Part shown: positions 1 through 64,000 of the stretch, one piece after another
Position numbering within the stretch: the first letter of the stretch is position 1
Layout of the letters: each line of letters opens with the position of its first letter
DNA from: Bacillus sp. FJAT-45350
Lineage (GTDB): Bacteria > Bacillota > Bacilli > Bacillales > NISU01
Assembly: GCF_002335805.1 (NCBI RefSeq)
Contig: NZ_NISU01000002.1
Coordinates: 200,838 to 264,837, forward strand
DNA length: 64,000 nt
Direction of reading: 5' to 3'
Program-made: the position numbers and the translations under genes
Notes under the pieces: model-generated
Told to the model about the DNA's origin: nothing
Databases searched by the model: none
The model's input: only the letters and a program-made list of their open reading frames with translations

Positions 1-43
1 TCCGTTCTTTTGTTTGTTCTTTTTTACTTTTTGGATTACTCAT
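1..43 (-). CDS. N-terminal fragment of an unidentified CDS, leaving the window on the left
   Basis: An ATG at 43-41 reads leftward as MSNPKSKKEQTKER and then leaves the window. It has a good Shine-Dalgarno site (aagggag) just upstream, at about 51-57. The start is Lys/Glu-rich and too short to identify. The gene is divergent from yuzB, so positions 44-247 hold the promoters for both. Confidence 0.5.
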   Translation of the reverse strand, partial: MSNPKSKKEQTKER

Positions 44-247
44 CTACTCGCTCCCTTAACAATTGACCCTGGTCAGTTTTGATTATACTGAGTGAATGGT
101 AAAAAAACAACAATTTTGTGAAAAGAAATTGTCTGATTTTTATGAGGTAGAAATAATTGAAATGATGTACTATTAAAAAGTGTAGATAATTGACGATGCT
201 GATCTATAAAGGTAGGATCTAATAGGAATTGAATTGAGGTGAATCGA

Positions 248-484
248 ATGAAACCGATTATAGAGTTCTGTTTAAGCAATTTAGCGAGCGGTACACAAAG
301 AGCGAAGGAAGAGTTAGAGAAAGATCCAAATTTTGATGTAATTGAGTATGGTTGTTTAGGTAGCTGTGGACAATGTGCTGCTAATCCTTTTGCTTTAGTA
401 AATGGGGAATTTGTGTCTGGTGAAACGAATGGAGATTTAGTAAAGAATATATATCAATATCTCGATGATAATCCAATGTTTTAA
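248..484 (+). CDS. yuzB: YuzB family protein (DUF1450)
   Basis: This 78-residue protein matches the YuzB/DUF1450 family of Bacilli, whose biochemical function is unknown. It has four cysteines (C8, and C36, C40, C43 in the segment [10 protein letters not shown]) in an arrangement that could bind metal or an Fe-S cluster; that role is inference. The ATG at 248 was chosen over the in-frame GTG at 239 because gaggtg at 236-241 lies at the right distance. It precedes a second small Cys protein and dapF, close to the B. subtilis order. Confidence 0.85.
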
Positions 485-514
485 TAACATATAATAAAGA
501 TAGGATGTGAGGGA

Positions 515-763
515 GTGGCTATATTACCATTCAACCATTCATGGCCTTATGAAAAAATGATGGGGGATATCTACTTTCGCCATTGTCCATATTGTGAAGA
601 AGAGAATGTGTTAACAGGAATGAAGAAACGAGATTTTGAAAACGCCAAAGATGGTGTAAAAACTTTATTAATTATGCCGTGCTGTCATGGGCGGTTAACT
701 ATTATAGAAGCTGATGAGGATTACTTTTGGACGCAAGAGGAGTTACGAAAGAGAGGAAGCTAG
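515..763 (+). CDS. Small protein with CxxC and CC motifs, unknown function
   Basis: This 82-residue protein starts at GTG with ggatg about 7 bases upstream. It has two cysteine pairs, C24/C27 (HCPYC) and C56/C57 (PCCHG), resembling a zinc ribbon, and many aromatic residues. I do not recognise a named family. The stop lies one base before the dapF start, so the two are almost certainly co-transcribed, but this does not show a role in lysine synthesis. Confidence 0.7.
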
Positions 764-764
764 G

Positions 765-1625
765 ATGAAGTTTACGAAAATGCACGGGCTAGGAAATAGC
801 TATATCTATATAGATATGTTTGAAGAAACACTTAGGGAAGAAGAATTGGCACATTTAGCAATAGAAGTAGCAGATAAGAATAAAGGCATTGGTTCTGATG
901 GATTAATCTTAGTATGTCCTTCTGATGTTGCACCAGTTAAGATGAGAATTTTTAATAATGATGGTTCTGAAGCGAAGAACTGCGGAAACGGTCTTCGATG
1001 TGTTGCTAAATTTGCTTTTGAAAAGGGACATGTAAAAGAAACGACTTTTAAAATTGAAACTCTAGCAGGGTTAGTTGAAGCGACAGTTCATCTTACTGGA
1101 GATACAGTTGAGACGGTAACTGTTGATATGGGACACCCTCGATTTTTAAGAAAAGATTTACCTATGCTAGGGAATCAAGAGGAACAGGTAATAAATGAAA
1201 AAATAACGGTTGATAATGAAACGCTTTCACTTACAGGTGTTTCGATGGGGAATCCACATGCAGTGTTCTTCGTAGATAATATCGAAGAAGCTCCTGTGAC
1301 AACAGTTGGTCCAAAGCTTGAAAAGGACGAGCTATTTCCAGAATGGGTGAATGTGGAATTTGTAGAAATGGTAAGTTCGAATGAAATGCATTTCCGCGTG
1401 TGGGAGCGAGGTTCTGGTATTACACAAGCTTGTGGAACAGGAGCTTGTGCCGCCGCAGTTGCTGCTATTCTTAACGGGAAAGCAAATAGAGATGAAGAAA
1501 TTACCGTTCATTTACTAGGTGGAGATTTGCATATTACTTGGACATCTGAGGATAAGGTACTAATGACAGGTGCAGCTGAAACTGTTGTAACTGGTACATA
1601 CTTTCGTAAAAATAAAAATAAATAG
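765..1625 (+). CDS. dapF: Diaminopimelate epimerase
   Basis: DapF interconverts LL- and meso-diaminopimelate in the cytosol, the last step before lysine and the peptidoglycan cross-linking residue. The 286-residue length is normal. Both catalytic cysteines are present: C73 in NCGNGLRC and C223 in ACGTGACA. The start is ATG 765, with gagagg 8 bases upstream; an in-frame ATG at 714 lies inside the preceding gene and would add 17 foreign residues. It is the last gene of the yuzB-orf-dapF run and is followed by a terminator. Confidence 0.96.
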
Positions 1626-1631
1626 AAAAAG

Positions 1632-1671
1632 AAAAAGTCAGCCTCATAAATAAAATGAAGCTGACTTTTTT
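1632..1671 (+). terminator. Intrinsic terminator after dapF
   Basis: An AAAAAGTCAGC arm pairs with GCTGACTTTTT around a short loop, and the stem runs into a T-tract seven bases after the dapF stop. Confidence 0.85.
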
Positions 1672-1727
1672 CTGTAGTGCCTTTGTTTATTACTTGATAC
1701 CAGAAGATCACTAAGTGGTCTAATTAA

Positions 1728-2822
1728 TTAGTACTTTTTAATTACGTTGTAGAAAGTGTCTCTTTCTACAGGAACTTTATTTGCTGTTTTAATTAAATGG
1801 ATTAATTCATCTCGTGTTAACCCTTGTGATGTTAGGGCGCCAACAGCGTGAGAAATACGTTCCTCAATTAACGTACCATGGATATCACTTGACCCGAAGC
1901 TAAGTGCCATTTGTGTTAATTGAACGCCAATATTAATCCAATAAGCTTTAATATGGTCAAAGTTATCGAGCATTAAGCGACTAATTGCTACTGTACGCAT
2001 GTCGTCATACGCTGATGTTCTACGTTTAAGTCCTGCATTGATGCTACGTGGTTGCATCGCAAGTGGGATAAATACCATATAACCGTTCGTTCTATCCTGT
2101 AATTGACGAAGCCTGTCCATATGAATTAACCGCTCTTCATAGCTTTCAATTGATCCATAAAGCATTGTAGCGTGAGTTTTTAGGCCTAAACCATGAGCAA
2201 TTTCATGTGCCTCTAACCATTGGTCGGTTGAAGCTTTATCTGGACTCATTTTCATACGATAATTTTCAGTTAGAATTTCTGCTCCTCCACCTGGTAACGT
2301 ATCTAATCCTGCTTTAATAAGCTCTTCTAATACTTCTTTCATTGATAACCCAGAGATACGAGAGAAAAATTCAATTTCAGCACCCGTGTATGCTTTTACA
2401 GTACAGTTAGGATAATGCTTCTTTAATGTACGTATTGTATCTAAATAGTAATCAAATGGAACTTCATGATTATGGCCACCTACAATATGAAATTCACGAA
2501 TATTATCGCTCCAACGTTCTTTTACATACGATAATAATTGCTCTTCGTTCATTGTATATGCTCCGTCTTCTCCAGGCTTACGTTTGAATCCACAGAAACT
2601 ACAGTCTGCTTCACAAACATTAGTAGGATTAATATACATATTTTGAATGAAATATACGTTATCACCATTTTTTTGTAGATTAACATGGTTTGCAAGCTGA
2701 GCAATGCTTAATAAATCAGGTGTATCATATAGGTATAGACCATCTTCAATTGTTAATCGTTGACCAGCCATTACTTTTTCGCTAATCTCTTGCATTCTTT
2801 TATTAGTAAGCAGAGTAGACAT
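1728..2822 (-). CDS. mqnE: Aminofutalosine synthase, radical SAM (MqnE/CofH family)
   Basis: MqnE joins 3-[(1-carboxyvinyl)oxy]benzoate to S-adenosylmethionine to give aminofutalosine, an early step of the futalosine route to menaquinone. The radical SAM cluster motif is C70-x3-C74-x2-C77 (CEADCSFC). The segments TVKAYTGAEI, LDTLPGGGAEIL and HATMLYGSIE are typical of MqnE and differ from MqnC. The 364-residue length is usual. ATG 2822 is preferred to the adjacent TTG at 2825; ggggga lies 5 bases upstream. The gene stands alone, without other mqn genes nearby. B. subtilis uses the Men route instead. Confidence 0.87.
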   Translation of the reverse strand: MSTLLTNKRMQEISEKVMAGQRLTIEDGLYLYDTPDLLSIAQLANHVNLQKNGDNVYFIQNMYINPTNVCEADCSFCGFKRKPGEDGAYTMNEEQLLSYVKERWSDNIREFHIVGGHNHEVPFDYYLDTIRTLKKHYPNCTVKAYTGAEIEFFSRISGLSMKEVLEELIKAGLDTLPGGGAEILTENYRMKMSPDKASTDQWLEAHEIAHGLGLKTHATMLYGSIESYEERLIHMDRLRQLQDRTNGYMVFIPLAMQPRSINAGLKRRTSAYDDMRTVAISRLMLDNFDHIKAYWINIGVQLTQMALSFGSSDIHGTLIEERISHAVGALTSQGLTRDELIHLIKTANKVPVERDTFYNVIKKY

Positions 2823-3270
2823 CAAAATCCCCCAATCATTTAGTGAAAAAACTTTTTTTAATATTATAGACGTTGTTCAACAGGAGTTCTTCGTTCATGG
2901 ATAATTCAATGCTCTATAGAAAAACTATTACACTAGTCCGTATTGAACACTATAAAACAGATGATATATTATCATCTACTAAGAGAAATGTTTAACTTGT
3001 ACTATTATACTATCAGATTAAAATAAGGAAAAGGAATAGGAATTATAACTTCAAAATATTACCTCAAATTTCATGAAGGAATTTTCAAAAGTGAGTTGAA
3101 TAGTTTAGTTATTGGAATTAATGGGAAAGATATATGTATGAGAGGAAATTTATAAAGTCTAGTCTAGTTTAGCACTAATTATTTGTAAAAATTAGTAGTT
3201 TAGTGTAAAATATAGGATAATAATTAGATTTTTCGAACGACCTCTGAAAAATGGAAAGGGGTGAACTTCA
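2823..3270. other. Intergenic region between divergent mqnE and the Spo0E-like gene
   Basis: This 448-bp AT-rich gap must hold the divergent promoters. I see no gene in it. One perfect 7-bp inverted repeat, ACTAATT (3174-3180) with AATTAGT (3190-3196), lies about 75 bases before the plus-strand start and might be regulatory. Confidence 0.5.
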
Positions 3271-3468
3271 TTGTTAAACCGTTCATATCGTAAGAAGGAA
3301 TGTATGGAACAGATTGAGTTGCTTAGAGAAAAAATGATCTCAACTGCTATGTTATACGGAATGAATCACCCGCTTGTCTTAAAATACAGTCAAGAAATAG
3401 ACCAGAAGCATAATTCTATATTAGGAGGAGAATATTCCTCAATAAGTCATCTACAGAAAGGCTCATAA
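3271..3468 (+). CDS. Spo0E-like aspartyl phosphate phosphatase
   Basis: This 65-residue protein resembles the Spo0E family, two-helix hairpins that dephosphorylate Spo0A~P and hold back sporulation. The family signature SQEID (usually SQELD) is present in HPLVLKYSQEIDQKHN. It starts at TTG with gggtg about 7 bases upstream; the next ATG (3304) lacks a ribosome site and would remove part of the first helix. It is monocistronic. The target response regulator is inferred from the family. Confidence 0.8.
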   Translation: MLNRSYRKKECMEQIELLREKMISTAMLYGMNHPLVLKYSQEIDQKHNSILGGEYSSISHLQKGS

Positions 3469-3567
3469 TTATAAGCAAGTAACTTGAATGATTATTGAAA
3501 TAAGATGTATACTTGTAGAAATTAGAGATGCCTATTCTTGAATAAACATCTTGAGGAGGAATATAAA

Positions 3568-3921
3568 TTGATTACTATTACAGATTCTGCTGTAGATCGT
3601 ATAAAGGTAATGATGGAAGAACAGGAAAATGAGGATTTGTTACTTCGTGTTGGAGTCAAAGGTGGTGGCTGTAGTGGACTATCTTACGGGATGGGATTTG
3701 ATAGTGAAAAACAGTCCGAAGATACTACTCTAGAAATTAATGGCCTAGACGTTATAGTAGATAAAGAAAGCGCTCCTATGTTAGACGGAGTAGTGATCGA
3801 TTATAAAGAGAACATGATGGGCGGAGGATTTACCATTGAAAATCCTAATGCGATTGCTACTTGTGGTTGTGGATCATCTTTCAAAACTGCTTCTAATGAA
3901 GGTACGCCTGAAGAATGCTAA
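3568..3921 (+). CDS. sufA: A-type iron-sulfur carrier (HesB/IscA/YutM)
   Basis: This 117-residue protein carries the three conserved cysteines of A-type Fe-S carriers: C35 in GGGCSG and C99/C101 in TCGCGSSF. Such proteins hand clusters to apo-proteins. TTG 3568 is the likely start because gaggagg sits 7 bases upstream; the open frame from 3538 would add ten residues upstream of this site. It is the YutM equivalent of B. subtilis, which also lies near dapF (yutL) and yuzB. Two hairpins follow. Confidence 0.9.
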   Translation: MITITDSAVDRIKVMMEEQENEDLLLRVGVKGGGCSGLSYGMGFDSEKQSEDTTLEINGLDVIVDKESAPMLDGVVIDYKENMMGGGFTIENPNAIATCGCGSSFKTASNEGTPEEC

Positions 3922-3927
3922 AAATCA

Positions 3928-3965
3928 AAGCCTACAAACGTATTTACGTTTAGTAGGCTTTTTTT
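3928..3965 (+). terminator. Intrinsic terminator after the A-type carrier gene
   Basis: AAGCCTAC pairs with GTAGGCTT, with ACGT inner pairing, followed by a seven-T run six bases after the stop. Confidence 0.85.
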
Positions 3966-4000
3966 GTAGGAGTAAAGTTAAATATGAAGGCACAAAAAAA

Positions 4001-4024
4001 GTTACAGCACGAGCTGTAACTTTT
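4001..4024. terminator. Second hairpin, terminator-like on either strand
   Basis: A perfect 8-bp stem GTTACAGC/GCTGTAAC with loop acga, preceded by seven A and followed by four T, so it could act on either strand as a back-up to the preceding terminator. Confidence 0.55.
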
Positions 4025-4370
4025 AAAAGGGGAAATTGTAAATCGTTGTTACCAACCTACAATAATATCTTTTCCACTTTTTGATGGGTTTAAACATAGA
4101 TTGGAAAATTATTTATGTGAAAAGTAAAGAGGGAACTTTGGGAATGCGATGGGTAGGTAGAATACGCTCATATTAGTCATAAAAAAGCATATTTATATCT
4201 TAATCTTAATATTGTAGGGTGAATTAATAATAATCATACGTATTATGTTAGAAATTATTAAAAACATGGTTGAAATATGTCGCTAAAACAAATATCATAA
4301 TATATGTGATTTGTGACTAATATACGACATTCTATTTTTAATTCCGCTACTTGTAGACTTGTAATTATGT

Positions 4371-4388
4371 ACGTGAAATAAATCACAA
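4371..4388. promoter_or_regulatory. Rex-like redox operator upstream of yumB
   Basis: ACGTGAAATAAATCACAA matches the Firmicute Rex consensus TTGTGAA-N4-TTCACAA at 11 of 14 fixed positions. Rex senses NADH/NAD+ and in B. subtilis represses ndh, which makes this placement sensible. It overlaps a second inverted repeat, CACAATT (4384-4390) with AATTGTG (4396-4402). The distance to the yumB start (63 bp) is right for a promoter-overlapping site, but no clear -35/-10 pair stands out. Confidence 0.6.
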
Positions 4389-4451
4389 TTTTGTTAATTG
4401 TGGATAGGAATAACCTAAGAAGAAAAATATTAGAAAATGGAAGTGATCTAG

Positions 4452-5651
4452 TTGAAGAAACCGAATATCGTCATTTTAGGTGCTGGATATGGTGGAATGA
4501 TTACAGCATCTCGTCTAACAAAAGAGTTAGGACATAACGAAGCTAATATCACATTAGTTAACAAGCATAATTATCATTATCAAACTACTTGGTTACATGA
4601 GCCTGCAGCAGGAACATTACATCCTGAGCGTACAAGAATGCAAATTGAAAGCGTTCTTGATATGAACAAAATTAACTTTGTGAAAGATAGTGTGGTTGAA
4701 GTTCAGCGAGAAGAAAAGAAGGTTGTGCTTGAAAACGGTGAACTTGAGTACGATTATCTTGTTGTAGCATTAGGTTCTGAAGCAGAAACATTTGGTGTAC
4801 CTGGTGTATTTGAGCATGCATTCAGTAAATGGACTGTTAATGGTGCTCGTCAAGTGAAAGAACATATTGAATATATGTTTGCTAACTATAACAATGAAGA
4901 AGAAAAGCGCGATGAGTTATTAACATTTATCGTTGCGGGTGCTGGATTTACAGGGATTGAGTTTATTGGTGAGTTAACAGAGCGTGTACCTGAGCTATGT
5001 GCTCATTATGATGTTCCTCGTGAAAAAGTAAAAATGTACGTGATAGAAGCTGCTCCATCTGCTTTACCAGGCTTCGACCCTGAGCTTGTAGAATATGCGA
5101 TGGATTTATTAGAAAGTCGTGGAGTAGAATTCAAAATTAACTGCCCAATTAAAGAAGTAACAAAGAACGGTGTTATTTTAGCGAGTGGCGATGAAATTAA
5201 ATCAGAAACGATTGTTTGGGCTACAGGTGTACGTGGTAACCCGATCATTGAAAAGTCTGGTTTCGAAGCAATGCGTGGCCGCGTAAAAGTAGAGCCTGAT
5301 TTACGTGCACCAGGACATGAAGATGTATTTATTATTGGTGATTGTGCGTTAATCATTAACGAAGAAATCAATCGTCCTTATCCTCCAACTGCTCAAATTG
5401 CAATGCAACAAGCAGCGGTATGTGCACATAACCTTAAAGCACTTATAAATGGTGGAGAATTAAAATCATTTACTCCAGATATTAAAGGAACAGTAGCATC
5501 ATTAGGTGGTAAAGAGGCAATTGGTGTTGTAGGCGATAGAAAACTATTTGGTTCTTCTGCTAACTTTATGAAGAAGATGATTGACAACCGTTACCTATAC
5601 TTATTAGGTGGAGCATCGTTAGTCATGAAAAAAGGAAAAAGCCCTTTTTAA
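4452..5651 (+). CDS. yumB: Type II NADH dehydrogenase (YumB-like)
   Basis: This 399-residue FAD enzyme is likely to transfer electrons from NADH to menaquinone without proton pumping, at the inner face of the membrane. Two Rossmann motifs are visible: GAGYGG near residues 10-15 for FAD and AGAGFTG near residue 160 for NADH. A third flavin motif, IIGDCA, lies near 295. It starts at TTG with ggaagtga upstream. Its neighbours match the B. subtilis yumB-yuiA-yuiB order. Function beyond the family, for example ferredoxin or another acceptor, is not excluded. A Rex-like site upstream suggests redox control. Confidence 0.88.
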
Positions 5652-5661
5652 ATAAACGAAC

Positions 5662-5698
5662 AAAAATAGCAAAGACCTTTGTGGTCCTTGCTATTTTT
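5662..5698. terminator. Intrinsic terminator after yumB
   Basis: AAAAATAGCAA...GACC pairs with GGTC...TTGCTATTTTT; strong stem with a T-tract directly downstream of yumB. Confidence 0.85.
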
Positions 5699-5892
5699 AT
5701 TTCAGTAAGTACTTTAACACTTCACCGCTAAAAACTAACACAAGAAAGTTAGTATTAGCTAGAATATTGAAGAAAAACAATTATGAATCCGCTTTCTTCG
5801 TTTTATTTAAAGGTATAATAGGCTTTTCAATTCTGAAGTCATCTGGTATAGTTATCTGAAAGTTCAGATTATTAATTAAGGGGGCATTAATC

Positions 5893-6048
5893 ATGGTATT
5901 TAAACGTGCAACTTTGAAAAAGGGACATTGCCCTTATTGTGAGGGAAGAGGATACTTTCAGTTGATGCTAGGCGGTAGCGAGACATGTATCTATTGTGAA
6001 GGTAAAGGTGAACTCACTCTTTCAAAAGAATTAACGAATTCATTATAG
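5893..6048 (+). CDS. yuiA: YuiA-like small zinc-finger protein
   Basis: This 51-residue protein contains two C-x2-C-x-G-x-G units (CPYCEGRG and CIYCEGKG), the pattern of the DnaJ Cys-rich zinc domain. An SD site (aaggggg) lies about 8 bases before the ATG. The position directly after yumB, and before yuiB with two loci between, matches yuiA of B. subtilis. Zinc binding is likely and the cellular role unknown. Confidence 0.78.
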   Translation: MVFKRATLKKGHCPYCEGRGYFQLMLGGSETCIYCEGKGELTLSKELTNSL

Positions 6049-6060
6049 GTATATTTAAAG

Positions 6061-6112
6061 AAAAAGAAGTACTAGCAAAAGGTAAACCACCTTTTGCTAG
6101 TACTTCTTTTTT
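6061..6112. terminator. Strong terminator after yuiA
   Basis: A perfect 23-bp stem (from AAAAAGAAGTACTAGC to its complement) with a 5-nt loop and T-tract; symmetrical enough to act on both strands. Confidence 0.9.
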
Positions 6113-6229
6113 ATTTGTTGTCTGTGAGAATGTGATTCGTTAACTAAGTTCATATTAATAGGAAGAAGTGAGAGAGGAGGTATCAAGAGAGAAATTACTT
6201 TTAAACTTTTTGTAAAGGATGTATATAAG

Positions 6230-6685
6230 TTGAGACAACATAAAATTTTCTTAATATTAATCATGTTCCTTCCTTGGCTAACGTTGCCGTTTCTAGGTAA
6301 GAAAACAATGAAAAGGTTTCTCCCTAGTGGAGTCTTCATGGGATTACTTGTTTTTTTTGAAAGTGTTTCTGCTATAAAACGCGGTTGGTGGGCAGTTTTT
6401 AAAAAACTTTATTTTAAGCTATATGGACTTGAGCCGTTTATATTTGGACCTTTTTTTATTGGTTCACTATGGATAATGAAGCTTACGTATGGTAGATTTA
6501 TCAGTTTTATATTCACTAATTTACTAATTGATACGACTTTTGTTTATGCAATTTTAGATTGGTTTAAGAATAGGGGCTACGGTACATTAATTAAATTAGA
6601 GAAGTATCAGCTCTCACTTCTGTTTTTTGTAAAGTCGATTCTAATGTATGGTTTTCAAGGTATATATGAAAAAATCTTACGTTGA
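6230..6685 (+). CDS. Multi-pass membrane protein, unknown function
   Basis: The 151-residue product has about four hydrophobic segments and is rich in Phe, Lys and Leu, so it is an integral membrane protein. I do not recognise its family. The start is uncertain. TTG 6230 has aaaggat 8-9 bases upstream, but the frame is open further 5' and a much stronger SD (gaggagg, 6174-6180) precedes an in-frame ATC at 6182, which would give the N-terminus IKREITFKLFVKDVYK. No ATG, GTG or TTG lies at the right distance from it. Confidence 0.65.
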   Translation: MRQHKIFLILIMFLPWLTLPFLGKKTMKRFLPSGVFMGLLVFFESVSAIKRGWWAVFKKLYFKLYGLEPFIFGPFFIGSLWIMKLTYGRFISFIFTNLLIDTTFVYAILDWFKNRGYGTLIKLEKYQLSLLFFVKSILMYGFQGIYEKILR

Positions 6686-6691
6686 ACTGTA

Positions 6692-6711
6692 TTAATTAAA
6701 CGTTTGATTAA
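6692..6711. promoter_or_regulatory. 20-bp palindromic operator candidate, copy 1
   Basis: TTAATTAAACGTTTGATTAA is a near-perfect palindrome. The exact reverse complement occurs at 24471-24490. Its right half overlaps a possible promoter (TTGATT 6704-6709, 16 bp, TATAAC 6726-6731) for the decayed cytochrome gene. The form suits a TetR-type repressor; the regulator is not identified. Confidence 0.5.
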
Positions 6712-6770
6712 ATAGAGTACTGGAATATAACACCGAAATTACCAAGAAGGATATTAAAGGAGTTCAAAAA

Positions 6771-7107
6771 GTGAAGAAACTTAAGGCATTCTATTGGGTC
6801 ATTTCAAGCTTTGCATTACTCCTGCTTGTTGCTGTAGGTAAAGATTTAGAGAATGCCTGGTACACTTAATGCTGGTGTGAAGCCTGACCCATATAATAGT
6901 TTAAAGGCATTATTCGATAGAAAGCTACGAAAGAAAGTAATAGAAGCCAATCGTGCTGAGTCGGATTTAGAAGATGTTCATATTGATGGAAGTGGCCATG
7001 AATTTTGGGTCGATGAGACGACTGGATTTACAGCAGAAGAACAAGAGGCGTTAATTAAATATCTTCTTTCAATTACAGAACCGGATGAAAAGATGACGCA
7101 GCCGTAA
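6771..7107 (+). pseudogene. Remnant of an exported c-type cytochrome-like gene
   Basis: A GTG at 6771 with aaaggag upstream opens a 32-codon frame (MKKLKAFYWVISSFALLLLV...) that looks like a signal peptide and stops at 6869. A different frame from 6853 to 7107 then encodes 84 residues whose end (GHEFWVDETTGFTAEEQEAL then IKYLLSI) resembles the C-terminus of di-haem cytochrome or peroxidase-type proteins. No CxxCH haem motif remains and this frame is closed just upstream. The simplest reading is an internal deletion with frame loss, leaving both ends of one gene. Family assignment is tentative. Confidence 0.6.
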
Positions 7108-7268
7108 CATGGTTGTGTCCTTGTTTGTTATGTGGAACTGAAGAAGAAGTGAACTTTCTAGAAACTTTGATGGCTTTATTTATAACTATATTCATAATGG
7201 TAAGCTTTCCTTATTGACGCTCTTCCACTGTTTCAGTAAACTATCATTGATACGGAGGTGCATGAGCG

Positions 7269-7589
7269 TTGTTAAGTTTACCGCAATTAATAATTTCTGT
7301 TTTTCTGTTCCTAATATTATTTTTTGGGATTGGCTTTTTATTAAATATGATATTACGTTCAACATGGGTAATGGCTGTTATTTATCCGCTAATTGTTATT
7401 TTTATTGTAGATGATGTAAAATTCTATGAATACATAATTTCTCCAATCGTTTCATTCTCTGCGTTAGGACAAGACCTAATTGCTTTGAAGCTTGTAGATA
7501 TTATTGTGTTAACAAGTGGGTTAGTTGGTGCGATATTAGCTGGGGTCGTCATTCGAATGTTGCGGGCTAGAGGGTATCAAATGTTTTAG
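7269..7589 (+). CDS. yuiB: YuiB-like membrane protein
   Basis: This 106-residue protein has three hydrophobic segments (about residues 5-27, 32-50 and 75-98) and matches the YuiB family of Bacilli, whose function is unknown. TTG 7269 is supported by ggaggtg 7 bases upstream. In B. subtilis yuiB follows yuiA directly; here a membrane protein gene and a cytochrome remnant lie between them. Confidence 0.8.
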   Translation: MLSLPQLIISVFLFLILFFGIGFLLNMILRSTWVMAVIYPLIVIFIVDDVKFYEYIISPIVSFSALGQDLIALKLVDIIVLTSGLVGAILAGVVIRMLRARGYQMF

Positions 7590-7602
7590 AAAAAAGATAA
7601 AG

Positions 7603-7644
7603 CTCAAATTTTTCTTCTTGATAAAGAAAAATTTGAGTTTTTTT
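7603..7644. terminator. Intrinsic terminator after yuiB
   Basis: CTCAAATTTTTCTT pairs with AAGAAAAATTTGAG, followed by seven T. Confidence 0.85.
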
Positions 7645-7674
7645 GTCGTATAAAAACATAATTAGAAAACTCGG

Positions 7675-7703
7675 TTGACATTTACGTTAACGTAAACTAA
7701 GAT
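7675..7703 (+). promoter_or_regulatory. Sigma-A promoter with MerR-type operator in the spacer
   Basis: TTGACA (7675-7680) and TAAGAT (7698-7703) are 17 bp apart, and the spacer is filled by the perfect palindrome TTTACGTTAACGTAAA (7681-7696). MerR-family regulators bind in this position, and the motif is close to that described for LiuR-type regulators of branched-chain amino acid and fatty acid breakdown. It probably serves autoregulation of the operon that follows. Confidence 0.8.
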
Positions 7704-7735
7704 TAAGAAAATTCTTACAAAGTAGGTAGAACAAA

Positions 7736-8125
7736 GTGGAGCACTATACAATTTCTGATTTAGCTAGTGAATTTGATGTGAGTACAAGAACTATTCGTTA
7801 CTACGAAGAAAGGGGGTTAATTTTTCCTGACAGAAAAGATTCAGGACAAAGGCTTTATTCGCGAAAAGATCGAGCGAGACTTCGCTTGATTTTAAGAGGA
7901 AAACGTTTTGGTTTTTCTTTAGCTGAAATAGAAGAAATGATTGAATTATTTGATGAGGACCGTACTGGGGTTAAACAATTAGAAAAGACAATTGAGTATG
8001 GGTCTGAGAAGATAGCCGAGATTACTACAAGACTAGAAGATATGGAGCAATTACGTACAGAAATGCTTTCGTTACAGGATGATTTCAAACGAAGGTTAGA
8101 ATTAGCGAAAAAAGAGGAGGAATAG
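7736..8125 (+). CDS. MerR family regulator (LiuR-like)
   Basis: This 129-residue protein begins with the MerR winged-helix domain (YTISDLASEFDVSTRTIRYY, residues 4-23) and ends in a long dimerisation helix. There are no metal-binding cysteines, as in the acyl-CoA/catabolic branch of MerR. It starts at GTG with a weak aggtag upstream. It is the first gene of an operon with acyl-CoA synthetase and acyl-CoA dehydrogenase, so it probably controls them through the palindrome at 7681-7696. Confidence 0.85.
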   Translation: MEHYTISDLASEFDVSTRTIRYYEERGLIFPDRKDSGQRLYSRKDRARLRLILRGKRFGFSLAEIEEMIELFDEDRTGVKQLEKTIEYGSEKIAEITTRLEDMEQLRTEMLSLQDDFKRRLELAKKEEE

Positions 8126-8127
8126 TA

Positions 8128-9645
8128 TTGAATATTTCTAATTTATTATCTCGTAATGGCCGGAAATTTTCAGATAGTATCGCGATTGTTGAAGGTGAGA
8201 CAAGCAAAACATATAGACAGCTTGATGATGAAGTGAATCGATTTGCATCTAGTTTAAGAAACTTAGGGGTTGTACGAGGAAACAAGGTGATGCTTTTCTT
8301 ACCTAATACAAGTGAATTTATTATTAGTTATTTAGCAACTCTTCGATTAGGGGCAATTGCAGTTCCGGTGAATGCAAGGCTAACGGCTAAAGAGTTAACA
8401 TACATTATTGAACATAGTGATGCAACAGCTGTAATTTGTCATCAAGCATTATTTGAAGGAGTAAAAGATCTACCTAAGAGTATCGATTTAATTTGGATAA
8501 AAACAGGAGAAAAAATTGGGGCGTGGGAATCCTTCATGGAGCTTCTTGAGGTAGGAGCGTCTGCAGAAATTGTTTGTTCTATGAAAGAGGACGATGAAGC
8601 AACTATTCTTTACACGTCAGGAACTACAGGAAATCCAAAGGGAGTTGTTTTTACGTATCGAAACATACTCTCCGTATCAACTATGATGTGTGTAGAAACG
8701 GAGATGAAATCTGAAAGTCGGATAATGCATATGATGCCACTAAGTCACTCTGCTCCACTACATTTGTTCTTTATATCAGGATTATATGTAGGGGCGACAC
8801 ATGTACTCGCACCAACTTTTACACCAGATTTATTACTTTCTTTAACTAAGAGAGAAAGAATTACTCATTTCTTTGGAGCTCCTGTTGCCTATTTGTTAAC
8901 AGCGAATCATCCTAAGATGAAAGAAGCTGATCTTTCATCTGTAAAGTATTGGGTTTATGGTGGGGCACCATTATCTTCTCAAGAAATTACCTTCCTCCAG
9001 AACGCTTTTTCGTCTAACCGATTTATGTGTGTGTACGGATTGACGGAAGCAGGACCTAACGGGACATTTCTTTCTCCTGCTGAACATGAAGAAAAGGCTG
9101 GAAGTATTGGTAAGAGAGCTGCACTTAATTGCGAAATTAAGATTGTCGATGCACATGGTGAAGAAGTAAAAGAAGGCCATGTTGGGGAGATAGCATTGTA
9201 CGGAGAAGGAAATATGAAAGGTTATTACAAAGATAAGGAAAGGACGAGTGAAACGTATCGAAACGGTTGGTTATTAACAGGAGATATGGCGAAAAAGGAT
9301 GAAGATGGCTTCATTTGGGTAGTGGATCGGAAAAAGGACATGATTATCTCTGGAGGGGTGAATGTCTTTCCAAAAGAAATAGAAGACAGGTTAAAAGTAC
9401 ACCCAAGTAATGCTGATGTTGCAGTTATTGGTGTACCACATAATGAATGGGGAGAAAGTATCAAAGCAGTAATTGTTTTAAAAGAAGAGGTTCCTAATGT
9501 CGAAGAGGAATGTAAGCGCTTCCTTAGTAATGAATTAGCAAAGTATAAAATCCCTCATCTTTATGAGGTTGTGAAAGAGCTTCCGAGAAATCCTACAGGG
9601 AAAATTTTAAAGCAAGAGCTTAGGAAAAAGGAGGCGTTATCATGA
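8128..9645 (+). CDS. Fatty-acyl-CoA synthetase (AMP-forming ligase)
   Basis: This 505-residue ANL-superfamily enzyme activates a carboxylic acid with ATP and CoA. The P-loop YTSGTTGNPKGV lies at residues 162-173, followed by YGLTEAG, GWLLTGD and the C-terminal NPTGKILKQEL with the catalytic Lys. It starts at TTG with gaggagg upstream, two bases after the merR stop, and overlaps the next gene by four bases. The substrate is not readable from sequence; the MerR and dehydrogenase partners suggest a fatty or branched-chain acid. Confidence 0.9.
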   Translation: MNISNLLSRNGRKFSDSIAIVEGETSKTYRQLDDEVNRFASSLRNLGVVRGNKVMLFLPNTSEFIISYLATLRLGAIAVPVNARLTAKELTYIIEHSDATAVICHQALFEGVKDLPKSIDLIWIKTGEKIGAWESFMELLEVGASAEIVCSMKEDDEATILYTSGTTGNPKGVVFTYRNILSVSTMMCVETEMKSESRIMHMMPLSHSAPLHLFFISGLYVGATHVLAPTFTPDLLLSLTKRERITHFFGAPVAYLLTANHPKMKEADLSSVKYWVYGGAPLSSQEITFLQNAFSSNRFMCVYGLTEAGPNGTFLSPAEHEEKAGSIGKRAALNCEIKIVDAHGEEVKEGHVGEIALYGEGNMKGYYKDKERTSETYRNGWLLTGDMAKKDEDGFIWVVDRKKDMIISGGVNVFPKEIEDRLKVHPSNADVAVIGVPHNEWGESIKAVIVLKEEVPNVEEECKRFLSNELAKYKIPHLYEVVKELPRNPTGKILKQELRKKEALS

Positions 9646-11318
9646 ATTTATTCCAACAGGACCCAAACTTTTGGGAGAGTGTGAAGGGGCTAATGGACGA
9701 TGAGATGCGTGACTGGGCAGAGGGCGAGCTTAATGAATTTTCTGAGATGTGTAAAGGTATAGATGAACGTGCAGTTCATACTGACAGAGAAGGACAGCCA
9801 AAGCTGATTAAATACGATCGTCTTGGCGATGACATTTCACATATATGGTTAAATGAAGGTTACAAAAAAACAATTCAAGAAACATACGATTCAGGAATTG
9901 TTGGTTATGTTCATAAAGAAATTCCTGCAATAAAGAAAAAGGGTAATTATATTTATTCGTACGCACAAGGGTATTTATTATCTCAAGTTGAGCCAGGGTT
10001 TTATTGTCCTGTAACATTAACGATGGCGACAGCGTATTTATTGGACCATTTTGCCGATGAGGAATTGAAGAGAAAGTACTTACCTCATGTATTGTCTACA
10101 GGAGAAGTAGAGCTGTATGAAGGGGCAACATTTCTCTCGGAACGGCAAGGTGGCTCAGATGTAGGGGCAAATGAAACGAAAGCGATAAATGAAGAAGATG
10201 GGTATCGATTATATGGGGAAAAGTATTTTGCGAGTAATTCCGGGGCATGTGGTGTAGCAACAGTATTAGCACGAATAGAAGGTGCACCAGAAGGAACGAA
10301 GGGCTTAAGCTTATTCTTAGTACCTTGGAGAAATGACGATGGCAGCTTAAATAATATTCAAATTCGTCGCTTGAAAGATAAACTGGGAGTGCGTGCGGTT
10401 CCATCGGCAGAAGTTCTTCTTGAAGGCTCGAAAGCTTATTTAATTGGGGACCCAACTAAAGGATTTTATTATATGATGGAGGCATTAAATTTATCTCGAG
10501 TCTGTAATGCAGTTGCATCAATTGGAATTATGCGTCGTGCATATCAGGAAGGCTTAAATTATGCCAAGGAAAGAGGATCTTTCGGAAAGGAAATTATTGA
10601 ATTTCCAATGGTGAAGGAAACGCTAGCAAATTTAGTGGCTAGGCAAGAAGTCCAAACGAGAGCAACCTTCCATACTATATCTTTATTTGATAAAGTAATG
10701 CCAAATTTGGCGCTAGCAACTGAAAATGAGCGTGCTTTACTCCGTTTATTTATTGCGCTTATTAAAATGAGAACGGCAGAAGAGGCAATTGATTTTGCGC
10801 ATGAGGCGATTGAATTACATGGAGGAAATGGGTATATGGAGGATTTTGTTACTCCTAGATTATTACGTGATGCTCAAGTATTAACGGTTTGGGAAGGGAC
10901 GGCCAACATATTAGGACTTGAAATTCTTCGCCTTATTAAGAAATATAAAGTTCATGAATTGTTTATTGAATTCCTTCGTGAAGAAATTGGAAACTTACCG
11001 AGCGAATTAGAGGAGGTTGCTCAACCAATTGCTTCTGGGATAAAAGAGTTAGTGGAGTTGTTACATTACTTAAATGATAAGGATGTCGATGTGCAGACGT
11101 ATCATTCCAAGAAAGTGGCTAATTTAATGGCAGACTTATATATAAGCCTAATTTCCCTTAAAGATAGTTCGGATAATAGTCGAAAAACGATAATAGCAAA
11201 ATTATTTCTAGATCATATTTGGGGGAAAAGTAAAATCGATAAAGAAATGATTGCTCTTAAACATTTTGAAGAAATTACTGGAATTCAGTTAAAGAAAAGT
11301 AAAACGGTTTCAATCTAA
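9642..11318 (+). CDS. Acyl-CoA dehydrogenase, long C-terminal form
   Basis: The 558-residue protein is an FAD acyl-CoA dehydrogenase with a C-terminal extension of over 100 residues, as in the AidB/ACAD10-11 type. Family motifs are LSERQGGSDVG, ELHGGNGYMED and LTVWEGTANILG. It should carry out alpha,beta-desaturation of an acyl-CoA made by the preceding synthetase. The start overlaps the upstream stop (ATGA) and has aaggagg. A terminator follows. Confidence 0.9.
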   Translation: MNLFQQDPNFWESVKGLMDDEMRDWAEGELNEFSEMCKGIDERAVHTDREGQPKLIKYDRLGDDISHIWLNEGYKKTIQETYDSGIVGYVHKEIPAIKKKGNYIYSYAQGYLLSQVEPGFYCPVTLTMATAYLLDHFADEELKRKYLPHVLSTGEVELYEGATFLSERQGGSDVGANETKAINEEDGYRLYGEKYFASNSGACGVATVLARIEGAPEGTKGLSLFLVPWRNDDGSLNNIQIRRLKDKLGVRAVPSAEVLLEGSKAYLIGDPTKGFYYMMEALNLSRVCNAVASIGIMRRAYQEGLNYAKERGSFGKEIIEFPMVKETLANLVARQEVQTRATFHTISLFDKVMPNLALATENERALLRLFIALIKMRTAEEAIDFAHEAIELHGGNGYMEDFVTPRLLRDAQVLTVWEGTANILGLEILRLIKKYKVHELFIEFLREEIGNLPSELEEVAQPIASGIKELVELLHYLNDKDVDVQTYHSKKVANLMADLYISLISLKDSSDNSRKTIIAKLFLDHIWGKSKIDKEMIALKHFEEITGIQLKKSKTVSI

Positions 11319-11340
11319 CCAAAGGGAGATAAGGTGGTAA

Positions 11341-11393
11341 TATAGAGAGGGGACTGAAAAAGTGGAGACCACTCTTTTTAGTTCCCTCTTATA
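11341..11393 (+). terminator. Terminator of the merR-acyl-CoA operon
   Basis: A long imperfect stem, TATAGAGAGGGGACT... with ...AGTTCCCTCTTATA, and AAAAAGTGG/CCACTcTTTTT near the tip. Confidence 0.75.
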
Positions 11394-11546
11394 GATTGCC
11401 TACTCTTTTTGAATATGTTCTAAGTATTAGAATAAGTGGTAAAAATAAGCTCTTGAAAATTCAGATATTTCCATTATTTTTCTTGAATCAATGAATAATA
11501 CTCTTCTCTTTTGGAGAAGCTTAGTCATTGAGAGGAGTGAAAATAA

Positions 11547-12251
11547 TTGGAAATTGGTAAAACCTTTTTACGAAGATTATGTATGACTTTATTATTTAGT
11601 GCTGCCTTATTAACAACATTTCAATCTATTTCAGGTGTAAGCGCAGAAGAGCTATCGAAATGGATGACAAAGCGTGTTGCAGCATTCGGTATTTTTGAGG
11701 AATCTTTAACTACAGCATCTAATCATCAGACTAGATTTGATACAGTTTTAGCAATGAAAACACTACCAACTATAAGTAGACAAGAAAAGGCAATGTCTCA
11801 CGAAGTAGTTGCCTCTGCTCCACCAACATTAGAAGAAGCAATTGATTGGAGTCAATATCCTTCAAATACAGTTGTAGCAACAGGATATACTGCGGGGTAC
11901 GAGTCCACTGGAAAAAATTCAGATCATCCTGCGTATGGAATTACCTTTTCAGGTGTACAAGTAAAACGAGACTTGTACTCAACAATTGCAGCAGACCCTA
12001 GTGTTTATCCGATAGGGACAATTCTTTTTATTCCGGGATATGGATACGGAGTAGTGGCTGACACAGGCTCAGCAATTAAAGGAAATATTATCGATTTATA
12101 TTATGATACAGTAGAAGAAGTATTTGAAAACTGGGGCAAGCAAGAAGTAGAAGTATACTTAGTAAAAAAGGGTGAAGGGAAACTAACAGAAGAAGACCTA
12201 ACAGCCCTCAACGAAAACGAAGCCGTCCAAGTATTTAGAAAACAATATTAG
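11547..12251 (+). CDS. yuiC: Exported 3D-domain protein (YuiC)
   Basis: The 234-residue product has an N-terminal signal or anchor segment ([14 protein letters not shown]) and a C-terminal 3D domain, named for three conserved aspartates, seen in [21 protein letters not shown] and IIDLYYDT. 3D domains resemble the lytic transglycosylase MltA fold; YuiC of B. subtilis is a stationary-phase cell-wall protein of this kind. TTG 11547 has gaggagtg upstream. It normally follows yuiB, but here the acyl-CoA operon lies between. Confidence 0.85.
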
Positions 12252-12259
12252 TTAGAAAG

Positions 12260-12291
12260 AAAAAAGGTTGCACTATACCTTTTTTCTTTCT
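12260..12291. repeat. 32-bp hairpin terminator, first of two identical copies
   Basis: AAAAAAGGT and ACCTTTTTT flank a short loop to give a terminator for yuiC. The same 32 bases recur exactly at 12405-12436, on the other side of a structured repeat element. Confidence 0.85.
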
Positions 12292-12295
12292 CACT

Positions 12296-12404
12296 AAGCG
12301 GTGAGCGTAGTCGTTGTAATGTTTTAAGCCATTAGGAGTGGTTTTCTCCTAATGGCGCACAACGAACGGAGCCATCGCCATCATTGAGAGACCTAAAGGG
12401 ATAC
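12296..12404 (-). ncRNA. Structured repeat element, copy C
   Basis: Read on the minus strand, this carries the conserved blocks ATGGCTCCGT, GCGCC and TTAAAA. The outer stem is TCGTTGT/ACAACGA (12359-12365 with 12311-12317). The inner stem is an 11-bp perfect hairpin (12328-12338 with 12346-12356) with loop AAAACCA. Stem sequences differ from copies A and B but pairing is kept. It lies about 90 bases after the stop of the minus-strand gene at 12493-13296 and is flanked by two identical 32-bp terminators. Transcription is inferred. Confidence 0.6.
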
Positions 12405-12436
12405 AAAAAAGGTTGCACTATACCTTTTTTCTTTCT
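12405..12436. repeat. 32-bp hairpin terminator, second identical copy
   Basis: Exact direct repeat of 12260-12291, 113 bp further on. Confidence 0.9.
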
Positions 12437-12440
12437 AACT

Positions 12441-12481
12441 AACAAAGAAGCATGCAGTTACTCACTACATGCTTCTTTGTT
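12441..12481. terminator. Terminator of the cobalamin-binding-type gene
   Basis: A 14-bp perfect stem, AACAAAGAAGCATG/CATGCTTCTTTGTT, just after the stop of the minus-strand gene. Confidence 0.75.
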
Positions 12482-12492
12482 GAATGTACAAA

Positions 12493-13296
12493 TTACTTTA
12501 GCGGATCGATACCATCATCAACAGGGAAATGTGATGGGTGCATGGTCGTAGCTAGCTTTTTTAAGCCTAATAGAAGTCTTGGTGAAGGTCGACAGAAAAG
12601 CTGTTCTTCTAAAATGTAAATCTTATCATCTTTCACTGCTGGAAGGTCACTCCAGCCTGGACGAGAGCGTATGAGCTTTGGGTTCATTTTTTCTTGTTTA
12701 ACACCAACCCAGACTAAACAAATTCTGTCAGGGTTTCTAGAATGAACGTCTGCCCATGTTGTTTGAATACTAGCTTCTGCTTTATCACTAAATAAATTAT
12801 ATCCCCCAGCAAGTGCACTGATTTCGGTTAACCAATTTTTTTTGCCTGGTGTAAATACAGGTTTAGGCCACCATTCCCAGTAGTAGGATTTCTTTTCAAT
12901 GGATTTAGAAAGATTTTGATATTCGTTTATAATATTCTTGAATTTACCAACAACGATGGTAGCCTGTTCCAAAGTGTTTGTTGCCTTACCTAAGGCTAAC
13001 AAGTCATTAGCGATATCCTCTAGTGAATTTGGATTTAACACGATATGTGGAATGTTTCTCTCTTTAAGGGCTTCAACGTTTCGTTCCATTCCAGGAACAC
13101 TTAGTGATGCCACGACAAGATCGGGATTGAAGGACTCGAGCTTGTCCATGTCGATTGATAGATCTGGTCCAAGTCTAGGTAAATTATTTACTTCATTTGG
13201 CCAATCTGAAAAATCATCAACTGCAACTACGTGGTCAATCAACCCTAAGTATTCTAGCATTTCTGTATTACTTGGACATATTGAAATAAGTCTCAT
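12493..13296 (-). CDS. Cobalamin-binding-type protein (BtuF-like fold), no signal peptide
   Basis: The 267-residue sequence follows the BtuF/periplasmic binding pattern: ICPSNTEMLEYLG at the start, NPDLVVAS near residue 55, and the C-terminal lobe with WADVHSRNPDRI. Proteins of this type are usually annotated as cobalamin-binding ABC components. Here no signal peptide or lipobox is present; the protein starts MRLISICPSNTE with gagagg upstream. No permease or ATPase lies beside it. It could be a cytosolic corrinoid binder or a family member with another ligand. Confidence 0.75.
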   Translation of the reverse strand: MRLISICPSNTEMLEYLGLIDHVVAVDDFSDWPNEVNNLPRLGPDLSIDMDKLESFNPDLVVASLSVPGMERNVEALKERNIPHIVLNPNSLEDIANDLLALGKATNTLEQATIVVGKFKNIINEYQNLSKSIEKKSYYWEWWPKPVFTPGKKNWLTEISALAGGYNLFSDKAEASIQTTWADVHSRNPDRICLVWVGVKQEKMNPKLIRSRPGWSDLPAVKDDKIYILEEQLFCRPSPRLLLGLKKLATTMHPSHFPVDDGIDPLK

Positions 13297-13349
13297 TATA
13301 TTTCCTCTCCCTTTTCAAATGGCATGGTGGCTAACTAGAAGTTCCTCTA

Positions 13350-13515
13350 TAAAGAGATTTTTACAAAAGGCCCGTTTTTGACCTTTTGTCCAAGTCTTGA
13401 AGCAATGAGAGAAGTCACTACCTCTTTTAAAAGGCTTGAAAGGGGTGGGTTTCTCCTTTCAAGGCGCGTAGCGAACGGATCCCATTGCCCTCTCTATTGA
13501 AGACTTGTGTACCAA
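13350..13515 (-). ncRNA. Structured repeat element, copy A
   Basis: On the minus strand it begins near ACACAAGTCTTCAATAG (about 13508) and contains GGGCAATGGGATCCGTTCG, GCGCC, a 9-bp hairpin (13435-13443 with 13455-13463) with GAAACCCA in the loop, then TTTTAAAA. An outer stem pairs TCGCTAC (13474-13468) with GTAGTGA (13421-13415), including a G-U pair that exists only in minus-strand RNA. A hairpin ACAAAAGG/CCTTTTGT (13363-13389) closes the end. It starts right after the yuiD stop. Identity with copy B is high through the core. Confidence 0.65.
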
Positions 13516-13530
13516 CCTCTTCTGAATGTA

Positions 13531-14007
13531 TTAGTAAACAATGGCATGGAGAACAAAGGCTAGTACAATTCCTAGTAAAGCTCCAAAAAAAACTTCAATC
13601 GGTTGGTGACCAAGAAGCTCTTTTAATTCCTGTCTCTTTTCTGTTTCTTCTTTTTCAGGCCAAGATTTGACTTCATCCACTAATTTATTAAAGTCAGTAA
13701 CTAACTGATTTAATACAGTGGCATGGTACCCAGCGTGACGACGTATACCAGTAGCATCGAACATAACAATAATTCCAAAAATAGCAGCAATCGCAAATAG
13801 TGGTGAGTGAAGACCTTCTTCAAGGGCTATGCCAGTAGATAGCGCTGTTACTGCTGCTGAGTGAGAGCTTGGCATTCCACCGGTACTTGTAAGCAATGAC
13901 CATTCTAATTTTCTTGTGGCGATAAAAGCTAGTGGTACTTTAATAAATTGTGCAAATCCGATCCCGAATAGGGCTGCCCACAAGGGGAAATTAGTGAAAA
14001 TATCCAT
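13531..14007 (-). CDS. yuiD: Divergent PAP2-family membrane protein (YuiD)
   Basis: The 158-residue protein belongs to the DUF212/divergent PAP2 family. Motifs resembling acid-phosphatase sites are GGMPSSHSA (about residues 43-51), IRRHAGYHA and LGHQPIEVFFGALLG. About four membrane segments are visible. The substrate is unknown. It is the yuiD equivalent but lies on the opposite strand to yuiC and pepA. A copy of the structured repeat follows its stop codon. Confidence 0.85.
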   Translation of the reverse strand: MDIFTNFPLWAALFGIGFAQFIKVPLAFIATRKLEWSLLTSTGGMPSSHSAAVTALSTGIALEEGLHSPLFAIAAIFGIIVMFDATGIRRHAGYHATVLNQLVTDFNKLVDEVKSWPEKEETEKRQELKELLGHQPIEVFFGALLGIVLAFVLHAIVY

Positions 14008-14230
14008 ATAAAACTTTTCGTCCTTTCTATAATCGGATTTAATATGTATCCATTATTTTGTTCAGTAAATATAAATATATGAGAGTAATGAGTGGCTAGA
14101 AGCCATTGAAGTATACCCTTTTAACATTCTATATATAGATTCTTTTCCCTGTTTTCTTTCATTAGAAACTTTTGTTATACTCCCTTTAAGTATGAGTTAT
14201 CAAACAGAAAGAGAACTGAGGAGGGAGCCC

Positions 14231-14614
14231 ATGACCGATTACCTTTATCCGCTGGAATATTATCAGTTCTTCGTTAAGTTTAATGAAGGGGATTACTATA
14301 CATGTCATGATTTACTTGAACATATGTGGTTAGAAGAAAAAGATAACCTTTTTTTGAAAGGGTTATTACAAATGTCTGTTGCTATATACCATTATGAATA
14401 TGGGAATAGTAAAGGAGCAAGAATTATGATGAATGCTGCCCATACATACCTTCAACCCTACCGCCCATTTCATTGGGGAATTGACTTAGAAGAAGTAAAT
14501 CAATTTATTGAAATATGCCAGTCAATTATACCACAGGATGTAGATCGAGTTCCATTTGAAGAAGTATCGTCCCTTCCTCCATTACCGTCCATTGTATTAA
14601 TTTGTGTAGAATAA
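14231..14614 (+). CDS. DUF309 family protein
   Basis: This 127-residue all-helical protein carries the DUF309 signature YYTCHDLLEHMWLEE, where His and Glu residues suggest a metal site. Function is unknown. ATG 14231 is preferred to the upstream in-frame ATG (14192) because gaggaggga precedes it; the earlier start would add 13 residues upstream of that site. It sits alone before pepA. Confidence 0.82.
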   Translation: MTDYLYPLEYYQFFVKFNEGDYYTCHDLLEHMWLEEKDNLFLKGLLQMSVAIYHYEYGNSKGARIMMNAAHTYLQPYRPFHWGIDLEEVNQFIEICQSIIPQDVDRVPFEEVSSLPPLPSIVLICVE

Positions 14615-14692
14615 TTTTCGCTACTCGAAATAGTGTCGTGAAAAACGTATAATAGTAAAGAATAAAATAATTATAGAGATAGGAGAATGAAG

Positions 14693-16192
14693 ATGTATAG
14701 TGTAAAACAAGGTTCGGAATTATTGTCAAATAAATCTGACGCATTAGTAATTGGTTTATTTGAAAATGAACAATATGAACAATTTGAGGAATTGAACGAA
14801 AAATTTGATGGTGGTTTAAAAAGTTTAGTTGAAGACGGTTCAATCAAGACTAAAGCGAAAGAAGTAGCAAGTCTTTTTACATTTGGAAAAATAAATGCAA
14901 AAAAGCTATACTTCGTTGGTCTTGGCTCTAAAGAAAAAGTTACAAATGAAATAGTTCGTGAAGCTATTGCAAAAGTATTCAAACAAATACATAAAGAACA
15001 ACTGACATCAGTGGCAGTCGATATTGATTCATTTTTAAAAGAGGAAGATGCGGCTGAAGAGGTGGCTCATATTCTTTCTGAGGTAATTGGTTTGACATCA
15101 TATCAAGTAGCAACTTATAAACAAGAGCAAAAGGATACTGAAAGTAAGCTAGAAGCAGTTGAGGTTCTAACAGACTTAGATGTTGAATTGATTGGAGATA
15201 GTCTTGAAAGAGGAAGAGTTTATGCAAACGGAACGAATTATGCTAGACATTTAGTTAATACACCGGGTAATAAGCTTACACCAACAGATTTGGCTGAAGA
15301 AGCAAAAATTATTGCAGAGCGTCATGGTATGGAAATTTCAGTTTTAGAGAAAAAAGAGATGGAAGAGTTAGGAATGGGTGCGTTATTATCTGTAGCAATG
15401 GGTAGTGACCAACCGCCAAAAATGATTGTCCTTAAATATCAAGGAAGAGAAACTTGGGACAATGTATTAGCTTATGTAGGTAAAGGATTAACGTTTGATG
15501 CTGGTGGAATATCAATCAAACCAAGCGCAGACATGCACCAAATGAAAATGGATATGGGTGGAGCTGCAGCTGTTCTCGGTGCGATGGATGTCATTGGTGA
15601 GCAAAAGCCTGAGGTAAATGTTCTTGCAGTAATTCCATCATCAGAAAACCTACTGAATGGTTCAGCTCTAAAACCTGGAGATGTGATCCATTCATTAAGT
15701 GGAAAAACAATTGAGGTACGCAATACAGATGCAGAAGGTCGTTTAATTCTTGCGGACGGAATTACGTATGCAAAGCAATTAGGCGCAGATTACTTAGTTG
15801 ATGTTGCTACATTAACAGGAGCATGTCTAGTTGCATTTGGCGAACATACAACAGGTTCAGTAACAAATAATGAAGAAATGTTTGAAGAATTGCTATTATC
15901 TTCAGCTGATGCAGGGGAACGAGTATGGCGTTTACCAAATGATGATGTCTACAAAGAAATGTTAAAAACAAGTGATGTTGCAGATTTAAATAACTCTCCA
16001 GGTAGAATGGCAGGTACAATTACGGCAGGTCTATTCCTAGGCGAATTTGCAGGGGAAACACCTTGGGTACATCTAGACATCGCCGGAACTGCCTGGGCAT
16101 CACAAGCAACAAGCTTCGGACCAAAAGGCGGAACAGGCTCAATGGTAAGAACACTAGCTAACTTAGCAGAAGAATTTACTTTGCAAAAATAA
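14693..16192 (+). CDS. pepA: Leucyl aminopeptidase (M17, YuiE)
   Basis: This 499-residue cytosolic aminopeptidase removes N-terminal residues from peptides using two metal ions. Active-site blocks are VGKGLTFDAGG, MKMDMGGAAAV and the M17 signature NTDAEGRLILAD. The length matches family members. ATG 14693 has aggag 7 bases upstream; an ATG six bases earlier is too close to it. It corresponds to yuiE of B. subtilis, in the same order. Confidence 0.94.
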   Translation: MYSVKQGSELLSNKSDALVIGLFENEQYEQFEELNEKFDGGLKSLVEDGSIKTKAKEVASLFTFGKINAKKLYFVGLGSKEKVTNEIVREAIAKVFKQIHKEQLTSVAVDIDSFLKEEDAAEEVAHILSEVIGLTSYQVATYKQEQKDTESKLEAVEVLTDLDVELIGDSLERGRVYANGTNYARHLVNTPGNKLTPTDLAEEAKIIAERHGMEISVLEKKEMEELGMGALLSVAMGSDQPPKMIVLKYQGRETWDNVLAYVGKGLTFDAGGISIKPSADMHQMKMDMGGAAAVLGAMDVIGEQKPEVNVLAVIPSSENLLNGSALKPGDVIHSLSGKTIEVRNTDAEGRLILADGITYAKQLGADYLVDVATLTGACLVAFGEHTTGSVTNNEEMFEELLLSSADAGERVWRLPNDDVYKEMLKTSDVADLNNSPGRMAGTITAGLFLGEFAGETPWVHLDIAGTAWASQATSFGPKGGTGSMVRTLANLAEEFTLQK

Positions 16193-16430
16193 TTATGAAT
16201 TATGAGTTATAAAGTATGAATGGAAAACCTTATAAAACCTTAACAAACGCTTAGAGACTAAACCCTCTAAGCGTTTGTTTTTTTCAAAGGCTATCTCTGT
16301 CATTATCAATTTTCTCGATCAACTATCTACCAATTAATCATTAACCACTAACCATTAACCATTAACCATTAACCATTCGCCCTTCAATTCATAACTCATA
16401 ACTCATAATTCATAATTAACTACATAGTAT
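16193..16430. repeat. AT-rich dispersed repeat with inverted ends and TAACCAT tandem units
   Basis: Units of the form TTATGAATTATGAGTTAT start directly after the pepA stop. Their complement, TTCATAACTCATAACTCATAA, recurs at about 16387-16425, so the two ends can pair over 200 bases. Between them lie the pepA terminator (16242-16284) and about five tandem TAACCAT heptamers (16336-16376). Related blocks occur at 31370, 52970, 58604 and 58745. Confidence 0.75.
16242..16284 (+). terminator. Terminator of pepA
   Basis: AACAAACGCTTAGAG pairs with CTCTAAGCGTTTGTT, followed by a T-tract. Confidence 0.9.
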
Positions 16431-16654
16431 GTACACAAGGATAGTTGAAGGATTTGTAATAATATAGGCGTTGAATTGAGGATATGAACAAACAAGGTAT
16501 GTTATGTAGGGTGAATCGTGTATATACAGGTATATACCTATTTTTCCCTATATACCACGTTTGAGTTGGTAAAAAGATTCCAGTAACATTTATAGTAGGT
16601 GATGCTTACATACAAGTTGCTATCGGTTAAGAAAGATAGGGAGGCTATTAAACT
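16431..16654 (+). promoter_or_regulatory. Control region of the TRAP transporter operon
   Basis: No gene is seen here. A near-perfect direct repeat, GTATATACAGGTATATACC (about 16519-16537), resembles the short alternating sites of GntR-type regulators. A regulator gene is not adjacent, so this is only a candidate. Confidence 0.3.
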
Positions 16655-17182
16655 TTGAAAACTGTAGGGAAGATCATTCAAAAGATTGATCATTTCATCA
16701 TGAAAGTGGAGGAATACATCTTAAGTTATGCTGTTATTTTAATAGCTGTTATGGTGGTTGGGAACGTGATTAGCCGAACGATTACAGGATCAAGTTGGAC
16801 ATTCTCCGCTGAAGTAAGCCGATTTGCAGTTATATTGGCAACGTTTATGGGGATTAGTTATGCAGCTAGAAAAGGCCGTCATATAAGTATGTCAGCACTA
16901 TTTGATACTGTTCCATTTAAATTTCGTAAGGTGCTCGCGATTGTTATTCCAGCCTTTACCTCAATTGTATTATTCTTTCTAACCTACTTAGCGTTCAAGT
17001 ATCTCATGTCTGTCTATAGTACGGGAAGAGTTACACCGGCTTTACAAGTTCCTGTGTACATTATGACACTCTTTGTCCCAGTTGGATTGTTCTTGGGTGG
17101 CTTACAGTTTGTTAGAAATATGTGGATTAACATTAAAGAAAAAGAAGTATATCTTGCTACTGAGAAAAAAGATTATTCATAG
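16655..17182 (+). CDS. dctQ: TRAP transporter small membrane subunit (DctQ)
   Basis: The 175-residue protein has four hydrophobic segments (about 24-45, 57-76, 90-113, 128-152), the topology of DctQ, which bridges binding protein and large permease in TRAP transporters. It starts at TTG with gggagg about 10 bases upstream. It is the first gene of dctQ-dctM-dctP; dctM follows after 33 bp. Confidence 0.9.
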   Translation: MKTVGKIIQKIDHFIMKVEEYILSYAVILIAVMVVGNVISRTITGSSWTFSAEVSRFAVILATFMGISYAARKGRHISMSALFDTVPFKFRKVLAIVIPAFTSIVLFFLTYLAFKYLMSVYSTGRVTPALQVPVYIMTLFVPVGLFLGGLQFVRNMWINIKEKEVYLATEKKDYS

Positions 17183-17215
17183 CATCTACTAAAATTTTAT
17201 AGAGAGGAACTAACT

Positions 17216-18490
17216 ATGGTAGCTACTTTATTAACGATTATGGTAGTTTTACTAGCATTAGGTTTTCCAATGATGATCCCGATGATTGTGGGACCATTGG
17301 TCTTAGTTATCTTCTTTTTTCCAAACTTAGACCCAATGCTATTAGTCCAACAAATGATGGAGGGCATTTCATCTTACTCTCTACTAGCTGTTCCTCTGTT
17401 TATCTTTGCAGCGGATATTATGACGACAGGGAAAACATCCAAGAGGCTATTAGATTTTGTTGGTGCGTTTGTTGGTCATGTTCGTGGGGGATATGCGATA
17501 ACGACAGCGGCAGCTTGTACGCTATTTGGGTCGATTTCTGGGTCAACGCAAGCGACAGTTGTTGCGATAGGGAAACCGATGCGACAGCGCTTGCTTTCGA
17601 TAGGGTACAAAGATTCGCACGCGATAGCGCTCATTATTAATGCTAGTGATGTTGCTCTATTGATTCCACCGAGTATAGGTATGATTATCTATGCTTTAGC
17701 GACAGGTACGTCCGTTGGTGATTTATTTATTGCAGGAATAGGACCTGGGCTACTGATTTTCTTGTTTTTTGCAATATACAGTTATATCTATGCGAAAATC
17801 CATAATATTCCGCTAGGTGAAAAGATAACATGGGGTACACGTCTTAATTTAACAAAAAAAGCCCTTCTACCGCTTGGGTTTCCAGTCATTATTATTGGTG
17901 GTATTTATACTGGTATATTTAGCCCGACTGAAGCGGCAGGTATATCGGTATTATATGCCTTAATCTTAGAAGTCTTTATATATCGTTCAATAAAAATCAC
18001 TGGGATTCCAAAGGTTGCTTTGTCTACTGGTTTGGTAACTTCGGCTGTATTTATTCTAGTATCAGCAGGGCAAGCATTCGCTTATGTTATTCAATATGCG
18101 AGAATTCCTCGTATGCTTTCTGAAGCAGTATTAGGCAGTGATCCAACGGCATTACAAATTTTAATTATTGTAGCTATTTTCTTCTTTATTGGTTGTATGT
18201 TTGTGGATCCAATCGTTGTTATTTTAATTTTAACGCCGATTTTTTATCCTATTGCAATGCAAGCCGGTGTAGACCCAGTACATCTAGGGGTAGTTATTGT
18301 GTTACAAGCAGCGCTTGGTTCAGCAACACCACCATTTGGCGTCGATATATTTACCGCCAGTGCGGTCTTCAATAAATCCTATTTGGATGTTATTAGAGGG
18401 ACACCGCCTTTTATTGTAATGTTATTGATTGTGTCGATTCTTGTTATCTTATTTGAAGATATTTCAACATTTTTACTTAGGTTTTTATAA
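17216..18490 (+). CDS. dctM: TRAP transporter large permease (DctM)
   Basis: This 424-residue, roughly 12-helix permease carries the DctM patterns SGSTQATVVAIG and ISPTEAAGISVLYAL (here FSPTEAAGISVLYAL). It uses a cation gradient, usually Na+, to import a carboxylate delivered by DctP. The substrate cannot be told from sequence. ATG 17216 has agaggaac upstream. Confidence 0.92.
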   Translation: MVATLLTIMVVLLALGFPMMIPMIVGPLVLVIFFFPNLDPMLLVQQMMEGISSYSLLAVPLFIFAADIMTTGKTSKRLLDFVGAFVGHVRGGYAITTAAACTLFGSISGSTQATVVAIGKPMRQRLLSIGYKDSHAIALIINASDVALLIPPSIGMIIYALATGTSVGDLFIAGIGPGLLIFLFFAIYSYIYAKIHNIPLGEKITWGTRLNLTKKALLPLGFPVIIIGGIYTGIFSPTEAAGISVLYALILEVFIYRSIKITGIPKVALSTGLVTSAVFILVSAGQAFAYVIQYARIPRMLSEAVLGSDPTALQILIIVAIFFFIGCMFVDPIVVILILTPIFYPIAMQAGVDPVHLGVVIVLQAALGSATPPFGVDIFTASAVFNKSYLDVIRGTPPFIVMLLIVSILVILFEDISTFLLRFL

Positions 18491-18607
18491 ACGTTGTTCA
18501 ATTTCAGATTGTCCAACATCTATAAGTCTTAAAATGGATTTGTTAGTTTCGAGGTTATTCAAATGAACAATCTCTTAACCACATAAAAAAATTGTAGGGG
18601 GAATTTG

Positions 18608-19696
18608 ATGTTTTTTAAAAAGAAATCAGCATTACTTAGTGTAGCATTAGGTTCAATGCTAGCATTAAGCGCTTGTGGTAGTGATGAAACAGCCGGTGGA
18701 TCAGATGGTGTAGATAGTGATCCTGGAGCAGACGCAGGTGGAGAAACTTACGATTGGAGATTTGTAACTGAAGAGTGGCCTGGTCAAGTTCAGTACGTCT
18801 ATGCTGAAAGATTTGCAGAGAAGTTGCATGAAAAATCTGATGGTCGTATTAATATCGACGTATTTGAGTTTGGTGGTTTAGGTAGTGAAGTTGACCAAGT
18901 TGAGATGCTACAAACTGGAGGAGTAGAGCTTGCAATCATTTCTCCTGGGTTTACGGGAACTTTAGTTCCTGAAGCTAATGTCTTCGCTCTTCAATTCTTA
19001 TTTACTGACGACTTACGCTTAAATCAAGACATACTTAACAGTAGTGAAGCGATTAATACACATTTAGCTGCGAAGTATGAAGAACAAAACATTTTACCAT
19101 TATCATTCTGGCATGAAGGTGCTATGCAATGGACGGGAAGTAATGAATTACGTTCACCTGAAGATTTCAATGGCTTCAAAATGAGAACACAAGAGTCTCC
19201 ATTTATTTTACGTTCATATGAGGCGTATGGAGCTGACCCAACACCATTATCTTGGGGAGAACTATACACTGGCTTAGACACCGGACTTGTTGACGGACAG
19301 GAAAACCCAATCTTCTTTATTGAAGATGCTAACTTTCATGAAGTACAAGATCATATGACGTTATCGAATCACAATATTTATGTAACAATGACAACAGTTA
19401 ACCCTGACTTCTTTAACGGTTTACCAGGAGATATTCAGGATATGATTTTAGAAACTGTTGAAGAAATGAGAGACGTAGCTTACGAGATTCAAGAAGAACA
19501 AAATGAGGCTTTACTTGCTTCAATTGAAAATGATACAGATAATCCAACAACTATCATTGAGTTAACAGAAGATGAAAGAAATGCATTTAGAGAAAGAGCA
19601 ATGCCAGTACGTGATTTCTTTGTGGATGAAGTTGGAGCAGATGGTCAAATGATACTTGAAATGCTACAAGCAGAAATTGAAGAAGCACAAAACTAA
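18608..19696 (+). CDS. dctP: TRAP transporter substrate-binding lipoprotein (DctP)
   Basis: The 362-residue protein has a lipoprotein signal (lipobox LSAC, Cys near residue 22) and the DctP fold. The segment GFKMRTQESP includes the conserved Arg that usually binds the substrate carboxylate, and LDTGLVDGQENP is a family motif. ATG 18608 has aggggg 6 bases upstream. It follows dctM after 117 bp, so it may have its own promoter for higher expression. The order Q-M-P differs from the common P-Q-M. Confidence 0.9.
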   Translation: MFFKKKSALLSVALGSMLALSACGSDETAGGSDGVDSDPGADAGGETYDWRFVTEEWPGQVQYVYAERFAEKLHEKSDGRINIDVFEFGGLGSEVDQVEMLQTGGVELAIISPGFTGTLVPEANVFALQFLFTDDLRLNQDILNSSEAINTHLAAKYEEQNILPLSFWHEGAMQWTGSNELRSPEDFNGFKMRTQESPFILRSYEAYGADPTPLSWGELYTGLDTGLVDGQENPIFFIEDANFHEVQDHMTLSNHNIYVTMTTVNPDFFNGLPGDIQDMILETVEEMRDVAYEIQEEQNEALLASIENDTDNPTTIIELTEDERNAFRERAMPVRDFFVDEVGADGQMILEMLQAEIEEAQN

Positions 19697-19709
19697 ACAA
19701 TTACCAAAA

Positions 19710-19748
19710 AAACACCTTGTATTCTAAATGAATGTAAGGTGTTTTTTT
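19710..19748 (+). terminator. Terminator of the TRAP operon
   Basis: ACACCTT pairs with AAGGTGT, with ATT/AAT inside, followed by seven T. Confidence 0.8.
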
Positions 19749-19880
19749 GGTTTTATTTAATCAGAAAGTTTCCTATATTAAAAAAATGATTAATTGACAA
19801 GAAAACTTTTTCATGATAGTTTATTAATGTTTTAGTGTATTAGCAATTTAATAAGATAAAGGATTTTAGGGGGATTTTAC

Positions 19881-21206
19881 ATGAATGCGGTACTTATTGC
19901 AGTAACGGTTATGCTTGTCTTAAGTCTAGTTCGTGTCCACGTTGTGCTTGCGTTAGTGATTGGAGCGCTTGTAGGTGGATTATTAGGCGGACTAGGAATT
20001 GAAACGACTATTGACGTCTTTACCAATGGTCTTGGAGGAAGTGCTTCTGTTGCACTAAGTTATGCAATGCTAGGTGGTTTCGCAGTTGCGATTGCTAAGA
20101 CTGGATTACCAGATTTAATGGTACAACTTGCTCTTCGTCTAGTTGGAAGAGAAGGTGATTCAAAGAAAAAAGCATTATCAAAGGTTCTTATATTTTTTGT
20201 TATTCTATTAATCTCTTGTTTCTCTCAAAATATTATTCCAATACACATCGCCTTTATTCCGATTTTAATTCCACCAATTCTAAAGGTGTTGAATGAATTA
20301 GGAATAGACCGTCGTGCAATGGCGACAATTATTACGTTTGGTTTAACAGCACCTTATATTTTATTACCTTTTGGTTTTGGGGCAATTTTTCATGATATTG
20401 TGGAGAGCAATATTGCTGAAAGTGGTCTTGTTATTGAAAGGGGAGATATTTTTACTGCGTTATTGCTTCCAACGGCAGGTTTGGTGTTTGGACTATTAGT
20501 TGCAGTATTCATCACGTACCGAAAACCGAGAAGTTATAATCAGATTGATATTTCTACAGAGGGTGAAAAATCTCAGTCATATAGCAAGATGTCAATTACG
20601 TTTTCTCTAGTTGCGATACTTATGTCATTAGTTGTTCAATTTCAAACGAATTCGATGATTATCTCGGCTTTATCTGGTATTGTTATTCTCTTTGTATACT
20701 TGATTATTACGAAGCAGTGGAGAGAATCGGATGTAGTCTTAACAGATGGGATGAAAATGATGGCCTTCATCGGTTTTGTTATGATTGCTGCCTCTGGATT
20801 TGCAGCTGTTATAAGAGAAACTGGGCATGTTGATTTGTTAGTAGAGCAATCGGTTGCAGTTATTGGAGACAATAGAGGCTTAGCTGCATTTCTAATGTTG
20901 CTCGTAGGTTTATTTATAACGATGGGAATTGGTTCTTCGTTTTCAACAATCCCGATTATAGCGACGCTCTTTGTTCCGTTAGGTCTAGCGGTTGGGTTTG
21001 GGCCATTATCGATTATTGCTCTAATTGGAACTGCTGGAGCATTAGGAGATGCAGGTGCGCCAGCTTCTGATAGTACACTAGGACCTACAGCAGGTTTAAA
21101 TGCTGACGGACAGCATGATCATATTTGGGATACGTGTGTACCGACATTTATTCACTTTAACATTCCGTTACTTGTATTTGGTTGGGTAGCGGCGATGATT
21201 CTATAA
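19881..21206 (+). CDS. yuiF: Na+/H+ antiporter family membrane protein (YuiF)
   Basis: This 441-residue protein has about 10-12 hydrophobic segments and matches YuiF of B. subtilis, a member of the Na+/H+ antiporter (ion transporter) superfamily. Family signs include PIHIAFIPILIPPIL and GDAGAPASDSTLGPTAGLNA near the C-terminus. The transported ligand, cation or amino acid, is uncertain. In B. subtilis it follows yuiE directly; here the TRAP operon is inserted. Confidence 0.85.
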   Translation: MNAVLIAVTVMLVLSLVRVHVVLALVIGALVGGLLGGLGIETTIDVFTNGLGGSASVALSYAMLGGFAVAIAKTGLPDLMVQLALRLVGREGDSKKKALSKVLIFFVILLISCFSQNIIPIHIAFIPILIPPILKVLNELGIDRRAMATIITFGLTAPYILLPFGFGAIFHDIVESNIAESGLVIERGDIFTALLLPTAGLVFGLLVAVFITYRKPRSYNQIDISTEGEKSQSYSKMSITFSLVAILMSLVVQFQTNSMIISALSGIVILFVYLIITKQWRESDVVLTDGMKMMAFIGFVMIAASGFAAVIRETGHVDLLVEQSVAVIGDNRGLAAFLMLLVGLFITMGIGSSFSTIPIIATLFVPLGLAVGFGPLSIIALIGTAGALGDAGAPASDSTLGPTAGLNADGQHDHIWDTCVPTFIHFNIPLLVFGWVAAMIL

Positions 21207-21221
21207 TAGGATAAGAAATGA

Positions 21222-21259
21222 TGCAGACTAATTATCCAGATTGGTCTGCTTTCTTTTTT
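21222..21259 (+). terminator. Terminator of yuiF
   Basis: GCAGAC...ATT pairs with AAT...GTCTGC and is followed by a T-rich run. Confidence 0.75.
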
Positions 21260-21287
21260 AAGGGAGTCCCCTCATAGTTACTATTAT

Positions 21288-21557
21288 TTATTTACCTTCT
21301 TTTATAATCTCTCTTGATTTTCGTTTAAGTCGTTTAAGTGAGTTTATAATGAGTTTTTTTAAATCCGTGCCATCCTTTACACGTTCATAGTTCATTTCAA
21401 AATCATATGCAGTACAGATATATTGCTCCCTATTATTGTCAGTGATTAGATAATCGCCAGGGTTCCCCTTAACTTCCCCTTCTATTGTTTCAAGTGTAAT
21501 CGTTCGGGTGATTTTCACTGCTTCGACGACAATTGGTTTTCTTCGATATCTAGCCAT
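21288..21557 (-). CDS. Small basic protein of a phage-like family, unknown function
   Basis: The 89-residue product starts MARYRRKPIVVEAVKI and contains GNPGDYLITDNNREQYI then FEMNYERV. This resembles small proteins of phages and bacteria with a PGDYLITG...Y...F...YE pattern. ATG 21557 has ggaggtg upstream; the longer frame from 21635 lacks a ribosome site. It has a strongly basic C-terminus. No other phage gene is near, so it may be a stray acquisition. Confidence 0.7.
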   Translation of the reverse strand: MARYRRKPIVVEAVKITRTITLETIEGEVKGNPGDYLITDNNREQYICTAYDFEMNYERVKDGTDLKKLIINSLKRLKRKSREIIKEGK

Positions 21558-21892
21558 ACTCTCCACCTCCTTTTGAAGTTGAGCCTTATCGTAGTCCACT
21601 ATTATTGTACTCAAGCGTTGTGAATGCCGTGACATAGTCGTACATGTTTGGGCAAAGGCGAATGTGGAGGTGGAGGTGGCTTAATGAGGGAACTGTCTCA
21701 AGTGTAGTGAATTCATGGGCAATGGCTCCGTACGATACTCGTCCTACGGTTAGTGGGCTTATCCATAGCAGGATTTGCAACGTGTGGAGCCATTACTTCT
21801 TCTTAAATACTCTATCTTGGACTTTTTCAGTGCTCTCTTGGAATACCTTCTTTCCTTCTCTTCAAAAGGTTATAGCTAGTAAAGAGACTTTT
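21558..21892. other. Non-coding stretch between two minus-strand genes
   Basis: No convincing gene is seen. The open frame 21644-21928 has no ribosome site and an implausible Trp/Ser-rich product. A short block, GGGCAATGGCTCCGTACG near 21718-21735, matches the 5' core of the structured repeat, but the rest of that element is not recognisable. Confidence 0.5.
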
Positions 21893-22297
21893 TTAGTGAA
21901 CGGTATTATTACTTACAGTAGGTTTTAATTGATTATAGAGCACTTCTGGTATTAAGGTTGTGTCTGTTTGTATATTTTCATGTTCGTATCCCTTATAAGA
22001 TAAAGCAGACTGACCGTTCAGAAATATATCTACTTTTAAAAGTTGTTCGTCGTTTGCACCCTTTGTTTCAAGCATGAACATAACTGGTCCAAACGAAAGT
22101 TGATATGTGTTAAATTGTAGACCTAATAGTATTTGTTTTGTATGCCTTGTGTTTTTATTTGCAATAATGAGGTGACTTAGTTCATTGAATGATATTTCTC
22201 TTTTTTCTTGATGTTCTTCTGAATGATGAAATAGGTCTGATATGTTGTGTGTAATTTTTTTAGAAATTGATTGTATTTGGTCGATAAAGTTATACAT
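21893..22297 (-). CDS. Hypothetical cytosolic protein
   Basis: This 134-residue protein has a good start (aaggaggcaact before the ATG). It has no signal peptide or membrane segment and is rich in His, Gln and Asn. I do not recognise a family. Divergent from the lipoprotein gene at 22477, it shares a 180-bp promoter region with it. Confidence 0.7.
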   Translation of the reverse strand: MYNFIDQIQSISKKITHNISDLFHHSEEHQEKREISFNELSHLIIANKNTRHTKQILLGLQFNTYQLSFGPVMFMLETKGANDEQLLKVDIFLNGQSALSYKGYEHENIQTDTTLIPEVLYNQLKPTVSNNTVH

Positions 22298-22476
22298 AGT
22301 TGCCTCCTTTACTTCTCCATTTAAAGTTTACCCACATTTAGGGAAAATTAATTGAAGTTATAATAAAAGTGCACGAGTTAAGAACTTTCTTGACAAAAAT
22401 AAACAATAACTTTGAAACTTTTTCTTATATAAAACGTCTATTATATTAAGAGTCAAATTTGTGAGAGGGCGGTGTC

Positions 22477-23097
22477 ATGTATAAAGGAGGATTAATTTTT
22501 CTAGTGTGTGCATTAGTGATGACGGGGTGTCAATCAAAAGAACAAGTGAACGAGCAGCAGGTATTGAATGACTTTTATCGTTTAGTTAGTTCAGTTAATG
22601 AGTTGTTTGGTCACTTTTCAATATCTGATGAGCACTACGTGAATGGCCAGTATCAAACTATTGAAGATGTAGCTGAGTTATTAGGGGAATGGGTAACTGA
22701 TGATGGTTTGGAAACAATAATTTCTCAAATTTTTGAAGAGGATGAGGGTAAACTTATCTATAAGGAAAGGTATCGAGAATACATCGAGGAATCGAATATA
22801 TTGACAATGTCTCCGAACAATACGAGAAATTATTATGAAGTCGTTAGAGAGACAATCCTAAACCCGGGTCTTCAGCTCGTGCCATTTTCTCAACTACTGA
22901 TTGTTGAAGATAACGATGAGGTTATATTAGCTGGAAGTCAATTGCCGGTTGTTTTTTATGAAGAAGAAATTTATCAACGTCAGGAACAGTATTTACGCTA
23001 TGGGTATCCTCCTAATGATGTACTATCAGTTACATTTTCCTTTAAGGAAGAGGATGGAATTTTTAAAATGGATAATTATGAAGTAAGTAAAGGATAG
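22477..23097 (+). CDS. Lipoprotein, unknown function
   Basis: The 206-residue product begins MYKGGLIFLVCALVMTGCQS, a lipoprotein signal with its lipid-bearing Cys at residue 18. The mature part is acidic, with no recognised domain. It is therefore likely anchored to the outer face of the membrane. gagaggg precedes the ATG, and a bidirectional terminator separates it from convergent bioY. Confidence 0.75.
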   Translation: MYKGGLIFLVCALVMTGCQSKEQVNEQQVLNDFYRLVSSVNELFGHFSISDEHYVNGQYQTIEDVAELLGEWVTDDGLETIISQIFEEDEGKLIYKERYREYIEESNILTMSPNNTRNYYEVVRETILNPGLQLVPFSQLLIVEDNDEVILAGSQLPVVFYEEEIYQRQEQYLRYGYPPNDVLSVTFSFKEEDGIFKMDNYEVSKG

Positions 23098-23100
23098 ATG

Positions 23101-23128
23101 AAAAAATCCGGGAAACCCGGATTTTTTG
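23101..23128. terminator. Bidirectional terminator between the lipoprotein gene and bioY
   Basis: A perfect stem AAAAAATCCGGG/CCCGGATTTTTT with an AAA loop serves both convergent genes. Confidence 0.9.
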
Positions 23129-23143
23129 TCTATCTTTATAATA

Positions 23144-23749
23144 TTAAGAAGCTACTTGGCTATTTGTTGTAATAGCTCCTCTTGATTTCTTAACAACCTT
23201 ATACACACGTTCAGATATAATTGCTGCAAAAATAGTTAGAATAAGATCCTTAATCCCAGGGGCAATCATCCAAGTCCATGCCATCCCATATGTGAAACCT
23301 TCTGGTGCTGCTGCGATTGTCTTGTATGCAAAGTACATGTAGTTTGTACCAAGTGCATATGTAACAAATAAACCTGCGAATGAGGCAATAAAGAATGTTG
23401 AAAGTGTTGGCTTATTACTGTTTTCGATGATTTTACCAGTCACATAGGCTACAAGTATAAATGATAGAAGGAATCCAAATGTAGGGCTGACGAAGGTAGA
23501 AAATCCACCGCTAAATCTAGCGAAAATTGGAGCCCCTACTAGACCGACCATTAAGTATACAATCATGGCAGTTGCTCCTAGACGACTACCTAGTAATGCA
23601 CCGGCTAAAATAGCGAAAAGGGCTTGTAAGGTTATTGGTACACCGCCAATAACTAAATATGTAGCAATGTTTGCTCCGATAGCCATTAATGCAACAAATA
23701 ATGGGATCATAACTAAATCGATTGTTTCGTATCGTTTCTTTGTCGACAT
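23144..23749 (-). CDS. bioY: Biotin ECF transporter substrate-binding subunit (BioY)
   Basis: This 201-residue membrane protein has about six hydrophobic segments and the BioY patterns YLVIGGVPITLQALFAILAG and GAPIFARFSGGFSTFVSP. It captures biotin and works with a shared ECF energising module encoded elsewhere. It corresponds to yuiG/bioYB, placed after yuiF in B. subtilis. A BirA-type operator overlaps its leader, so biotin repression is likely. Confidence 0.93.
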   Translation of the reverse strand: MSTKKRYETIDLVMIPLFVALMAIGANIATYLVIGGVPITLQALFAILAGALLGSRLGATAMIVYLMVGLVGAPIFARFSGGFSTFVSPTFGFLLSFILVAYVTGKIIENSNKPTLSTFFIASFAGLFVTYALGTNYMYFAYKTIAAAPEGFTYGMAWTWMIAPGIKDLILTIFAAIISERVYKVVKKSRGAITTNSQVAS

Positions 23750-23753
23750 ATTG

Positions 23754-23787
23754 AATGTTCACCTCTTATTATTATTTGGTTAACAAT
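23754..23787 (-). promoter_or_regulatory. BirA-type biotin operator in the bioY leader
   Basis: ATGTTCACC (23755-23763) and GGTTAACAA (23778-23786) form an inverted repeat with a 14-bp gap, close to the BirA operator TTGTAAACC-N15-GGTTTACAA. The gene-proximal half overlaps the bioY Shine-Dalgarno site (gaggtg). Confidence 0.75.
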
Positions 23788-23817
23788 ATAATAATGGAAC
23801 TAAAACTAGAATGTCAA
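23788..23817 (-). promoter_or_regulatory. bioY promoter
   Basis: On the minus strand TTGACA (23817-23812) and TATTAT (23793-23788) are separated by 18 bp, just upstream of the BirA operator. Confidence 0.65.
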
Positions 23818-23961
23818 CCTGTTATGGATAAAAGTTTACTAACATCTATAAAATTAAATAGTTTTTAATTGTATTAGGCACATAATTTGCATAAGGTAAT
23901 GATAGGATTCTAATATTGTTTTTAATTTATATGGGTATTTACTGAGAGAAGGGGGGAGTTT

Positions 23962-24387
23962 ATGATGAATCGACCAGCTGGATTCTGGATTCGCCTAGGT
24001 GCAATTATCCTAGATGGACTTATCTTAGCGATTGTTTTTATTCCTCTTGCAATCGTACTAGGTTTTAATTCGGACCAATCTGAAGTGTTTCAATCACTAG
24101 TTGAGCTAGTCTATAGTATTCTTTTACCAGTAACGTGGGTAGGGTATACGATTGGTAAACGGATATGCGGAGTGCGGATTGTGAAAGTAAACGGAGAAAA
24201 TGTTGGTATTGGTACGATGCTATTACGTGAGGTAGTAGGGCGCTTAGTTTATATTTTAACGTTAGGTATTGGAATTATCGTTAGTGCCTTTATGGTTGGT
24301 CTAAGGCAAGACAAACGAGCAATTCATGATCTAATTGCGGGAACTTATGTTACGTATGAAGCGCCGGAAGAGACGAACCCTTATTAA
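23962..24387 (+). CDS. RDD family membrane protein
   Basis: This 141-residue protein starts with the RDD signature (FWIRLGAIILDGLIL) and has three hydrophobic segments plus KRICGVRIVKVNG and DLIAGTYV, typical of RDD proteins. Their role is unclear; some relate to salt tolerance or membrane-protein maturation. aaggggggag precedes the ATG. Confidence 0.85.
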   Translation: MMNRPAGFWIRLGAIILDGLILAIVFIPLAIVLGFNSDQSEVFQSLVELVYSILLPVTWVGYTIGKRICGVRIVKVNGENVGIGTMLLREVVGRLVYILTLGIGIIVSAFMVGLRQDKRAIHDLIAGTYVTYEAPEETNPY

Positions 24388-24412
24388 TCGTCACAATGAT
24401 AACAAATAAGAA

Positions 24413-24456
24413 GAGAAGGTGCATCAATGGTTAAACATTTGATGCGTCTTTTTTTA
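24413..24456 (+). terminator. Terminator of the RDD gene
   Basis: GCATCAA pairs with TTGATGC around a short loop, followed by T-rich sequence. Confidence 0.65.
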
Positions 24457-24470
24457 TTTTAGTTGCACCA

Positions 24471-24490
24471 TTAATCAAACGTTTAATTAA
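24471..24490. promoter_or_regulatory. 20-bp palindromic operator candidate, copy 2
   Basis: TTAATCAAACGTTTAATTAA is the exact reverse complement of the site at 6692-6711. It lies 156 bp before degV. Confidence 0.5.
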
Positions 24491-24646
24491 ACTGAAATTA
24501 GGAATAGTAATAGTAAGATTTCGACTAGAAAAATGAGTAATCGACTTTTTCAACATTCCCTTAAAGAACTCTTTACATACAAGTTAATAAGGACTACGCT
24601 AGTTAATAAAGTGTTTTTTTAGCTATTAAAGCAAGGAGAAGATTAG

Positions 24647-25492
24647 ATGACGAAAAAAATTAAGATTGTTACAGATTCTACAGTTGACCTTCCGCAAGAA
24701 ATTATAAACCAATTTGGGATAACAGTTGTTCCTTTAACGATAACGATTGATGGAACATCTTATTTAGATCAAGTTGAGTTAGGCTCTCATGAATTTATCG
24801 CTAAATTAAAGGCGAGTAAAGAGTTACCGAAAACGTCTCAACCATCTGCGGGTTCTTTTGCGGAAGTATATGAGAAATTAGGTGAGGATGGAAGTGAAAT
24901 CCTTTCTATTCATATAACTGAAGGAATGAGTGGAACAGCATCGTCAGCAAGAGCGGCAGCTGAGATGGTTGAAGCTGATGTGACAGTTGTTAATTCACGT
25001 TTTATTTCTTTCGCCTGTGCATTTCAAGTATTAGAGGCAGCAAAAATGGCAGAGAACGGTAGTACAATGGAAGAGATAGTAGCTCGACTTGACGAAATTC
25101 GTTCCAACACTACCTTATATATTATGGTAGATACACTTGAGTATTTAATTAAAGGTGGACGAATTGGAAAAATGCAGGCGTTACTAGGCTCATTATTAAA
25201 GATTAAGCCGGTTGCAGCTATGCCTGATGGAGCGTTAGTATCTGCAACAAAAGTACGTACACATTCACAGCTTGTTAAATTCTATTTAAATCAATTACTG
25301 GAAGATGCAAAAGGCAAAACGATAAAAGGGATTGGTATTGCACATGCAGATTCCAAAGAGTTATCTGAAAAAATTAAAGCTGAAATAGAAGAGCAAACTG
25401 GATTTACTGAAACGATGATTGTAGATACAACACCGGTCATCAGTGCCCATGCAGGACCTGGTGCGGTTGCATTAATGTATTATGCAGAATAA
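24647..25492 (+). CDS. DegV family fatty-acid-binding protein
   Basis: The 281-residue protein has the DegV layout: KIVTDSTVDLP at the start, KTSQPSAGSF near residue 65, and SGTASSARAAAEMV. DegV/FakB proteins present fatty acids to a FakA kinase for phosphorylation and phospholipid synthesis. aaggag precedes the ATG. No fakA is nearby, so the partner is elsewhere. Confidence 0.9.
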   Translation: MTKKIKIVTDSTVDLPQEIINQFGITVVPLTITIDGTSYLDQVELGSHEFIAKLKASKELPKTSQPSAGSFAEVYEKLGEDGSEILSIHITEGMSGTASSARAAAEMVEADVTVVNSRFISFACAFQVLEAAKMAENGSTMEEIVARLDEIRSNTTLYIMVDTLEYLIKGGRIGKMQALLGSLLKIKPVAAMPDGALVSATKVRTHSQLVKFYLNQLLEDAKGKTIKGIGIAHADSKELSEKIKAEIEEQTGFTETMIVDTTPVISAHAGPGAVALMYYAE

Positions 25493-25508
25493 TAAGGAGA
25501 CGTTCTAA

Positions 25509-26249
25509 TTGGACAGAGACGTAGCATTCGAAGTAGTAGTAGGAAGTCAAAACTATAATCTCCAAGATGAACACTCAGATAAAGATTATAAGCGGTTTCT
25601 TTTACCGACCTTTCAAGACTTATATGATCAAAAATACTATAAGAGTTCTATGACGAGTAGTGAAATGGATATTGAAATACATGATATACGAAAGCTAGAC
25701 CTCTTATTTTGGAAAGCGAATGTTAATTTTTTAGAGGTGCTCTTCTCGGAGGAGATTGTATTTCCTAATGACAAAGAATACTACCTTGCTATTTCTAAAA
25801 ATATCAGTGAATTATTTTCTCTTAAAAATGAAATTTCGATTATGAACTTGCCTTATTTATACCATGCTTGCTTTGGGATGTATGAAACAAAGAAAAAGCA
25901 GCTACAACGTGATGTGGAACAAGGGCTAAAATCATCTGCAAGTAAGCACATGTTGACAAGTTATCGGATATTGGACTTTCTCACTCGGTTTGCAGATAAT
26001 GACTTTAGTAACTTCAAACAAGCGATTTATTACCATGATAATGAGCGGAAAGAGCTATTACAGTTTAAGAATGAACCGTTTGTGATGGAACAGTGGGAGA
26101 ATAGAATTAAGCTGAAATACAAAGAGACAGCCCAATTAAGAGCTACTTACTTATCCCATTCTCCAAACGAACAAACAAGAAAAAAAGTGAAGTGCTTGCT
26201 TTATAGTATTGTTTACAATTATACAAGGTATCAATTAAACAGGCGTTAA
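25509..26249 (+). CDS. Predicted nucleotidyltransferase (YcgL/RlaP type)
   Basis: This 246-residue protein begins with a minimal nucleotidyltransferase core, VVVGSQNYNLQDEHSDKDYK, holding the GS and D-x-D elements (SDKD). It matches the COG3541/RlaP-like family seen in Bacillus YcgL. The substrate is unknown; relatives accompany RNA ligases. TTG 25509 has aaggag 8 bases upstream, and the gene sits 16 bp after degV, so they probably share a transcript. Confidence 0.82.
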   Translation: MDRDVAFEVVVGSQNYNLQDEHSDKDYKRFLLPTFQDLYDQKYYKSSMTSSEMDIEIHDIRKLDLLFWKANVNFLEVLFSEEIVFPNDKEYYLAISKNISELFSLKNEISIMNLPYLYHACFGMYETKKKQLQRDVEQGLKSSASKHMLTSYRILDFLTRFADNDFSNFKQAIYYHDNERKELLQFKNEPFVMEQWENRIKLKYKETAQLRATYLSHSPNEQTRKKVKCLLYSIVYNYTRYQLNRR

Positions 26250-26282
26250 CCATATGATGACATATGGTTAACGCCTGTTTTT
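26238..26282. terminator. Strong terminator after the nucleotidyltransferase gene
   Basis: A 19-bp perfect stem AACAGGCGTTAACCATATG with loop ATGA and a T-tract; it overlaps the stop codon. Confidence 0.92.
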
Positions 26283-26353
26283 AGGTTAGATTTGAAACTT
26301 GATTAGAAGGACAATCCTTCACGCAATCTTCAAGAAACTAAACTCTTCAGTTT

Positions 26354-26626
26354 CTATTTTACAGCTTCTTTTAGTTGTTTTCCTGGTTTGAATGCAGGCG
26401 TTTTACTTGCTGCGATATCGATTTCTTCACCAGTTTGTGGATTTCTTCCTTTTCTAGCAGCTCTCTCACGTACTTCAAAGTTTCCGAATCCGATTAATTG
26501 TATTGTTTCACCTTTTGCTAGAGTATCTGAAATCGTTTCAAAAATGGCGTTTACTGCACTTGTAGCATCCTTCTTTGAAAGCTCTGAACGTTCTGCAACC
26601 TCGTTTACTAGTTCCGTTTTATTCAT
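26354..26626 (-). CDS. HU family DNA-binding protein
   Basis: This 90-residue histone-like protein starts [12 protein letters not shown] and contains the DNA-binding arm [22 protein letters not shown] dimers bend and compact DNA. The length is standard. It is single, with cgggaggg upstream, and lies away from the usual hbs neighbours, so it may be a paralogue of the main HU. Confidence 0.94.
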
Positions 26627-26841
26627 AAATAAACCCTCCCGTTAAAATCTACTATTTTATTATTGCTGCTAACATGTTTTCCTAATTCTCTCTTTTTATA
26701 CATGAAAAATCAACTTTTTTCTATTCAAAATCAAATATTTGTTACTAATGTATGAAAAATGATGTTATTTAGCGATGGTTTTGAAAAAGTCTAAAGTAGA
26801 TAAACTAAGGTCAATGAAATGAAAAAGTAAATCATGATTTC

Positions 26842-27678
26842 TTATTTTGCTACCTTATGCTTTATATTGTGTATTGTAGCATTTATTTCTCCACCGATGA
26901 CAAGAATAAGTCCACTTAAGAAGAACCAAAGCATTAAGATGATTACCCCACCAAGACTTCCGTATGTAGCAGAAAAGTTGCCGAAGTTTGTTACGAACGT
27001 AGAAAATGCTAGAGAAATTAATTGCCAGCTAATCGTAGCGAAAACTGCACCGAATATAACATAACGAAATGGTAGCTTTTTGGCTGGTGCGATGTAATAA
27101 ATCACCATTAAGACCGCTGACATAATCCCGATTCCAATGATCCAACGAAGTCGGTTTAATGCTGTGAAAGTACCATCAGGTATTTGTAACAACTGGTCAA
27201 TACCCTCTAATATTAATCGGCCGAACACAGGTAAAAGTAGCGTGACGATAAATACTATAAGCATTCCTAATGTCATAATAATAGACATAACTCTTACTTT
27301 AACAAATGAACGGGTTTCATCAACGTTATGAGCTTTGTTAAGAGCTCGTATTAATGCATTCATTCCGTTCGAAGCGGACCATATCGTAGCAAGTATACCA
27401 AAAGAGAGTAATCCACCTTGAGGTTCACTGACAACTTCCAAGATAGTAACAGTGAACAAGTCACCTAATTCACCAGGGATATAATCCTCGATAAAATGAT
27501 AGATTTGTTCTGTGTCAATGGGTAAATATGGCATAAGTGCTAGTAAAAAAATAAGTAACGGAAAGATAGACAACATGAAATAAAACGCGAGAGTTGCTGC
27601 CCAATCTTGGACTGGGTCTTTTTTGAGTTGCTCAATAAATTCCTTTGTGAAGAGGGAGCTTGTTTTACTTTTTACCAT
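26842..27678 (-). CDS. YihY/BrkB family membrane protein
   Basis: The 278-residue protein has six hydrophobic segments and the family patterns LAFYFMLSIFPLLIFL and FGNFSATYGSLGGVIILMLW. The family includes YfkH of B. subtilis; older links to ribonuclease BN are considered wrong and function is unsettled. ATG 27678 is preferred to ATG 27687, because agaagg ends directly at the earlier ATG but lies 9 bases from the later. Confidence 0.85.
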   Translation of the reverse strand: MVKSKTSSLFTKEFIEQLKKDPVQDWAATLAFYFMLSIFPLLIFLLALMPYLPIDTEQIYHFIEDYIPGELGDLFTVTILEVVSEPQGGLLSFGILATIWSASNGMNALIRALNKAHNVDETRSFVKVRVMSIIMTLGMLIVFIVTLLLPVFGRLILEGIDQLLQIPDGTFTALNRLRWIIGIGIMSAVLMVIYYIAPAKKLPFRYVIFGAVFATISWQLISLAFSTFVTNFGNFSATYGSLGGVIILMLWFFLSGLILVIGGEINATIHNIKHKVAK

Positions 27679-27834
27679 AGGTTTCATCCTTCTGAAATAT
27701 TTTAATATGTCATTCTTGTTTTCATCTTACTATATATTCCCAACAAGGTAGAGGGATAAACAATAATTTGGTAGGAGATATTTATCGAAATTATTCTATG
27801 CATAGTGGTATTATTAGTATGAGAGGTGAAATCA

Positions 27835-28242
27835 ATGAATAGGTCAAAAATTTTATTACAGACTTCTGCAATTTATGCAGTAATTGGTGTATTTCTAGGG
27901 GGGCATATGGCAGGTGCTGGCTCCTATTTATTCCGAGCAATCCATGCTCATATTCTAGTAGTAGGGTGGCTTTCCTTGTTTGCTTTTGCTATTTTCTATA
28001 GTCTTTATTACATCCCGAAAAGTTCAATTCTAGCAAAAGTTCATGTATGGACTTCATTTATAGGGACACTAGGGTTTATTGCCGGAATGTGGGCTTATTA
28101 TTTTAAGCCTGAATTTTTATCTGAGGTTGCTCAGCTAGTGTTTTTTATTGCTGGAGGAACAATACTAATGATAGGTTTCTTTGCATTTGCGATATTAGTA
28201 TTTGTACATGGGCGAGCAATTACAGACAAAGAAGAAGCGTAA
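27835..28242 (+). CDS. Membrane protein resembling a haem-copper oxidase subunit I fragment
   Basis: This 135-residue protein has four hydrophobic segments. HMAGAGSYLFRAIHAHILVV carries histidines placed like haem ligands of subunit I in the NorB/CcoN branch. It is far too short for an oxidase and no such genes adjoin, so it may bind haem or be an unrelated membrane protein. ATG 27835 with gagaggtg upstream is preferred to an in-frame GTG at 27826. Confidence 0.7.
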   Translation: MNRSKILLQTSAIYAVIGVFLGGHMAGAGSYLFRAIHAHILVVGWLSLFAFAIFYSLYYIPKSSILAKVHVWTSFIGTLGFIAGMWAYYFKPEFLSEVAQLVFFIAGGTILMIGFFAFAILVFVHGRAITDKEEA

Positions 28243-28285
28243 ATCTGAGACTGCTGATAAGGTTCAATATAGTGGATTCAGGAAA

Positions 28286-28327
28286 AGGCTGCTGGAAAAG
28301 TGGAAAGACACACTTTTTCAGCAGCCT
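28286..28327 (+). terminator. Terminator after the oxidase-like gene
   Basis: GGCTGCTGgAAAAGTG pairs with CACTTTTtCAGCAGCC. Confidence 0.8.
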
Positions 28328-28400
28328 TAGTAAATCTACGTTTCTTTTTTGTCTTGAGAAAATCCTATTATCATATTAAAAAAAATGGAGGAGATAGCAT

Positions 28401-28820
28401 TTGAATACATATCGCGCCAAAGAATCGAAAACGTTGTGGGTTATTTTACTAGTTGTCGCGACGTTAAACCTTCTCTTCTTAGACCAACATTTTTCGTACT
28501 TTCCTTATTTATTTATCATTTTGATACTTTTAGCGATATTCTTAAATTATGAGCTAATTATTGATAAAGGAAAATTAACATACAAAATTAAAATTTTCAA
28601 TATTACTCTTCAAAACAAAACAATAACACCAGACAAGATTAAGGAATGTTACTTCATTAAAGTTGGAGAAAAGATAAATGTGTTAATCAAAGTCAAAGAA
28701 GGTTTTCGTTGGAGGTTAACTGGATTTACACCAGAGAGTTATCACGCTGATTTGTATGAATTTATGAGAGAAAATAATGTAGACATCCAAACGGTAAATG
28801 GTTATTCAAAGGACCAATAG
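28401..28820 (+). CDS. Small membrane protein with a cytoplasmic PH-like domain
   Basis: The 139-residue protein has two hydrophobic helices (about residues 11-27 and 32-48), then a beta-rich part (YELIIDKGKLTYKIKIFNIT and onward) like bacterial PH domains. Role unknown. TTG 28401 has ggaggag 7-8 bases upstream. Confidence 0.7.
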   Translation: MNTYRAKESKTLWVILLVVATLNLLFLDQHFSYFPYLFIILILLAIFLNYELIIDKGKLTYKIKIFNITLQNKTITPDKIKECYFIKVGEKINVLIKVKEGFRWRLTGFTPESYHADLYEFMRENNVDIQTVNGYSKDQ

Positions 28821-28956
28821 GATATATGAATAACGAAATAAGTGAAATTTTATGTATTCTAATTTTTCAGTCATTTTAATAGACATATCCTAACATTATC
28901 ACGTATACTCTTTACTATAGTACTGGGATAAACAGATAAGAAGGAGTGGTCTTAAG

Positions 28957-29430
28957 ATGCCGACAGTTGAAAGTTTTGAACTTGACCATACAATAGTAAA
29001 AGCACCCTTTGTACGTCATTGTGGTACACATTTAGTTGGAAAAGATGGACAGGTAAATAAGTTTGATGTTAGATTTTGTCAGCCGAATAAGCAAGCGATG
29101 AAGCCTGATGTTATTCATACACTTGAACATTTATTAGCTTTAAATTTGCGTCGTTACGTAGAAGACTATGACCATTTCGATATCATTGACCTTTCACCAA
29201 TGGGGTGTCAAACAGGATTTTATTTAATTGTTAGTGGTAATCCTACTGTAGAAAATATCATTGACCTTCTTGAAAAAACAATGAATTATTCGATTGAATT
29301 AGAGGAAGTTCCGGCAGCTACAGAAAAGCAATGTGGTCAAGCTAAGCTACATGATTTAGAAGGTGCAAAACGTTTAATGAATTTCTGGTTATCGCAAGAA
29401 AAAGCCTCATTAAGTAAAGTATTTGAATAA
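28957..29430 (+). CDS. luxS: S-ribosylhomocysteine lyase (LuxS)
   Basis: LuxS splits S-ribosylhomocysteine into homocysteine and the precursor of autoinducer-2, closing the activated methyl cycle fed by MetK. The 157-residue protein has the metal ligands H54 and H58 (HTLEH) and C126, and the catalytic C84 in MGCQTGFYL. It is monocistronic with aaggag upstream and a terminator downstream. Confidence 0.97.
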
Positions 29431-29436
29431 AAGATG

Positions 29437-29470
29437 AACCGAGCTTATGGATAGTAGGCTCGGTTTTTTA
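29437..29470 (+). terminator. Terminator of luxS
   Basis: AACCGAGC pairs with GCTCGGTT, followed by T-tract. Confidence 0.85.
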
Positions 29471-29652
29471 TGTTTTAAGTTATAACTTTTTATTGTAATT
29501 GAGTTAGAGAATTTCTTAGTGGATACTTCTGAATTTTTAAAAATTAACGACATGTTCAGAATGGAATATGATATTATATACTACAAGTGTTTAGTAAATA
29601 ACTGTACACTCATTACATAATTGAATGAACATAATGAAAGGGGTCATTTACA

Positions 29653-30147
29653 ATGGATAATAAAGATGTAGAAGTCTTACATATAATAGAGGAAAATGGA
29701 AGAATTGCTATAGAGTCGCTAGCCAAGATGGTTGACCTTTCAGTAGAGGAAACAAAACTAATCTTAAAAGAGCTTGAAGATAATAAAGTCATCCTAAGTT
29801 ACTCTGCAGTAATTGATTGGAGTAAGGTAAATGAAAACGAAGGTGTGACAGCGATGATTGATGTCAAAGTAACCCCACAACGTGGCGTTGGTTTTGATGA
29901 TATTGCTGAGAGAATTTACCGATTCCCTGAAGTGAAGGCATTGTATTTAATGTCAGGAGCATATGACTTATCGGTAGTAATTGAAGGGAAATCAATGTCT
30001 GAAATAGCAAGATTTGTTTCAGATAAATTATCAACTCTTGATTCTGTTCTATCGACAACTACACATTTCCAATTGAAAAAATATAAGCATGATGGTGTTG
30101 TGTTTGAAGACGGAGAAGAGGATAAAAGGATTGTGGTGTCACCATGA
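29653..30147 (+). CDS. alaR: Lrp/AsnC family regulator (AlaR/YugG)
   Basis: This 164-residue protein has the Lrp winged helix at residues 1-60 and a RAM effector domain (VTAMIDVKVTP onward). In B. subtilis YugG, named AlaR, activates the alanine aminotransferase gene beside it. Its stop overlaps alaT by four bases (ATGA), so the two are translationally coupled. Confidence 0.88.
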   Translation: MDNKDVEVLHIIEENGRIAIESLAKMVDLSVEETKLILKELEDNKVILSYSAVIDWSKVNENEGVTAMIDVKVTPQRGVGFDDIAERIYRFPEVKALYLMSGAYDLSVVIEGKSMSEIARFVSDKLSTLDSVLSTTTHFQLKKYKHDGVVFEDGEEDKRIVVSP

Positions 30148-31328
30148 CAAACTCTTTAAAAATGAATCAACGTCTATCAAATCGTGTTCAATCAATTAAA
30201 CCATCGGGTATTCGTCGTTTTTTTGATTTAGCCTCTACGATGGATAACATCATATCCCTAGGTGTTGGGGAACCAGACTTTGTTACTCCTTGGAATGTTC
30301 GAGAGGCAAGTATTGCATCTATGGAACAAGGATATACTGCATATACGGCGAACGCAGGTATTATTGAACTACGTGAAGAAATTTCAAGATACATGTATGA
30401 ACGTTTTCACGTGAACTATAATCCGCACGACGAAGTGTTGGTTACAGTTGGCGCAAGCGAAGCAATTGACCTTGCAATACGTGCGATTATTAATCCTGGA
30501 GATGAAGTAATTGTTGTAGAACCTAGCTTCGTTTCTTACGCACCGGTCGTTTCATTAGCGGGTGGCGTTCCTGTACCTATTGGAACAAGTAAGGAAAATG
30601 ATTTCAAATTAACTCCTGCTCAAATAGAAAAAGTAATTACTGATAAGACAAAAGCAATTATGCTTTGTTTTCCGAATAATCCAACAGGGTCTGTTATGAC
30701 GAAAGAAGAGCTTGAAACAATTGCGAAGGTAGTAGAGAAATATGACTTACTTGTCCTTTCTGATGAAATCTACGCAGAGCTTTCTTATGACCATGAGCAT
30801 CACTGTTTTTCAAGAATTGAAGGTATGAGAGAGCGTACGGTCATTATTTCCGGTTTTTCAAAAGCTTTTGCGATGACTGGCTGGAGACTTGGATATGCAA
30901 CTGGTCCGGAGGATATCATTTCAGCAATGTTAAAAATCCATCAATACACAATGATGTGTGCTTCAACACAAGCTCAATTCGGAGCATTGGAAGCATTACG
31001 TTCAGGGTTAGATGATGTTAATAAAATGGTACAGTCCTACCGCCAGCGTCGTAATTTTATTGTAAAATCATTTGCTGAAATCGGTATGCCTTGTCATACA
31101 CCTGGCGGAGCATTCTATGCGTTCCCATCTATTTCTGAAACAGGATTTACATCTGAACAATTTGCTGAGAAACTTTTAATGGAAGAACGAGTGGCAGTTG
31201 TACCAGGAAATGTGTTTGGGGCAGGTGGAGAAGGTCATATTCGCTGTTCGTATGCAACTTCAATGGATAACTTAGAAGAAGCGGTCAAAAGAATTCAACG
31301 CTTTCTTAAAAAGGCTAAGCAAGTATAA
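30144..31328 (+). CDS. alaT: Class I/II aminotransferase (alanine transaminase AlaT/YugH)
   Basis: The 394-residue PLP enzyme shows the substrate-binding NNPTGSV, the SDEIYAEL strand and the PLP Lys K240 in SGFSKAFAMTGWRLGY. By its coupling to an AlaR-type regulator it is most likely the alanine-forming transaminase. A terminator overlaps the stop codon. Confidence 0.9.
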   Translation: MTNSLKMNQRLSNRVQSIKPSGIRRFFDLASTMDNIISLGVGEPDFVTPWNVREASIASMEQGYTAYTANAGIIELREEISRYMYERFHVNYNPHDEVLVTVGASEAIDLAIRAIINPGDEVIVVEPSFVSYAPVVSLAGGVPVPIGTSKENDFKLTPAQIEKVITDKTKAIMLCFPNNPTGSVMTKEELETIAKVVEKYDLLVLSDEIYAELSYDHEHHCFSRIEGMRERTVIISGFSKAFAMTGWRLGYATGPEDIISAMLKIHQYTMMCASTQAQFGALEALRSGLDDVNKMVQSYRQRRNFIVKSFAEIGMPCHTPGGAFYAFPSISETGFTSEQFAEKLLMEERVAVVPGNVFGAGGEGHIRCSYATSMDNLEEAVKRIQRFLKKAKQV

Positions 31329-31347
31329 TCTTGCTTAGCTTTTTTTT
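31314..31347 (+). terminator. Terminator of alaR-alaT
   Basis: GCTAAGCAAG pairs with CTTGCTTAGC, followed by eight T; the left arm lies in the last codons of alaT. Confidence 0.9.
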
Positions 31348-31687
31348 ATGGTTAATGGCTAAATAGAAGGGAAATTATGAATTATGAATGGGAGGCTTAA
31401 AATTGACAATTAATTAGTAGCAATTAAATTAAATAAAGATGTTTGTTTCTACGAAAAAAAAAGACAAAGCTTTACTGGCTTTGTCTCAAAAAGGGGGAAT
31501 ACTATACGGTAATTTCATTTATGTCCTTTTTATAGAATTTTAAACCTAATTTTCAGAAAAAGTAAAAAGAAGTTCCCTATGGGGGTATAATCATACCTTT
31601 TTGACCAAACTCTATTCCGGTAGTATCAATTGTGATACAGTGGGTAAGTATGGAATTAACGGATATTAGTAGAAAGAGGAGATAGAC
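31348..31687. other. Intergenic region before the DEAD-box helicase gene
   Basis: This holds a fragment of the AT-rich repeat (TTATGAATTATGAATG near 31377) and a hairpin AAGACAAAGC/GCTTTGTCT (31461-31487) that would terminate only minus-strand transcripts. The rest is the helicase leader, about 200 bases, with no gene seen. Confidence 0.5.
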
Positions 31688-32866
31688 ATGGTTCATAGCT
31701 TTTCTGATTTTAATTTGGCACCATATTTAACGAAAGCATTAGAGGAAAAAGATATAAAGGAACCAACAGATATTCAAATAAAGGCAATTCCTGAAATTTT
31801 AGATGGACAAGATGTGATAGCTCGTTCTCAAACAGGGTCTGGGAAGACGTTAGCGTTTTTATTGCCAATCCTTAATCAAATAGATAGTGAAAAGAAAGAC
31901 CTACAAGCAGTCATTTTGGCTCCCACAAATGAATTAGCCATGCAAATATTTGATGTATTAAAGGATTTAACGAAAGACTCTTCGATTATAGCTGATTCAT
32001 TTTTAGGAAGTGCAAATGTTAAGAGACAAATTGAAAAATTGAAAAAATCTAAACCGCAAGTTGCTGTAGGTACACCTACAAGAGTACTTGAGCTTGCTGA
32101 AAGTAAAAAGTTAAAGCTACATCTAGTGAAATGTGTAGTTGTCGATGAAGCAGACCGTATGCTCGCTGAAAAGCCAACATGGCAGGCGTTTCAAGCAATT
32201 GCTTCTCGTGTAGGTCGTGAAGGGCAATATATTTTTGTTTCTGCGACTATCCCGGAGAATTTTCAAGACTTAGTTGGACAAAACGTACAACTACCCGTCA
32301 TGGTGACAAGCGAAGGCTCTCTTATTGATTCGGAAAGAGTGGAGCATTTATTTATCGTTTGTGAAGCTAGGGAAAAAATTGAAATTGCTAGGAAGTTAAT
32401 CCGAAATTTAGAGATTAAAAAAGGGCTTCTGTTTGTTAATCATTTAGATAAAGTAACTGAAACAACAGATAAGCTTAAATACAGAGAGATCAATGCAAAA
32501 TCTTTATCAGCCGATAGTACAAAGGTTGAACGAGCAAACGTTATGAAAGAATTTCAAGAAGGTAAGATTGAAATTCTAGTCGCATCAGACCTAGCTGCTA
32601 GAGGATTGGATATTAATGATATTACACATGTCATTAACATTCATCCCCCTGTTGATGCTGATGCTTATTTACACAGAGCAGGAAGAACGGGAAGAATGGG
32701 TAAAAGCGGTGTTGTGATTTCAATTATGGAGCCGAAAGAGCTTTTTATTATTAAAAAGTTTGAAAAGGCACTCAATATTAAGATTGAAGAACGTCGATTA
32801 GAATACGGAAATCTTATTTCTGAAAATTCACCTAAGAATATTCAAACTAGAAAAAAGAAAAGCTAA
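31688..32866 (+). CDS. DEAD-box RNA helicase (YfmL-like)
   Basis: The 392-residue helicase has the Q motif, Walker A SQTGSGKT (47-54), VVVDEADRM, SATIPE and HRAGRTGRMG. It lacks a long C-terminal RNA-binding tail, as in YfmL of B. subtilis, which helps ribosome assembly in the cold. gaggag precedes the ATG. The long untranslated leader would suit cold or growth-dependent control, which is inference. Confidence 0.88.
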   Translation: MVHSFSDFNLAPYLTKALEEKDIKEPTDIQIKAIPEILDGQDVIARSQTGSGKTLAFLLPILNQIDSEKKDLQAVILAPTNELAMQIFDVLKDLTKDSSIIADSFLGSANVKRQIEKLKKSKPQVAVGTPTRVLELAESKKLKLHLVKCVVVDEADRMLAEKPTWQAFQAIASRVGREGQYIFVSATIPENFQDLVGQNVQLPVMVTSEGSLIDSERVEHLFIVCEAREKIEIARKLIRNLEIKKGLLFVNHLDKVTETTDKLKYREINAKSLSADSTKVERANVMKEFQEGKIEILVASDLAARGLDINDITHVINIHPPVDADAYLHRAGRTGRMGKSGVVISIMEPKELFIIKKFEKALNIKIEERRLEYGNLISENSPKNIQTRKKKS

Positions 32867-32996
32867 TTATGTTGTCACAAGTATAGATTCCTCTATTTGA
32901 GGAAATTTGTTGCAAAAGCGTCAACTAAAAGGTTTTACTTTATAAATGAAGGTATGGTAAACTTAAAAGGTTAAAAAATTGTTAGGAGATGTTTTT

Positions 32997-33410
32997 ATGG
33001 TAGCGAATTATGAAGTAGGAAGTATTGTTGAAGGTAAAGTAACAGGAATCAAACCATTTGGTGCATTCGTTGCATTAGATGAGAAAAAACAAGGTTTAGT
33101 TCATATTTCGGAGGTGGCTCACGGTTTTGTTAAGGACATCAATGATGTCTTAACTGTAGGAGATGAAGTTAAGGTTAAAATTATTTCTGTAGAGGAAAAT
33201 ACAGGAAAAATCTCTCTATCTATTCGTGCAACACAACCAGCACCAGAGAAAAAAGAGCGTCCAGAACGCCCGAAACAACAAGCTCGTCCACAAGCTGCTA
33301 AAAAACCTGTAGAAACAAAAGGTTTTAACACGCTTGAAGATAAGTTAAAGCAATGGGTTAAGCAATCAAACGAAATCCAAGCAGACTTAAACAAAAGAGC
33401 AAGAAAATAA
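32997..33410 (+). CDS. yugI: S1-domain RNA-binding protein (YugI, general stress protein 13)
   Basis: This 137-residue protein has an S1 domain at about residues 5-75 (GSIVEGKVTGIKPFGAFVAL) and a basic, Pro/Lys-rich C-terminus. It corresponds to YugI of B. subtilis, a ribosome-associated stress protein, in the same neighbourhood as alaT and pgi. ATG 32997 is used because taggagatg lies just before it; an in-frame TTG at 32979 does not have this. Confidence 0.9.
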   Translation: MVANYEVGSIVEGKVTGIKPFGAFVALDEKKQGLVHISEVAHGFVKDINDVLTVGDEVKVKIISVEENTGKISLSIRATQPAPEKKERPERPKQQARPQAAKKPVETKGFNTLEDKLKQWVKQSNEIQADLNKRARK

Positions 33411-33417
33411 TACAACT

Positions 33418-33458
33418 AAAAAGAGGCGTCCTTCTAATAAATAGAGGACGCCTCTTTT
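33418..33458. terminator. Bidirectional terminator between yugI and yuzA
   Basis: AAAAAGAGGCGTCC pairs with GGACGCCTCTTTT between two convergent genes. Confidence 0.9.
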
Positions 33459-33471
33459 CCTGTGTTTAGTT

Positions 33472-33699
33472 TTAACGTTGAGGTTCAGGACTTCTTTCAA
33501 GCTCTTCACTTGGTTTAAATAAGATTGAAATACAATATAGACCAGCTAAACCAACTAAGGCATAGATAAATCTTGAGATTGCAGCGGCTTGCCCACCAAA
33601 GATGGCTGCTACAAGGTCAAAACGGAAGAAACCGATAAGTCCCCAGTTGATCGCACCGATAATTGCTAGAACTAACGCTGTACGTTGAATACCACTCAC
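33472..33699 (-). CDS. yuzA: DUF378 family membrane protein (YuzA)
   Basis: The 75-residue protein has two hydrophobic segments and the DUF378 pattern AIIGAINWGLIGFFRFDLVA. It matches YuzA, near yugI in B. subtilis. Function unknown. ggaggtg precedes the start. Confidence 0.88.
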   Translation of the reverse strand: MSGIQRTALVLAIIGAINWGLIGFFRFDLVAAIFGGQAAAISRFIYALVGLAGLYCISILFKPSEELERSPEPQR

Positions 33700-33954
33700 A
33701 ACAATTCACCTCCAAAAGAGAACTATAGAAACCCCTTCCCAACTATATAAGATGAGAACTTTGGTGCTTCTCTCTATATCATGAGAATATCGCGGTTAAA
33801 TTATGCATGTAGCAAAAAGTGCCTTCTTTTATTCCATAAAAAAAGAAGGAGAAATAAATTTATTATTGAAGTTTTTTATACAGTTAGCATATGAATAAAC
33901 AGTTGGATCATAATAAAACAGAGTGAAACCATGTAAATATCCTAGGAGGAAAGT

Positions 33955-35298
33955 ATGAACAATACATTAACGTTTGATTATAGTAAAGCATTGCCTTTTA
34001 TACAACAGCATGAAATTGATTATTTAGCAGGAGCAGTTAAAACTGCACATGATGCATTACATAATGGAACAGGAGCAGGTAATGAATATATTGGTTGGGT
34101 AAATTTACCGAAAGTTTATAATAAGGAAGAATTTGCTCGAGTGCAGAAAGCAGCTGAGAAAATAAAATCAGACTCTGATGTTCTTCTTGTCATTGGCATA
34201 GGCGGGTCATATCTTGGTGCACGTGCCGCAATAGAAGCCTTAAATCATTCGTTTTATAATGTATTAGAAAAACGTAACACACCACAGGTTTTCTTTGTTG
34301 GTAATAATATAAGCTCTACATACGTGAAAGACTTATTATCGTTAATTGAAGAAAAGGATGTTTCAATTAATGTTATCTCTAAATCAGGAACAACAACAGA
34401 ACCAGCGATTGCCTTTCGTATTTTTCGTGAGCATCTAGAAAAGAAATACGGTAAAGAGGAAGCAAGAAAACGAATTTATGCTACAACAGATAAAGAAAAA
34501 GGAGCATTGAAAACAGTTGCGACTGATGAGGGATATGAGACGTTTGTAATACCAGATGATGTAGGTGGGCGTTTCTCAGTACTGACAGCAGTAGGACTGT
34601 TACCTATCGCAGTAGCTGGACTTAATATTGAACAGATGATGCAAGGGGCAGCAGATGCAATGGATAAATACAATAATGATAATCTTGCTGAAAATGAAGC
34701 CTATCAATATGCAGCTGTACGAAATGCTTTTTATAATAAAGGGAAAACGATTGAATTGATGGTTAATTATGAACCGGCCCTGCAATATGTATCTGAATGG
34801 TGGAAGCAATTATTTGGAGAGAGTGAAGGAAAAGATAAGAAGGGGATATTCCCAGGCTCAGTTAATTTCTCAACTGACCTTCATTCGATGGGCCAATATG
34901 TTCAAGATGGTCGTCGTGATCTTTTTGAAACAATTTTAAATGTGGAAAAGGTACGTGAAGAAATAACGATTGAAGAGCACTCCTCAGACCTTGATGATTT
35001 AAACTACTTAGCAGGACAAACGATGGATTTTGTAAACAAAAAAGCATTTCAAGGAACACTGCTTGCACATACTGACGGAGGAGTTCCGAATCTAATTGTT
35101 TCAATACCAGAATTAAATGAATATCACTTTGGATACATGATTTACTTTTTTGAAAAGGCATGTGCAATCAGTGGATACTTATTAGGGGTCAATCCATTTG
35201 ACCAACCAGGTGTAGAAGCTTACAAGAAGAACATGTTTGCCTTACTTGGAAAACCAGGATTTGAAAAAGAAAAAGCAGAGTTAGAAAAGCGTTTATAG
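33955..35298 (+). CDS. pgi: Glucose-6-phosphate isomerase
   Basis: Pgi interconverts glucose 6-phosphate and fructose 6-phosphate in glycolysis. The 447-residue protein contains [28 protein letters not shown] and [15 protein letters not shown], with aggaggaaagt before the ATG. The length equals that of Bacillus Pgi. Confidence 0.97.
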
Positions 35299-35372
35299 AA
35301 TAGTGTAAAGCATAGAACAATCAAACATAGGACATTCTATAAATATGAATGCACTGTGAAAGGATGAGTTCT

Positions 35373-35771
35373 ATGATTTTAATGAATTCACAAGTTGAAA
35401 ATAAACAATTTATGCTTAAAGACTTAGAGGATAAGTTAAAGCCACTTGGGTATGTAATTTCTGGTAACTGGGATTATGAACATGGTTATTTTGACTATAA
35501 GCTTGATGACAATGGAAGTTATCAATATTTACGAATTCCATTCACAGCTGTAGAAGGTGAAATAGACCAAAAGGGTGTAATTGTTAAACTCGGAAAGCCT
35601 TTTCTACTTGCACATAAATATCAACGTGGCTTAGATGACCAGGTTATGGATTATAATTCATTTATGAATCAATTTTCAGAACCACAAGACAAAGATGCGT
35701 ATATTCCACCTCAATATGTGAATACAGGAAAAAGCTTAATTCAAGAATTAGAAGCAACATTACTTTATTAA
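35373..35771 (+). CDS. yugN: YugN-like family protein
   Basis: This 132-residue soluble protein belongs to the YugN family, unknown in function and close to pgi in B. subtilis as well. ATG 35373 with aaaggatg upstream is preferred to the earlier in-frame ATG (35349). Confidence 0.85.
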   Translation: MILMNSQVENKQFMLKDLEDKLKPLGYVISGNWDYEHGYFDYKLDDNGSYQYLRIPFTAVEGEIDQKGVIVKLGKPFLLAHKYQRGLDDQVMDYNSFMNQFSEPQDKDAYIPPQYVNTGKSLIQELEATLLY

Positions 35772-35772
35772 T

Positions 35773-35819
35773 AAAGGTTGGCTTTAAGGGTGTATTTGTC
35801 CCTGATAAGCCAGCCTTTT
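35773..35819 (+). terminator. Terminator of yugN
   Basis: AAAGGTTGGCTT pairs with AAGCCAGCCTTT around an inner GGG/CCC stem. Confidence 0.75.
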
Positions 35820-35913
35820 CGTCTGTTTTTTTGGGTAAGTATAAAAGTAATGGTTGTGGATGGAAAACCGATTTTGGTAAGATAGGAAAAGTATATAATA
35901 AGGGGAGATACGA

Positions 35914-36072
35914 ATGTCAGAACCGATTATTTTTGCCATTACGATTTTTATTGGTTGGCTAATCTTTGATTTTGTGAAACATAAAAAGCTAACGAAGGAA
36001 TTAGTAATAGGAGCATTAATTGTTGCGATCATTGCTGGGCTTGGGTGGTTTGTTTTAGATTTATTATTTTAA
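35914..36072 (+). CDS. Small two-helix membrane protein, 52 residues
   Basis: The ORF starts MSEPIIFAITIFIGWLIFDF and has two hydrophobic segments joined by a basic loop (VKHKKLTKE). ggggaga lies 8 bases upstream. Family not recognised. It ends 27 bp before the nitrilase-like gene and is probably co-transcribed with it. Confidence 0.7.
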   Translation: MSEPIIFAITIFIGWLIFDFVKHKKLTKELVIGALIVAIIAGLGWFVLDLLF

Positions 36073-36099
36073 TAAATGGGTAAGTGGAGGGGGAGCTAG

Positions 36100-36858
36100 A
36101 TGAAGAGATTACGAGTTGCTTTACTACACTTGTTACCTAAAGCTGGAGATTTACAATTCAATCAAAATTTAATTGAAAAAGCAGTTATGATAGCTGGAGA
36201 AAAAAATGTAGATTGGATTATCACACCTGAACTAGCGACTAGTGGTTTGCAGTTTTCTAGCATAGGTACGGACTGGATAACCCAACAGCCAGATACTTGG
36301 ATGAATCATTTTTGTACTATTGTGAAGAGTATTAATGCTACTGTCTTCCTTGGATGTGCAGAACGTTCGAAGGAAGGAGCACTACATAATTCTGTTTTTG
36401 TTATAAGTGAGAAGGGTGAAATAATAGGTAATCAAAAGAAGTTAGCAAGAGTAGATAATTGGTCGACATCAGGTGAAGTAGTTGAACCGATATCTTTAGA
36501 GAATATAAAAGTTGGTGTATTAATTTGTGCAGATTCCTATACAGGGAATTATGCAGACAAATTACTAACGAAGGGTGCAGAAATTCTAATTGCACCTTCC
36601 TCTTGGGGACCAGGCTTACATGGACCAAATGGAGAGTGGGAACAGCGCTCTATTGATACCGGGTTACCTATCTTTGTTTGTAATCGTACCGGAGAGGATG
36701 AAACTGTGTCCTTTTGGGAAGCGGAGAGTTCTGTAATAAAAGACGGCAAACGCCTTCTTACTTACAAATCGAAACAATCTGCCATTCTACTGTTTGATTG
36801 GGATTTGGAAGCTATGAATTTAGTGTCTACGTCTTTTGATGTGGAGTATATATGGTGA
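36100..36858 (+). CDS. Carbon-nitrogen hydrolase (nitrilase superfamily)
   Basis: This 252-residue protein has the nitrilase triad: E44 (TPELATSG), K113 (NQKKLARV) and C143 (LICADSYTG). Members hydrolyse amides or nitriles; the substrate here is unclear. gggggag precedes the ATG. The WGPGLHGPNGEWEQR insertion after the nucleophile is unlike omega-amidase and suggests a small-molecule amidase of unknown specificity. Confidence 0.85.
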   Translation: MKRLRVALLHLLPKAGDLQFNQNLIEKAVMIAGEKNVDWIITPELATSGLQFSSIGTDWITQQPDTWMNHFCTIVKSINATVFLGCAERSKEGALHNSVFVISEKGEIIGNQKKLARVDNWSTSGEVVEPISLENIKVGVLICADSYTGNYADKLLTKGAEILIAPSSWGPGLHGPNGEWEQRSIDTGLPIFVCNRTGEDETVSFWEAESSVIKDGKRLLTYKSKQSAILLFDWDLEAMNLVSTSFDVEYIW

Positions 36859-37015
36859 AACGAACAAACGAATGGGAGTTTAAAGCAAAACATTTATTGG
36901 GATTCCTCTCGCAGTTGGTACGATACTAAATATAAATTGATATTTTTAAATATTTCCATTATCATAAAGGTAGAAACTAGTAAAAAGTTTCTATGAATTA
37001 ACTATAAATAATTTT
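36859..37015. other. AT-rich spacer before the riboswitch
   Basis: No gene or terminator is clear here; the riboswitch promoter should lie in this stretch. Confidence 0.4.
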
Positions 37016-37195
37016 TGGAATTCTAGGTGTCTAATAGACTTAATAGGGAATCTGGTGGAAATCCAGAGCTGTCCCCGCAACTGTAAGTGTGGATGAAATG
37101 AGAAACCACTGTATAAGTAACTTTACCGGTGCTTATACGGGAAGGCTCAGAGTAAGAAGAAGCACGAGTCAGGAGACCTGCCTAACTTCCATAAG
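37016..37195 (+). promoter_or_regulatory. Cobalamin (B12) riboswitch
   Basis: The B12-box elements appear in order: AATAGGGAA, GGTGGAAATCC, AGCTGTCCCCGCAACTGTAA, GGGAAGGC and GAGTCAGGAGACCTGCC. The distal T-rich hairpin at 37225-37272 is the likely expression platform. It controls the [2Fe-2S] protein gene at 37335. Confidence 0.95.
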
Positions 37196-37224
37196 TTTCA
37201 TTTCTTCGGGGTGAGAGAAGTTGA

Positions 37225-37272
37225 AACGGCAGGGATATCATGTTCTTTCATGATAATAATATTGCCGTTTTA
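37225..37272 (+). terminator. Riboswitch-controlled terminator
   Basis: AAACGGCA pairs with TGCCGTTT, with an inner ATATCAT/ATGATA stem, followed by T-rich sequence, 30 bases after the aptamer. This indicates transcriptional control, off when B12 is bound. Confidence 0.75.
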
Positions 37273-37334
37273 TGCTCTTTCTCCGTTGGTGAGGAAGGGC
37301 TTTTTATATTAAGAAACTGAGAGGGGATAACGTA

Positions 37335-37730
37335 ATGGCTACTTGGGATTTATCTAATACAAACCATCATTTATTGATTTGTAATGGAGGAAGTTGCAAT
37401 AAGTCTGGAGCAGAGGAATTAACACTAACAGTAAGAAATGAAATTAGTAATCGTGGATTAGATAACATGATACATACAACAAGAACACGATGCAATGGTC
37501 GTTGCAAGGATAAATGTGTTGTAGTTGATTATCCAAAAGGGGACTGGTATCAAAATATGGAGCCTGAAGATGTTTCAGATTTTATTGATTCACTATGTGC
37601 AAACCAAACATTTTCTAAGAAATTAGCACTTTCTTATAATGGAGCAGGGTTTGAAAGTGGAGATGGTACAGTAACGGGTGATCTAAAAAATGTTGAAGTT
37701 GTGAGTAAGGTTTCAAAAGTGTACGAGTAA
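37335..37730 (+). CDS. CbiW-like [2Fe-2S] ferredoxin-type protein
   Basis: The 131-residue protein has a thioredoxin-like [2Fe-2S] fold with CNGGSCNKSG (C16, C21) and RCNGRCKDKC (C53, C57, C61). It resembles CbiW, the ferredoxin-like protein of Bacillus cobalamin operons. Its control by a B12 riboswitch supports a corrinoid role. No cbi or cob gene follows, so it is separated from any pathway it serves. Confidence 0.82.
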   Translation: MATWDLSNTNHHLLICNGGSCNKSGAEELTLTVRNEISNRGLDNMIHTTRTRCNGRCKDKCVVVDYPKGDWYQNMEPEDVSDFIDSLCANQTFSKKLALSYNGAGFESGDGTVTGDLKNVEVVSKVSKVYE

Positions 37731-37972
37731 AGATATTGTGAGGATAATGGATAAATTGTTTAAACGAAGTGGTTCGGACACTAGTTCCGTTAATTTGATA
37801 TTACTAGTTGATTTAGAGAATAATTGGATCCTAATTCCGCTATTTGTATATATGACGTCCAAATCATAAGTTTTAAGAGGGGATAACGGATACAATGTCC
37901 ATAAAGAATGTAATATTAGAGGGTTTTATGATAATAACGGAACCTGTGTCCCTATTCGAGGTAACAATCAAT

Positions 37973-38623
37973 TCATAGTCTTAGTTTATAAGTACGCGCT
38001 CGTTTTTCTCCACTTGCTACACTTAGAATTTGTAAATCAACAAGCTTATGCAAAGTACGTCTAGCATGGCGGTCACTTATTCGTAGGTGATTAGCAATTT
38101 CGAGTGGGGTAAAGGGGCGTAATAAGCGTCGTGCAAATCGCACAATTTCTGCTTCAAGCCATGATAACTGTGCAGGGGAATCAGTAGAGAGGAATTTTCC
38201 TATAAATGCTAGTATGAGTTGTTGGCATTTTTGTGGCTCATCTTTAATTGATAAGTACGCAATTGGTAACAATGTCCACCCGTCAAGAGTCAATAAAGAG
38301 TGTCTCCAGCATAAATCTTTAAATCGCCTAACATCTAAATCTCTAGCATGTGGTCCATAACCTTGGATTTCAATACAACCTTTAGAGTGCATAGGCATGT
38401 ACGTAAGATCAAGGTAACGATAACCATTGTTGAAATCTCGCACTTCCCATTCAGGGTACAAGTGGTCTAAGTTCCCTATAGTAGGGAACCAAATTGATCT
38501 TAGAAACTCAACAGTTCCGTGGCCAAGTCCATTTTCAAGGAGCTCGCGCCTTCTTGGGTTTCTCTCTTCGGTAAGATTTGTTTGGAGCCATTCTTCGTAC
38601 TTTATTTCAAATTTACTAACCAT
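37973..38623 (-). CDS. DUF559-like nuclease-fold protein with C-terminal winged helix
   Basis: The 216-residue protein has an N-terminal region with PEWEVRDFNNGYRYLDLTY and CIEIQGYGPHARD, spaced like the E/D-ExK-type core of restriction-endonuclease folds, but the usual Lys is replaced. The C-terminal 60 residues (TPLEIANHLRISDRHARRTL) form a winged-helix DNA-binding domain. Similar proteins are common in Bacillus and of unknown role. It may be a DNA-binding regulator. Confidence 0.7.
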   Translation of the reverse strand: MVSKFEIKYEEWLQTNLTEERNPRRRELLENGLGHGTVEFLRSIWFPTIGNLDHLYPEWEVRDFNNGYRYLDLTYMPMHSKGCIEIQGYGPHARDLDVRRFKDLCWRHSLLTLDGWTLLPIAYLSIKDEPQKCQQLILAFIGKFLSTDSPAQLSWLEAEIVRFARRLLRPFTPLEIANHLRISDRHARRTLHKLVDLQILSVASGEKRARTYKLRL

Positions 38624-39019
38624 ATATCACTTTCCTTCCTGGTTTTTTAATAACACCTCAAAACTAAGTAATATTGTTAATAATTAGTATAAGTTGCTAT
38701 TCTACATTCGACAACCATTTAATTCAAAATAAAAAGAAGGTAGCCAACGATATGTGGCTACCTTCTAAACCTTTCCCACTCATTATACAAATCTGGGGTC
38801 GTAACGATTGTTGTATTTAACAAACACCTCATCTCTTCATGTTAGAAACAATCTTGAAATTTCGGTTCTTTGTCCAACACAATCACCTCATTTAAAAGGT
38901 AAATCGATAATTTTCCTCATTGTATAATTAACATCAAGTTAATGATGGGAGAGGGTTTGTGAGGTGCATTACTGCTCCTCAATAATTATGATGTCCAGAA
39001 TGAAGAAAAGTATTCAAAA
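38624..39019. other. Sparse region with a minus-strand micro-transcript candidate
   Basis: On the minus strand, tgaggtg sites at about 38885 and 38828 precede tiny frames (for example MDKEPKFQDCF, 11 codons), ending in the terminator at 38729-38766. No gene of normal size is present. Confidence 0.4.
38729..38766 (-). terminator. Terminator of a short minus-strand transcript
   Basis: A perfect 12-bp stem AGAAGGTAGCCA/TGGCTACCTTCT; the T-run lies on the minus-strand side. No ordinary gene on that strand ends here. Confidence 0.75.
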
Positions 39020-39142
39020 TTAATTATGTCTATTTGATTTTCTTCCTTTTGTTTTCTTAGATGTACTTGGTTTCCCTCCGGCACGTGACCTTGGGTTCGT
39101 TTCATTAGCATGTTCGACGGCTTGTTCAAGTTCTTTTCTCAT
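39020..39142 (-). CDS. Small basic protein, 40 residues
   Basis: A frame from ATG 39142 gives MRKELEQAVEHANETNPRSR followed by AGGKPSTSKKTKGRKSNRHN, 40 residues, very basic towards the C-terminus. The SD gggagg lies 8 bases upstream. The composition resembles small spore or DNA-associated proteins of Bacilli, but I cannot name a family. Confidence 0.7.
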   Translation of the reverse strand: MRKELEQAVEHANETNPRSRAGGKPSTSKKTKGRKSNRHN

Positions 39143-39392
39143 CTGTAATTCCTCCCTTTGAATTTTGACATTACCCATAGAGTTTCCGATTTGAATAGTT
39201 TTATCTCTGTTAAAAATTGCATAAGCAGTGCTAACTTCGTCGAATTTTAAATAAACATGTAGTAAATGAATATTCTGTATGTTAAAATAATTTGTTTTAG
39301 TGGTGGATGTACATGATATTAAATGAAATAAGGAGAAATTGAAAGGAAACCTTGAATGATTTGCGCTTTCATGTTCATTGTTTGCGTTTTCA

Positions 39393-39420
39393 TTGACTGG
39401 AAACGCTTTTGCTATATAAT
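39393..39420 (+). promoter_or_regulatory. Consensus sigma-A promoter of the 38-residue gene
   Basis: TTGACT (39393-39398) and TATAAT (39415-39420), 16 bp apart. The spacer contains TGGAAACGCTTTTG, similar to a catabolite (cre) site but with a mismatched end. Confidence 0.75.
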
Positions 39421-39471
39421 ACTAAAAGTTGCATAATAAAGGTAACTTATAAATGAAAGAAGGCAATGCAA

Positions 39472-39588
39472 ATGAAAATCGTATTAGCGAAAGTCTTAGA
39501 CTATTTATGTGAATGCCAAGAGCAAAAAGCAAAGCTAATCGTAGAAGACCTTAATAAAAATGGAGTACATTACTGGTATTCATCATAA
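39472..39588 (+). CDS. Small protein, 38 residues, unknown function
   Basis: The frame MKIVLAKVLDYLCECQEQKA...NGVHYWYSS is 38 codons long, preceded by agaagg, a consensus promoter about 50 bases upstream, and followed at once by a strong terminator. Such a complete cassette argues for a real gene. It has two cysteines (C13, C15) and an amphipathic helix. Family not recognised. Confidence 0.75.
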   Translation: MKIVLAKVLDYLCECQEQKAKLIVEDLNKNGVHYWYSS

Positions 39589-39595
39589 TTATAAC

Positions 39596-39632
39596 GCCCC
39601 ATTCGCAAAATATGCGAATGGGGCTTCTTTTT
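39596..39632 (+). terminator. Terminator of the 38-residue gene
   Basis: GCCCCATTCGCA pairs with TGCGAATGGGGC, loop aaat, then T-rich. Confidence 0.9.
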
Positions 39633-39715
39633 AATTAATCTAAATTATTGACTGAAAGACAAGTGTTGTAATAAGGTTACTTTGTATTGAGAGAGTAAAG
39701 AGAGTAGGCGATAGT

Positions 39716-40648
39716 ATGTCAAAAATTTATATAATTCATGAAAATGATGAATGGACAGTACATTTAACGAAGCGACTAAAGGAATTACACCTACCTTATG
39801 AGGAATGGCATTTGAAAAATGGAGTTGTTGATTTACAGTCGGTTCCTCCTGAAGGTGTATTTTATAGCCGAATGAGTGCGTCATCACATACAAGAGGACA
39901 CCGATACGCTCCAGAATTAGCTAATGCTGTAATTGCGTGGTTAGAGCGTCATAGTAGAAAGGTATTTAACGGGAGTCGAGCTCTTGAATTAGAAGTAAGT
40001 AAAGTAGCTCAATATCTTGCGTTAAGCATAGAAGGAATTACAACTCCGAAAACGATTGCTGCTGTAGGAAGAGAGCAGCTTATTGAGGCTGCAAAGCAGT
40101 TTGAAGGACAACCTTTTATTACGAAGCATAATCGGGCTGGTAAGGGTTTAGGAGTGCAATTGTTTCAAAGTACTAAAGACCTTGAGAAATACGTGAATGG
40201 TGAGGAGTTCGATGAGCCAGTTGACGGGATTACTCTAATACAGGAATATATTTCAGCTCCAGAGCCATATATCACACGTTGTGAGTTTGTTGGTGGGAAG
40301 TTTATCTATGCTGTCAAAGTGGATACGTCGAATGGATTTGAGTTATGTCCAGCTGAGGCATGCCAAATTGGCGACTTATATTGCCCGGTAGGTGAAGAGA
40401 AAGAGGAAAAGCCGATGTTTGAAGTTATTCCTAATTTTGAAGACCCTCTAATAGAGAAACTAGAGCGTTTTTTAGAGAAAAATGAGATTCATGTTGCTGG
40501 GATAGAATTTATTCGTAATCAAGAAGGGGTTATCTACACGTATGATGTAAATACGAATACAAATTATAATCCAGAAGCTGAACAAGTAGCAGGAGTATAT
40601 GGAATGCTAGAATTATCCAAGTTTTTAGGGGAAGAGCTAGACAAATAA
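39716..40648 (+). CDS. ATP-grasp ligase (RimK-like)
   Basis: This 310-residue protein has the ATP-grasp features KHNRAGKGLGVQLF (phosphate loop region), IQEYISAPEPYITRCEFVGG and FIRNQEGVIYTYDVNTNTNYN with metal ligands. It is related to RimK/glutathione-synthase-type ligases that join an amine to a carboxylate. The substrate is unknown and no obvious partner is adjacent. Confidence 0.82.
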   Translation: MSKIYIIHENDEWTVHLTKRLKELHLPYEEWHLKNGVVDLQSVPPEGVFYSRMSASSHTRGHRYAPELANAVIAWLERHSRKVFNGSRALELEVSKVAQYLALSIEGITTPKTIAAVGREQLIEAAKQFEGQPFITKHNRAGKGLGVQLFQSTKDLEKYVNGEEFDEPVDGITLIQEYISAPEPYITRCEFVGGKFIYAVKVDTSNGFELCPAEACQIGDLYCPVGEEKEEKPMFEVIPNFEDPLIEKLERFLEKNEIHVAGIEFIRNQEGVIYTYDVNTNTNYNPEAEQVAGVYGMLELSKFLGEELDK

Positions 40649-40657
40649 ACAGATAAA

Positions 40658-40690
40658 ACAAAGGAGCTTCCCATCGGGAGCTCCTTTGTT
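40658..40690. terminator. Bidirectional terminator between the ATP-grasp gene and phaC
   Basis: AACAAAGGAGCT/AGCTCCTTTGTT with a T-rich 3' flank, just before the convergent phaC stop. Confidence 0.9.
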
Positions 40691-40693
40691 ATT

Positions 40694-41773
40694 TTATGAA
40701 CGTACAGCTAACCATTCCCCGATTTTGGGGTAAGTCATATTAACAGCTTTAGGTCCAAAGGTTATTGAAACATGACCAGTAGGCATAGAAACATACTCTT
40801 TATCTTCACTTGAAATCTTATCCATAAGTGCTTCAACTTGATGTGGCATCGCAACATGATCACGCTCAGCGGAAAGGTTAAGTACATTTGCTTTAATTGT
40901 ACTTAAATCTACCTTACGGCCACGGATAACTAGTTCACCATTTATTAATTTGTTTTGTTGATAAAAGTCCCTGATCCATTGGCGATAAGCTTCTCCTGGA
41001 AAAGGTATGCCGTCTTGTAACCACTTTTGCATAAGTTTCCAGCTTTCAACAAATTTGGGATTATCAGCTCTATCATATAGGCTAATGAATGGACCGTTAA
41101 AATTGGTTAGTGGCTTCAAAATTTTATTACCATAATCAATCATTTCAGGGGGTACATTTCCTAATGTTTCAACGACCTTATCAACATCAAAGTAACGGTC
41201 GTTTAAGATGCAACCATACAAACCAGTATCTGCAAAATCAAATGGACTTGTCATAAAGATTAAATTCTTTATTGGTAACTCTGGGTGAAGGGAAGCAAAG
41301 ATAGATGTCATTGTCCCACCCATACAATAGCCAAGTATTGAAACATCCTCAGATTTTGATGTACGTAGTACCTTTTTTACAGCACGTGGGATGTAATCTA
41401 GTATAAAATCATCGAGCTTCATCCGACGGTCCTCGTAACACGGTGTACCCCAATCCAACAGGTATACATCAAACCCCTGATTGACAAGGTATTCAACCAT
41501 ACTATTGCCTTTAGCAAGGTCCAGAATGTAAGGCTTGTTGATAAGAGCGTAAATCATAAGCAGTGGTGTAGTGTGCTTTTTAGGTTGGTCAGACACATAG
41601 CGATATAGCTTAGTTTTGTTTTTCGTCCAAATAACTTCTTTTGGTGTAATACCTACTTCAGGTTCGGCATCGGTTGTTAATACTTCCATCGTTCGTTTGT
41701 ACCGTTGATAAGACTTTTGCGCATCTTCAGGCAGTAATTCAACGATTTTATTTATTTCTTTTTCTATAATCAT
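40694..41773 (-). CDS. phaC: Polyhydroxyalkanoate synthase, class IV catalytic subunit
   Basis: PhaC polymerises (R)-3-hydroxyacyl-CoA into storage polyester. The 359-residue protein has the lipase-like box GYCMGG with nucleophile C150, D305 (SAERDHVA) and H334 (TGHVSI). The size and the neighbouring phaR place it in class IV (PhaRC), the Bacillus type. It is the last gene of phaR-phaB-phaC on the minus strand. Confidence 0.95.
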   Translation of the reverse strand: MIIEKEINKIVELLPEDAQKSYQRYKRTMEVLTTDAEPEVGITPKEVIWTKNKTKLYRYVSDQPKKHTTPLLMIYALINKPYILDLAKGNSMVEYLVNQGFDVYLLDWGTPCYEDRRMKLDDFILDYIPRAVKKVLRTSKSEDVSILGYCMGGTMTSIFASLHPELPIKNLIFMTSPFDFADTGLYGCILNDRYFDVDKVVETLGNVPPEMIDYGNKILKPLTNFNGPFISLYDRADNPKFVESWKLMQKWLQDGIPFPGEAYRQWIRDFYQQNKLINGELVIRGRKVDLSTIKANVLNLSAERDHVAMPHQVEALMDKISSEDKEYVSMPTGHVSITFGPKAVNMTYPKIGEWLAVRS

Positions 41774-41796
41774 AAACTTTCCTCCTAGCTTATCGC

Positions 41797-42540
41797 TTAC
41801 ATGTATAAACCACCATTGATATTTAATTGCTGACCAGTAATATATGTGCCGTCTTTACATAGGAAAAGTACTCCTTTAGCAATTTCTTCGCCTTGACCAA
41901 AACGTTTTTGTGGAATTTTTGCTTTAATTTGCTCACGTATGTTTTCGGGAATTTCTGAAATCATACTTGTTTCAATAAATCCAGGGCAAACGGCATTAAC
42001 AGTTACATTTGTTTTAGCAAGCTCAAGAGCAAGCGATTTAGTGAAGCCAATCATTCCGGCTTTTGCTGCTGAATAATTGGTTTGACCAAAGCCACCTGAT
42101 TGACCAATAATTGAAGAGATGTTAATGATTCTTCCTGCTTCTGATGCTGTTATATGTTTGAGGGCTGGAGCGACTGTATTGTAGACGCTATTTAAATTCA
42201 CATCGATAACACTTCTCCAACTTTCTTCAGATAGCTTCTTGAAGGAGCTATCTCTTGTAATCCCAGCATTGTTGATTAAGAAATCCAATTGTCCATATGT
42301 ATCAATTGCTGCCTCAACAAGTGTAGATGCTTCCTCTGACTTTGAAACATTTGCTTGAACGGCAATCGCATGGCCACCATTTTCCTGTATTTCTTTCACT
42401 AATTTTTCAGCTGCATCATTACTGCTGTTATAGTTTAAGACAATTTTTACACCATTTGCTGCAAGCTCTTTAGAAATTGCTGCTCCGATACCTACTGCTC
42501 CACCTGTAATAATAGCTACTTTGTCTTGTAAATTAATCAT
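41797..42540 (-). CDS. phaB: Acetoacetyl-CoA reductase (PhaB)
   Basis: This 247-residue short-chain dehydrogenase has GGAVGIG, NNAG and YSAAKAG with the catalytic Tyr and Lys. It reduces acetoacetyl-CoA to (R)-3-hydroxybutyryl-CoA with NADPH. ATG 42540 is preferred to GTG 42549, which is too close to aaggaa. It lies 24 bases after phaR and 23 before phaC. Confidence 0.93.
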   Translation of the reverse strand: MINLQDKVAIITGGAVGIGAAISKELAANGVKIVLNYNSSNDAAEKLVKEIQENGGHAIAVQANVSKSEEASTLVEAAIDTYGQLDFLINNAGITRDSSFKKLSEESWRSVIDVNLNSVYNTVAPALKHITASEAGRIINISSIIGQSGGFGQTNYSAAKAGMIGFTKSLALELAKTNVTVNAVCPGFIETSMISEIPENIREQIKAKIPQKRFGQGEEIAKGVLFLCKDGTYITGQQLNINGGLYM

Positions 42541-42564
42541 GTATCTCACGTTCCTTTTCTTTGT

Positions 42565-42987
42565 TTATTTACTTTTATTGTTTTTTAGTAACTGTGTAAC
42601 TTCATCTAATTTTGAGCTTAGATTTTTCACTTCGGTTTTCAACAATGTCATTTCTCGCTTAACGACAGCAGGTGAAGGTTCATTATCTTTACTTTCTTCT
42701 AATTGGTCCTCTATGTTATCTACTTTTGAATCTAGATTTACTACCATAGATGACAAATTTGAAATATCTTCTCGTGTGGGAAGGTTCAATTGTTCAAAAT
42801 ATTGTTTTGTCGTTTGGTCAATGAGCTTTTTGTAAAATAAATTAGTATCTAGAACCCTACCTACCCATTCAGAAAACTCTTCTTTATTCATCATTTCTTC
42901 CAAGCTCTTTTCCATGTAGGACTCAGTGTTTTGATAGTAATCCTTCCAAAGGGAATAAGGATCAAATGTTGTTTTTTCAGTCGTCAA
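42565..42987 (-). CDS. phaR: PHA synthase subunit PhaR
   Basis: The 140-residue helical protein starts with FDPYSLWKDYYQNTESY and ends in a coiled coil (VVNLDSKVDNIEDQLEE). It is required for class IV PhaC activity and found only in Bacillus-type pha clusters. It is the first gene of the minus-strand operon, divergent from phaQ. Confidence 0.92.
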   Translation of the reverse strand: MTTEKTTFDPYSLWKDYYQNTESYMEKSLEEMMNKEEFSEWVGRVLDTNLFYKKLIDQTTKQYFEQLNLPTREDISNLSSMVVNLDSKVDNIEDQLEESKDNEPSPAVVKREMTLLKTEVKNLSSKLDEVTQLLKNNKSK

Positions 42988-43183
42988 TATTCGTACTCCT
43001 CCTGTCTGTTATAAATTTAGTAACTATTTGATATAAAGTTACTTTCATTAGGTAGGGTTAATGGCTTTTGTTCATTGAATTAGGTAAGTAATCAATTAAC
43101 CTTATATATGTTTATAAAAATAGAACCCAAAATAGTCCTGGAGTATTTCGTAAAAAAACGACAATTACTTCCAAAATAAAGAG

Positions 43184-43216
43184 TTGACGATATGGTTATA
43201 TAGGTGTAAATTACAC
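43184..43216 (+). promoter_or_regulatory. phaQ promoter with palindromic operator
   Basis: TTGACG (43184-43189) and TAAATT (43207-43212) are 17 bp apart. The perfect palindrome GTGTAAATTACAC (43204-43216) covers the -10. It is well placed for autoregulation by PhaQ. Confidence 0.6.
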
Positions 43217-43246
43217 TTATAAGAAAAAAAGACATAGGTGAGGAAA

Positions 43247-43672
43247 ATGACAGAGACTAATAACAACAATACGGAGAATAAGCGAAGTAAGCTTGAAAAG
43301 AACATCAGTGGGGCACCGAAGAATATGTTGATTCCATTTTTGCTATTGAGTTTACGTGGAGGCTTAACCCTTCATGGGTACAAACTAATTCAGCAACTAA
43401 CCAATTTTGGATTTCCATCGGTTGACCAAGGAAACGTCTATCGTTTGCTAAGACAATTAGAAAAGGACGACTTGGTTAGTTCGCAATGGGATACGTCCAG
43501 TGGTGGACCAGCAAAGAGACTATATTCAATTACGAAAGCCGGAGAAGAATACCTAGACCTATGGGCAAATTCTCTAGAGCAATATCAATCGATGTTAAAT
43601 AGCTTCTTTTCGATGTACACGAACTTTTTCATGCCGACAGGTAGTAAAGAAGATGATGAAGACGCTAGATGA
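43247..43672 (+). CDS. phaQ: PadR-like PHB-responsive repressor PhaQ
   Basis: This 141-residue protein has a PadR winged helix (LHGYKLIQQL, VYRLLRQLEKDDLV, RLYSITKAGEEYL). PhaQ of Bacillus megaterium represses phaP and itself and is released by polyhydroxybutyrate. ATG 43247 is preferred to GTG 43238; aggtg lies 6 bases upstream. It is followed at 57 bp by phaP. Confidence 0.9.
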   Translation: MTETNNNNTENKRSKLEKNISGAPKNMLIPFLLLSLRGGLTLHGYKLIQQLTNFGFPSVDQGNVYRLLRQLEKDDLVSSQWDTSSGGPAKRLYSITKAGEEYLDLWANSLEQYQSMLNSFFSMYTNFFMPTGSKEDDEDAR

Positions 43673-43728
43673 TCCTGCAGGTTAGCTTGCAATCATATAA
43701 AGAAACGACTATTGAGGAGGATGTAATT

Positions 43729-44223
43729 ATGCTAATGCCGTCTAAAGAAAGTGGAGCTAAAGTCTTTAATATGGTTTGGGAGAATACTGAGAATGGAATG
43801 GAAAGCTTCTTTAGCTTTCATAAAGAGTTAGGAAGGTTGTCTTTGGAAACGGTAGAAAAACAAAGGGAGATGTGGGATTCTTCGTTTGTGAAACTTTCTA
43901 ATTTTGAACAAGAAGTCGAAAAGGTAACAAAGGAAATGATGTTTTCTCTGAAGGAAAATGCTGATGAATCATCAACTGAGGCATTTGGTACTTGGTTTGA
44001 AAAAGTAAATGAAATTATAGGACGTATGAAGGATATTCGTGAGACTCCTAGTAAAGCTATGTCAAAGGTACTCGAGGATTCACATCAAAGACTATATGAG
44101 GCAGAAAAAAAACTAATCGAAGAACAAGGGAAGATACAAAAAGATACGAAGGAACGGTTAGAAAACTTACTAGTACAAGTGAAAGAATCTCAAAAGCAAA
44201 TGATTGATAAACTAGCTCTTTAA
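43729..44223 (+). CDS. phaP: Phasin PhaP
   Basis: The 164-residue helical, charged protein coats polyhydroxyalkanoate granules. ATG 43729 has gaggagg 8 bases upstream; the longer frame from 43669 reads through the phaQ stop. Assignment rests on position between phaQ and phaJ and on composition, since phasins vary in sequence. Confidence 0.85.
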   Translation: MLMPSKESGAKVFNMVWENTENGMESFFSFHKELGRLSLETVEKQREMWDSSFVKLSNFEQEVEKVTKEMMFSLKENADESSTEAFGTWFEKVNEIIGRMKDIRETPSKAMSKVLEDSHQRLYEAEKKLIEEQGKIQKDTKERLENLLVQVKESQKQMIDKLAL

Positions 44224-44265
44224 AAGGAATGAACAACCTGAAATTATAAGTAGGGAGTTGTTTAC

Positions 44266-44724
44266 ATGCATTCAGAACTGCTTCGAAAAGCTAATCAAGT
44301 AATTGATCGACCATATAGTGAAATTCATGTAGGTGATACCGCTTCTTTTACAAGAGTGATTACAGAACAGGATATTCATGATTTTGCTACGTTAACAGAG
44401 GATGTTAATCCAATCCATATTGACGAGAAATTTGCTAAGGAAACGATGTTTAAAGGAAGAATTGCTCATGGTATGTTAACAGCCGGATTTATTTCGACCC
44501 TTATTGGAACATTGCTACCTGGAAAAAACGTTGTCTATTTAACGCAGAACTGTAAATTTACAGCACCTGTTAGAATTGGAGATACGTTGAAGATATCTGG
44601 TGAAATAGTTGAGAAGCGCCCTGAGAAAAAAATACTTTCTATCCAAACAGATGTTTATAACCAAAATAATGAAAAGGTCATTGAAGGAAATGCTGTTGTC
44701 ATGAAGATGGAAGTTACTAATTAA
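44266..44724 (+). CDS. phaJ: (R)-specific enoyl-CoA hydratase PhaJ
   Basis: This 152-residue MaoC-like hotdog protein has the catalytic D46 and H51 in DVNPIH, then GRIAHGMLTAGF. It hydrates trans-2-enoyl-CoA from beta-oxidation to (R)-3-hydroxyacyl-CoA, feeding PhaC from fatty acids. Same operon as phaQ and phaP. Confidence 0.93.
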   Translation: MHSELLRKANQVIDRPYSEIHVGDTASFTRVITEQDIHDFATLTEDVNPIHIDEKFAKETMFKGRIAHGMLTAGFISTLIGTLLPGKNVVYLTQNCKFTAPVRIGDTLKISGEIVEKRPEKKILSIQTDVYNQNNEKVIEGNAVVMKMEVTN

Positions 44725-45030
44725 TTATTGAATGAAAGTAGGAAGGATTTACGTCTTATGCAGAAATGCGTGGGACGTTTTTTTTTTGCTTAGGAAATAA
44801 AAAAATACTTAAGCTGTGGATAAGTGAAGATTATTCAAAGAAGGGCAATGGTTCCGCGCACTACGAGTATAGCGCCAAGAAACCCACTTGTCACTATACT
44901 TTAAAACATATCACTGGCTTCGCACATAACTTTAAACAAGATGGCTTTGAGGTTTTTTGTTCTTTTGTATAAAGTTTCTGAATTTTGTCTAAGTTAGCTA
45001 GTATTCAGAATTTAATAGAGGAGAGAAAAA
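44725..45030. other. Intergenic region after phaJ
   Basis: This 306-bp gap contains a diverged copy of the structured repeat (about 44843-44925). The only open frame here (44766-44972) covers that repeat and is not credible as a gene. Confidence 0.6.
44843..44925 (+). ncRNA. Structured repeat element, copy D (diverged)
   Basis: In order on the plus strand: GGGCAATGGTTCCG, GCGCC (44872-44876), AGAAACCCA and TTTAAAA (44900-44906), the same order as copies A-C. The stem is AGTATAG (44867-44873) with CTATACT (44894-44900), a different position from the outer stem in the other copies, plus a short CAAG/CTTG. It lies 120 bases after phaJ, on the same strand. Confidence 0.5.
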
Positions 45031-45498
45031 ATGACAACTCGTACGAAAAAACGTTTAATTACCATTGGTAGCTTTGTGCTTGGGTTTGGATTCTTAGGAG
45101 CAATGGATGGAGTAATTTTTCACCAAATATTACAGTGGCATAGTGTTGTAATGGAAACTGATCGTTCGGGTCAAATACTAAGCGATGGAATTTTTCATTT
45201 TGCAACAACGATTACGTTAGTCATAGGTGGCGTCTTATTATGGCTTGCAGGGAATCCATCAGATCTATCAAGGGGGGGTAGATTACTTGTTGGAGGCTTC
45301 CTGATAGGTGGTGGAACATTTAATTTAATTGAGGGCGTTATCAATCACCATATACTTCAAATTCACCGCGTCCGGCCTGATGCTGCTAACCCATTAGCAT
45401 ATGATCTTGCTTTTCTTGCGTCAGGACTTATTTTGCTTATAATTGGTTACCTAATAAGAAGAAGTGGACAAAAAGAATCAGTGTCATTAGGAGCGTAG
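45031..45498 (+). CDS. DUF2243 membrane protein
   Basis: The 155-residue protein has four hydrophobic segments and the DUF2243 patterns GFLGAMDGVIFHQILQWHS and FNLIEGVINHHILQIHRV, with histidines near membrane ends. Function unknown. It is followed 15 bp later by a His-rich exported protein. Confidence 0.85.
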   Translation: MTTRTKKRLITIGSFVLGFGFLGAMDGVIFHQILQWHSVVMETDRSGQILSDGIFHFATTITLVIGGVLLWLAGNPSDLSRGGRLLVGGFLIGGGTFNLIEGVINHHILQIHRVRPDAANPLAYDLAFLASGLILLIIGYLIRRSGQKESVSLGA

Positions 45499-45513
45499 AT
45501 AAGGAGGGATTAT

Positions 45514-45957
45514 ATGTATCGTATGAAAAGCTTTATGATCATTTTTAGCTTTGTTGCTGTTTTACTTCATTTACACCATGAAAACAGTCATTTCACCTCG
45601 GGGCATATGCATGTTGGATATGAAATACCAGAGGAAGTAGTCGTTCCTGTAATAGATGGTGAAATTAGACAAAATGATAAAGGTATGTGGTTTATTATGT
45701 TAAATACCAAACATTTTACATTTATGCCTGAAAAGGTAGGACATGAAGATATTGATTATCATGAAGGACATGCTCATTTGTATATTAATAACCAAAAAGT
45801 GGATAGTGTGTTTGGTAATTATTACAGCTTAGGCAGACTAGAAGAAGGTACATATGATATTAAAGTTTCACTTAATACACATAACCATAGACCATTTATA
45901 TATAATGGAAATGAGATTGCTTTTACTGAAAGTATTGAAGTAAAAACTACAAGGTAA
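45514..45957 (+). CDS. Exported His-rich protein
   Basis: This 147-residue protein has an N-terminal hydrophobic signal (MKSFMIIFSFVAVLLHL) and many His residues (LHHENSHFTSGHMHVG, DYHEGHAHLYIN). The C-terminal part (HAHLYINNQKVDSVFGNYYS) is a beta domain seen in extracellular proteins with possible metal binding. It probably acts outside the cell with the DUF2243 protein; this is inferred from adjacency. Confidence 0.7.
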   Translation: MYRMKSFMIIFSFVAVLLHLHHENSHFTSGHMHVGYEIPEEVVVPVIDGEIRQNDKGMWFIMLNTKHFTFMPEKVGHEDIDYHEGHAHLYINNQKVDSVFGNYYSLGRLEEGTYDIKVSLNTHNHRPFIYNGNEIAFTESIEVKTTR

Positions 45958-46058
45958 ATAAAATCAATAATAGACGTTTTAAGCATGCATAATAAGGGTA
46001 CTTTCATACAAAATAGACAATAGTAAGTTCTGTTTATTGATATGAAGGAGGGCCTATT

Positions 46059-46622
46059 ATGGGGATTTTGGATAAGATAAAGAAAGCACTAGGTGGAAAC
46101 GAGAATACAAGTGAACAGAAATCTTCAACGACAAATAATCAGCCTGAGACACAACCTGTTCCTACTGATAAAGGTATTATTATACCGATTACAGGAAGGC
46201 TATTACCGATTACCGATGTTCCTGATCAAGTGTTCTCTCAAAAGATGATGGGCGATGGCTTTGCAATTGAACCAACAAATGGAACTGTTTTAGCTCCAGT
46301 AGCAGGGAAAATTGTACAAGTGTTTCCGACAAAGCATGCTATTGGAATTGAGACATTAGATGGAACTGAGATTTTAATTCACTTTGGGATAGATACGGTC
46401 AACTTAAAGGGTGAAGGCTTTGAAACTTTTGTTAAGCAAGATGACCATGTAACACAGGGACAAAAACTTCTTGATGTTAATTTAGATTATGTAAAAGAGA
46501 ATGCTCCATCAATAATTACACCGATTATCTTTACAAATTTAAAGGAAAACGAAATGGTTCGAATAGAGAAAGAAGGCTCTGTTGAGCGAGGCGATAAAGG
46601 ATTAATATCAATTCAATCATAA
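46059..46622 (+). CDS. PTS glucose-type EIIA protein
   Basis: The 187-residue protein contains the EIIA-Glc domain with H93 ([10 protein letters not shown]) and the phospho-acceptor H108 ([11 protein letters not shown]). It starts with an amphipathic helix ([13 protein letters not shown]) like the membrane-tethering helix of Crr, then a flexible linker. As in YpqE of B. subtilis it is a free EIIA, able to serve several EIICB proteins. Confidence 0.92.
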
Positions 46623-46629
46623 GCTAATA

Positions 46630-46669
46630 AGTACTCAAGTTGCTAAATATGGTAATTTGAGTGCTTTTT
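46630..46669 (+). terminator. Terminator of the EIIA gene
   Basis: ACTCAA and TTGAGT pair around a short loop; T-rich end. Confidence 0.65.
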
Positions 46670-46765
46670 ATGTTGAGGAAAGAAAGCAGTAAAACACCAT
46701 AACTTAGTTCTTTTACGTTTGGTGGTATAATAACAAAGAAGTAAATGAATTAAAGGTGATGTAAA

Positions 46766-46957
46766 ATGGATGAATCAAAAGCAAATGAAATACTTGAAAA
46801 GCTCCGTAATGGTGTGGAAAATGAAGTAACAGTAACAAAAGAGGATTTTATGGATTTTAGGTCAGTTCTAATCAAGCAACCAGATAAAACTCACTTTAGA
46901 GGAAACGCTCAAAAGGGTGGATTAGTTATTTACACCTATCATGAAACGCCTCTATAA
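46766..46957 (+). CDS. Small conserved-looking protein, 63 residues
   Basis: The product runs MDESKANEILEKLRNGVENE...GGLVIYTYHE. aaaggtg precedes the ATG. It appears to be a short soluble alpha/beta protein; I recognise similar sequences as uncharacterised Bacillaceae proteins but cannot assign a role. Confidence 0.65.
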   Translation: MDESKANEILEKLRNGVENEVTVTKEDFMDFRSVLIKQPDKTHFRGNAQKGGLVIYTYHETPL

Positions 46958-46964
46958 GAGTAGG

Positions 46965-47004
46965 TACAAGCAACTAATGATGTTCTAATTGTTAGTTGCT
47001 TGTA
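46965..47004. terminator. Hairpin after the 63-residue gene
   Basis: ACAAGCAACTAA pairs perfectly with TTAGTTGCTTGT, but no T-tract follows; it may stabilise the 3' end or act weakly as a terminator. Confidence 0.5.
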
Positions 47005-47131
47005 ACGTAATATAAAACGATTGTAAGATGTGAACATTATGTATAGTTCTTCAGTGTTTGTTGATATAATCTATAAGCTCATGTATATTAATTCGTGGCT
47101 AACTATTATGATTTTTGGGAGTAGGGAATTT

Positions 47132-47290
47132 ATGAATATGATTAATAATGAGCTTTTATTAGAAGCTTATTGGACAGCGATTCAATTAAATTTAGATAAA
47201 GAATTTGTATCAATTTTGGAAAAAGAAATTGTGAAAAGAAATATTAAAGATGACATTACTTTTATAAAAAGTGAATTAGTAAAAAATTAA
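47132..47290 (+). CDS. sda: Sda-like sporulation checkpoint inhibitor
   Basis: This 52-residue helical hairpin matches Sda in NNELLLEAYWTAIQLNLDKE and FVSILEKEIVKRNI. Sda binds histidine kinase KinA and blocks sporulation when DNA replication is disturbed. ATG 47132 follows gggag and taggga; ATG 47138 is also possible. The in-frame extension from 47030 is not Sda-like. I see no clear DnaA boxes upstream, unlike the B. subtilis gene. Confidence 0.8.
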   Translation: MNMINNELLLEAYWTAIQLNLDKEFVSILEKEIVKRNIKDDITFIKSELVKN

Positions 47291-47425
47291 TTGTATAAAT
47301 TTTTAAAAAATTAAAGGAGAAACTCTATTATGTATGGAATAGAGTTATTATGGTAAAGTGTATTTGCACAATAAAGGAAATATATCCTCTATTGTAGCTT
47401 ACTATAAAAGGGGAATCTCAAACAG

Positions 47426-47569
47426 ATGTTGGAAAAAATGTATAAGCAATTATTATTTGAATTTCGTTATAAACTGGGAAGAGAGTTATCCCAAAAGGAA
47501 TTAGATTTTATTGCATGGATAAATGAGCGTCAATTTGAAGAAAACTACAAAAGAATGAAAAGTTCATAA
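47426..47569 (+). CDS. Small helical protein, 47 residues
   Basis: The frame gives MLEKMYKQLLFEFRYKLGRE followed by LSQKELDFIAWINERQFEENYKRMKSS, a charged helical protein with a terminator close behind. aaaagggg lies 11 bases before ATG 47426; ATG 47438 may be used instead. Family not recognised. It follows sda, so a regulatory peptide is possible. Confidence 0.65.
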   Translation: MLEKMYKQLLFEFRYKLGRELSQKELDFIAWINERQFEENYKRMKSS

Positions 47570-47582
47570 TAAATAATGTAAA

Positions 47583-47617
47583 ACATGTAGCTAGGGATAA
47601 TGCTATGTGTTTTTTTG
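47583..47617 (+). terminator. Terminator of the 47-residue gene
   Basis: An imperfect TAGC/GCTA stem followed by eight T. Confidence 0.7.
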
Positions 47618-47694
47618 TGCAGTCTACATAGTATATAATGGAATAGAATAGTTAGGTTAGATTTAGAAGAAGGTACATCAAGGAGGCTTTAACG

Positions 47695-48132
47695 TTGAAA
47701 ACTTATCGGTTGTATTCTTTACGTTTACTGATTGGCAAAGAGAATGGTGTGCTGCAAAGGGATATCCCTTTGGTTGATGGATTAATCATAAATATGGAGG
47801 ACAACGGAAAGAAGTGGCTACTTGACGCTGTAATCTCCAGTGATAAGAAATCGGTTTTTGAAGAGATAGAAACAAGTGAAAAATTTATATTAGAAGTCGT
47901 AATTACTAGTAAAAATAATCACCCAGCAACAATGGTGGCAAAAGTGAGGAAGCTAACAGAGTTATCTGTAAATGTTAGTGTCTTAATTGATGGTATATTA
48001 GTGAATAGAAAAGACGATATTGTTGATTTAGTCTTACAAGGAATGGTCGATGAGAATGTTTCGGGAGAATCTATCGTTCCCGAGCTTGAAAAAGAACCGA
48101 AACAAAACATAGAAAAAGAAAGTACACAATAA
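47695..48132 (+). CDS. YwpF-like family protein
   Basis: The 145-residue protein matches YwpF-like proteins of Bacilli (KTYRLYSLRLL...KWLLDAVIS). Function unknown. TTG 47695 has aaggagg upstream. The acidic C-terminal tail (ELEKEPKQNIEKEST) looks disordered. Confidence 0.75.
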   Translation: MKTYRLYSLRLLIGKENGVLQRDIPLVDGLIINMEDNGKKWLLDAVISSDKKSVFEEIETSEKFILEVVITSKNNHPATMVAKVRKLTELSVNVSVLIDGILVNRKDDIVDLVLQGMVDENVSGESIVPELEKEPKQNIEKESTQ

Positions 48133-48134
48133 GT

Positions 48135-48177
48135 AAATCCCTAAAAAGTATGAACGTATGCTTTTTAGGGATTTTTT
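48135..48177 (+). terminator. Terminator of the YwpF-like gene
   Basis: AAATCCCTAAAAAG pairs with CTTTTTAGGGATTT, then T-tract. Confidence 0.9.
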
Positions 48178-48329
48178 ATGTCTTTTAATAAAGTGGTAAG
48201 TTTTGTATTAGCTTATTGTAGAATAGAACGAAGGAATTCATTCATACTAGTAGTAACTACAAGAAATTATTAAAAGTTGTTGAACTTTCTCAATAATGCT
48301 TAATTTGTTACTATCTAGGGGGAGCAGGG

Positions 48330-49523
48330 ATGGAAGAAAAAAAAACAGGGGACCTTGTCTCAATAGCTTCGATTCCACTTATTATGACATTAGGAAATTC
48401 AATGTTAATTCCTGTTTTACCTGCTATAGAAAAGGAATTGAATATTTCCTCAGTACAAGTAAGTATGATAATTACTGTCTATTCTATTGTGGCGATTATT
48501 CTCATACCAATTGCGGGTTATTTATCAGATCGTTATGGCAGAAAGCCAATAATAATACCGAGTCTTATCATTGCTGGTATCGGTGGGCTTATTAGTGGTA
48601 TGGCGTCCTGGCAAATAGAAGACCCTTATACGGTGATTATTCTTGGACGTGTCCTACAAGGTATTGGGGCTGCGGGAGCTTCACCAATTGTAATGCCTTT
48701 AGTTGGCGATATTTTTACGAAAGAAGCAGATGTAAGTAAAGGTTTAGGGATTATTGAAACATCTAATACATTTGGGAAAGTGTTAAGCCCTATTCTCGGT
48801 GCAGCACTTGCAGCAATTGTATGGTTTATGCCATTTTTTGCTTTTCCAGTATTTTGTGTCATTTCAATCATTATGATGATGTTTTTAGTAAAAACACCTA
48901 AAAAAACGGATAAACCTTTAGCCTTAAAAGATTTTCTTCACAGTATTAAAAATATATTTACGAACGAAGGACGTTGGCTATATGCAGTATTTGCTATAGG
49001 CTGTATTTGTATGTTTGTTATATTTGGTGTTCTTTTCTACTTATCGACGATGCTCGAGGAACAATACGGAATTGATGGCATTAAAAAAGGGATTATCCTT
49101 GCGATTCCACTGGCTGCTTTATGCTTATCATCCTATGTAACAGGGAAAGGAATTGGAGAAGAAAAGCTTAAAATGAAGTGGATGACAGTATTAGGTCTAG
49201 CATTATTAACAGCGTCAATTTTCTCCATTTCATTTTCAAAGGATATTTATTTACTCCTTACTGCTTTATTCTCTAGTGGAATAGGAATAGGTATTGTTTT
49301 ACCTAGCTTAGATGCTCTTGTTACAGAAGGGATTGAGAAGGGCCAGAGAGGTACAATTACATCGATATATAGCAGTATGCGTTTTGTTGGGGTTGCATTA
49401 GGACCACCTATTTTCGCTGTCTTAATGAAAACATCACATTCCATTCTGTTTTTGTCTAATACACTTGTTTGTATTGCAGCTTTGCTAATTTCCATTATGG
49501 CAATCAAACCGAGTGAAGAGTAA
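48330..49523 (+). CDS. MFS transporter, 12-TM drug:H+ antiporter type
   Basis: This 397-residue permease has the MFS loop motif GYLSDRYGRKPI between helices 2 and 3 and GRVLQGIGAAGASP near helix 4. It resembles Bacillus multidrug exporters of the DHA1 group. The substrate is unknown. gggggag precedes the ATG. Confidence 0.88.
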   Translation: MEEKKTGDLVSIASIPLIMTLGNSMLIPVLPAIEKELNISSVQVSMIITVYSIVAIILIPIAGYLSDRYGRKPIIIPSLIIAGIGGLISGMASWQIEDPYTVIILGRVLQGIGAAGASPIVMPLVGDIFTKEADVSKGLGIIETSNTFGKVLSPILGAALAAIVWFMPFFAFPVFCVISIIMMMFLVKTPKKTDKPLALKDFLHSIKNIFTNEGRWLYAVFAIGCICMFVIFGVLFYLSTMLEEQYGIDGIKKGIILAIPLAALCLSSYVTGKGIGEEKLKMKWMTVLGLALLTASIFSISFSKDIYLLLTALFSSGIGIGIVLPSLDALVTEGIEKGQRGTITSIYSSMRFVGVALGPPIFAVLMKTSHSILFLSNTLVCIAALLISIMAIKPSEE

Positions 49524-49592
49524 GCGATGGACAACCTGTGTCATTTCTGCATAAAATGGTATATATGACAACTTGGTTGGGAGAGGCAAAGT

Positions 49593-50081
49593 ATGAAAAT
49601 ATATTCTTTTTTAGATTTTCATCAACATCAAGTAGAACTTACTTTTTTAAGTGACATGACATTTGGGGTAGCGGGACATGTGTGGGTTGTATGTCGTTAT
49701 CATCAGCAATGGTTACTGACATCACATCCAAGGCGTGGATTAGAGTTTCCAGGAGGAAAAATAGAAAAAGATGAAACGTCTGAACAGGCAGCTAGTAGGG
49801 AAGTTTATGAAGAAACAGGGGCCATTGTTAAAGAATTAACTTATATAGGACAATATAAAGTAGAAGAAGAAACTAGAACGATAATTAAGAATATTTACTT
49901 TGCGACGATTGAAACAATAGAGGAATTGGATAATTATTTTGAAACTAAGGGACCGGTTTTAGTAGATTTTCTTCCATCTGAGCTAAAAGAAGAAGGACGT
50001 TTTAGCTTCATTATGAAGGATGATGTTTTATCACGGACGTTAGAGGAATGTAGGAAAAGGCAGTTACTAATTGAAAGATAA
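49593..50081 (+). CDS. ytkD: NUDIX nucleoside triphosphate hydrolase (YtkD)
   Basis: The 162-residue protein has a NUDIX box at 54-76 (GGKIEKDETSEQAA then SREVYEETGA). YtkD of B. subtilis hydrolyses 8-oxo-dGTP and is linked to ytlD-ytlA in that genome, as here. A structured repeat follows it. Confidence 0.9.
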   Translation: MKIYSFLDFHQHQVELTFLSDMTFGVAGHVWVVCRYHQQWLLTSHPRRGLEFPGGKIEKDETSEQAASREVYEETGAIVKELTYIGQYKVEEETRTIIKNIYFATIETIEELDNYFETKGPVLVDFLPSELKEEGRFSFIMKDDVLSRTLEECRKRQLLIER

Positions 50082-50125
50082 ATTAGAAGGGAATGTCGTC
50101 TCTAGGGACAGTTTGAAGAAAAGAA

Positions 50126-50148
50126 GCAATGGATTCGCTAGTTGCGCC
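50126..50148 (+). repeat. Fragment of the structured repeat
   Basis: GCAATGGATTCGCTAGTTGC then GCC matches the 5' core of copy B, which starts only 35 bases further on; no hairpin follows. Confidence 0.5.
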
Positions 50149-50169
50149 TGTATATTAGAGAAGAGGACG

Positions 50170-50315
50170 GGACACAAGTCTTCAATAGAGGGTGCAATGG
50201 GCTCCGTTCGCTATGCGCCTTGAAAGGAGAAACCCAGTCCTTTCAAGGCTTTTAAAAGATGTAGCGATGCGAAGCTGGGACAAAAGGTACCTTTTGTTCC
50301 AGCTTCTTTTTAATG
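50170..50315 (+). ncRNA. Structured repeat element, copy B
   Basis: It starts GGACACAAGTCTTCAATAG and contains GCAATGGGCTCCGTTCG and GCGCC. A perfect 12-bp hairpin follows (50217-50228 with 50238-50249) with loop GAAACCCAG, then TTTTAAAA. The outer stem is TCGCTA (50208-50213) with TAGCGA (50262-50267). It ends in a strong terminator, GAAGCTGG...CCAGCTTC plus five T (50271-50313), that also serves convergent ytlD. It lies 85 bases after ytkD on the same strand. Confidence 0.7.
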
Positions 50316-51110
50316 ATGTTTAATAAGCTTTCTTTCAATGAACTCTACACCCTGATACATCAATGTTGCAAGAATTGCAATAACGATTAGACTTAATAAA
50401 ACTAAGTTGAAGTTAAAGACTTGGAACCCGTAAATAATCATGTATCCTAGTCCTTGTTTTGATACAAGGAATTCACCAACGATTACCCCAACCCAAGATA
50501 AGCCAACATTAACTTTTAATGTTGAAATTATCGTAGGGAAGGATGCCGGTAAGATGGCTCCTTTAAACGACTGGACTTTCGTTGAACCGAAAGTTTGCAT
50601 AACCTTGAGATAGTTTTCATCAACCTCTTTGAAGGATGAATAAACGACAATTGTTGTAATAACTACGGAGATAAGGGCACCCATTGCAATGATAGATGTA
50701 AAACCAGGACCTAAACTAACGATTAAGATTGGACCCAGTGCTATTTTTGGCATTGAATTTAGAATAACAAGATAGGGGTCAAGTACCTTTGAAAGGAAGG
50801 GGGACCACCAAAGGATAGCGGCAAATATCGTCCCAACCACGGTACCGATAATAAAACCTAATATCGTCTCAAACAAGGTAACACTCGTATGCACCCACAA
50901 GCTACCATCTGCAATTTTTTCAATAAATAAAGACCAAATACGAGTAGGCATACTAAATAGCAAAGGATCGAGCCACCGTTGTCTAGAGGCTAGCTCCCAT
51001 ATACTAAAAAAAGATACTAGTATGCTTATTTGGCAAAGGAAGATATAGAATTTTCTTTTTTTCAGTTTCTTTACATAGTCTTGGTGAAGCTTATCGACGT
51101 TATTGCTCAA
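50310..51110 (-). CDS. ytlD: ABC transporter permease (YtlD)
   Basis: This 266-residue permease has about six hydrophobic segments and the EAA-like loop near [20 protein letters not shown], as in nitrate/sulfonate/thiamine-precursor type ABC systems. It starts at TTG, overlapping the ytlC stop by 11 bases. It pairs with ytlC and ytlA. Confidence 0.9.
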
Positions 51111-51867
51111 TGGTCTCCAGCTCCTTCCAAATTTCTTGAAACAGCTCTGTATATTCTTGACTGTTACGGGTTTCGAAAGGGAGCTGTTTTCGCAATGGCT
51201 TTGGTATAGTAAAAATACGATGAATACGACCAGGTCTTGCAGATAACATAATTACCCGGTCGCTCATAGCGATTGCTTCACCAATGTCGTGAGTAACAAG
51301 TACAGCTGTTTTGTGTTGTTCCTTTAATGTGTCAGATACGAGGTCTTCAAGCTTTAATTTTGTCTGGTAATCAAGAGCTGAAAATGGTTCGTCTAAGAGC
51401 ATAACTTTTGGCTGTGTTGCAAGCATTCGAACGAGAGCAACTCGTTGTCTCATTCCTCCAGAAAGCTGAGAAGGGTAGTCTTTCTTTTTATCACCAAGTC
51501 CCATTTGCTCAAGAAGAGAAAAAGCATATTCTTTACTTTCGTTAGTTAAAGTACCCTTGATTTTCAATCCTAGTGTAATATTATTTTCAATAGTTAACCA
51601 TGGGAAAAGATAATCCTGTTGTAACATATAACCAATTGTTGAGCTTCTTTCGCCAACAGACTGTCCGTCGACTGTGACTTTTCCTGTAGTAGGTTCTAGC
51701 AAGCCCGCAATAATTGATAGTAACGTTGTTTTCCCGCAGCCACTAGGGCCGAGGATAGAGATAAACTCTCCCTCCTCGATATCTAGTGAAATGTTTTCTA
51801 ATGCGTTAGTAGCCGACTCTTTTGCTAGGTAAGTTAAGTTCACATTATCAACCGATAAAAAAGTCAT
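51100..51867 (-). CDS. ytlC: ABC transporter ATP-binding protein (YtlC)
   Basis: The 255-residue ATPase has Walker [10 protein letters not shown], signature LSGGMRQR and Walker [13 protein letters not shown]. It powers import through YtlD. ATG 51867 is chosen over GTG 51879 because taggtgg lies 8 bases before it. Confidence 0.92.
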
Positions 51868-51879
51868 CTGCTTCACCAC

Positions 51880-52878
51880 CTATTGAGCTACTCGATTAGC
51901 AATGTCTGTATTCACTAAATCAAGATAATCTATACGTTTTGGAAGTTCACCAGAACTCTCCATAATATCCTGTAAATTATACCAAGCTGATTCTTTTAAT
52001 AAAGGAGATGTTGCGTAGGAACCTTGACTCTTATAGCGTTCAACGACCTGCTCTACGACTTCAATTGATGTGTCATCAAAGAATGGCTGAACTGCTTTGG
52101 CAATCTCTTCAATTGAGCTAGCTTCAACCCATTGCTGTGCACGGTATAGAGCTTTAGTAAAGCGTTCGATAACATCTTCATTTTCCTCTATATAACTTTG
52201 CTTAGACATGAAAACAGTATAAGGAACTTCACCCGATTCTTCTCCTAAAGAAGCAATGACATGACCGATTCCTTCGTTCTCAAACATCGTTGCTTGTGGT
52301 TCAAATAACTGAACATATTCACCTGTTCCAGAAGCGAATGCACTAGGAATGTTTCCAAAGTCGATGTTCTGAATTAAATTTAAATCAGTTTGAGGATTGA
52401 TGCCTTTTTGGCGTAGCACGTGCTCACCTACCATTTGTGGCATACCACCTTTTCGTTGACCTAGGAATGTACTTCCATTTAAATCATCCCATTCAAAATT
52501 ATTTACCTGTTCTCTAGCGACTAAGAATGTACCGTCTGTTTGTGTGAGTTGTGCAAAATTTATTGCGGGATCATTTGGTTCCTGAGCATACACATAAATA
52601 GAGGTTTCAGCTCCGACTAATGCTATATCAGCTCCACCTGATAGGAGGGTAACCATTGTTTGATCTCCACCCCAAGTAGTTGTTAAATCAATCTCAATTC
52701 CTTCTTCTTCAAAGAATCCTTCACCAATCGCGATATATAAAGGAGCATAGAAGATTGAATGTGTTACCTCCGCAAGTCTAACCTTTTCCATATCGTTACT
52801 TGAGGATGAACACCCAGCAAGTAAAGAGCCTAAAATTAATAAACTGATCAATGAAAACAATGTAATTTTACGTTTCAT
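51880..52878 (-). CDS. ytlA: ABC transporter substrate-binding lipoprotein (YtlA)
   Basis: This 332-residue protein has a lipobox (LLAGCSSS) and the SsuA/TauA/ThiY-type fold (LAEVTHSIFYAPLYIAIGEG). The substrate is probably a small anion or pyrimidine-like compound; sequence does not decide. ATG 52878 has aaaggagag upstream; the frame from 52899 starts at TTG without a good site. Confidence 0.88.
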   Translation of the reverse strand: MKRKITLFSLISLLILGSLLAGCSSSSNDMEKVRLAEVTHSIFYAPLYIAIGEGFFEEEGIEIDLTTTWGGDQTMVTLLSGGADIALVGAETSIYVYAQEPNDPAINFAQLTQTDGTFLVAREQVNNFEWDDLNGSTFLGQRKGGMPQMVGEHVLRQKGINPQTDLNLIQNIDFGNIPSAFASGTGEYVQLFEPQATMFENEGIGHVIASLGEESGEVPYTVFMSKQSYIEENEDVIERFTKALYRAQQWVEASSIEEIAKAVQPFFDDTSIEVVEQVVERYKSQGSYATSPLLKESAWYNLQDIMESSGELPKRIDYLDLVNTDIANRVAQ

Positions 52879-53086
52879 TCTACTTTTCTCTCCTTTCAAA
52901 CCTGTAGATAGGATAGTGTATGAAAGAGAGTAGTAATGTGTGTTTGCCCAGAGGGGGGAGAATTGAAATTCAAAATTATGAGTTATGAGTTATGAATTTG
53001 TGCTTTTAAATTTGTGGGAATTTTCTTTTCTCTTGGCAATTTGCAATTCTAAATTTTTCATTAAAAAAAACAGTCTAGGCGGAAAG
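52879..53086. other. Region between ytlA and the IS element
   Basis: It contains the ytlA promoter, an AT-rich repeat block (AAAATTATGAGTTATGAGTT near 52972) and the left half of the split pckA terminator (53062-53080). No gene seen. Confidence 0.5.
53078..53086. repeat. Target-site duplication, left copy
   Basis: GGCGGAAAG directly left of the IS end; the same nine bases flank the right end. Confidence 0.85.
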
Positions 53087-53114
53087 GAGGCCACTGAAAA
53101 AGTCTCTATATTAT

Positions 53115-53162
53115 AAAAAAAAGATATAGTACCTCAAAATTTGAGAGTGCTATATCTTTTTT
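53115..53162. terminator. Left inward-facing terminator of the IS
   Basis: AAAGATATAG...CTCAAA pairs with TTTGAG...CTATATCTTT, with A-run and T-run on the two sides. Confidence 0.8.
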
Positions 53163-53202
53163 ACTGTATAATTAAATTATCAAATTCGAGTGGGTGGATA
53201 CA

Positions 53203-54651
53203 TTGATTCAACATCAACAAGTAAATTTAAGTCCTTATATGGCGATTTATGACATAGTCGTACCGAAAGATAATGTTTTGAGAAAAATAAATGACTTAGT
53301 CGATTTTTCTTTTGTATATGAAGAATTAGTAGATAAATATTGCCTTGATAATGGGCGTAATGCGATCCATCCTATTCGCATGTTCAAATACTTATTATTA
53401 AAATGTATCCACAACGTATCCGATGTTGATATTGTCGAACGCTCAAAATATGATATGTCATTCAAATATTTTTTAGATATGGCGCCAGAAGATCCAGTTA
53501 TTGAGCCAAGTTCCTTAACGAAGTTTCGAAAACTGCGATTAAAGGATGTAAATTTATTAGACATGCTAATCAATAAAACGGTTGAGATCGCAATCGAAAA
53601 AGAAATTATAAAAAGCAAATCTATTATTGTAGATGCTACCCATACCCAGTCTCGTTACAATCAAAAATCAGCCAAAGAAGTGCTGGTTGATCGGTCTAAA
53701 AACCTAAGAAAGACGATTTATCAAGTAGATGAAACAATGAAAAGTAAATTTCCAACCAAGACAACATCAGATGTATTAGAAGATCAAATTGAATACTGTG
53801 AAAAGCTGATTAAAGTCATTGAAAAAGAAGAGGTTATTTGTGAATTCCCCAAAGTAAAAGAAAAATTAAACCTGCTTAAAGAAACTGTGGCTGATGATAT
53901 TGAACATCTACAATTATCCAAAGATGAAGACGCAAAAACAGGACATAAAACAGTGGACTCCTCATTCTTTGGTTACAAAACACACATAGCCTTAAGCGAA
54001 GAAAGAATTATTACTGCGGCTGTTGTTACAACTGGAGAAAAGAATGACGGAAAGCAATTAGAAACCTTAATTGAAAAAAGTATGGAAGCTGGTATGGAAG
54101 TTGATACTGTGATTGGTGATGCCGCCTATTCAGAAAAAGGGAATATTGAATATACAAAAACAAACGAAATGAAGTTAATAGCTAAACTCAACCCTGTTGT
54201 CACACAAGGTAACCGAAAAAAAGAAGACGAATTTGAGTTTAATAAAGATGCTAGTATGTATGTTTGTAAGGCTGGACATATGGCTATTAGGAAAGCACGA
54301 ACTGGAAAAAAAGGTGTAGCCACAAATCAAACACACACATATTACTTTAATGTAGAAAAATGTAAGGTATGTCCTATAAAAGAAGGATGTTATAAAGATG
54401 GAGCTAAAAGTAAGACTTATTCTGTGAGCATTAAATCGAATATACACAAAGAACAAATAGCCTTTCAAGAAAGCGATTATTTTAAAGAAAAATCAAAAGA
54501 AAGATATAAAATTGAAGCAAAAAACAGTGAATTAAAACACCGACACGGGTATGATGTAGCATCATCTTCGGGTCTTATTGGCATGGAACTACAAGGAGCT
54601 ATGTCGATATTTACAGTTAATTTGAAAAGGATTTTGAAGTTAATAGGTTAA
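53203..54651 (+). CDS. IS1182 family transposase
   Basis: This 482-residue DDE transposase has an N-terminal DUF772 domain (YELVDKYCLDNGRNAIHPIR, read from VYEELVDKY) and catalytic acids in IIVDATHTQSR, VIGDAAYSEKG and YKIEAKNSELKHRHG. Cysteine pairs (CKVCPIKEGC) precede the last acid. No stop or frameshift, so it may be active. TTG 53203 has gggtgg 5 bases upstream; GTG 53194 is possible. Confidence 0.92.
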   Translation: MIQHQQVNLSPYMAIYDIVVPKDNVLRKINDLVDFSFVYEELVDKYCLDNGRNAIHPIRMFKYLLLKCIHNVSDVDIVERSKYDMSFKYFLDMAPEDPVIEPSSLTKFRKLRLKDVNLLDMLINKTVEIAIEKEIIKSKSIIVDATHTQSRYNQKSAKEVLVDRSKNLRKTIYQVDETMKSKFPTKTTSDVLEDQIEYCEKLIKVIEKEEVICEFPKVKEKLNLLKETVADDIEHLQLSKDEDAKTGHKTVDSSFFGYKTHIALSEERIITAAVVTTGEKNDGKQLETLIEKSMEAGMEVDTVIGDAAYSEKGNIEYTKTNEMKLIAKLNPVVTQGNRKKEDEFEFNKDASMYVCKAGHMAIRKARTGKKGVATNQTHTYYFNVEKCKVCPIKEGCYKDGAKSKTYSVSIKSNIHKEQIAFQESDYFKEKSKERYKIEAKNSELKHRHGYDVASSSGLIGMELQGAMSIFTVNLKRILKLIG

Positions 54652-54682
54652 CTAAATGAAAAATTTAGCTCTACATAAAATA

Positions 54683-54733
54683 AAAAAGAGACGAATACAC
54701 CCATTTAATGGATATAATTTCGTCTCTTTTTTA
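54683..54733. terminator. Right terminator of the IS
   Basis: AAAAGAGACGAA/TTCGTCTCTTTT, symmetrical; on the minus strand it can stop pckA transcripts. Confidence 0.85.
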
Positions 54734-54779
54734 TTTCTCATTCTTTCGTCTCAAAAAACGGAAGTTTTTCAGTGGCCTC

Positions 54780-54788
54780 GGCGGAAAG
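54780..54788. repeat. Target-site duplication, right copy
   Basis: GGCGGAAAG, identical to 53078-53086; the following CCTTGACTGTT is the other arm of the original terminator. Confidence 0.85.
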
Positions 54789-54805
54789 CCTTGACTGTTT
54801 TTTTA

Positions 54806-56386
54806 TTATACTAGTGGACCTGCGTTTCTAATTTCATCAGGTGCATCGAATTTTTTGAAGTTTTCTTTGAATTGTCCTGCTAGTTCTTTTGCTTTTGCGT
54901 CATACTCCTCAGGGTTATCCCAAGTTTGTTTTGGTTGAAGTACTTCATCAGGTACTCCTGGGCAATGAACTGGTACGTGTAATCCAAAAATATCATCTAC
55001 AATCGTTTCAGCTGAGTTTAGCTCACCCTGTAGAGCAGCTTGAATCATTGCACGTGTGTATGGAAGGTTCATACGTTTTCCAACACCATACGGTCCACCA
55101 GACCAACCTGTGTTAACTAGGAATACTTGAGAATCGTGTTGTGTAATTTTCTCACCTAGCATTTCTGCATAACGACGTGCAGGAAGAGGTAAGAAAGGTG
55201 CTCCAAAACAAGTTGAGAATGTTGCTTCTGGAGATGTAATACCACGCTCAGTACCTGCTAATTTACTTGTGTATCCAGATAAGAAGTGGTACATAGCTTG
55301 CTCTTTTGTTAATTTACTGATTGGAGGTAATACGCCAAATGCATCAGCAGTTAAAAAGATAATTGTATTTGGGTGACCTGCAACACTTGGAATTAATGAG
55401 TTTGGAATCGCATCAAGAGAGTATGCTACACGAGTGTTTTCCGTTAGTGTTGTATCATCATAATCTGGAACTGCTGTTTTATCATCAAGAACAACGTTTT
55501 CTAATACTGACCCAAAACGAATCGCATTCCAAATTTCTGGCTCTTTTTCAGCAGATAGGTTGATACATTTCGCATAACATCCACCTTCGATATTGAAAAC
55601 GCCGTTGTTTGACCAACCGTGCTCGTCATCACCAAGAAGGTGTCTGTTAGGATCAGCAGATAAAGTTGTTTTTCCTGTTCCTGAAAGACCGAAGAATAAT
55701 GCTACATCTCCTTCTTTTCCAGCGTTAGCCGAACAGTGCATAGAAAGAACATCTTGCTCAGGTAGAAGGAAGTTCATAACTGAGAAGATAGACTTTTTCA
55801 TTTCTCCAGCATATTCAGTTCCACCAATTAGAACGATTCTTTCTTCAAAAGAAACCATGATAAATGTTTCAGAACGAGTACCATCTACAGCAGGGTCTGC
55901 TTTAAAATTAGGTGCATAGATAACTGAGAAATCTGTATTGTGTGTTTTTAATTCTTCTTCAGTTGGACGAATGAATAATTGACCAGCGAAAAGGTTATGC
56001 CATGCAAATTCATTAATTACTTGAATTGATAAACGGTAATTAGGGTCAGCACCTGCAAAGGCACGAGAAACAAATAACTCTTCTCTGTTACCTAGGTAGT
56101 TAATAACTTTATGATATAGGTTTGTGAATACCTCTTTTTCGATCGGTTGGTTCACGTCGCCCCAATCAATTTTGTCTTTAATAGAGTCTTCCATTACAAT
56201 ATATTTATCTTTAGGAGAACGTCCTGTATATGTTCCTGTTGATACACTAAGGGCACCCGTTGCTGTAAGTGTACCTTCTTCTCTCATTAGTGATTTCTCA
56301 ACTAATTTTGAAGCTGGAAGATCTAAAAGAACATTATCTCCTTTTAAAATTTGCTCTAATTCGGTTGCAAAACTAACTGTACTCAT
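54806..56386 (-). CDS. pckA: Phosphoenolpyruvate carboxykinase (ATP)
   Basis: PckA converts oxaloacetate and ATP to phosphoenolpyruvate, the entry step of gluconeogenesis. The 526-residue protein has the kinase loop [11 protein letters not shown] and metal ligands in LLGDDEHGW. Divergent from metK, as in B. subtilis. Its own terminator, just after the stop, is split by the IS insertion. Confidence 0.97.
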
Positions 56387-56753
56387 GGCAACAAAACCCT
56401 TTCTTCAAAAATTTTCTTTTATTATTTATAGATTATTAGATAGTATGAATGAATTTCTTAATGGAATTAGTATAACACATTATATTAAATAGTCTATACT
56501 AATATTTGAATTTATGTGACTAACTCTTAAATATTGAGAAAAGAGTGTAGACAACGCTCAGATTAAGTCTACTAAAGGTTGTTCAAAAAGTCTTGTTCTT
56601 TTAATTATGAAATTTGATAAATAAGTAATGCAACTTTTATTAACGATATGAAACTTTCATTCTAAAAATTGAGTGGTACCGTGTGTCTTCCTATAAAGAA
56701 GATATATGATAAGACTAAGTAAAAAGTATGTATATAATAAGGAAGAAACTGGT
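56387..56753. other. Leader/promoter region upstream of pckA
   Basis: An AT-rich 367-bp stretch that must hold the pckA promoter on the minus strand. No gene or strong hairpin is seen. Confidence 0.4.
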
Positions 56754-56855
56754 GTGCCTGACGTATCAATGTATGATATTGCTACGGTTTCAGCAGTAGT
56801 TTCAGCGTTAGTGACTGTGTTTGGAAACGCCTTTAATATCCCTAAAAAATATTAA
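56754..56855 (+). CDS. Small hydrophobic peptide, 33 residues
   Basis: GTG 56754 with aaggaag 8 bases upstream encodes MPDVSMYDIATVSAVVSALV...NIPKKY, a single membrane-spanning helix with a basic end. A TATAAT box lies at 56733-56738. A hairpin at 56913-56945 may terminate it. The size and form recall type I toxin or holin-like peptides, but this is only resemblance. Confidence 0.55.
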   Translation: MPDVSMYDIATVSAVVSALVTVFGNAFNIPKKY

Positions 56856-56912
56856 CTTAAATTAATCGGTAGCACTAGGAGTTAGCAATCCAATTGCACA
56901 TCCTAAAACTAC

Positions 56913-56945
56913 AAAGATGTCAACTAGTAAAGGTTGACATCTTTG
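56913..56945. terminator. Hairpin before the metK promoter
   Basis: AAAGATGTCAAC pairs with GTTGACATCTTT; the right arm includes the metK -35 box. Confidence 0.6.
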
Positions 56946-56962
56946 TTTAACTACGTTATGAT
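56934..56962 (+). promoter_or_regulatory. metK promoter
   Basis: TTGACA (56934-56939), 17 bp, TATGAT (56957-56962), directly before the S-box leader. Confidence 0.85.
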
Positions 56963-56978
56963 ATGTCGCGAACGGATA

Positions 56979-57090
56979 CTCTTATCCCGAGTTGGTGGAG
57001 GGACAGGCCCTATGAAACCCAGCAACCTACATCTAGATATAGATGGTAAGGTGCTAACCTGCAAGACATTTGTCTTGACCGATAAGAGGC
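56979..57090 (+). promoter_or_regulatory. SAM-I (S-box) riboswitch
   Basis: The S-box core is complete: CTTATCCCGAGTTGGTGGAG, GGGAC-AGGCCCTATGAAACCC, AGCAACC, AAGGTGCTAA and GATAAGAG. It controls metK through the terminator that follows. Confidence 0.96.
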
Positions 57091-57106
57091 GAAAGGTGAC
57101 TATATT

Positions 57107-57138
57107 ACCCTTTTTCTCAATATGGAAAAGGGTTTTTT
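57107..57138 (+). terminator. SAM-controlled terminator
   Basis: ACCCTTTT pairs with AAAAGGGT, then six T, 17 bases after the aptamer. Confidence 0.88.
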
Positions 57139-57349
57139 CGCGAATAAGGGGAGATTTAGGTTCCCTAGCGCATAAAGAGGGCTGATATTAGATAACACTT
57201 TAGATAAGTGATCCTTATTCCTGTTTTCTTTATGATACACATCTGCCAGGTTTACTCACAATTTTTTAGTGGGAATGAGTGCCGTATCAAATTTTCGTAC
57301 ATCCTATATAATGAAAATAATAGGACTGTGCAAAGGAGGGTACAAATTA

Positions 57350-58555
57350 ATGGAAAAGAAAAGAAGTCGACGTTTATTTACATCAGAGTCAGTAACTGAG
57401 GGTCACCCGGATAAAATTTGTGACCAAATTTCAGATGCGATACTTGATGAAATTTTGAGAAATGACCCGAATGCTCGTGTTGCTTGTGAAACATCTGTAA
57501 CTACAGGACTTGTTCTTGTTGCTGGTGAGATTACAACGAGTACATATGTGGACATCCCGAAAATCGTACGTGAAACAGTAAAGGATATTGGCTATACACG
57601 TGCAAAGTATGGATTTGATTCAGAGACTTGTGCGGTATTAACGTCAATTGATGAGCAATCAGCTGATATTGCACAAGGTGTTGATAAAGCATTAGAAGCG
57701 CGTGAAGGACAAATGTCAGACGAAGAAATAGATGCTATCGGTGCAGGTGATCAGGGGTTAATGTTTGGTTATGCAAATAATGAAACAGATGAGTTAATGC
57801 CGTTACCGATTTCATTAGCACACAAAATCTCCCGTCGTTTAGCCGAGGTACGTAAAGAGGATATTCTTCCGTATCTTCGCCCTGATGGAAAAACGCAAGT
57901 GACTGTTGAATACGATGAAGACGGGGAGCCTGTTCGTGTAGAAACAATCGTTGTTTCTACACAACATCATCCAGAAATCTCATTAGAGCAGATTCAACGT
58001 AATATTAAAGAACATGTAATTCATCCTGTTGTTCCTTCTCATTTAATTGACGAGAACACAAAATACTTTATTAATCCAACTGGTCGTTTTGTTATCGGTG
58101 GACCTCAAGGGGATGCTGGTCTAACAGGACGTAAAATTATTGTTGATACGTATGGCGGTTATGCTCGTCATGGCGGCGGTGCATTCTCTGGTAAGGATCC
58201 TACAAAAGTGGACCGCTCAGCAGCGTATGCAGCACGTTATGTAGCGAAAAACATCGTTGCAGCTGGACTGGCAGATAAGTGTGAAGTACAGCTTGCGTAT
58301 GCTATTGGTGTAGCGCAACCAGTATCAATTTCAATTGATACATTTGAAACAGGAAAGGTTTCTGAGGAAGTATTAGTAGAAGTTGTTCGTAATAACTTTG
58401 ACTTACGTCCCGCAGGAATCATTAAAATGCTAGACTTACGGCGTCCGATTTACAAGCAAACAGCAGCATACGGACACTTTGGTCGAACTGATGTTGAACT
58501 TCCATGGGAACAAACAGATAAAGCAAAAGCATTGAGAGAGCAAGCGCTATCTTAA
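57350..58555 (+). CDS. metK: S-adenosylmethionine synthase
   Basis: MetK makes SAM from methionine and ATP. The 401-residue protein has the signatures [12 protein letters not shown] and [19 protein letters not shown] 57350 has aaaggaggg upstream; an in-frame ATG at 57269 lies in the leader. The leader is repressed by SAM through the riboswitch. SAM made here feeds MqnE, YtqA/YtqB and, via its products, LuxS. Confidence 0.97.
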
Positions 58556-58560
58556 GAACG

Positions 58561-58598
58561 AAAAAGAATCCTACCATAGTGCCGGTAGGATTCTTTTT
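58561..58598. terminator. Terminator of metK
   Basis: AAAAAGAATCCTACC pairs with GGTAGGATTCTTTTT. Confidence 0.92.
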
Positions 58599-58603
58599 CG
58601 TTC

Positions 58604-58812
58604 AATTATGAATGATGAGTTATGAGTTATAAATTGCAAATTTAGAATTGCAAATTAATATGGCAATTCAAGCACAATTAAAGTGAGTAGGGAATGAAGC
58701 CAAAAAATAAAAGCTTGGCTAAATAAGTCAGCCAAGCTTTAAGAATTCCAATTTGCCATTAGCAATTAGCAATTCGAATTTTGCCATTTAATTCATAACT
58801 CATAACTCATAA
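58604..58812. repeat. AT-rich dispersed repeat with inverted ends
   Basis: TTATGAATGATGAGTTATGA at the left is the complement of TTCATAACTCATAACTCATA at the right (about 58790-58812). AATTGCAAATT-type units occur inside both arms. The ytoA terminator lies in the middle. Confidence 0.7.
58702..58740 (-). terminator. Terminator of ytoA
   Basis: AAAGCTTGGCT/AGCCAAGCTTT, with a T-rich run on the minus-strand side. Confidence 0.8.
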
Positions 58813-59328
58813 TTATTTCTTCTGAAGGCTCTTATACCACTGCCCCTTCTCCACATATTCTCGTCTGATTCTTGCCATGTCTTTTCGGTCTTCGTCGTTT
58901 AATTCTCTAACGACTTTGGCAGGTCTTCCGAAGGCAAGGGAGTTTGGTGGAATTTTCTTACCTTGTGGTACTAGACTTCCTGCTCCGATAAAGGCTCCTT
59001 CACCAACTTCTGCTCCGTCTAATACGATAGAGCCCATACCAATGAGACTATTTTTCTTTAGAGTACAGCTATGTAGGATTACTTGATGTCCGACAGTGAC
59101 GTCGTCTTCGATGATCATCGAACATCGTGGGCTTTGATGAACGATTGAGTTATCTTGAATATTTACGCGGTCTCCTATTATTGTTGGGGATACATCTCCA
59201 CGAATCACAGTGTTGAACCACACGCTCGACTCTTCGCCAATGGTGACATCTCCTGTTACAGTAGCGTAATCAGCAATAAAGGCACTTTCTGCAATGACAG
59301 GTGTCTTTCCTCCGTAAGGGTAAATCAT
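58813..59328 (-). CDS. ytoA: Gamma-carbonic anhydrase-like hexapeptide protein (YtoA)
   Basis: The 171-residue left-handed beta-helix protein has hexapeptide repeats and histidines in SIVHQSPR and VGHQVILHSC matching the zinc sites of gamma-carbonic anhydrases. Activity is not certain. ATG 59328 follows aaaggattg; the longer frame from 59445 would add 39 residues outside the fold. Confidence 0.9.
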   Translation of the reverse strand: MIYPYGGKTPVIAESAFIADYATVTGDVTIGEESSVWFNTVIRGDVSPTIIGDRVNIQDNSIVHQSPRCSMIIEDDVTVGHQVILHSCTLKKNSLIGMGSIVLDGAEVGEGAFIGAGSLVPQGKKIPPNSLAFGRPAKVVRELNDEDRKDMARIRREYVEKGQWYKSLQKK

Positions 59329-59556
59329 GTTAGTCACAATCCTTTCTAATTGGTCAGTATTATTTTGAGCTAACCTTATACAAATTTGATATAGTTTCGC
59401 ATAAAATAGGGGTAAAGAGTTTGGATTAAAGGGTACGTTTATCATGGATGAGTAAACTAGTGTAGGAAAAGTATTTCCACTACTGTTATAGTAAGTGTAA
59501 CAAAATTTAGAAACGATGAGTAGCTAGATTCGACATAGATTAGGGGGAAAACAACA

Positions 59557-60339
59557 ATGCAAACATGGTCGTGTAGTAATCCGAAAGCAACAATGATTAT
59601 TGTACATGGAGCAGGAGAGCATCATCGCCGTTATGAATGGTTAGCGGAGCAATGGAATAGACAAGGTGTAGAAGTGATTATGGGTGATTTACCTGGACAA
59701 GGTAAGACAAGGGGAAAAAGGGGACATATACAGTCTTTTAAGCAATATATTGATACCGTTTATAGTTGGTATCAGGAGGCTGAGAAGTCTAATCTTCCTA
59801 TCTTTATTCTTGGTCATAGTATGGGTGGTCTCGTAGTTATTAGAACAATAATCGAGAAGAAGTTAACTAATGTAAGTGGCGTTATTTTATCCTCTCCTTG
59901 TTTAGGGTTGGCGAAACCACCGTCAAAGTTTGTGTCCATTGCATCAAAGGCTTTTAATTATGTTGCTCCAAGCTTTAGTGCGCCATCGAATATTCGTTCA
60001 CAAAATACAACGAGAAATGAAGAGGTTCGAGAACAATATTCAACAGATGAGTTAAGGGTCCGAAAGGTTTCTATTCGTTGGTATCAAGAATTACTAAAGG
60101 CTATTAGAATTAGTCATAGGGAAACAGATAAATGGAATTCAAACCTGCCATTATTAGTGCTGCAAGCAGGAGATGAACTAGTTACAGATAAAAATGCGGC
60201 AAAGCAATGGTTTAATACAATTGAATCACATGAAAAAATTTATAAAGAATGGTCAGGGCTATATCATGAGCTGTTTAATGAACCTGAGAGGAACGATGTT
60301 TTTACTTATGCAAAAGGGTTCGTTCAACAAAAGCTGTAA
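59557..60339 (+). CDS. ytpA: Alpha/beta-hydrolase, lysophospholipase-like (YtpA)
   Basis: This 260-residue monoacylglycerol-lipase-type hydrolase has GHSMGG with nucleophile S88, and likely Asp and His in LQAGDELV and YHELFNE. YtpA of B. subtilis forms the phospholipid antibiotic bacilysocin. It is followed at 13 bp by ytpB, as in B. subtilis. Confidence 0.9.
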   Translation: MQTWSCSNPKATMIIVHGAGEHHRRYEWLAEQWNRQGVEVIMGDLPGQGKTRGKRGHIQSFKQYIDTVYSWYQEAEKSNLPIFILGHSMGGLVVIRTIIEKKLTNVSGVILSSPCLGLAKPPSKFVSIASKAFNYVAPSFSAPSNIRSQNTTRNEEVREQYSTDELRVRKVSIRWYQELLKAIRISHRETDKWNSNLPLLVLQAGDELVTDKNAAKQWFNTIESHEKIYKEWSGLYHELFNEPERNDVFTYAKGFVQQKL

Positions 60340-60352
60340 GGAGGATTAGAGA

Positions 60353-61405
60353 TTGGGAGTTCCTACTCAACCGTGGACATTGATGTTCAGTGTATACAAA
60401 AAAGTCATTCCAAAGGTACATCATTATTTAGATAGTTGGAAGGAAAAGGCTAGTCAAATTCCAAATGAAGAATTAAGAACACAAGCGCTAGATAGCATAG
60501 AGAAGAAAACCTTTCATTGTGAAGGTGGGGGAATCTATGGATTACTTGGTGAGGAGAACATCGACCAGGTCATTCGCTTCATAGTTGCATACCAAACGAT
60601 TAGTGACTATTTAGATAACCTTTGTGATCGGAGCACGTCGCTTGATCCCGTTGATTTTAGAGCATTACATGAATCGTTGCTTCACGCATTAACCCCAGGA
60701 GCAGAACCGGCTAATTATTACCGGTATCGTGAGGAACAAGACGATGCCGGCTATTTACAATCTCTCGTACGTACATGCCAGGAAGTATTAGAGAGCCTTC
60801 CTGCTTATGAAATAATATCTGAGGGGCTTCATGAACTAGCAGGTTATTATTGTGATTTACAAGTGTATAAGCATGTAAAAAAAGAAGACCGTGTACCGCT
60901 ACTTGAAGAGTGGTTTGAAAAGCATAAAGAAAGCGTACCTGAAATGTCATGGTATGAGTTTTCTGCTTGTGCAGGTTCTACATTAGGTGTTTTTTGCCTA
61001 GTTGCTTATGCAACGGATAAGGGATTGTCTTTAGACACAGCAAAAAGGGTAAAAGAGGGATATTTTCCGTGGGTTCAAGGATTACATATTTTATTAGACT
61101 ATTTCATAGATCAAGAGGAAGACCGCATTGGTGGAGATTTAAACTTTTGTTTTTATTATGAAAGTGAAGATGAAATGATTCGACGTTTTCGTCATTTTGC
61201 AAAACAGGCAGAAGAAAGCATTGAAAAATTACCTAATCAAAAGTTTCATTATCTTATAAATAGAGGACTAACAGCTATTTATTTGGCAGACGAAAAAGTT
61301 CAGAAACAAAAGAGAGTGAAGGAAACCGCAAAGAAAATGATTCGGTTTGGCGGTGTACCGACTATTTTCTTCTACTTAAATAGTTGGATATTTCGAAGGT
61401 TATAG
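60353..61405 (+). CDS. ytpB: Tetraprenyl-beta-curcumene synthase (YtpB, DUF2600)
   Basis: The 350-residue protein is the YtpB-type large terpene cyclase, which in Bacillus makes C35 sesquarterpenes found in spores. It contains an Asp-rich segment DYLDNLCDRS and a second DYFIDQEEDRIGGD. TTG 60353 has aaggagg upstream. Co-transcribed with ytpA. Confidence 0.88.
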   Translation: MGVPTQPWTLMFSVYKKVIPKVHHYLDSWKEKASQIPNEELRTQALDSIEKKTFHCEGGGIYGLLGEENIDQVIRFIVAYQTISDYLDNLCDRSTSLDPVDFRALHESLLHALTPGAEPANYYRYREEQDDAGYLQSLVRTCQEVLESLPAYEIISEGLHELAGYYCDLQVYKHVKKEDRVPLLEEWFEKHKESVPEMSWYEFSACAGSTLGVFCLVAYATDKGLSLDTAKRVKEGYFPWVQGLHILLDYFIDQEEDRIGGDLNFCFYYESEDEMIRRFRHFAKQAEESIEKLPNQKFHYLINRGLTAIYLADEKVQKQKRVKETAKKMIRFGGVPTIFFYLNSWIFRRL

Positions 61406-61477
61406 AATATAGCTCTGTGCAATTTATAATTTGCAATACTAAATTGATTTTTACTTATATCTAGACAGACTATTGGT

Positions 61478-61517
61478 GAGTAAGCTGAAAAAATCAGCCT
61501 TTCACTTTTTCAGCTTA
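61478..61517. terminator. Hairpin between convergent ytpB and ytiB
   Basis: AAGCTGAAAAA pairs with TTTTTCAGCTT; weak T-tract on either side but placed for both genes. Confidence 0.6.
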
Positions 61518-61520
61518 CTT

Positions 61521-62105
61521 CTATCGGTGGTCTGCCTTTTCTTTATTTTTATATCCATCTACAACTATATCAAGTTTACCTGTATCTGGACAAATGACTA
61601 GACCGTGTACGGGAATGTTATTTGGAAGAAGTGGGTGCTCTTTGACCATAAGTACACTATGTTCAACACTTTCTTCTACCTGTGTAAACCCTGTTAACCA
61701 GCTATTTATATCTAGCCCTGTAAATTCTAAAGTGTGAATAGTTTCATCGGATATTCCTTTTTCTTTTACTTTTTTTAGTACTGAATCAGGCTTTAATCCA
61801 GCCATTCCGCACTCGTGATGACCGACAATACAGACTTCTTCTGCCTTTAATTCATAGATAGCTATAATAATACTTCTCATTACACTGCCGAAAGGATGAG
61901 TAATGACTGCCCCAGCATTTTTGATGACCTTTGCATCTCCGTTACGTAAATTCATTGCTTGAGGGAGAAGTGTTGTTAGGCGAGTATCCATACAAGTCAG
62001 GACAACTAGCTTTTTATTAGGGTATTTTGTTGTTCGATAAGGCTCATATTTTTTCTCATTAACAAATGATTTATTATATTCCAATATTGAATCGATAATG
62101 GACAA
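61521..62105 (-). CDS. ytiB: Beta-carbonic anhydrase (YtiB)
   Basis: This 194-residue zinc enzyme hydrates CO2. Ligands C38, D40/R42 (CMDTR), H96 and C99 (HHECG) are all present. It starts at TTG with gggggag upstream. It is unrelated in fold to YtoA, 2.2 kb away. Confidence 0.92.
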   Translation of the reverse strand: MSIIDSILEYNKSFVNEKKYEPYRTTKYPNKKLVVLTCMDTRLTTLLPQAMNLRNGDAKVIKNAGAVITHPFGSVMRSIIIAIYELKAEEVCIVGHHECGMAGLKPDSVLKKVKEKGISDETIHTLEFTGLDINSWLTGFTQVEESVEHSVLMVKEHPLLPNNIPVHGLVICPDTGKLDIVVDGYKNKEKADHR

Positions 62106-62173
62106 GAAATCTCCCCCTATTGGTGTCTATACCAATAGTTTCATAGAAGTCAAAAGTGATGTCAAGGAAAATA

Positions 62174-62746
62174 TTACCTCTTTTCGATTGCTACAATAAA
62201 TGGAGGATTGTTCGTTTGATTTGTAAATTTATACTGAAGAACGTGTGCTTCCTTCTGGTCTATATTATTGACGTAATCAAGAACTACATCTCGTTCTAGC
62301 TTTCCTTCATCATGACCATGATAAATAACTAGAATAATCAAACCTTCTTTTGGCATATGTTCAAATAGTTGATTGATGGCAGACAGCGTTGTTGTCGGTT
62401 GAGTAACTATTGTTTTATCGCTTCCAGGTAAATAGCCAAGATTGAAAATAGATCCTTTTATTCTTTTTAAATCGTCTTCGGGAATTGATTGTGATAGTTC
62501 TTCATGACCTTTGCAAAATAACGTAACTTGTCCATCTAACTCTTGTTCTTCTAGTCTTTTTTTTGTTGCTACTATAGCTGTTTCTTGAACGTCAAAGCTG
62601 TAGACATGGCCTTCTTTACCGGTGAGAGTAGCTAAGAAAGCAGTGTCGTGACCGTTGCCTGCTGTACAATCAACTGCAATATCACCAGGGCCTACAGATT
62701 TTTCAAGTAAGAAGCGTGCGAAAGGAAGAATGCCTAATAGCTTCAT
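62174..62746 (-). CDS. ytqB: tRNA (mnm5U34) methyltransferase MnmM (YtqB)
   Basis: The 190-residue SAM methyltransferase has VDCTAGNGHDT as the SAM-binding motif. YtqB, now MnmM, methylates 5-aminomethyl-uridine at the tRNA wobble position in Bacilli. It overlaps the upstream ytqA by four bases. Confidence 0.9.
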   Translation of the reverse strand: MKLLGILPFARFLLEKSVGPGDIAVDCTAGNGHDTAFLATLTGKEGHVYSFDVQETAIVATKKRLEEQELDGQVTLFCKGHEELSQSIPEDDLKRIKGSIFNLGYLPGSDKTIVTQPTTTLSAINQLFEHMPKEGLIILVIYHGHDEGKLERDVVLDYVNNIDQKEAHVLQYKFTNQTNNPPFIVAIEKR

Positions 62747-63711
62747 TTGTTTATCACACCTACTTGTTTATAATGTTTCCCTTGCCATGAATTACGGCGG
62801 ACAAGTTCTGCTTCAATTCCGTTAAGAGAGTCCCATTTTTTTAAGCTCCACATAGGGCCTATCATTAAATCGGCAGGTCCATCACCAGTTAAGCGATGAA
62901 TAATTATGTCAGGTGGTAAAATTTCTAACTGGTCGACAACAAGATTAATGTAAGTTTCTATATCTAAGAACTCAAGCAGGCCTTTTTCATACTGCTTTAC
63001 CATTGGAGTTTTCTTCATTAAATGCAATAGATGAATTTTAATTCCTTGAACATCTAGTTTTGCTACTTCCTTCGCAGTTTCTAACATCATTTCTGGAGTT
63101 TCTAACGGTAAGCCGTTGATAATATGAGAGCAAACGCGGATGCCATGCTTTCTTAATTTGTTTACTCCATCAATATAACACTGAAAATCATGAGCGCGGT
63201 TAATGAGGTCTGCAGTTTGTTGATGGACAGTTTGAAGACCTAATTCGACCCATAGATACGTACGTTTATTCAGTTCTGCTAAATATTCAACAACATCATC
63301 AGGAAGACAGTCAGGACGTGTAGCAATCGATAGTCCAACAACACCATCTTGCTCTAAAATAAGCTCATACATTTCCTTTAGCTCTTCTACTGGTGCATAC
63401 GTATTACTGTAAGCTTGAAAATAGCCAATATATTTTCCGGTTTTCCATTTTTTGTGCATTCTTTCTTTAATCGTATGGAATTGAGTAATTAAATCATCTC
63501 TTCGATCCCCGGCAAAATCTCCAGAGCCTCTTTCACTACAAAATGTACAACCTCCACTTGCGACATTCCCATCCCGGTTTGGACAGTCAAATCCTCCATC
63601 AAGTGGAATCTTAAATACCTTCTCACCGAATTGCTGGCGTAAGTGGTAATTCCAAGAGTGGTAACGCTTTTCACCGAAGAGAAGAGGTGTTAAATTCTCT
63701 TGATTACTCAT
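62743..63711 (-). CDS. ytqA: Radical SAM protein MnmL (YtqA)
   Basis: This 322-residue radical SAM protein has an extended cluster motif C43-x11-C55-x2-C58 (DCPNRDG, GGCTFCSERG). YtqA works with YtqB in making mnm5U34 of tRNA, acting on the carboxymethylaminomethyl intermediate. gggaga precedes ATG 63711. The ATGA overlap with ytqB supports a joint role. Confidence 0.9.
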   Translation of the reverse strand: MSNQENLTPLLFGEKRYHSWNYHLRQQFGEKVFKIPLDGGFDCPNRDGNVASGGCTFCSERGSGDFAGDRRDDLITQFHTIKERMHKKWKTGKYIGYFQAYSNTYAPVEELKEMYELILEQDGVVGLSIATRPDCLPDDVVEYLAELNKRTYLWVELGLQTVHQQTADLINRAHDFQCYIDGVNKLRKHGIRVCSHIINGLPLETPEMMLETAKEVAKLDVQGIKIHLLHLMKKTPMVKQYEKGLLEFLDIETYINLVVDQLEILPPDIIIHRLTGDGPADLMIGPMWSLKKWDSLNGIEAELVRRNSWQGKHYKQVGVINK

Positions 63712-63734
63712 GTAAATCTCCCTTTCCAGAAAGC

Positions 63735-64000
63735 TTATTTATGATTTTTAATAATGTTAGCGACGTTTGATATTGCAGTATCTATTTCATTTTTTCCTAT
63801 GTGATAGTGCGTTGTAAATCGGATAGTGTAAGGTCCAAAGGCGACAGCTAGAATGCCATTTTCCTTTAGCTCAGATAGAAACTGTTCTGCTGTTAGAGTA
63901 GTTTGTTCTACATTAACTAGAACAATATTTGTTTCTACTTTGTTTTCAATTGATAAACCATCAATATTAGCAAAACCGTTTGCTAGCCTTTGTGCATTTT
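63735..64000 (-). CDS. Low-specificity L-threonine aldolase-like protein, C-terminal part
   Basis: The frame is open to the right edge and ends at 63735. The readable 87 residues (for example ENKVETNIVLVNVEQTTLTA, ELKENGILAVAFGPYTIRFT) match the C-terminal domain of PLP-dependent threonine aldolases and related lyases. The PLP site lies outside the window. It ends 24 bp before ytqA on the same strand. Confidence 0.8.
   Translation of the reverse strand, partial: NAQRLANGFANIDGLSIENKVETNIVLVNVEQTTLTAEQFLSELKENGILAVAFGPYTIRFTTHYHIGKNEIDTAISNVANIIKNHK

Follow-up and report, generated by a model that had tools for sequence, protein, structure and literature searches.

What kind of element occupies the gap between yuiC and a btuF-like gene in Bacillus sp. 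FJAT-45350, and how did it come to lie between two identical terminator sequences? The locus is part of a 64,000-nt window (the whole stretch of DNA that was analyzed) and holds a structured element, copy C, for which the original prediction had reported exact 32-bp flanking repeats at 12260–12291 and 12405–12436; both the coordinates and the identity of these repeats hold. We conclude that copy C is probably a non-autonomous mobile DNA repeat in which a hairpin core, E, abuts a palindromic terminator hairpin, T.

Structure of copy C and its flanking hairpins

The features of the window to which we refer are the following (unstranded where no strand is assigned):

6061–6111, unstranded: solo T-type hairpin without element, with an AAAAGGT...ACCTTTT core in a longer stem
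12248–12297, unstranded: complete terminator-type hairpin T, TTAGTTAGAAAG-AAAAAAGGT...ACCTTTTTT-CTTTCT.ACTAA, abutting the 3' end of the element and overlapping the yuiC stop codon
12260–12291, plus strand: 32-bp exact repeat, copy 1
12298–12378, minus strand: core E of copy C, ~81 nt, with stems P1, P2 and P3, P3 loop GAGAAAACCACTC and one-sided bulge CTTAAAACATT (cmsearch, fold, family alignment)
12311–12317, minus strand: element-strand 3' arm of P2 (plus-strand letters TCGTTGT), partner of 12359–12365 (fold, family alignment)
12322–12327, minus strand: TTAAAA motif within the one-sided bulge that separates P3 from P2 (family alignment)
12328–12356, minus strand: inner stem P3, GCCATTAGGAG/CTCCTAATGGC, with its loop; stem letters differ among copies and loop letters are kept
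12359–12365, minus strand: element-strand 5' arm of P2 (plus-strand letters ACAACGA; fold, family alignment)
12379–12404, minus strand: spacer from the partial T to the 5' end of the element, whose length and sequence differ from copy to copy
12400–12442, unstranded: second, partial T copy on the 5' side of the element, 43 nt, 93% identical to the first
12405–12436, plus strand: 32-bp exact repeat, copy 2
12441–12481, unstranded: ordinary terminator hairpin, not related to T, where the btuF-like gene ends
13402–13488, minus strand: second element copy, separated from copy C by the btuF-like gene (covariance model)
28285–28328, unstranded: solo T-type hairpin without element
44845–44930, plus strand: third copy, diverged (covariance model)
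50194–50275, plus strand: fourth copy, in the last bases of which a terminator hairpin (50271–50306) begins (covariance model)

The letters of copy C are, in order, GCGATGGCTCCGT-TCGTTGT-GC-GCCATTAGGAG-AAAACCA-CTCCTAATGGC-TTAAAACATT-ACAACGA-CTACGCTCACCGC, and the minus-strand reading of the structured element is GCGATGG...CACCGC. It folds with z = -5.0 on the plus strand and -3.6 on the minus strand, and its core scores 85.5 bits with covariance model R1 and 84.4 bits with model R2. The two stems that had been predicted to pair perfectly are both present, at 12328–12338/12346–12356 and 12311–12317/12359–12365. The 32-bp repeats are not free-standing: each makes up most of a T hairpin and lies within a 43-nt stretch that matches at 93%. 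Together they form the core of a longer inverted repeat around copy C, the outer arms of which (12248–12268/12422–12442) are inverted copies of each other without mismatch over 21 nt and bracket the element, 195 bp as a whole. No further copy of the 32-bp repeat was found elsewhere in the window at up to 3 mismatches (expected 0).

Copy number, pairing and distribution of the family

A 120-nt blastn query recovered 18 copies in this genome, and a covariance model built from 17 copies recovered at least 145, four of them in the window (at 12298, 13402, 44845 and 50194). Counted among the best 150 candidates scored per genome, two Halalkalibacter oceani genomes hold at least 132 and at least 142 copies and genome G050 at least 148, giving at least 132–148 copies per host in the four genomes counted in full. 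The core of the family is 81–88 nt long and forms a single long hairpin that carries a bulge on one side. Among 84 distinct aligned copies 94.5% of cells are paired, against 73.4% in shuffles, percentages that lean towards structure because the alignment was fitted to it. Double changes number 405, where shuffles average 101.5 and sliding the pairs yields no more than 95, and 21 of the 23 stem pairs are changed on both sides; in a MAFFT alignment of the first 17 copies, compensatory change was already present in 14 of 23 pairs. The proposal that different stems keep the same structure, made from a few copies, applies to the whole family, and the selection on structure that it invoked is borne out by the strong compensatory change across the 84 copies. 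G-U pairs account for ~1.7% of paired cells (31 of 1776, an uncalibrated figure), a low share from which we infer a structure kept as DNA on both strands.

Rfam has no entry for the family: a search of the whole window at the gathering threshold gave no match for the element, and a relaxed threshold on five family loci returned only subthreshold microRNA matches, which are noise. Elsewhere in the window, Rfam places Cobalamin and SAM riboswitches at 37007–37199 and 56979–57088. Clustered copies were also observed. In this genome, a tandem array of nine units with 129-bp spacing lies at G000 C1:393542–394658 (L053:2043–3159), where seven of the nine units are identical in score and flanks and the array ends in one complete terminator hairpin. 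Three elements precede an lgt-like gene, and four lie between phosphoglycerate-mutase-like and enolase-like genes (L009 and L010).

The element occurs in 15 of 397 genomes of the same order, representing 9 of 135 genera, and model R2 matches 2 of 398 genomes across the class, this one included. Named hosts are several Halalkalibacter, Alkalihalobacillus deserti, Evansella and Bacillus solitudinis; the hosts are salt- and alkali-loving Bacillus relatives, and the distribution is patchy. Plasmids, phages and viral contigs gave no match to the element, so no vehicle was seen. Searches of the literature on Halalkalibacter repeats, EFAR and terminator-inserted MITEs in Bacillaceae turned up no account of the family, which is, to our knowledge, an undescribed, high-copy and apparently recently active one of alkaliphilic Bacillaceae.

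Terminators, element-free sites and replication strand

Copies sit mostly at the 3' ends of genes; 111 of 112 are intergenic and only 8 lie in divergent gaps. The 60 nt that follow E fold with z < -2 in 71% of cases, compared with 20% of those that precede it and 10% of controls, and an inverted repeat scoring at least 10 is found after E in 53%, before it in 4% and in shuffled sequence in 0%. Hairpin T mostly starts 0–5 nt past the 3' end of the element, and the 60 nt before the element have no such excess. Judged by eye, many T hairpins share an inner part, AAAAAGGT...ACCTTTTT, enclosed by an outer stem that differs from locus to locus. T-like hairpins also stand at the yuiC sites of B. solitudinis and G050, both of which are without the element there. 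A long direct repeat (score of at least 20) flanks 9 of 110 copies, against 0.18% of cross-locus pairs; these repeats, that of copy C included, are mostly 32–38 nt of T and mostly begin at the end of the element. They are found at a minority of copies, and no flanking duplication is evident at most. Three paralogous small gene pairs, more than 90% alike, each carry an element between their two genes (L135, L107 and L145). A larger transposon at these loci was considered and rejected, as the longer common flanks are the paralogous gene pair itself.

The yuiC-btuF gap measures 241 bp here and 44–112 bp in 10 relatives with the same gene order. All 10 are without the element and at least nine of their gaps fold as one terminator hairpin, a comparison that the original prediction had called for; the relative with the 112-bp gap (L294) may hold a second terminator hairpin. 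Five further relatives that are without btuF also have no element at the yuiC site. Element-free relatives with both 32-bp copies, which would have made the duplication older than the insertion, were not seen among the 10, and the predicted insertion with terminator duplication is thus supported by these gaps. Given the third hairpin in the gap (12441–12481), the old yuiC terminator may be one of the two T copies, or both T copies may have arrived with the element. As the relatives belong to other genera or families (53–69% YuiC identity), the insertion is placed on this lineage and is not finely dated.

Strains of H. oceani differ at orthologous sites. In four pairs (L237/L253, L239/L264, L240/L265 and L241/L266) one strain carries the element and the other a different terminator, and in L245/L260 one strain is without the element at the same site; some of these differences could reflect losses. 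In H. oceani, element and terminator travel together as a ~167-bp unit, so the role of T (target, cargo or both) differs between copies. In strain 214.1.1, at least 13 copies have cores of equal score, and those that were read are nearly all letter-identical, pointing, on sequence grounds, to recent spread. Two other rearrangements were observed between H. oceani strains: the whole element is inverted at one site (L251 and L274), and the P2-P3 hairpin is gone from one strain in a precise loss that leaves GCAATAGCTCCACTCATTGC (L234 and L269).

E is oriented with the replication fork in 108 of 148 copies in G050 (73%, p=2e-8), where replichores were set from a dnaA-based origin, and in 79 of 115 copies in this genome (69%, p=7.5e-5), where they were inferred from GC skew. 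Gene direction does not explain the bias, since in this genome it is ~2:1 alike in tandem-leading, tandem-lagging and convergent gaps (convergent 21:11). In the two genomes tested, the E-sense strand is mostly the lagging-strand template. A passage of PMC6006769 describes IS608 and ISDra2 as targeting the lagging-strand template. The orientation bias of E towards this template favors single-strand entry at terminator hairpins.

Candidate mechanisms and known repeat systems

The element probably moves as single-stranded DNA, recognized through its own hairpin, and probably enters terminator hairpins that are exposed as single strands. Entry would have left a footprint at copy C and about eight others, a 32–38-nt stretch of terminator repeated in direct orientation, which almost always begins at the end of E and ends at the T-tract. 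No mobilizing protein was recognized. A host or IS protein could act in trans, or replication could switch templates at the hairpins. Mobile DNA that dispenses with a transposase, or uses an as yet unrecognized enzyme, is an unlikely though conceivable form of such movement: hairpins would be copied via the lagging-strand template into terminator hairpins, the whole terminator (32–38 nt) would be duplicated in a manner resembling CRISPR adaptation, and solo terminators would result after recombination of the repeats.

A classical MITE, which has lost the interior of an insertion sequence, keeps its terminal inverted repeats and relies on a DDE transposase supplied in trans, would resemble the element in several respects. 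Bacterial MITEs (bcr1 of Bacillus cereus, ERIC, RUP, SPRITE) are likewise short, non-coding, dispersed, intergenic and foldable, the element is polymorphic between strains as they are, some of its copies have direct duplications, and inverted repeats enclose both copy C (the perfect 21-nt arms) and, imperfectly, the H. oceani unit from GAGCTTGAGACAAAA to TTTTGTCCCAGCCTC. Yet the inverted repeat of copy C is the terminator itself; such repeats are specific to a locus or subfamily, and the family appears to have no common end. Insertion sequences usually make target duplications of a few bp, whereas those seen here are terminator-sized (32–38 nt), lie at targeted terminators and are absent at most copies. 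DDE cut-and-paste does not predict an orientation that tracks replication, and a non-systematic look noticed no longer relative in which two family ends enclose an open frame. We therefore hold a MITE to be improbable. A REP/REPIN-type repeat moved by a RAYT (Y1 HUH) transposase would share the small, structured, high-copy, intergenic hairpin and the replication-strand logic of Y1 single-strand transposition, including the lagging-strand bias that the passage of PMC6006769 reports for IS608 and ISDra2. In this genome, a RAYT-like Y1 transposase gene (L273, 193 aa, 2914–3495) stands ~20 nt from a degenerate element copy (2795–2890), near comM- and dprA-like genes. Such an origin nonetheless seems quite unlikely: E has a longer hairpin (81–88 nt, not 20–40), its core starts with GCAATGG, and no conserved GTAG or CGTC tag is found at either end. 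IS200-type transposases (PF01797) were absent at E<=1e-5 from two element-rich genomes, H. oceani 214.1.1 (G398) and G368, and are present, RAYT-like genes among them, in many element-free ones; Y1/RAYT was rejected as the mobilizer because PF01797 presence does not track the element.

The terminator-like hairpin after E on its own strand, the strong covariation and the position of most copies at gene 3' ends would all suit a structured RNA gene or 3'-UTR element, in which E and T are transcribed as an sRNA or mRNA tail ending at T and are kept for stability or termination. Against this reading stand the very few G-U pairs, the lack of an Rfam match at the gathering threshold in the window (with microRNA noise below it at five loci), the tandem arrays of identical units and the strain polymorphism at single sites. 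E runs in the same direction as neighboring tandem genes in 38 cases and in the opposite direction in 29, and this independence of genes ranks the RNA reading low, as a decidedly doubtful one. Direct repeats of the terminator, like tandem arrays, are prone to slippage, and one might suppose no mobile element at all, only repeated terminator duplication with chance flanking of a conserved intergenic hairpin; with E present, its sequence conserved, in at least 145 unrelated places, and with one terminator at the empty sites of relatives, we consider this extremely improbable.

For the non-autonomous mobile repeat that we favor, the nearest known kind appears to be EFAR of Enterococcus faecalis, which would be alike in behavior. 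Venditti et al. reportedly described EFAR in 2007 as a ~170-bp intergenic unit of two adjacent stem-loops with many copies, and its targets are said to be unrelated terminator-like stem-loops, which occupy its empty sites. EFAR has no known transposase, and we know of no report for it of the 32–38-nt terminator duplication and replication-strand bias measured here. The ~167-bp H. oceani unit is similarly an E hairpin plus a T hairpin, T follows E in most copies here, and the target sites are unrelated stem-loops (the H. oceani empty sites, the yuiC-btuF gap); EFAR differs in host group, and the likeness is one of structure and behavior. Petrillo et al. (2008, PMC2267715) describe Efa-1/EFAR as a double stem-loop of 163 bp and Bhal-1 of Bacillus halodurans as a 74-bp structured intergenic repeat with 36 copies. 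Bhal-1, from a related alkaliphilic Bacillus, may by its description, the basis of this comparison, belong to the same family as the element.

The covariance model of the family is new and fills a gap in Rfam. How EFAR-like and REP-like repeats move is a long-standing question that the copies, empty sites and strand bias of this family open to direct testing. The element remodels the ends of genes and their terminators. Through insertion at terminators it can change read-through and expression across many operons simultaneously.

What the first reader, a model, noticed from the sequence alone, without database searches (positions are those of the whole stretch)
13350..13515. Dispersed structured RNA-like element: copies A and B share core and pairing
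Copy A (13350-13515, minus strand) and copy B (50170-50315, plus strand) are alike over about 150 bases. Both carry CAATGGG-TCCGTTCGCTA, GCGCC, a hairpin with GAAACCCA in the loop, and TTTTAAAA. The outer stem differs (TCGCTAC/GTAGTGA against TCGCTA/TAGCGA) but pairs in both, and the G-U pair in A exists only in RNA from the minus strand. Copy B ends in a strong terminator. I know no described RNA with this core, though I could not search.
Basis: partly seen in the sequence, partly recalled or inferred. Interest (0 to 1): 0.85.

Follow-up and report, generated by a model that had tools for sequence, protein, structure and literature searches.

The report
Mobile folding DNA that replaces terminators
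The repeated 'RNA-like' pieces are copies of a short jumping DNA element with a conserved fold; it is scattered by the hundred through alkaline-loving Bacillus relatives, settles in the stop signals at gene ends, and brings its own stop signal with it.

Summary
Copies A and B match over 109 nt at 89%, and a covariance model finds two more copies in the window, 137 in the genome and 48-149 in each of six Halalkalibacter genomes. None is in Rfam. Compensatory changes are very strong (26 of 29 pairs). The RNA reading fails, however. G·U pairs are no commoner than A·C mismatches (47:52; SAM riboswitches from the same genomes give 52:5), both strands fold equally well, and copies lie sense or antisense to genes equally often (30:33). 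The full unit is terminal inverted repeat – spacer – 86-nt foldback core – palindromic terminator hairpin. Copies with CACTG-type ends have 8-9-bp target duplications in 10 of 16 cases, matching the size and ends of IS1182-family insertion sequences in this genome, one of them in the window. The A/B type has no duplications. At an orthologous site, a terminator shared by two other species is missing where the element sits, which fits the stem-loop-replacing insertion described for IS1272. Best explanation: a non-autonomous IS1182-type miniature element that lives in terminators and supplies one. Why the core fold is conserved stays open, and no transposase for the A/B type was found.

The parts
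13402..13488 (-). Copy A, foldback core (P1/P2 stem, P3 hairpin, loop AAACCCA, TTTTAAAAGA bulge)
   Evidence: R1 match 90.6 bits, E 1.4e-21 (this copy was in the training set)
13502..13519 (-). Copy A, left terminal inverted repeat GAGGTTGGTACACAAGTC (T')
   Evidence: alignment with sister copies
13354..13398 (-). Copy A, right palindromic terminator-type hairpin (T), 3' arm worn
   Evidence: sequence, compared with intact T in sister copies
50194..50275 (+). Copy B, core (right leg partly deleted)
   Evidence: R1 match 64.8 bits
50163..50180 (+). Copy B, left terminal inverted repeat GAGGACGGGACACAAGTC
50271..50306 (+). Copy B, right terminator hairpin GAAGCTGGGACAAAAGGT/ACCTTTTGTTCCAGCTTC followed by TTTTT
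12298..12378 (-). Copy C, core
   Evidence: R1 match 75.8 bits, not in the training set
12255..12297 (.). Terminator hairpin on one side of copy C; 93% direct repeat of 12400-12442
   Evidence: (D3)
12400..12442 (.). Partner copy of the same hairpin on the other side of copy C
   Evidence: (D3)
44845..44930 (+). Copy D, diverged core
   Evidence: R1 match 46.2 bits, E 1e-9, not in the training set
53087..54779 (+). IS1182-family insertion sequence, ends GAGGCCACTGAAAAAGTC / ACTTTTTCAGTGGCCTC; candidate helper for CACTG-type copies
   Evidence: (I7)
53194..54651 (+). IS1182-family transposase, 485 aa
   Evidence: NF033551 360.8 bits, cut-off 270; PF05598, PF13751
53078..53086 (.). Target-site duplication GGCGGAAAG, left of the IS
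54780..54788 (.). Target-site duplication GGCGGAAAG, right of the IS

Best explanation
A family of non-autonomous miniature transposable elements (MITEs). Each unit is about 155-190 bp: left terminal inverted repeat, short spacer, 86-nt foldback core, 3 nt, then a palindromic terminator hairpin whose outer arm is the right inverted repeat. Shown: dispersal, DNA-level (not RNA-strand-specific) pairing, matching ends and duplication size with IS1182 insertion sequences for CACTG-type copies, presence/absence between species, and a shared native terminator missing at an occupied site. Inferred: IS1182-type DDE transposases recognise the ends and hairpin structure and move the unit in trans into stem-loops, mostly terminators. 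The target hairpin is replaced (no duplication, A/B type), duplicated (copy C), or entered with an 8-9-bp duplication (CACTG type). The unit's own hairpin then serves as the new terminator, which makes the insertion tolerable. Tandem arrays of core + hairpin arise secondarily, probably by replication slippage.
For: Copies: 137 in this genome, 48-149 in six Halalkalibacter genomes; 17 of 397 order-level genomes, 9 of 135 genera. Covariation 26/29 pairs, 0/500 shuffles. No G.U excess, 47:52 versus 52:5 in the SAM riboswitch. Strand-neutral folding and orientation 30 sense: 33 antisense, with divergent promoter regions avoided (8/107). CACTG-type copies: duplication of at least 7/8 in 10 of 16, against 7 of 240 mismatched flank pairs. 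IS1182 copies in this genome have the same ends and 8-9-bp duplications; IS1182 family confirmed. Empty sites: L053 element lies where two other species share an orthologous terminator; L055 element lies where three species have ordinary terminators. A-tract left (60% A) and T-tract right (65% T) of 26 copies, all but one of the no-duplication type. Precedent: IS1272 (IS1182 family) and TnSha1 insert in and delete terminator stem-loops without duplication (PMC5678879; PMC4923244).
Against: No transposase with A/B-type ends (GGGACA or GTCCC) was found: H. alkaliphilus (G062), rich in copies, has no PF13751 or PF05598 hit, and the one promising end pair in G000 (393467/394706) was a tandem array. 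Three end types with different duplication lengths (8-9 bp, 5 bp AT-rich, none) imply more than one transposase. The strong conservation of the internal core is unusual for a MITE. The orientation count rests on simple ORF calls.
Confidence: 0.72

Rival explanations
1. A functional structured RNA (3' UTR element or small RNA ending in a terminator), spread as a repeat.
For: Strong covariation, conserved loop and bulge, terminator hairpin; all four window copies lie downstream of a gene in the same direction.
Against: No G.U preference (47:52 against 52:5 in a true RNA); the complementary strand folds as well or better; in the larger set sense and antisense placements are equal.
Confidence: 0.1
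2. A REP-type element moved by a REP-associated tyrosine (Y1) transposase acting on single-stranded hairpins.
For: Foldback shape, tandem arrays, intergenic location. RAYT-like genes exist in most bearing genomes, and cores lie beside three of them.
Against: About one such adjacency is expected by chance (about 6.8% of genes adjoin a copy). H. urbisdiaboli has 110 or more copies and no Y1 gene, and copy-free genomes have RAYTs. The 8-9-bp and 5-bp target duplications and inverted ends are DDE-type, not Y1-type. No conserved GTAG: the four bases covary.
Confidence: 0.08
3. The compensatory changes are mutational, not selected: template switching between the two arms keeps the palindrome self-complementary while the unit spreads by any means. 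(Not exclusive of the best explanation.)
For: Explains G.U = A.C and the rarity of intermediates; hairpins in the arrays look like slippage products.
Against: Loop (AAACCCA/AAAACCA), the 3x3 internal loop, bulges and the unpaired TTTTAAAAGA stay conserved across several GTDB families, which arm correction alone does not explain.
Confidence: 0.25
4. Decayed pieces of one transposon end.
For: The terminal hairpins resemble IS1182 ends.
Against: Full-length units recur intact with the same core and three different end types. The model finds no core inside the window's IS1182 element.
Confidence: 0.05

Closest known systems
IS1272 / TnSha1 (IS1182 family), stem-loop-replacing transposition (PMC5678879, PMC4923244)
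   Same: Insertion into stem-loops, often terminators; target hairpin lost; no target duplication; IS1182-family elements with matching ends occur in this genome.
   Different: Those carry a transposase; here the unit is 155-190 bp, non-coding, with a conserved folding core, and brings a terminator of its own.
bcr1-bcr3 of the Bacillus cereus group (PMC3446304 and references there)
   Same: Short intergenic MITE-like repeats with secondary structure, in Bacillales.
   Different: Not compared by sequence here; no bcr sequence was at hand. bcr1 is specific to the B. cereus group according to the title of its cited description.
Bhal-1 of Bacillus halodurans (PMC2267715)
   Same: Intergenic, structured, 74 bp, 36 copies, in an alkaliphilic Bacillus.
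   Different: Its sequence is not in the main text, so identity could not be tested. It may be a relative.
BOX/RUP of Streptococcus pneumoniae and REP/REPIN elements
   Same: Dispersed foldback repeats thought to be moved in trans.
   Different: Described helpers differ; no RAYT link here; not compared by sequence.

Membership tests
MITE (non-autonomous DDE element) | Short, non-coding, many dispersed copies | tested here: met
MITE (non-autonomous DDE element) | Terminal inverted repeats | tested here: met
   46 of 109 distinct copies with a candidate end pair, a few of them chance pairs inside arrays; seen in all three end types; worn or absent in many others
MITE (non-autonomous DDE element) | Target-site duplications | tested here: inconclusive
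   Met for the CACTG type (10/16); 5-bp AT-rich ones read off five copies of the TTCAAAAAG type without a null test; none for the A/B type
MITE (non-autonomous DDE element) | Autonomous partner with the same ends | tested here: inconclusive
   Found for the CACTG type; not found for the A/B type
IS1182/IS1272-style stem-loop replacement | Target hairpin present in the empty allele, lost in the occupied one, no duplication | tested here: met
   One clear site (L053), one consistent (L055), one ambiguous (L047)
REP/RAYT system | RAYT gene present and flanked by the repeat | tested here: not met
   absent in H. urbisdiaboli; adjacency near the chance level
REP/RAYT system | Conserved 5' GTAG tetranucleotide | tested here: not met
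   GTAG/GCAG/ACAG/GCAA variants covary with the other arm
Structured RNA family | Compensatory changes | tested here: met
Structured RNA family | G.U tolerated over A.C on the transcribed strand | tested here: not met
   47:52 against 52:5 in the SAM riboswitch
Structured RNA family | Match to a described family | tested here: not met
bcr1 / Bhal-1 | Sequence identity with the named repeat | not testable with these tools
   their sequences were not seen in the passages read from the two papers

The most novel reading that the evidence does not exclude
The 86-nt core is a DNA-structure module, read as a cruciform or single-strand hairpin by structure-sensitive transposases, that several different end types have adopted. 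It would let one cargo be moved by different transposases and aim itself at terminators: a modular, transposase-swapping miniature element.
Probability: 0.25. Interest if true: 0.78.

Novelty: new variant of a known kind. Interest (0 to 1): 0.55.

Why it matters
It shows a large, apparently undescribed repeat family that rewrites gene ends across several Bacillales families, and it extends stem-loop-replacing transposition from single insertion sequences to mass-spread miniature elements. It also gives a clean warning: very strong compensatory variation, the usual gold standard for a functional RNA, can come from a DNA element. The G·U : A·C ratio is a simple test that tells the two apart.

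Tried and rejected
Rfam at gathering and permissive thresholds: only chance-level hits. Plasmid and phage collections: no match. Y1/RAYT transposase as mover: adjacency looked suggestive (3 of about 17 genes), but about 1.1 is expected by chance and one copy-rich genome has no Y1 gene. Autonomous A/B-type insertion sequence: searched by Pfam families and by end-pair pattern; the only end pair at the right distance was a tandem array of about ten units. 3'-UTR function: four of four window copies are sense to the upstream gene, but this vanished in the larger set.

Full report
OBSERVATION. Copies A and B are real: 109 nt ungapped at 89%, with core words that occur only at these two places and are not expected by chance. 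A blastn search of the genome in which the window lies gave 40 local matches. Aligned copies show a common core and a variable right-hand hairpin. Permissive Rfam searches found nothing.

DISTRIBUTION. An exact-pattern scan of 84,980 species genomes returned 19 stretches, all in the genus Halalkalibacter (six species). The pattern is strict and misses diverged copies. A covariance model built from 26 cores (R1; 86 positions, 29 pairs) found 137 copies in the window's genome and 48-149 in six Halalkalibacter genomes; the tool scores at most 150 candidates per genome. It found copies in 17 of 397 genomes drawn from the order, 9 of 135 genera, in at least five GTDB families (f1, f3, f6, f26, f45). 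The window holds four copies: A, B, C (12298-12378, minus) and D (44845-44930, plus); C and D were not in the training set.

FOLD. On 107 distinct sequences, 94.6% of cells pair, 26 of 29 pairs show changes on both sides (17.1 in shuffles), the covariation score is 0.377 (0.138 shuffled; at most 0.085 when slid), and no shuffle reaches the observed values. That alignment was fitted to the structure. The MAFFT-only alignment A1 gives the same result on 26 sequences.

RNA OR DNA. At paired positions G·U cells (47) do not exceed A·C cells (52), in the own genome (19:22) or elsewhere (28:30). As a yardstick, 28 SAM riboswitches from the same genomes gave 52:5, and 34:0 outside one variable helix (counted; Fisher p about 1e-8). 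Both strands of the core fold equally well as DNA and as RNA. Among 107 copies with a gene called on both sides, 36 lie between converging genes, 30 are sense to two co-directional genes, 33 are antisense to two, and 8 lie between diverging genes. The element therefore sits at gene 3' ends but has no preferred transcribed strand. The simplest reading is that pairing is kept at the DNA level, by selection or by arm-to-arm correction.

ANATOMY. With flanks displayed the unit reads: left inverted repeat (T') – spacer – core – 3 nt – palindromic hairpin (T). T differs between lineages (GAGGCTGGGACAAAAGGTC…, GGGGGTGTCTCAAAAGGTC…, GAGGTTGTTCAAAAAGGT…, GAGGGCACTGAAAAAGTG…), and T' changes with it. 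Arrays of core + hairpin occur. Solitary T hairpins also occur.

MOBILITY. The window carries an IS1182-family insertion sequence at 53087-54779 (NF033551, 360.8 bits, cut-off 270), one of several in this genome, with ends GAGGCCACTGAAAAAGT and 8-9-bp duplications (GGCGGAAAG in the window; GGTTCCCC, GAATATTT and others elsewhere). Core-bearing units with the same kind of ends have duplications of at least 7/8 in 10 of 16 cases; mismatched flanks give 7 of 240. One such unit lies in this genome, in the loop of an A/B-type hairpin (TGTTTTTG on both sides). Units of the TTCAAAAAG type show 5-bp AT-rich repeats in five copies (read by eye; no null computed). A/B-type units show none, but lie between an A-rich left flank (60%) and a T-rich right flank (65%) (one of the 26 units counted there, L016, is of the TTCAAAAAG type), as if a terminator hairpin had been cut out. 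Window copy C lies between two direct copies of a 43-bp hairpin.

EMPTY SITES. At the L053 site (H. wakoensis) the two species H. alkaliphilus and H. okhensis share an orthologous terminator (AAAAGCGAGG…CCTCGCTTACTTTTTT); in H. wakoensis it is missing and the element stands there without duplication. At the L055 site (H. alkaliphilus) three other species each have an ordinary terminator. At the L047 site H. alkaliphilus has a worn copy, i.e. a shared older insertion, and H. wakoensis a simple hairpin.

MECHANISM. Wan et al. 2017 (PMC5678879) and the 2016 paper on TnSha1 (PMC4923244) describe IS1272, an IS1182-family member, and TnSha1 inserting into stem-loops, many of them terminators, deleting them, without duplication. 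Wan et al. also model variants in which the whole stem-loop or the loop is duplicated. All three outcomes resemble what is seen here. I infer that IS1182-type transposases move these units in trans. For the CACTG type this rests on shared ends and duplication size; for the A/B type no helper was found, so it rests on analogy.

WHAT STAYS OPEN. Why a MITE keeps an internal fold with conserved loop and bulges across several families and at least three end types is not explained. Either the core is a structural signal for transposition, or it is old cargo kept palindromic by template switching. The present data do not separate these.

Noticed in passing
window 37007-37199 (+) and 56979-57088 (+): Cobalamin riboswitch (111.7 bits) and SAM riboswitch (75.6 bits), both over Rfam's gathering scores.
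   Followed up: no
window 16187-16418, 52967-52998, 58604-58656, 58756-58826: A second dispersed repeat, AT-rich (AATTATGAATTATGAGTTATGAATT), in both orientations between genes; unrelated in sequence to the present element.
   Followed up: no
L246:670-1930 (G000:C1:393467-394706): About ten-unit tandem array of the CACTG-type left end + core, flanked by CCTTTTGTC on both sides, inside an A/B-type hairpin: a minisatellite made of this element.
   Followed up: partly
L148:5413-5994 (-): RAYT-like Y1 transposase gene in the window's genome with a core copy 30 bp from its 3' end; NF047646 60.4 bits, below its cut-off of 80.
   Followed up: partly
L082, L075 and L058: Miniature units or solitary T hairpins inserted in the P3 hairpin of another copy's core (for example with CTCATAGC duplicated in L082), so the core itself is a target.
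   Followed up: partly
L099:3940-4474 (G000:C2:137939-138473): Four core copies just upstream of a gene that looks like enolase from its first residues, in what is usually the glycolytic operon.
   Followed up: no
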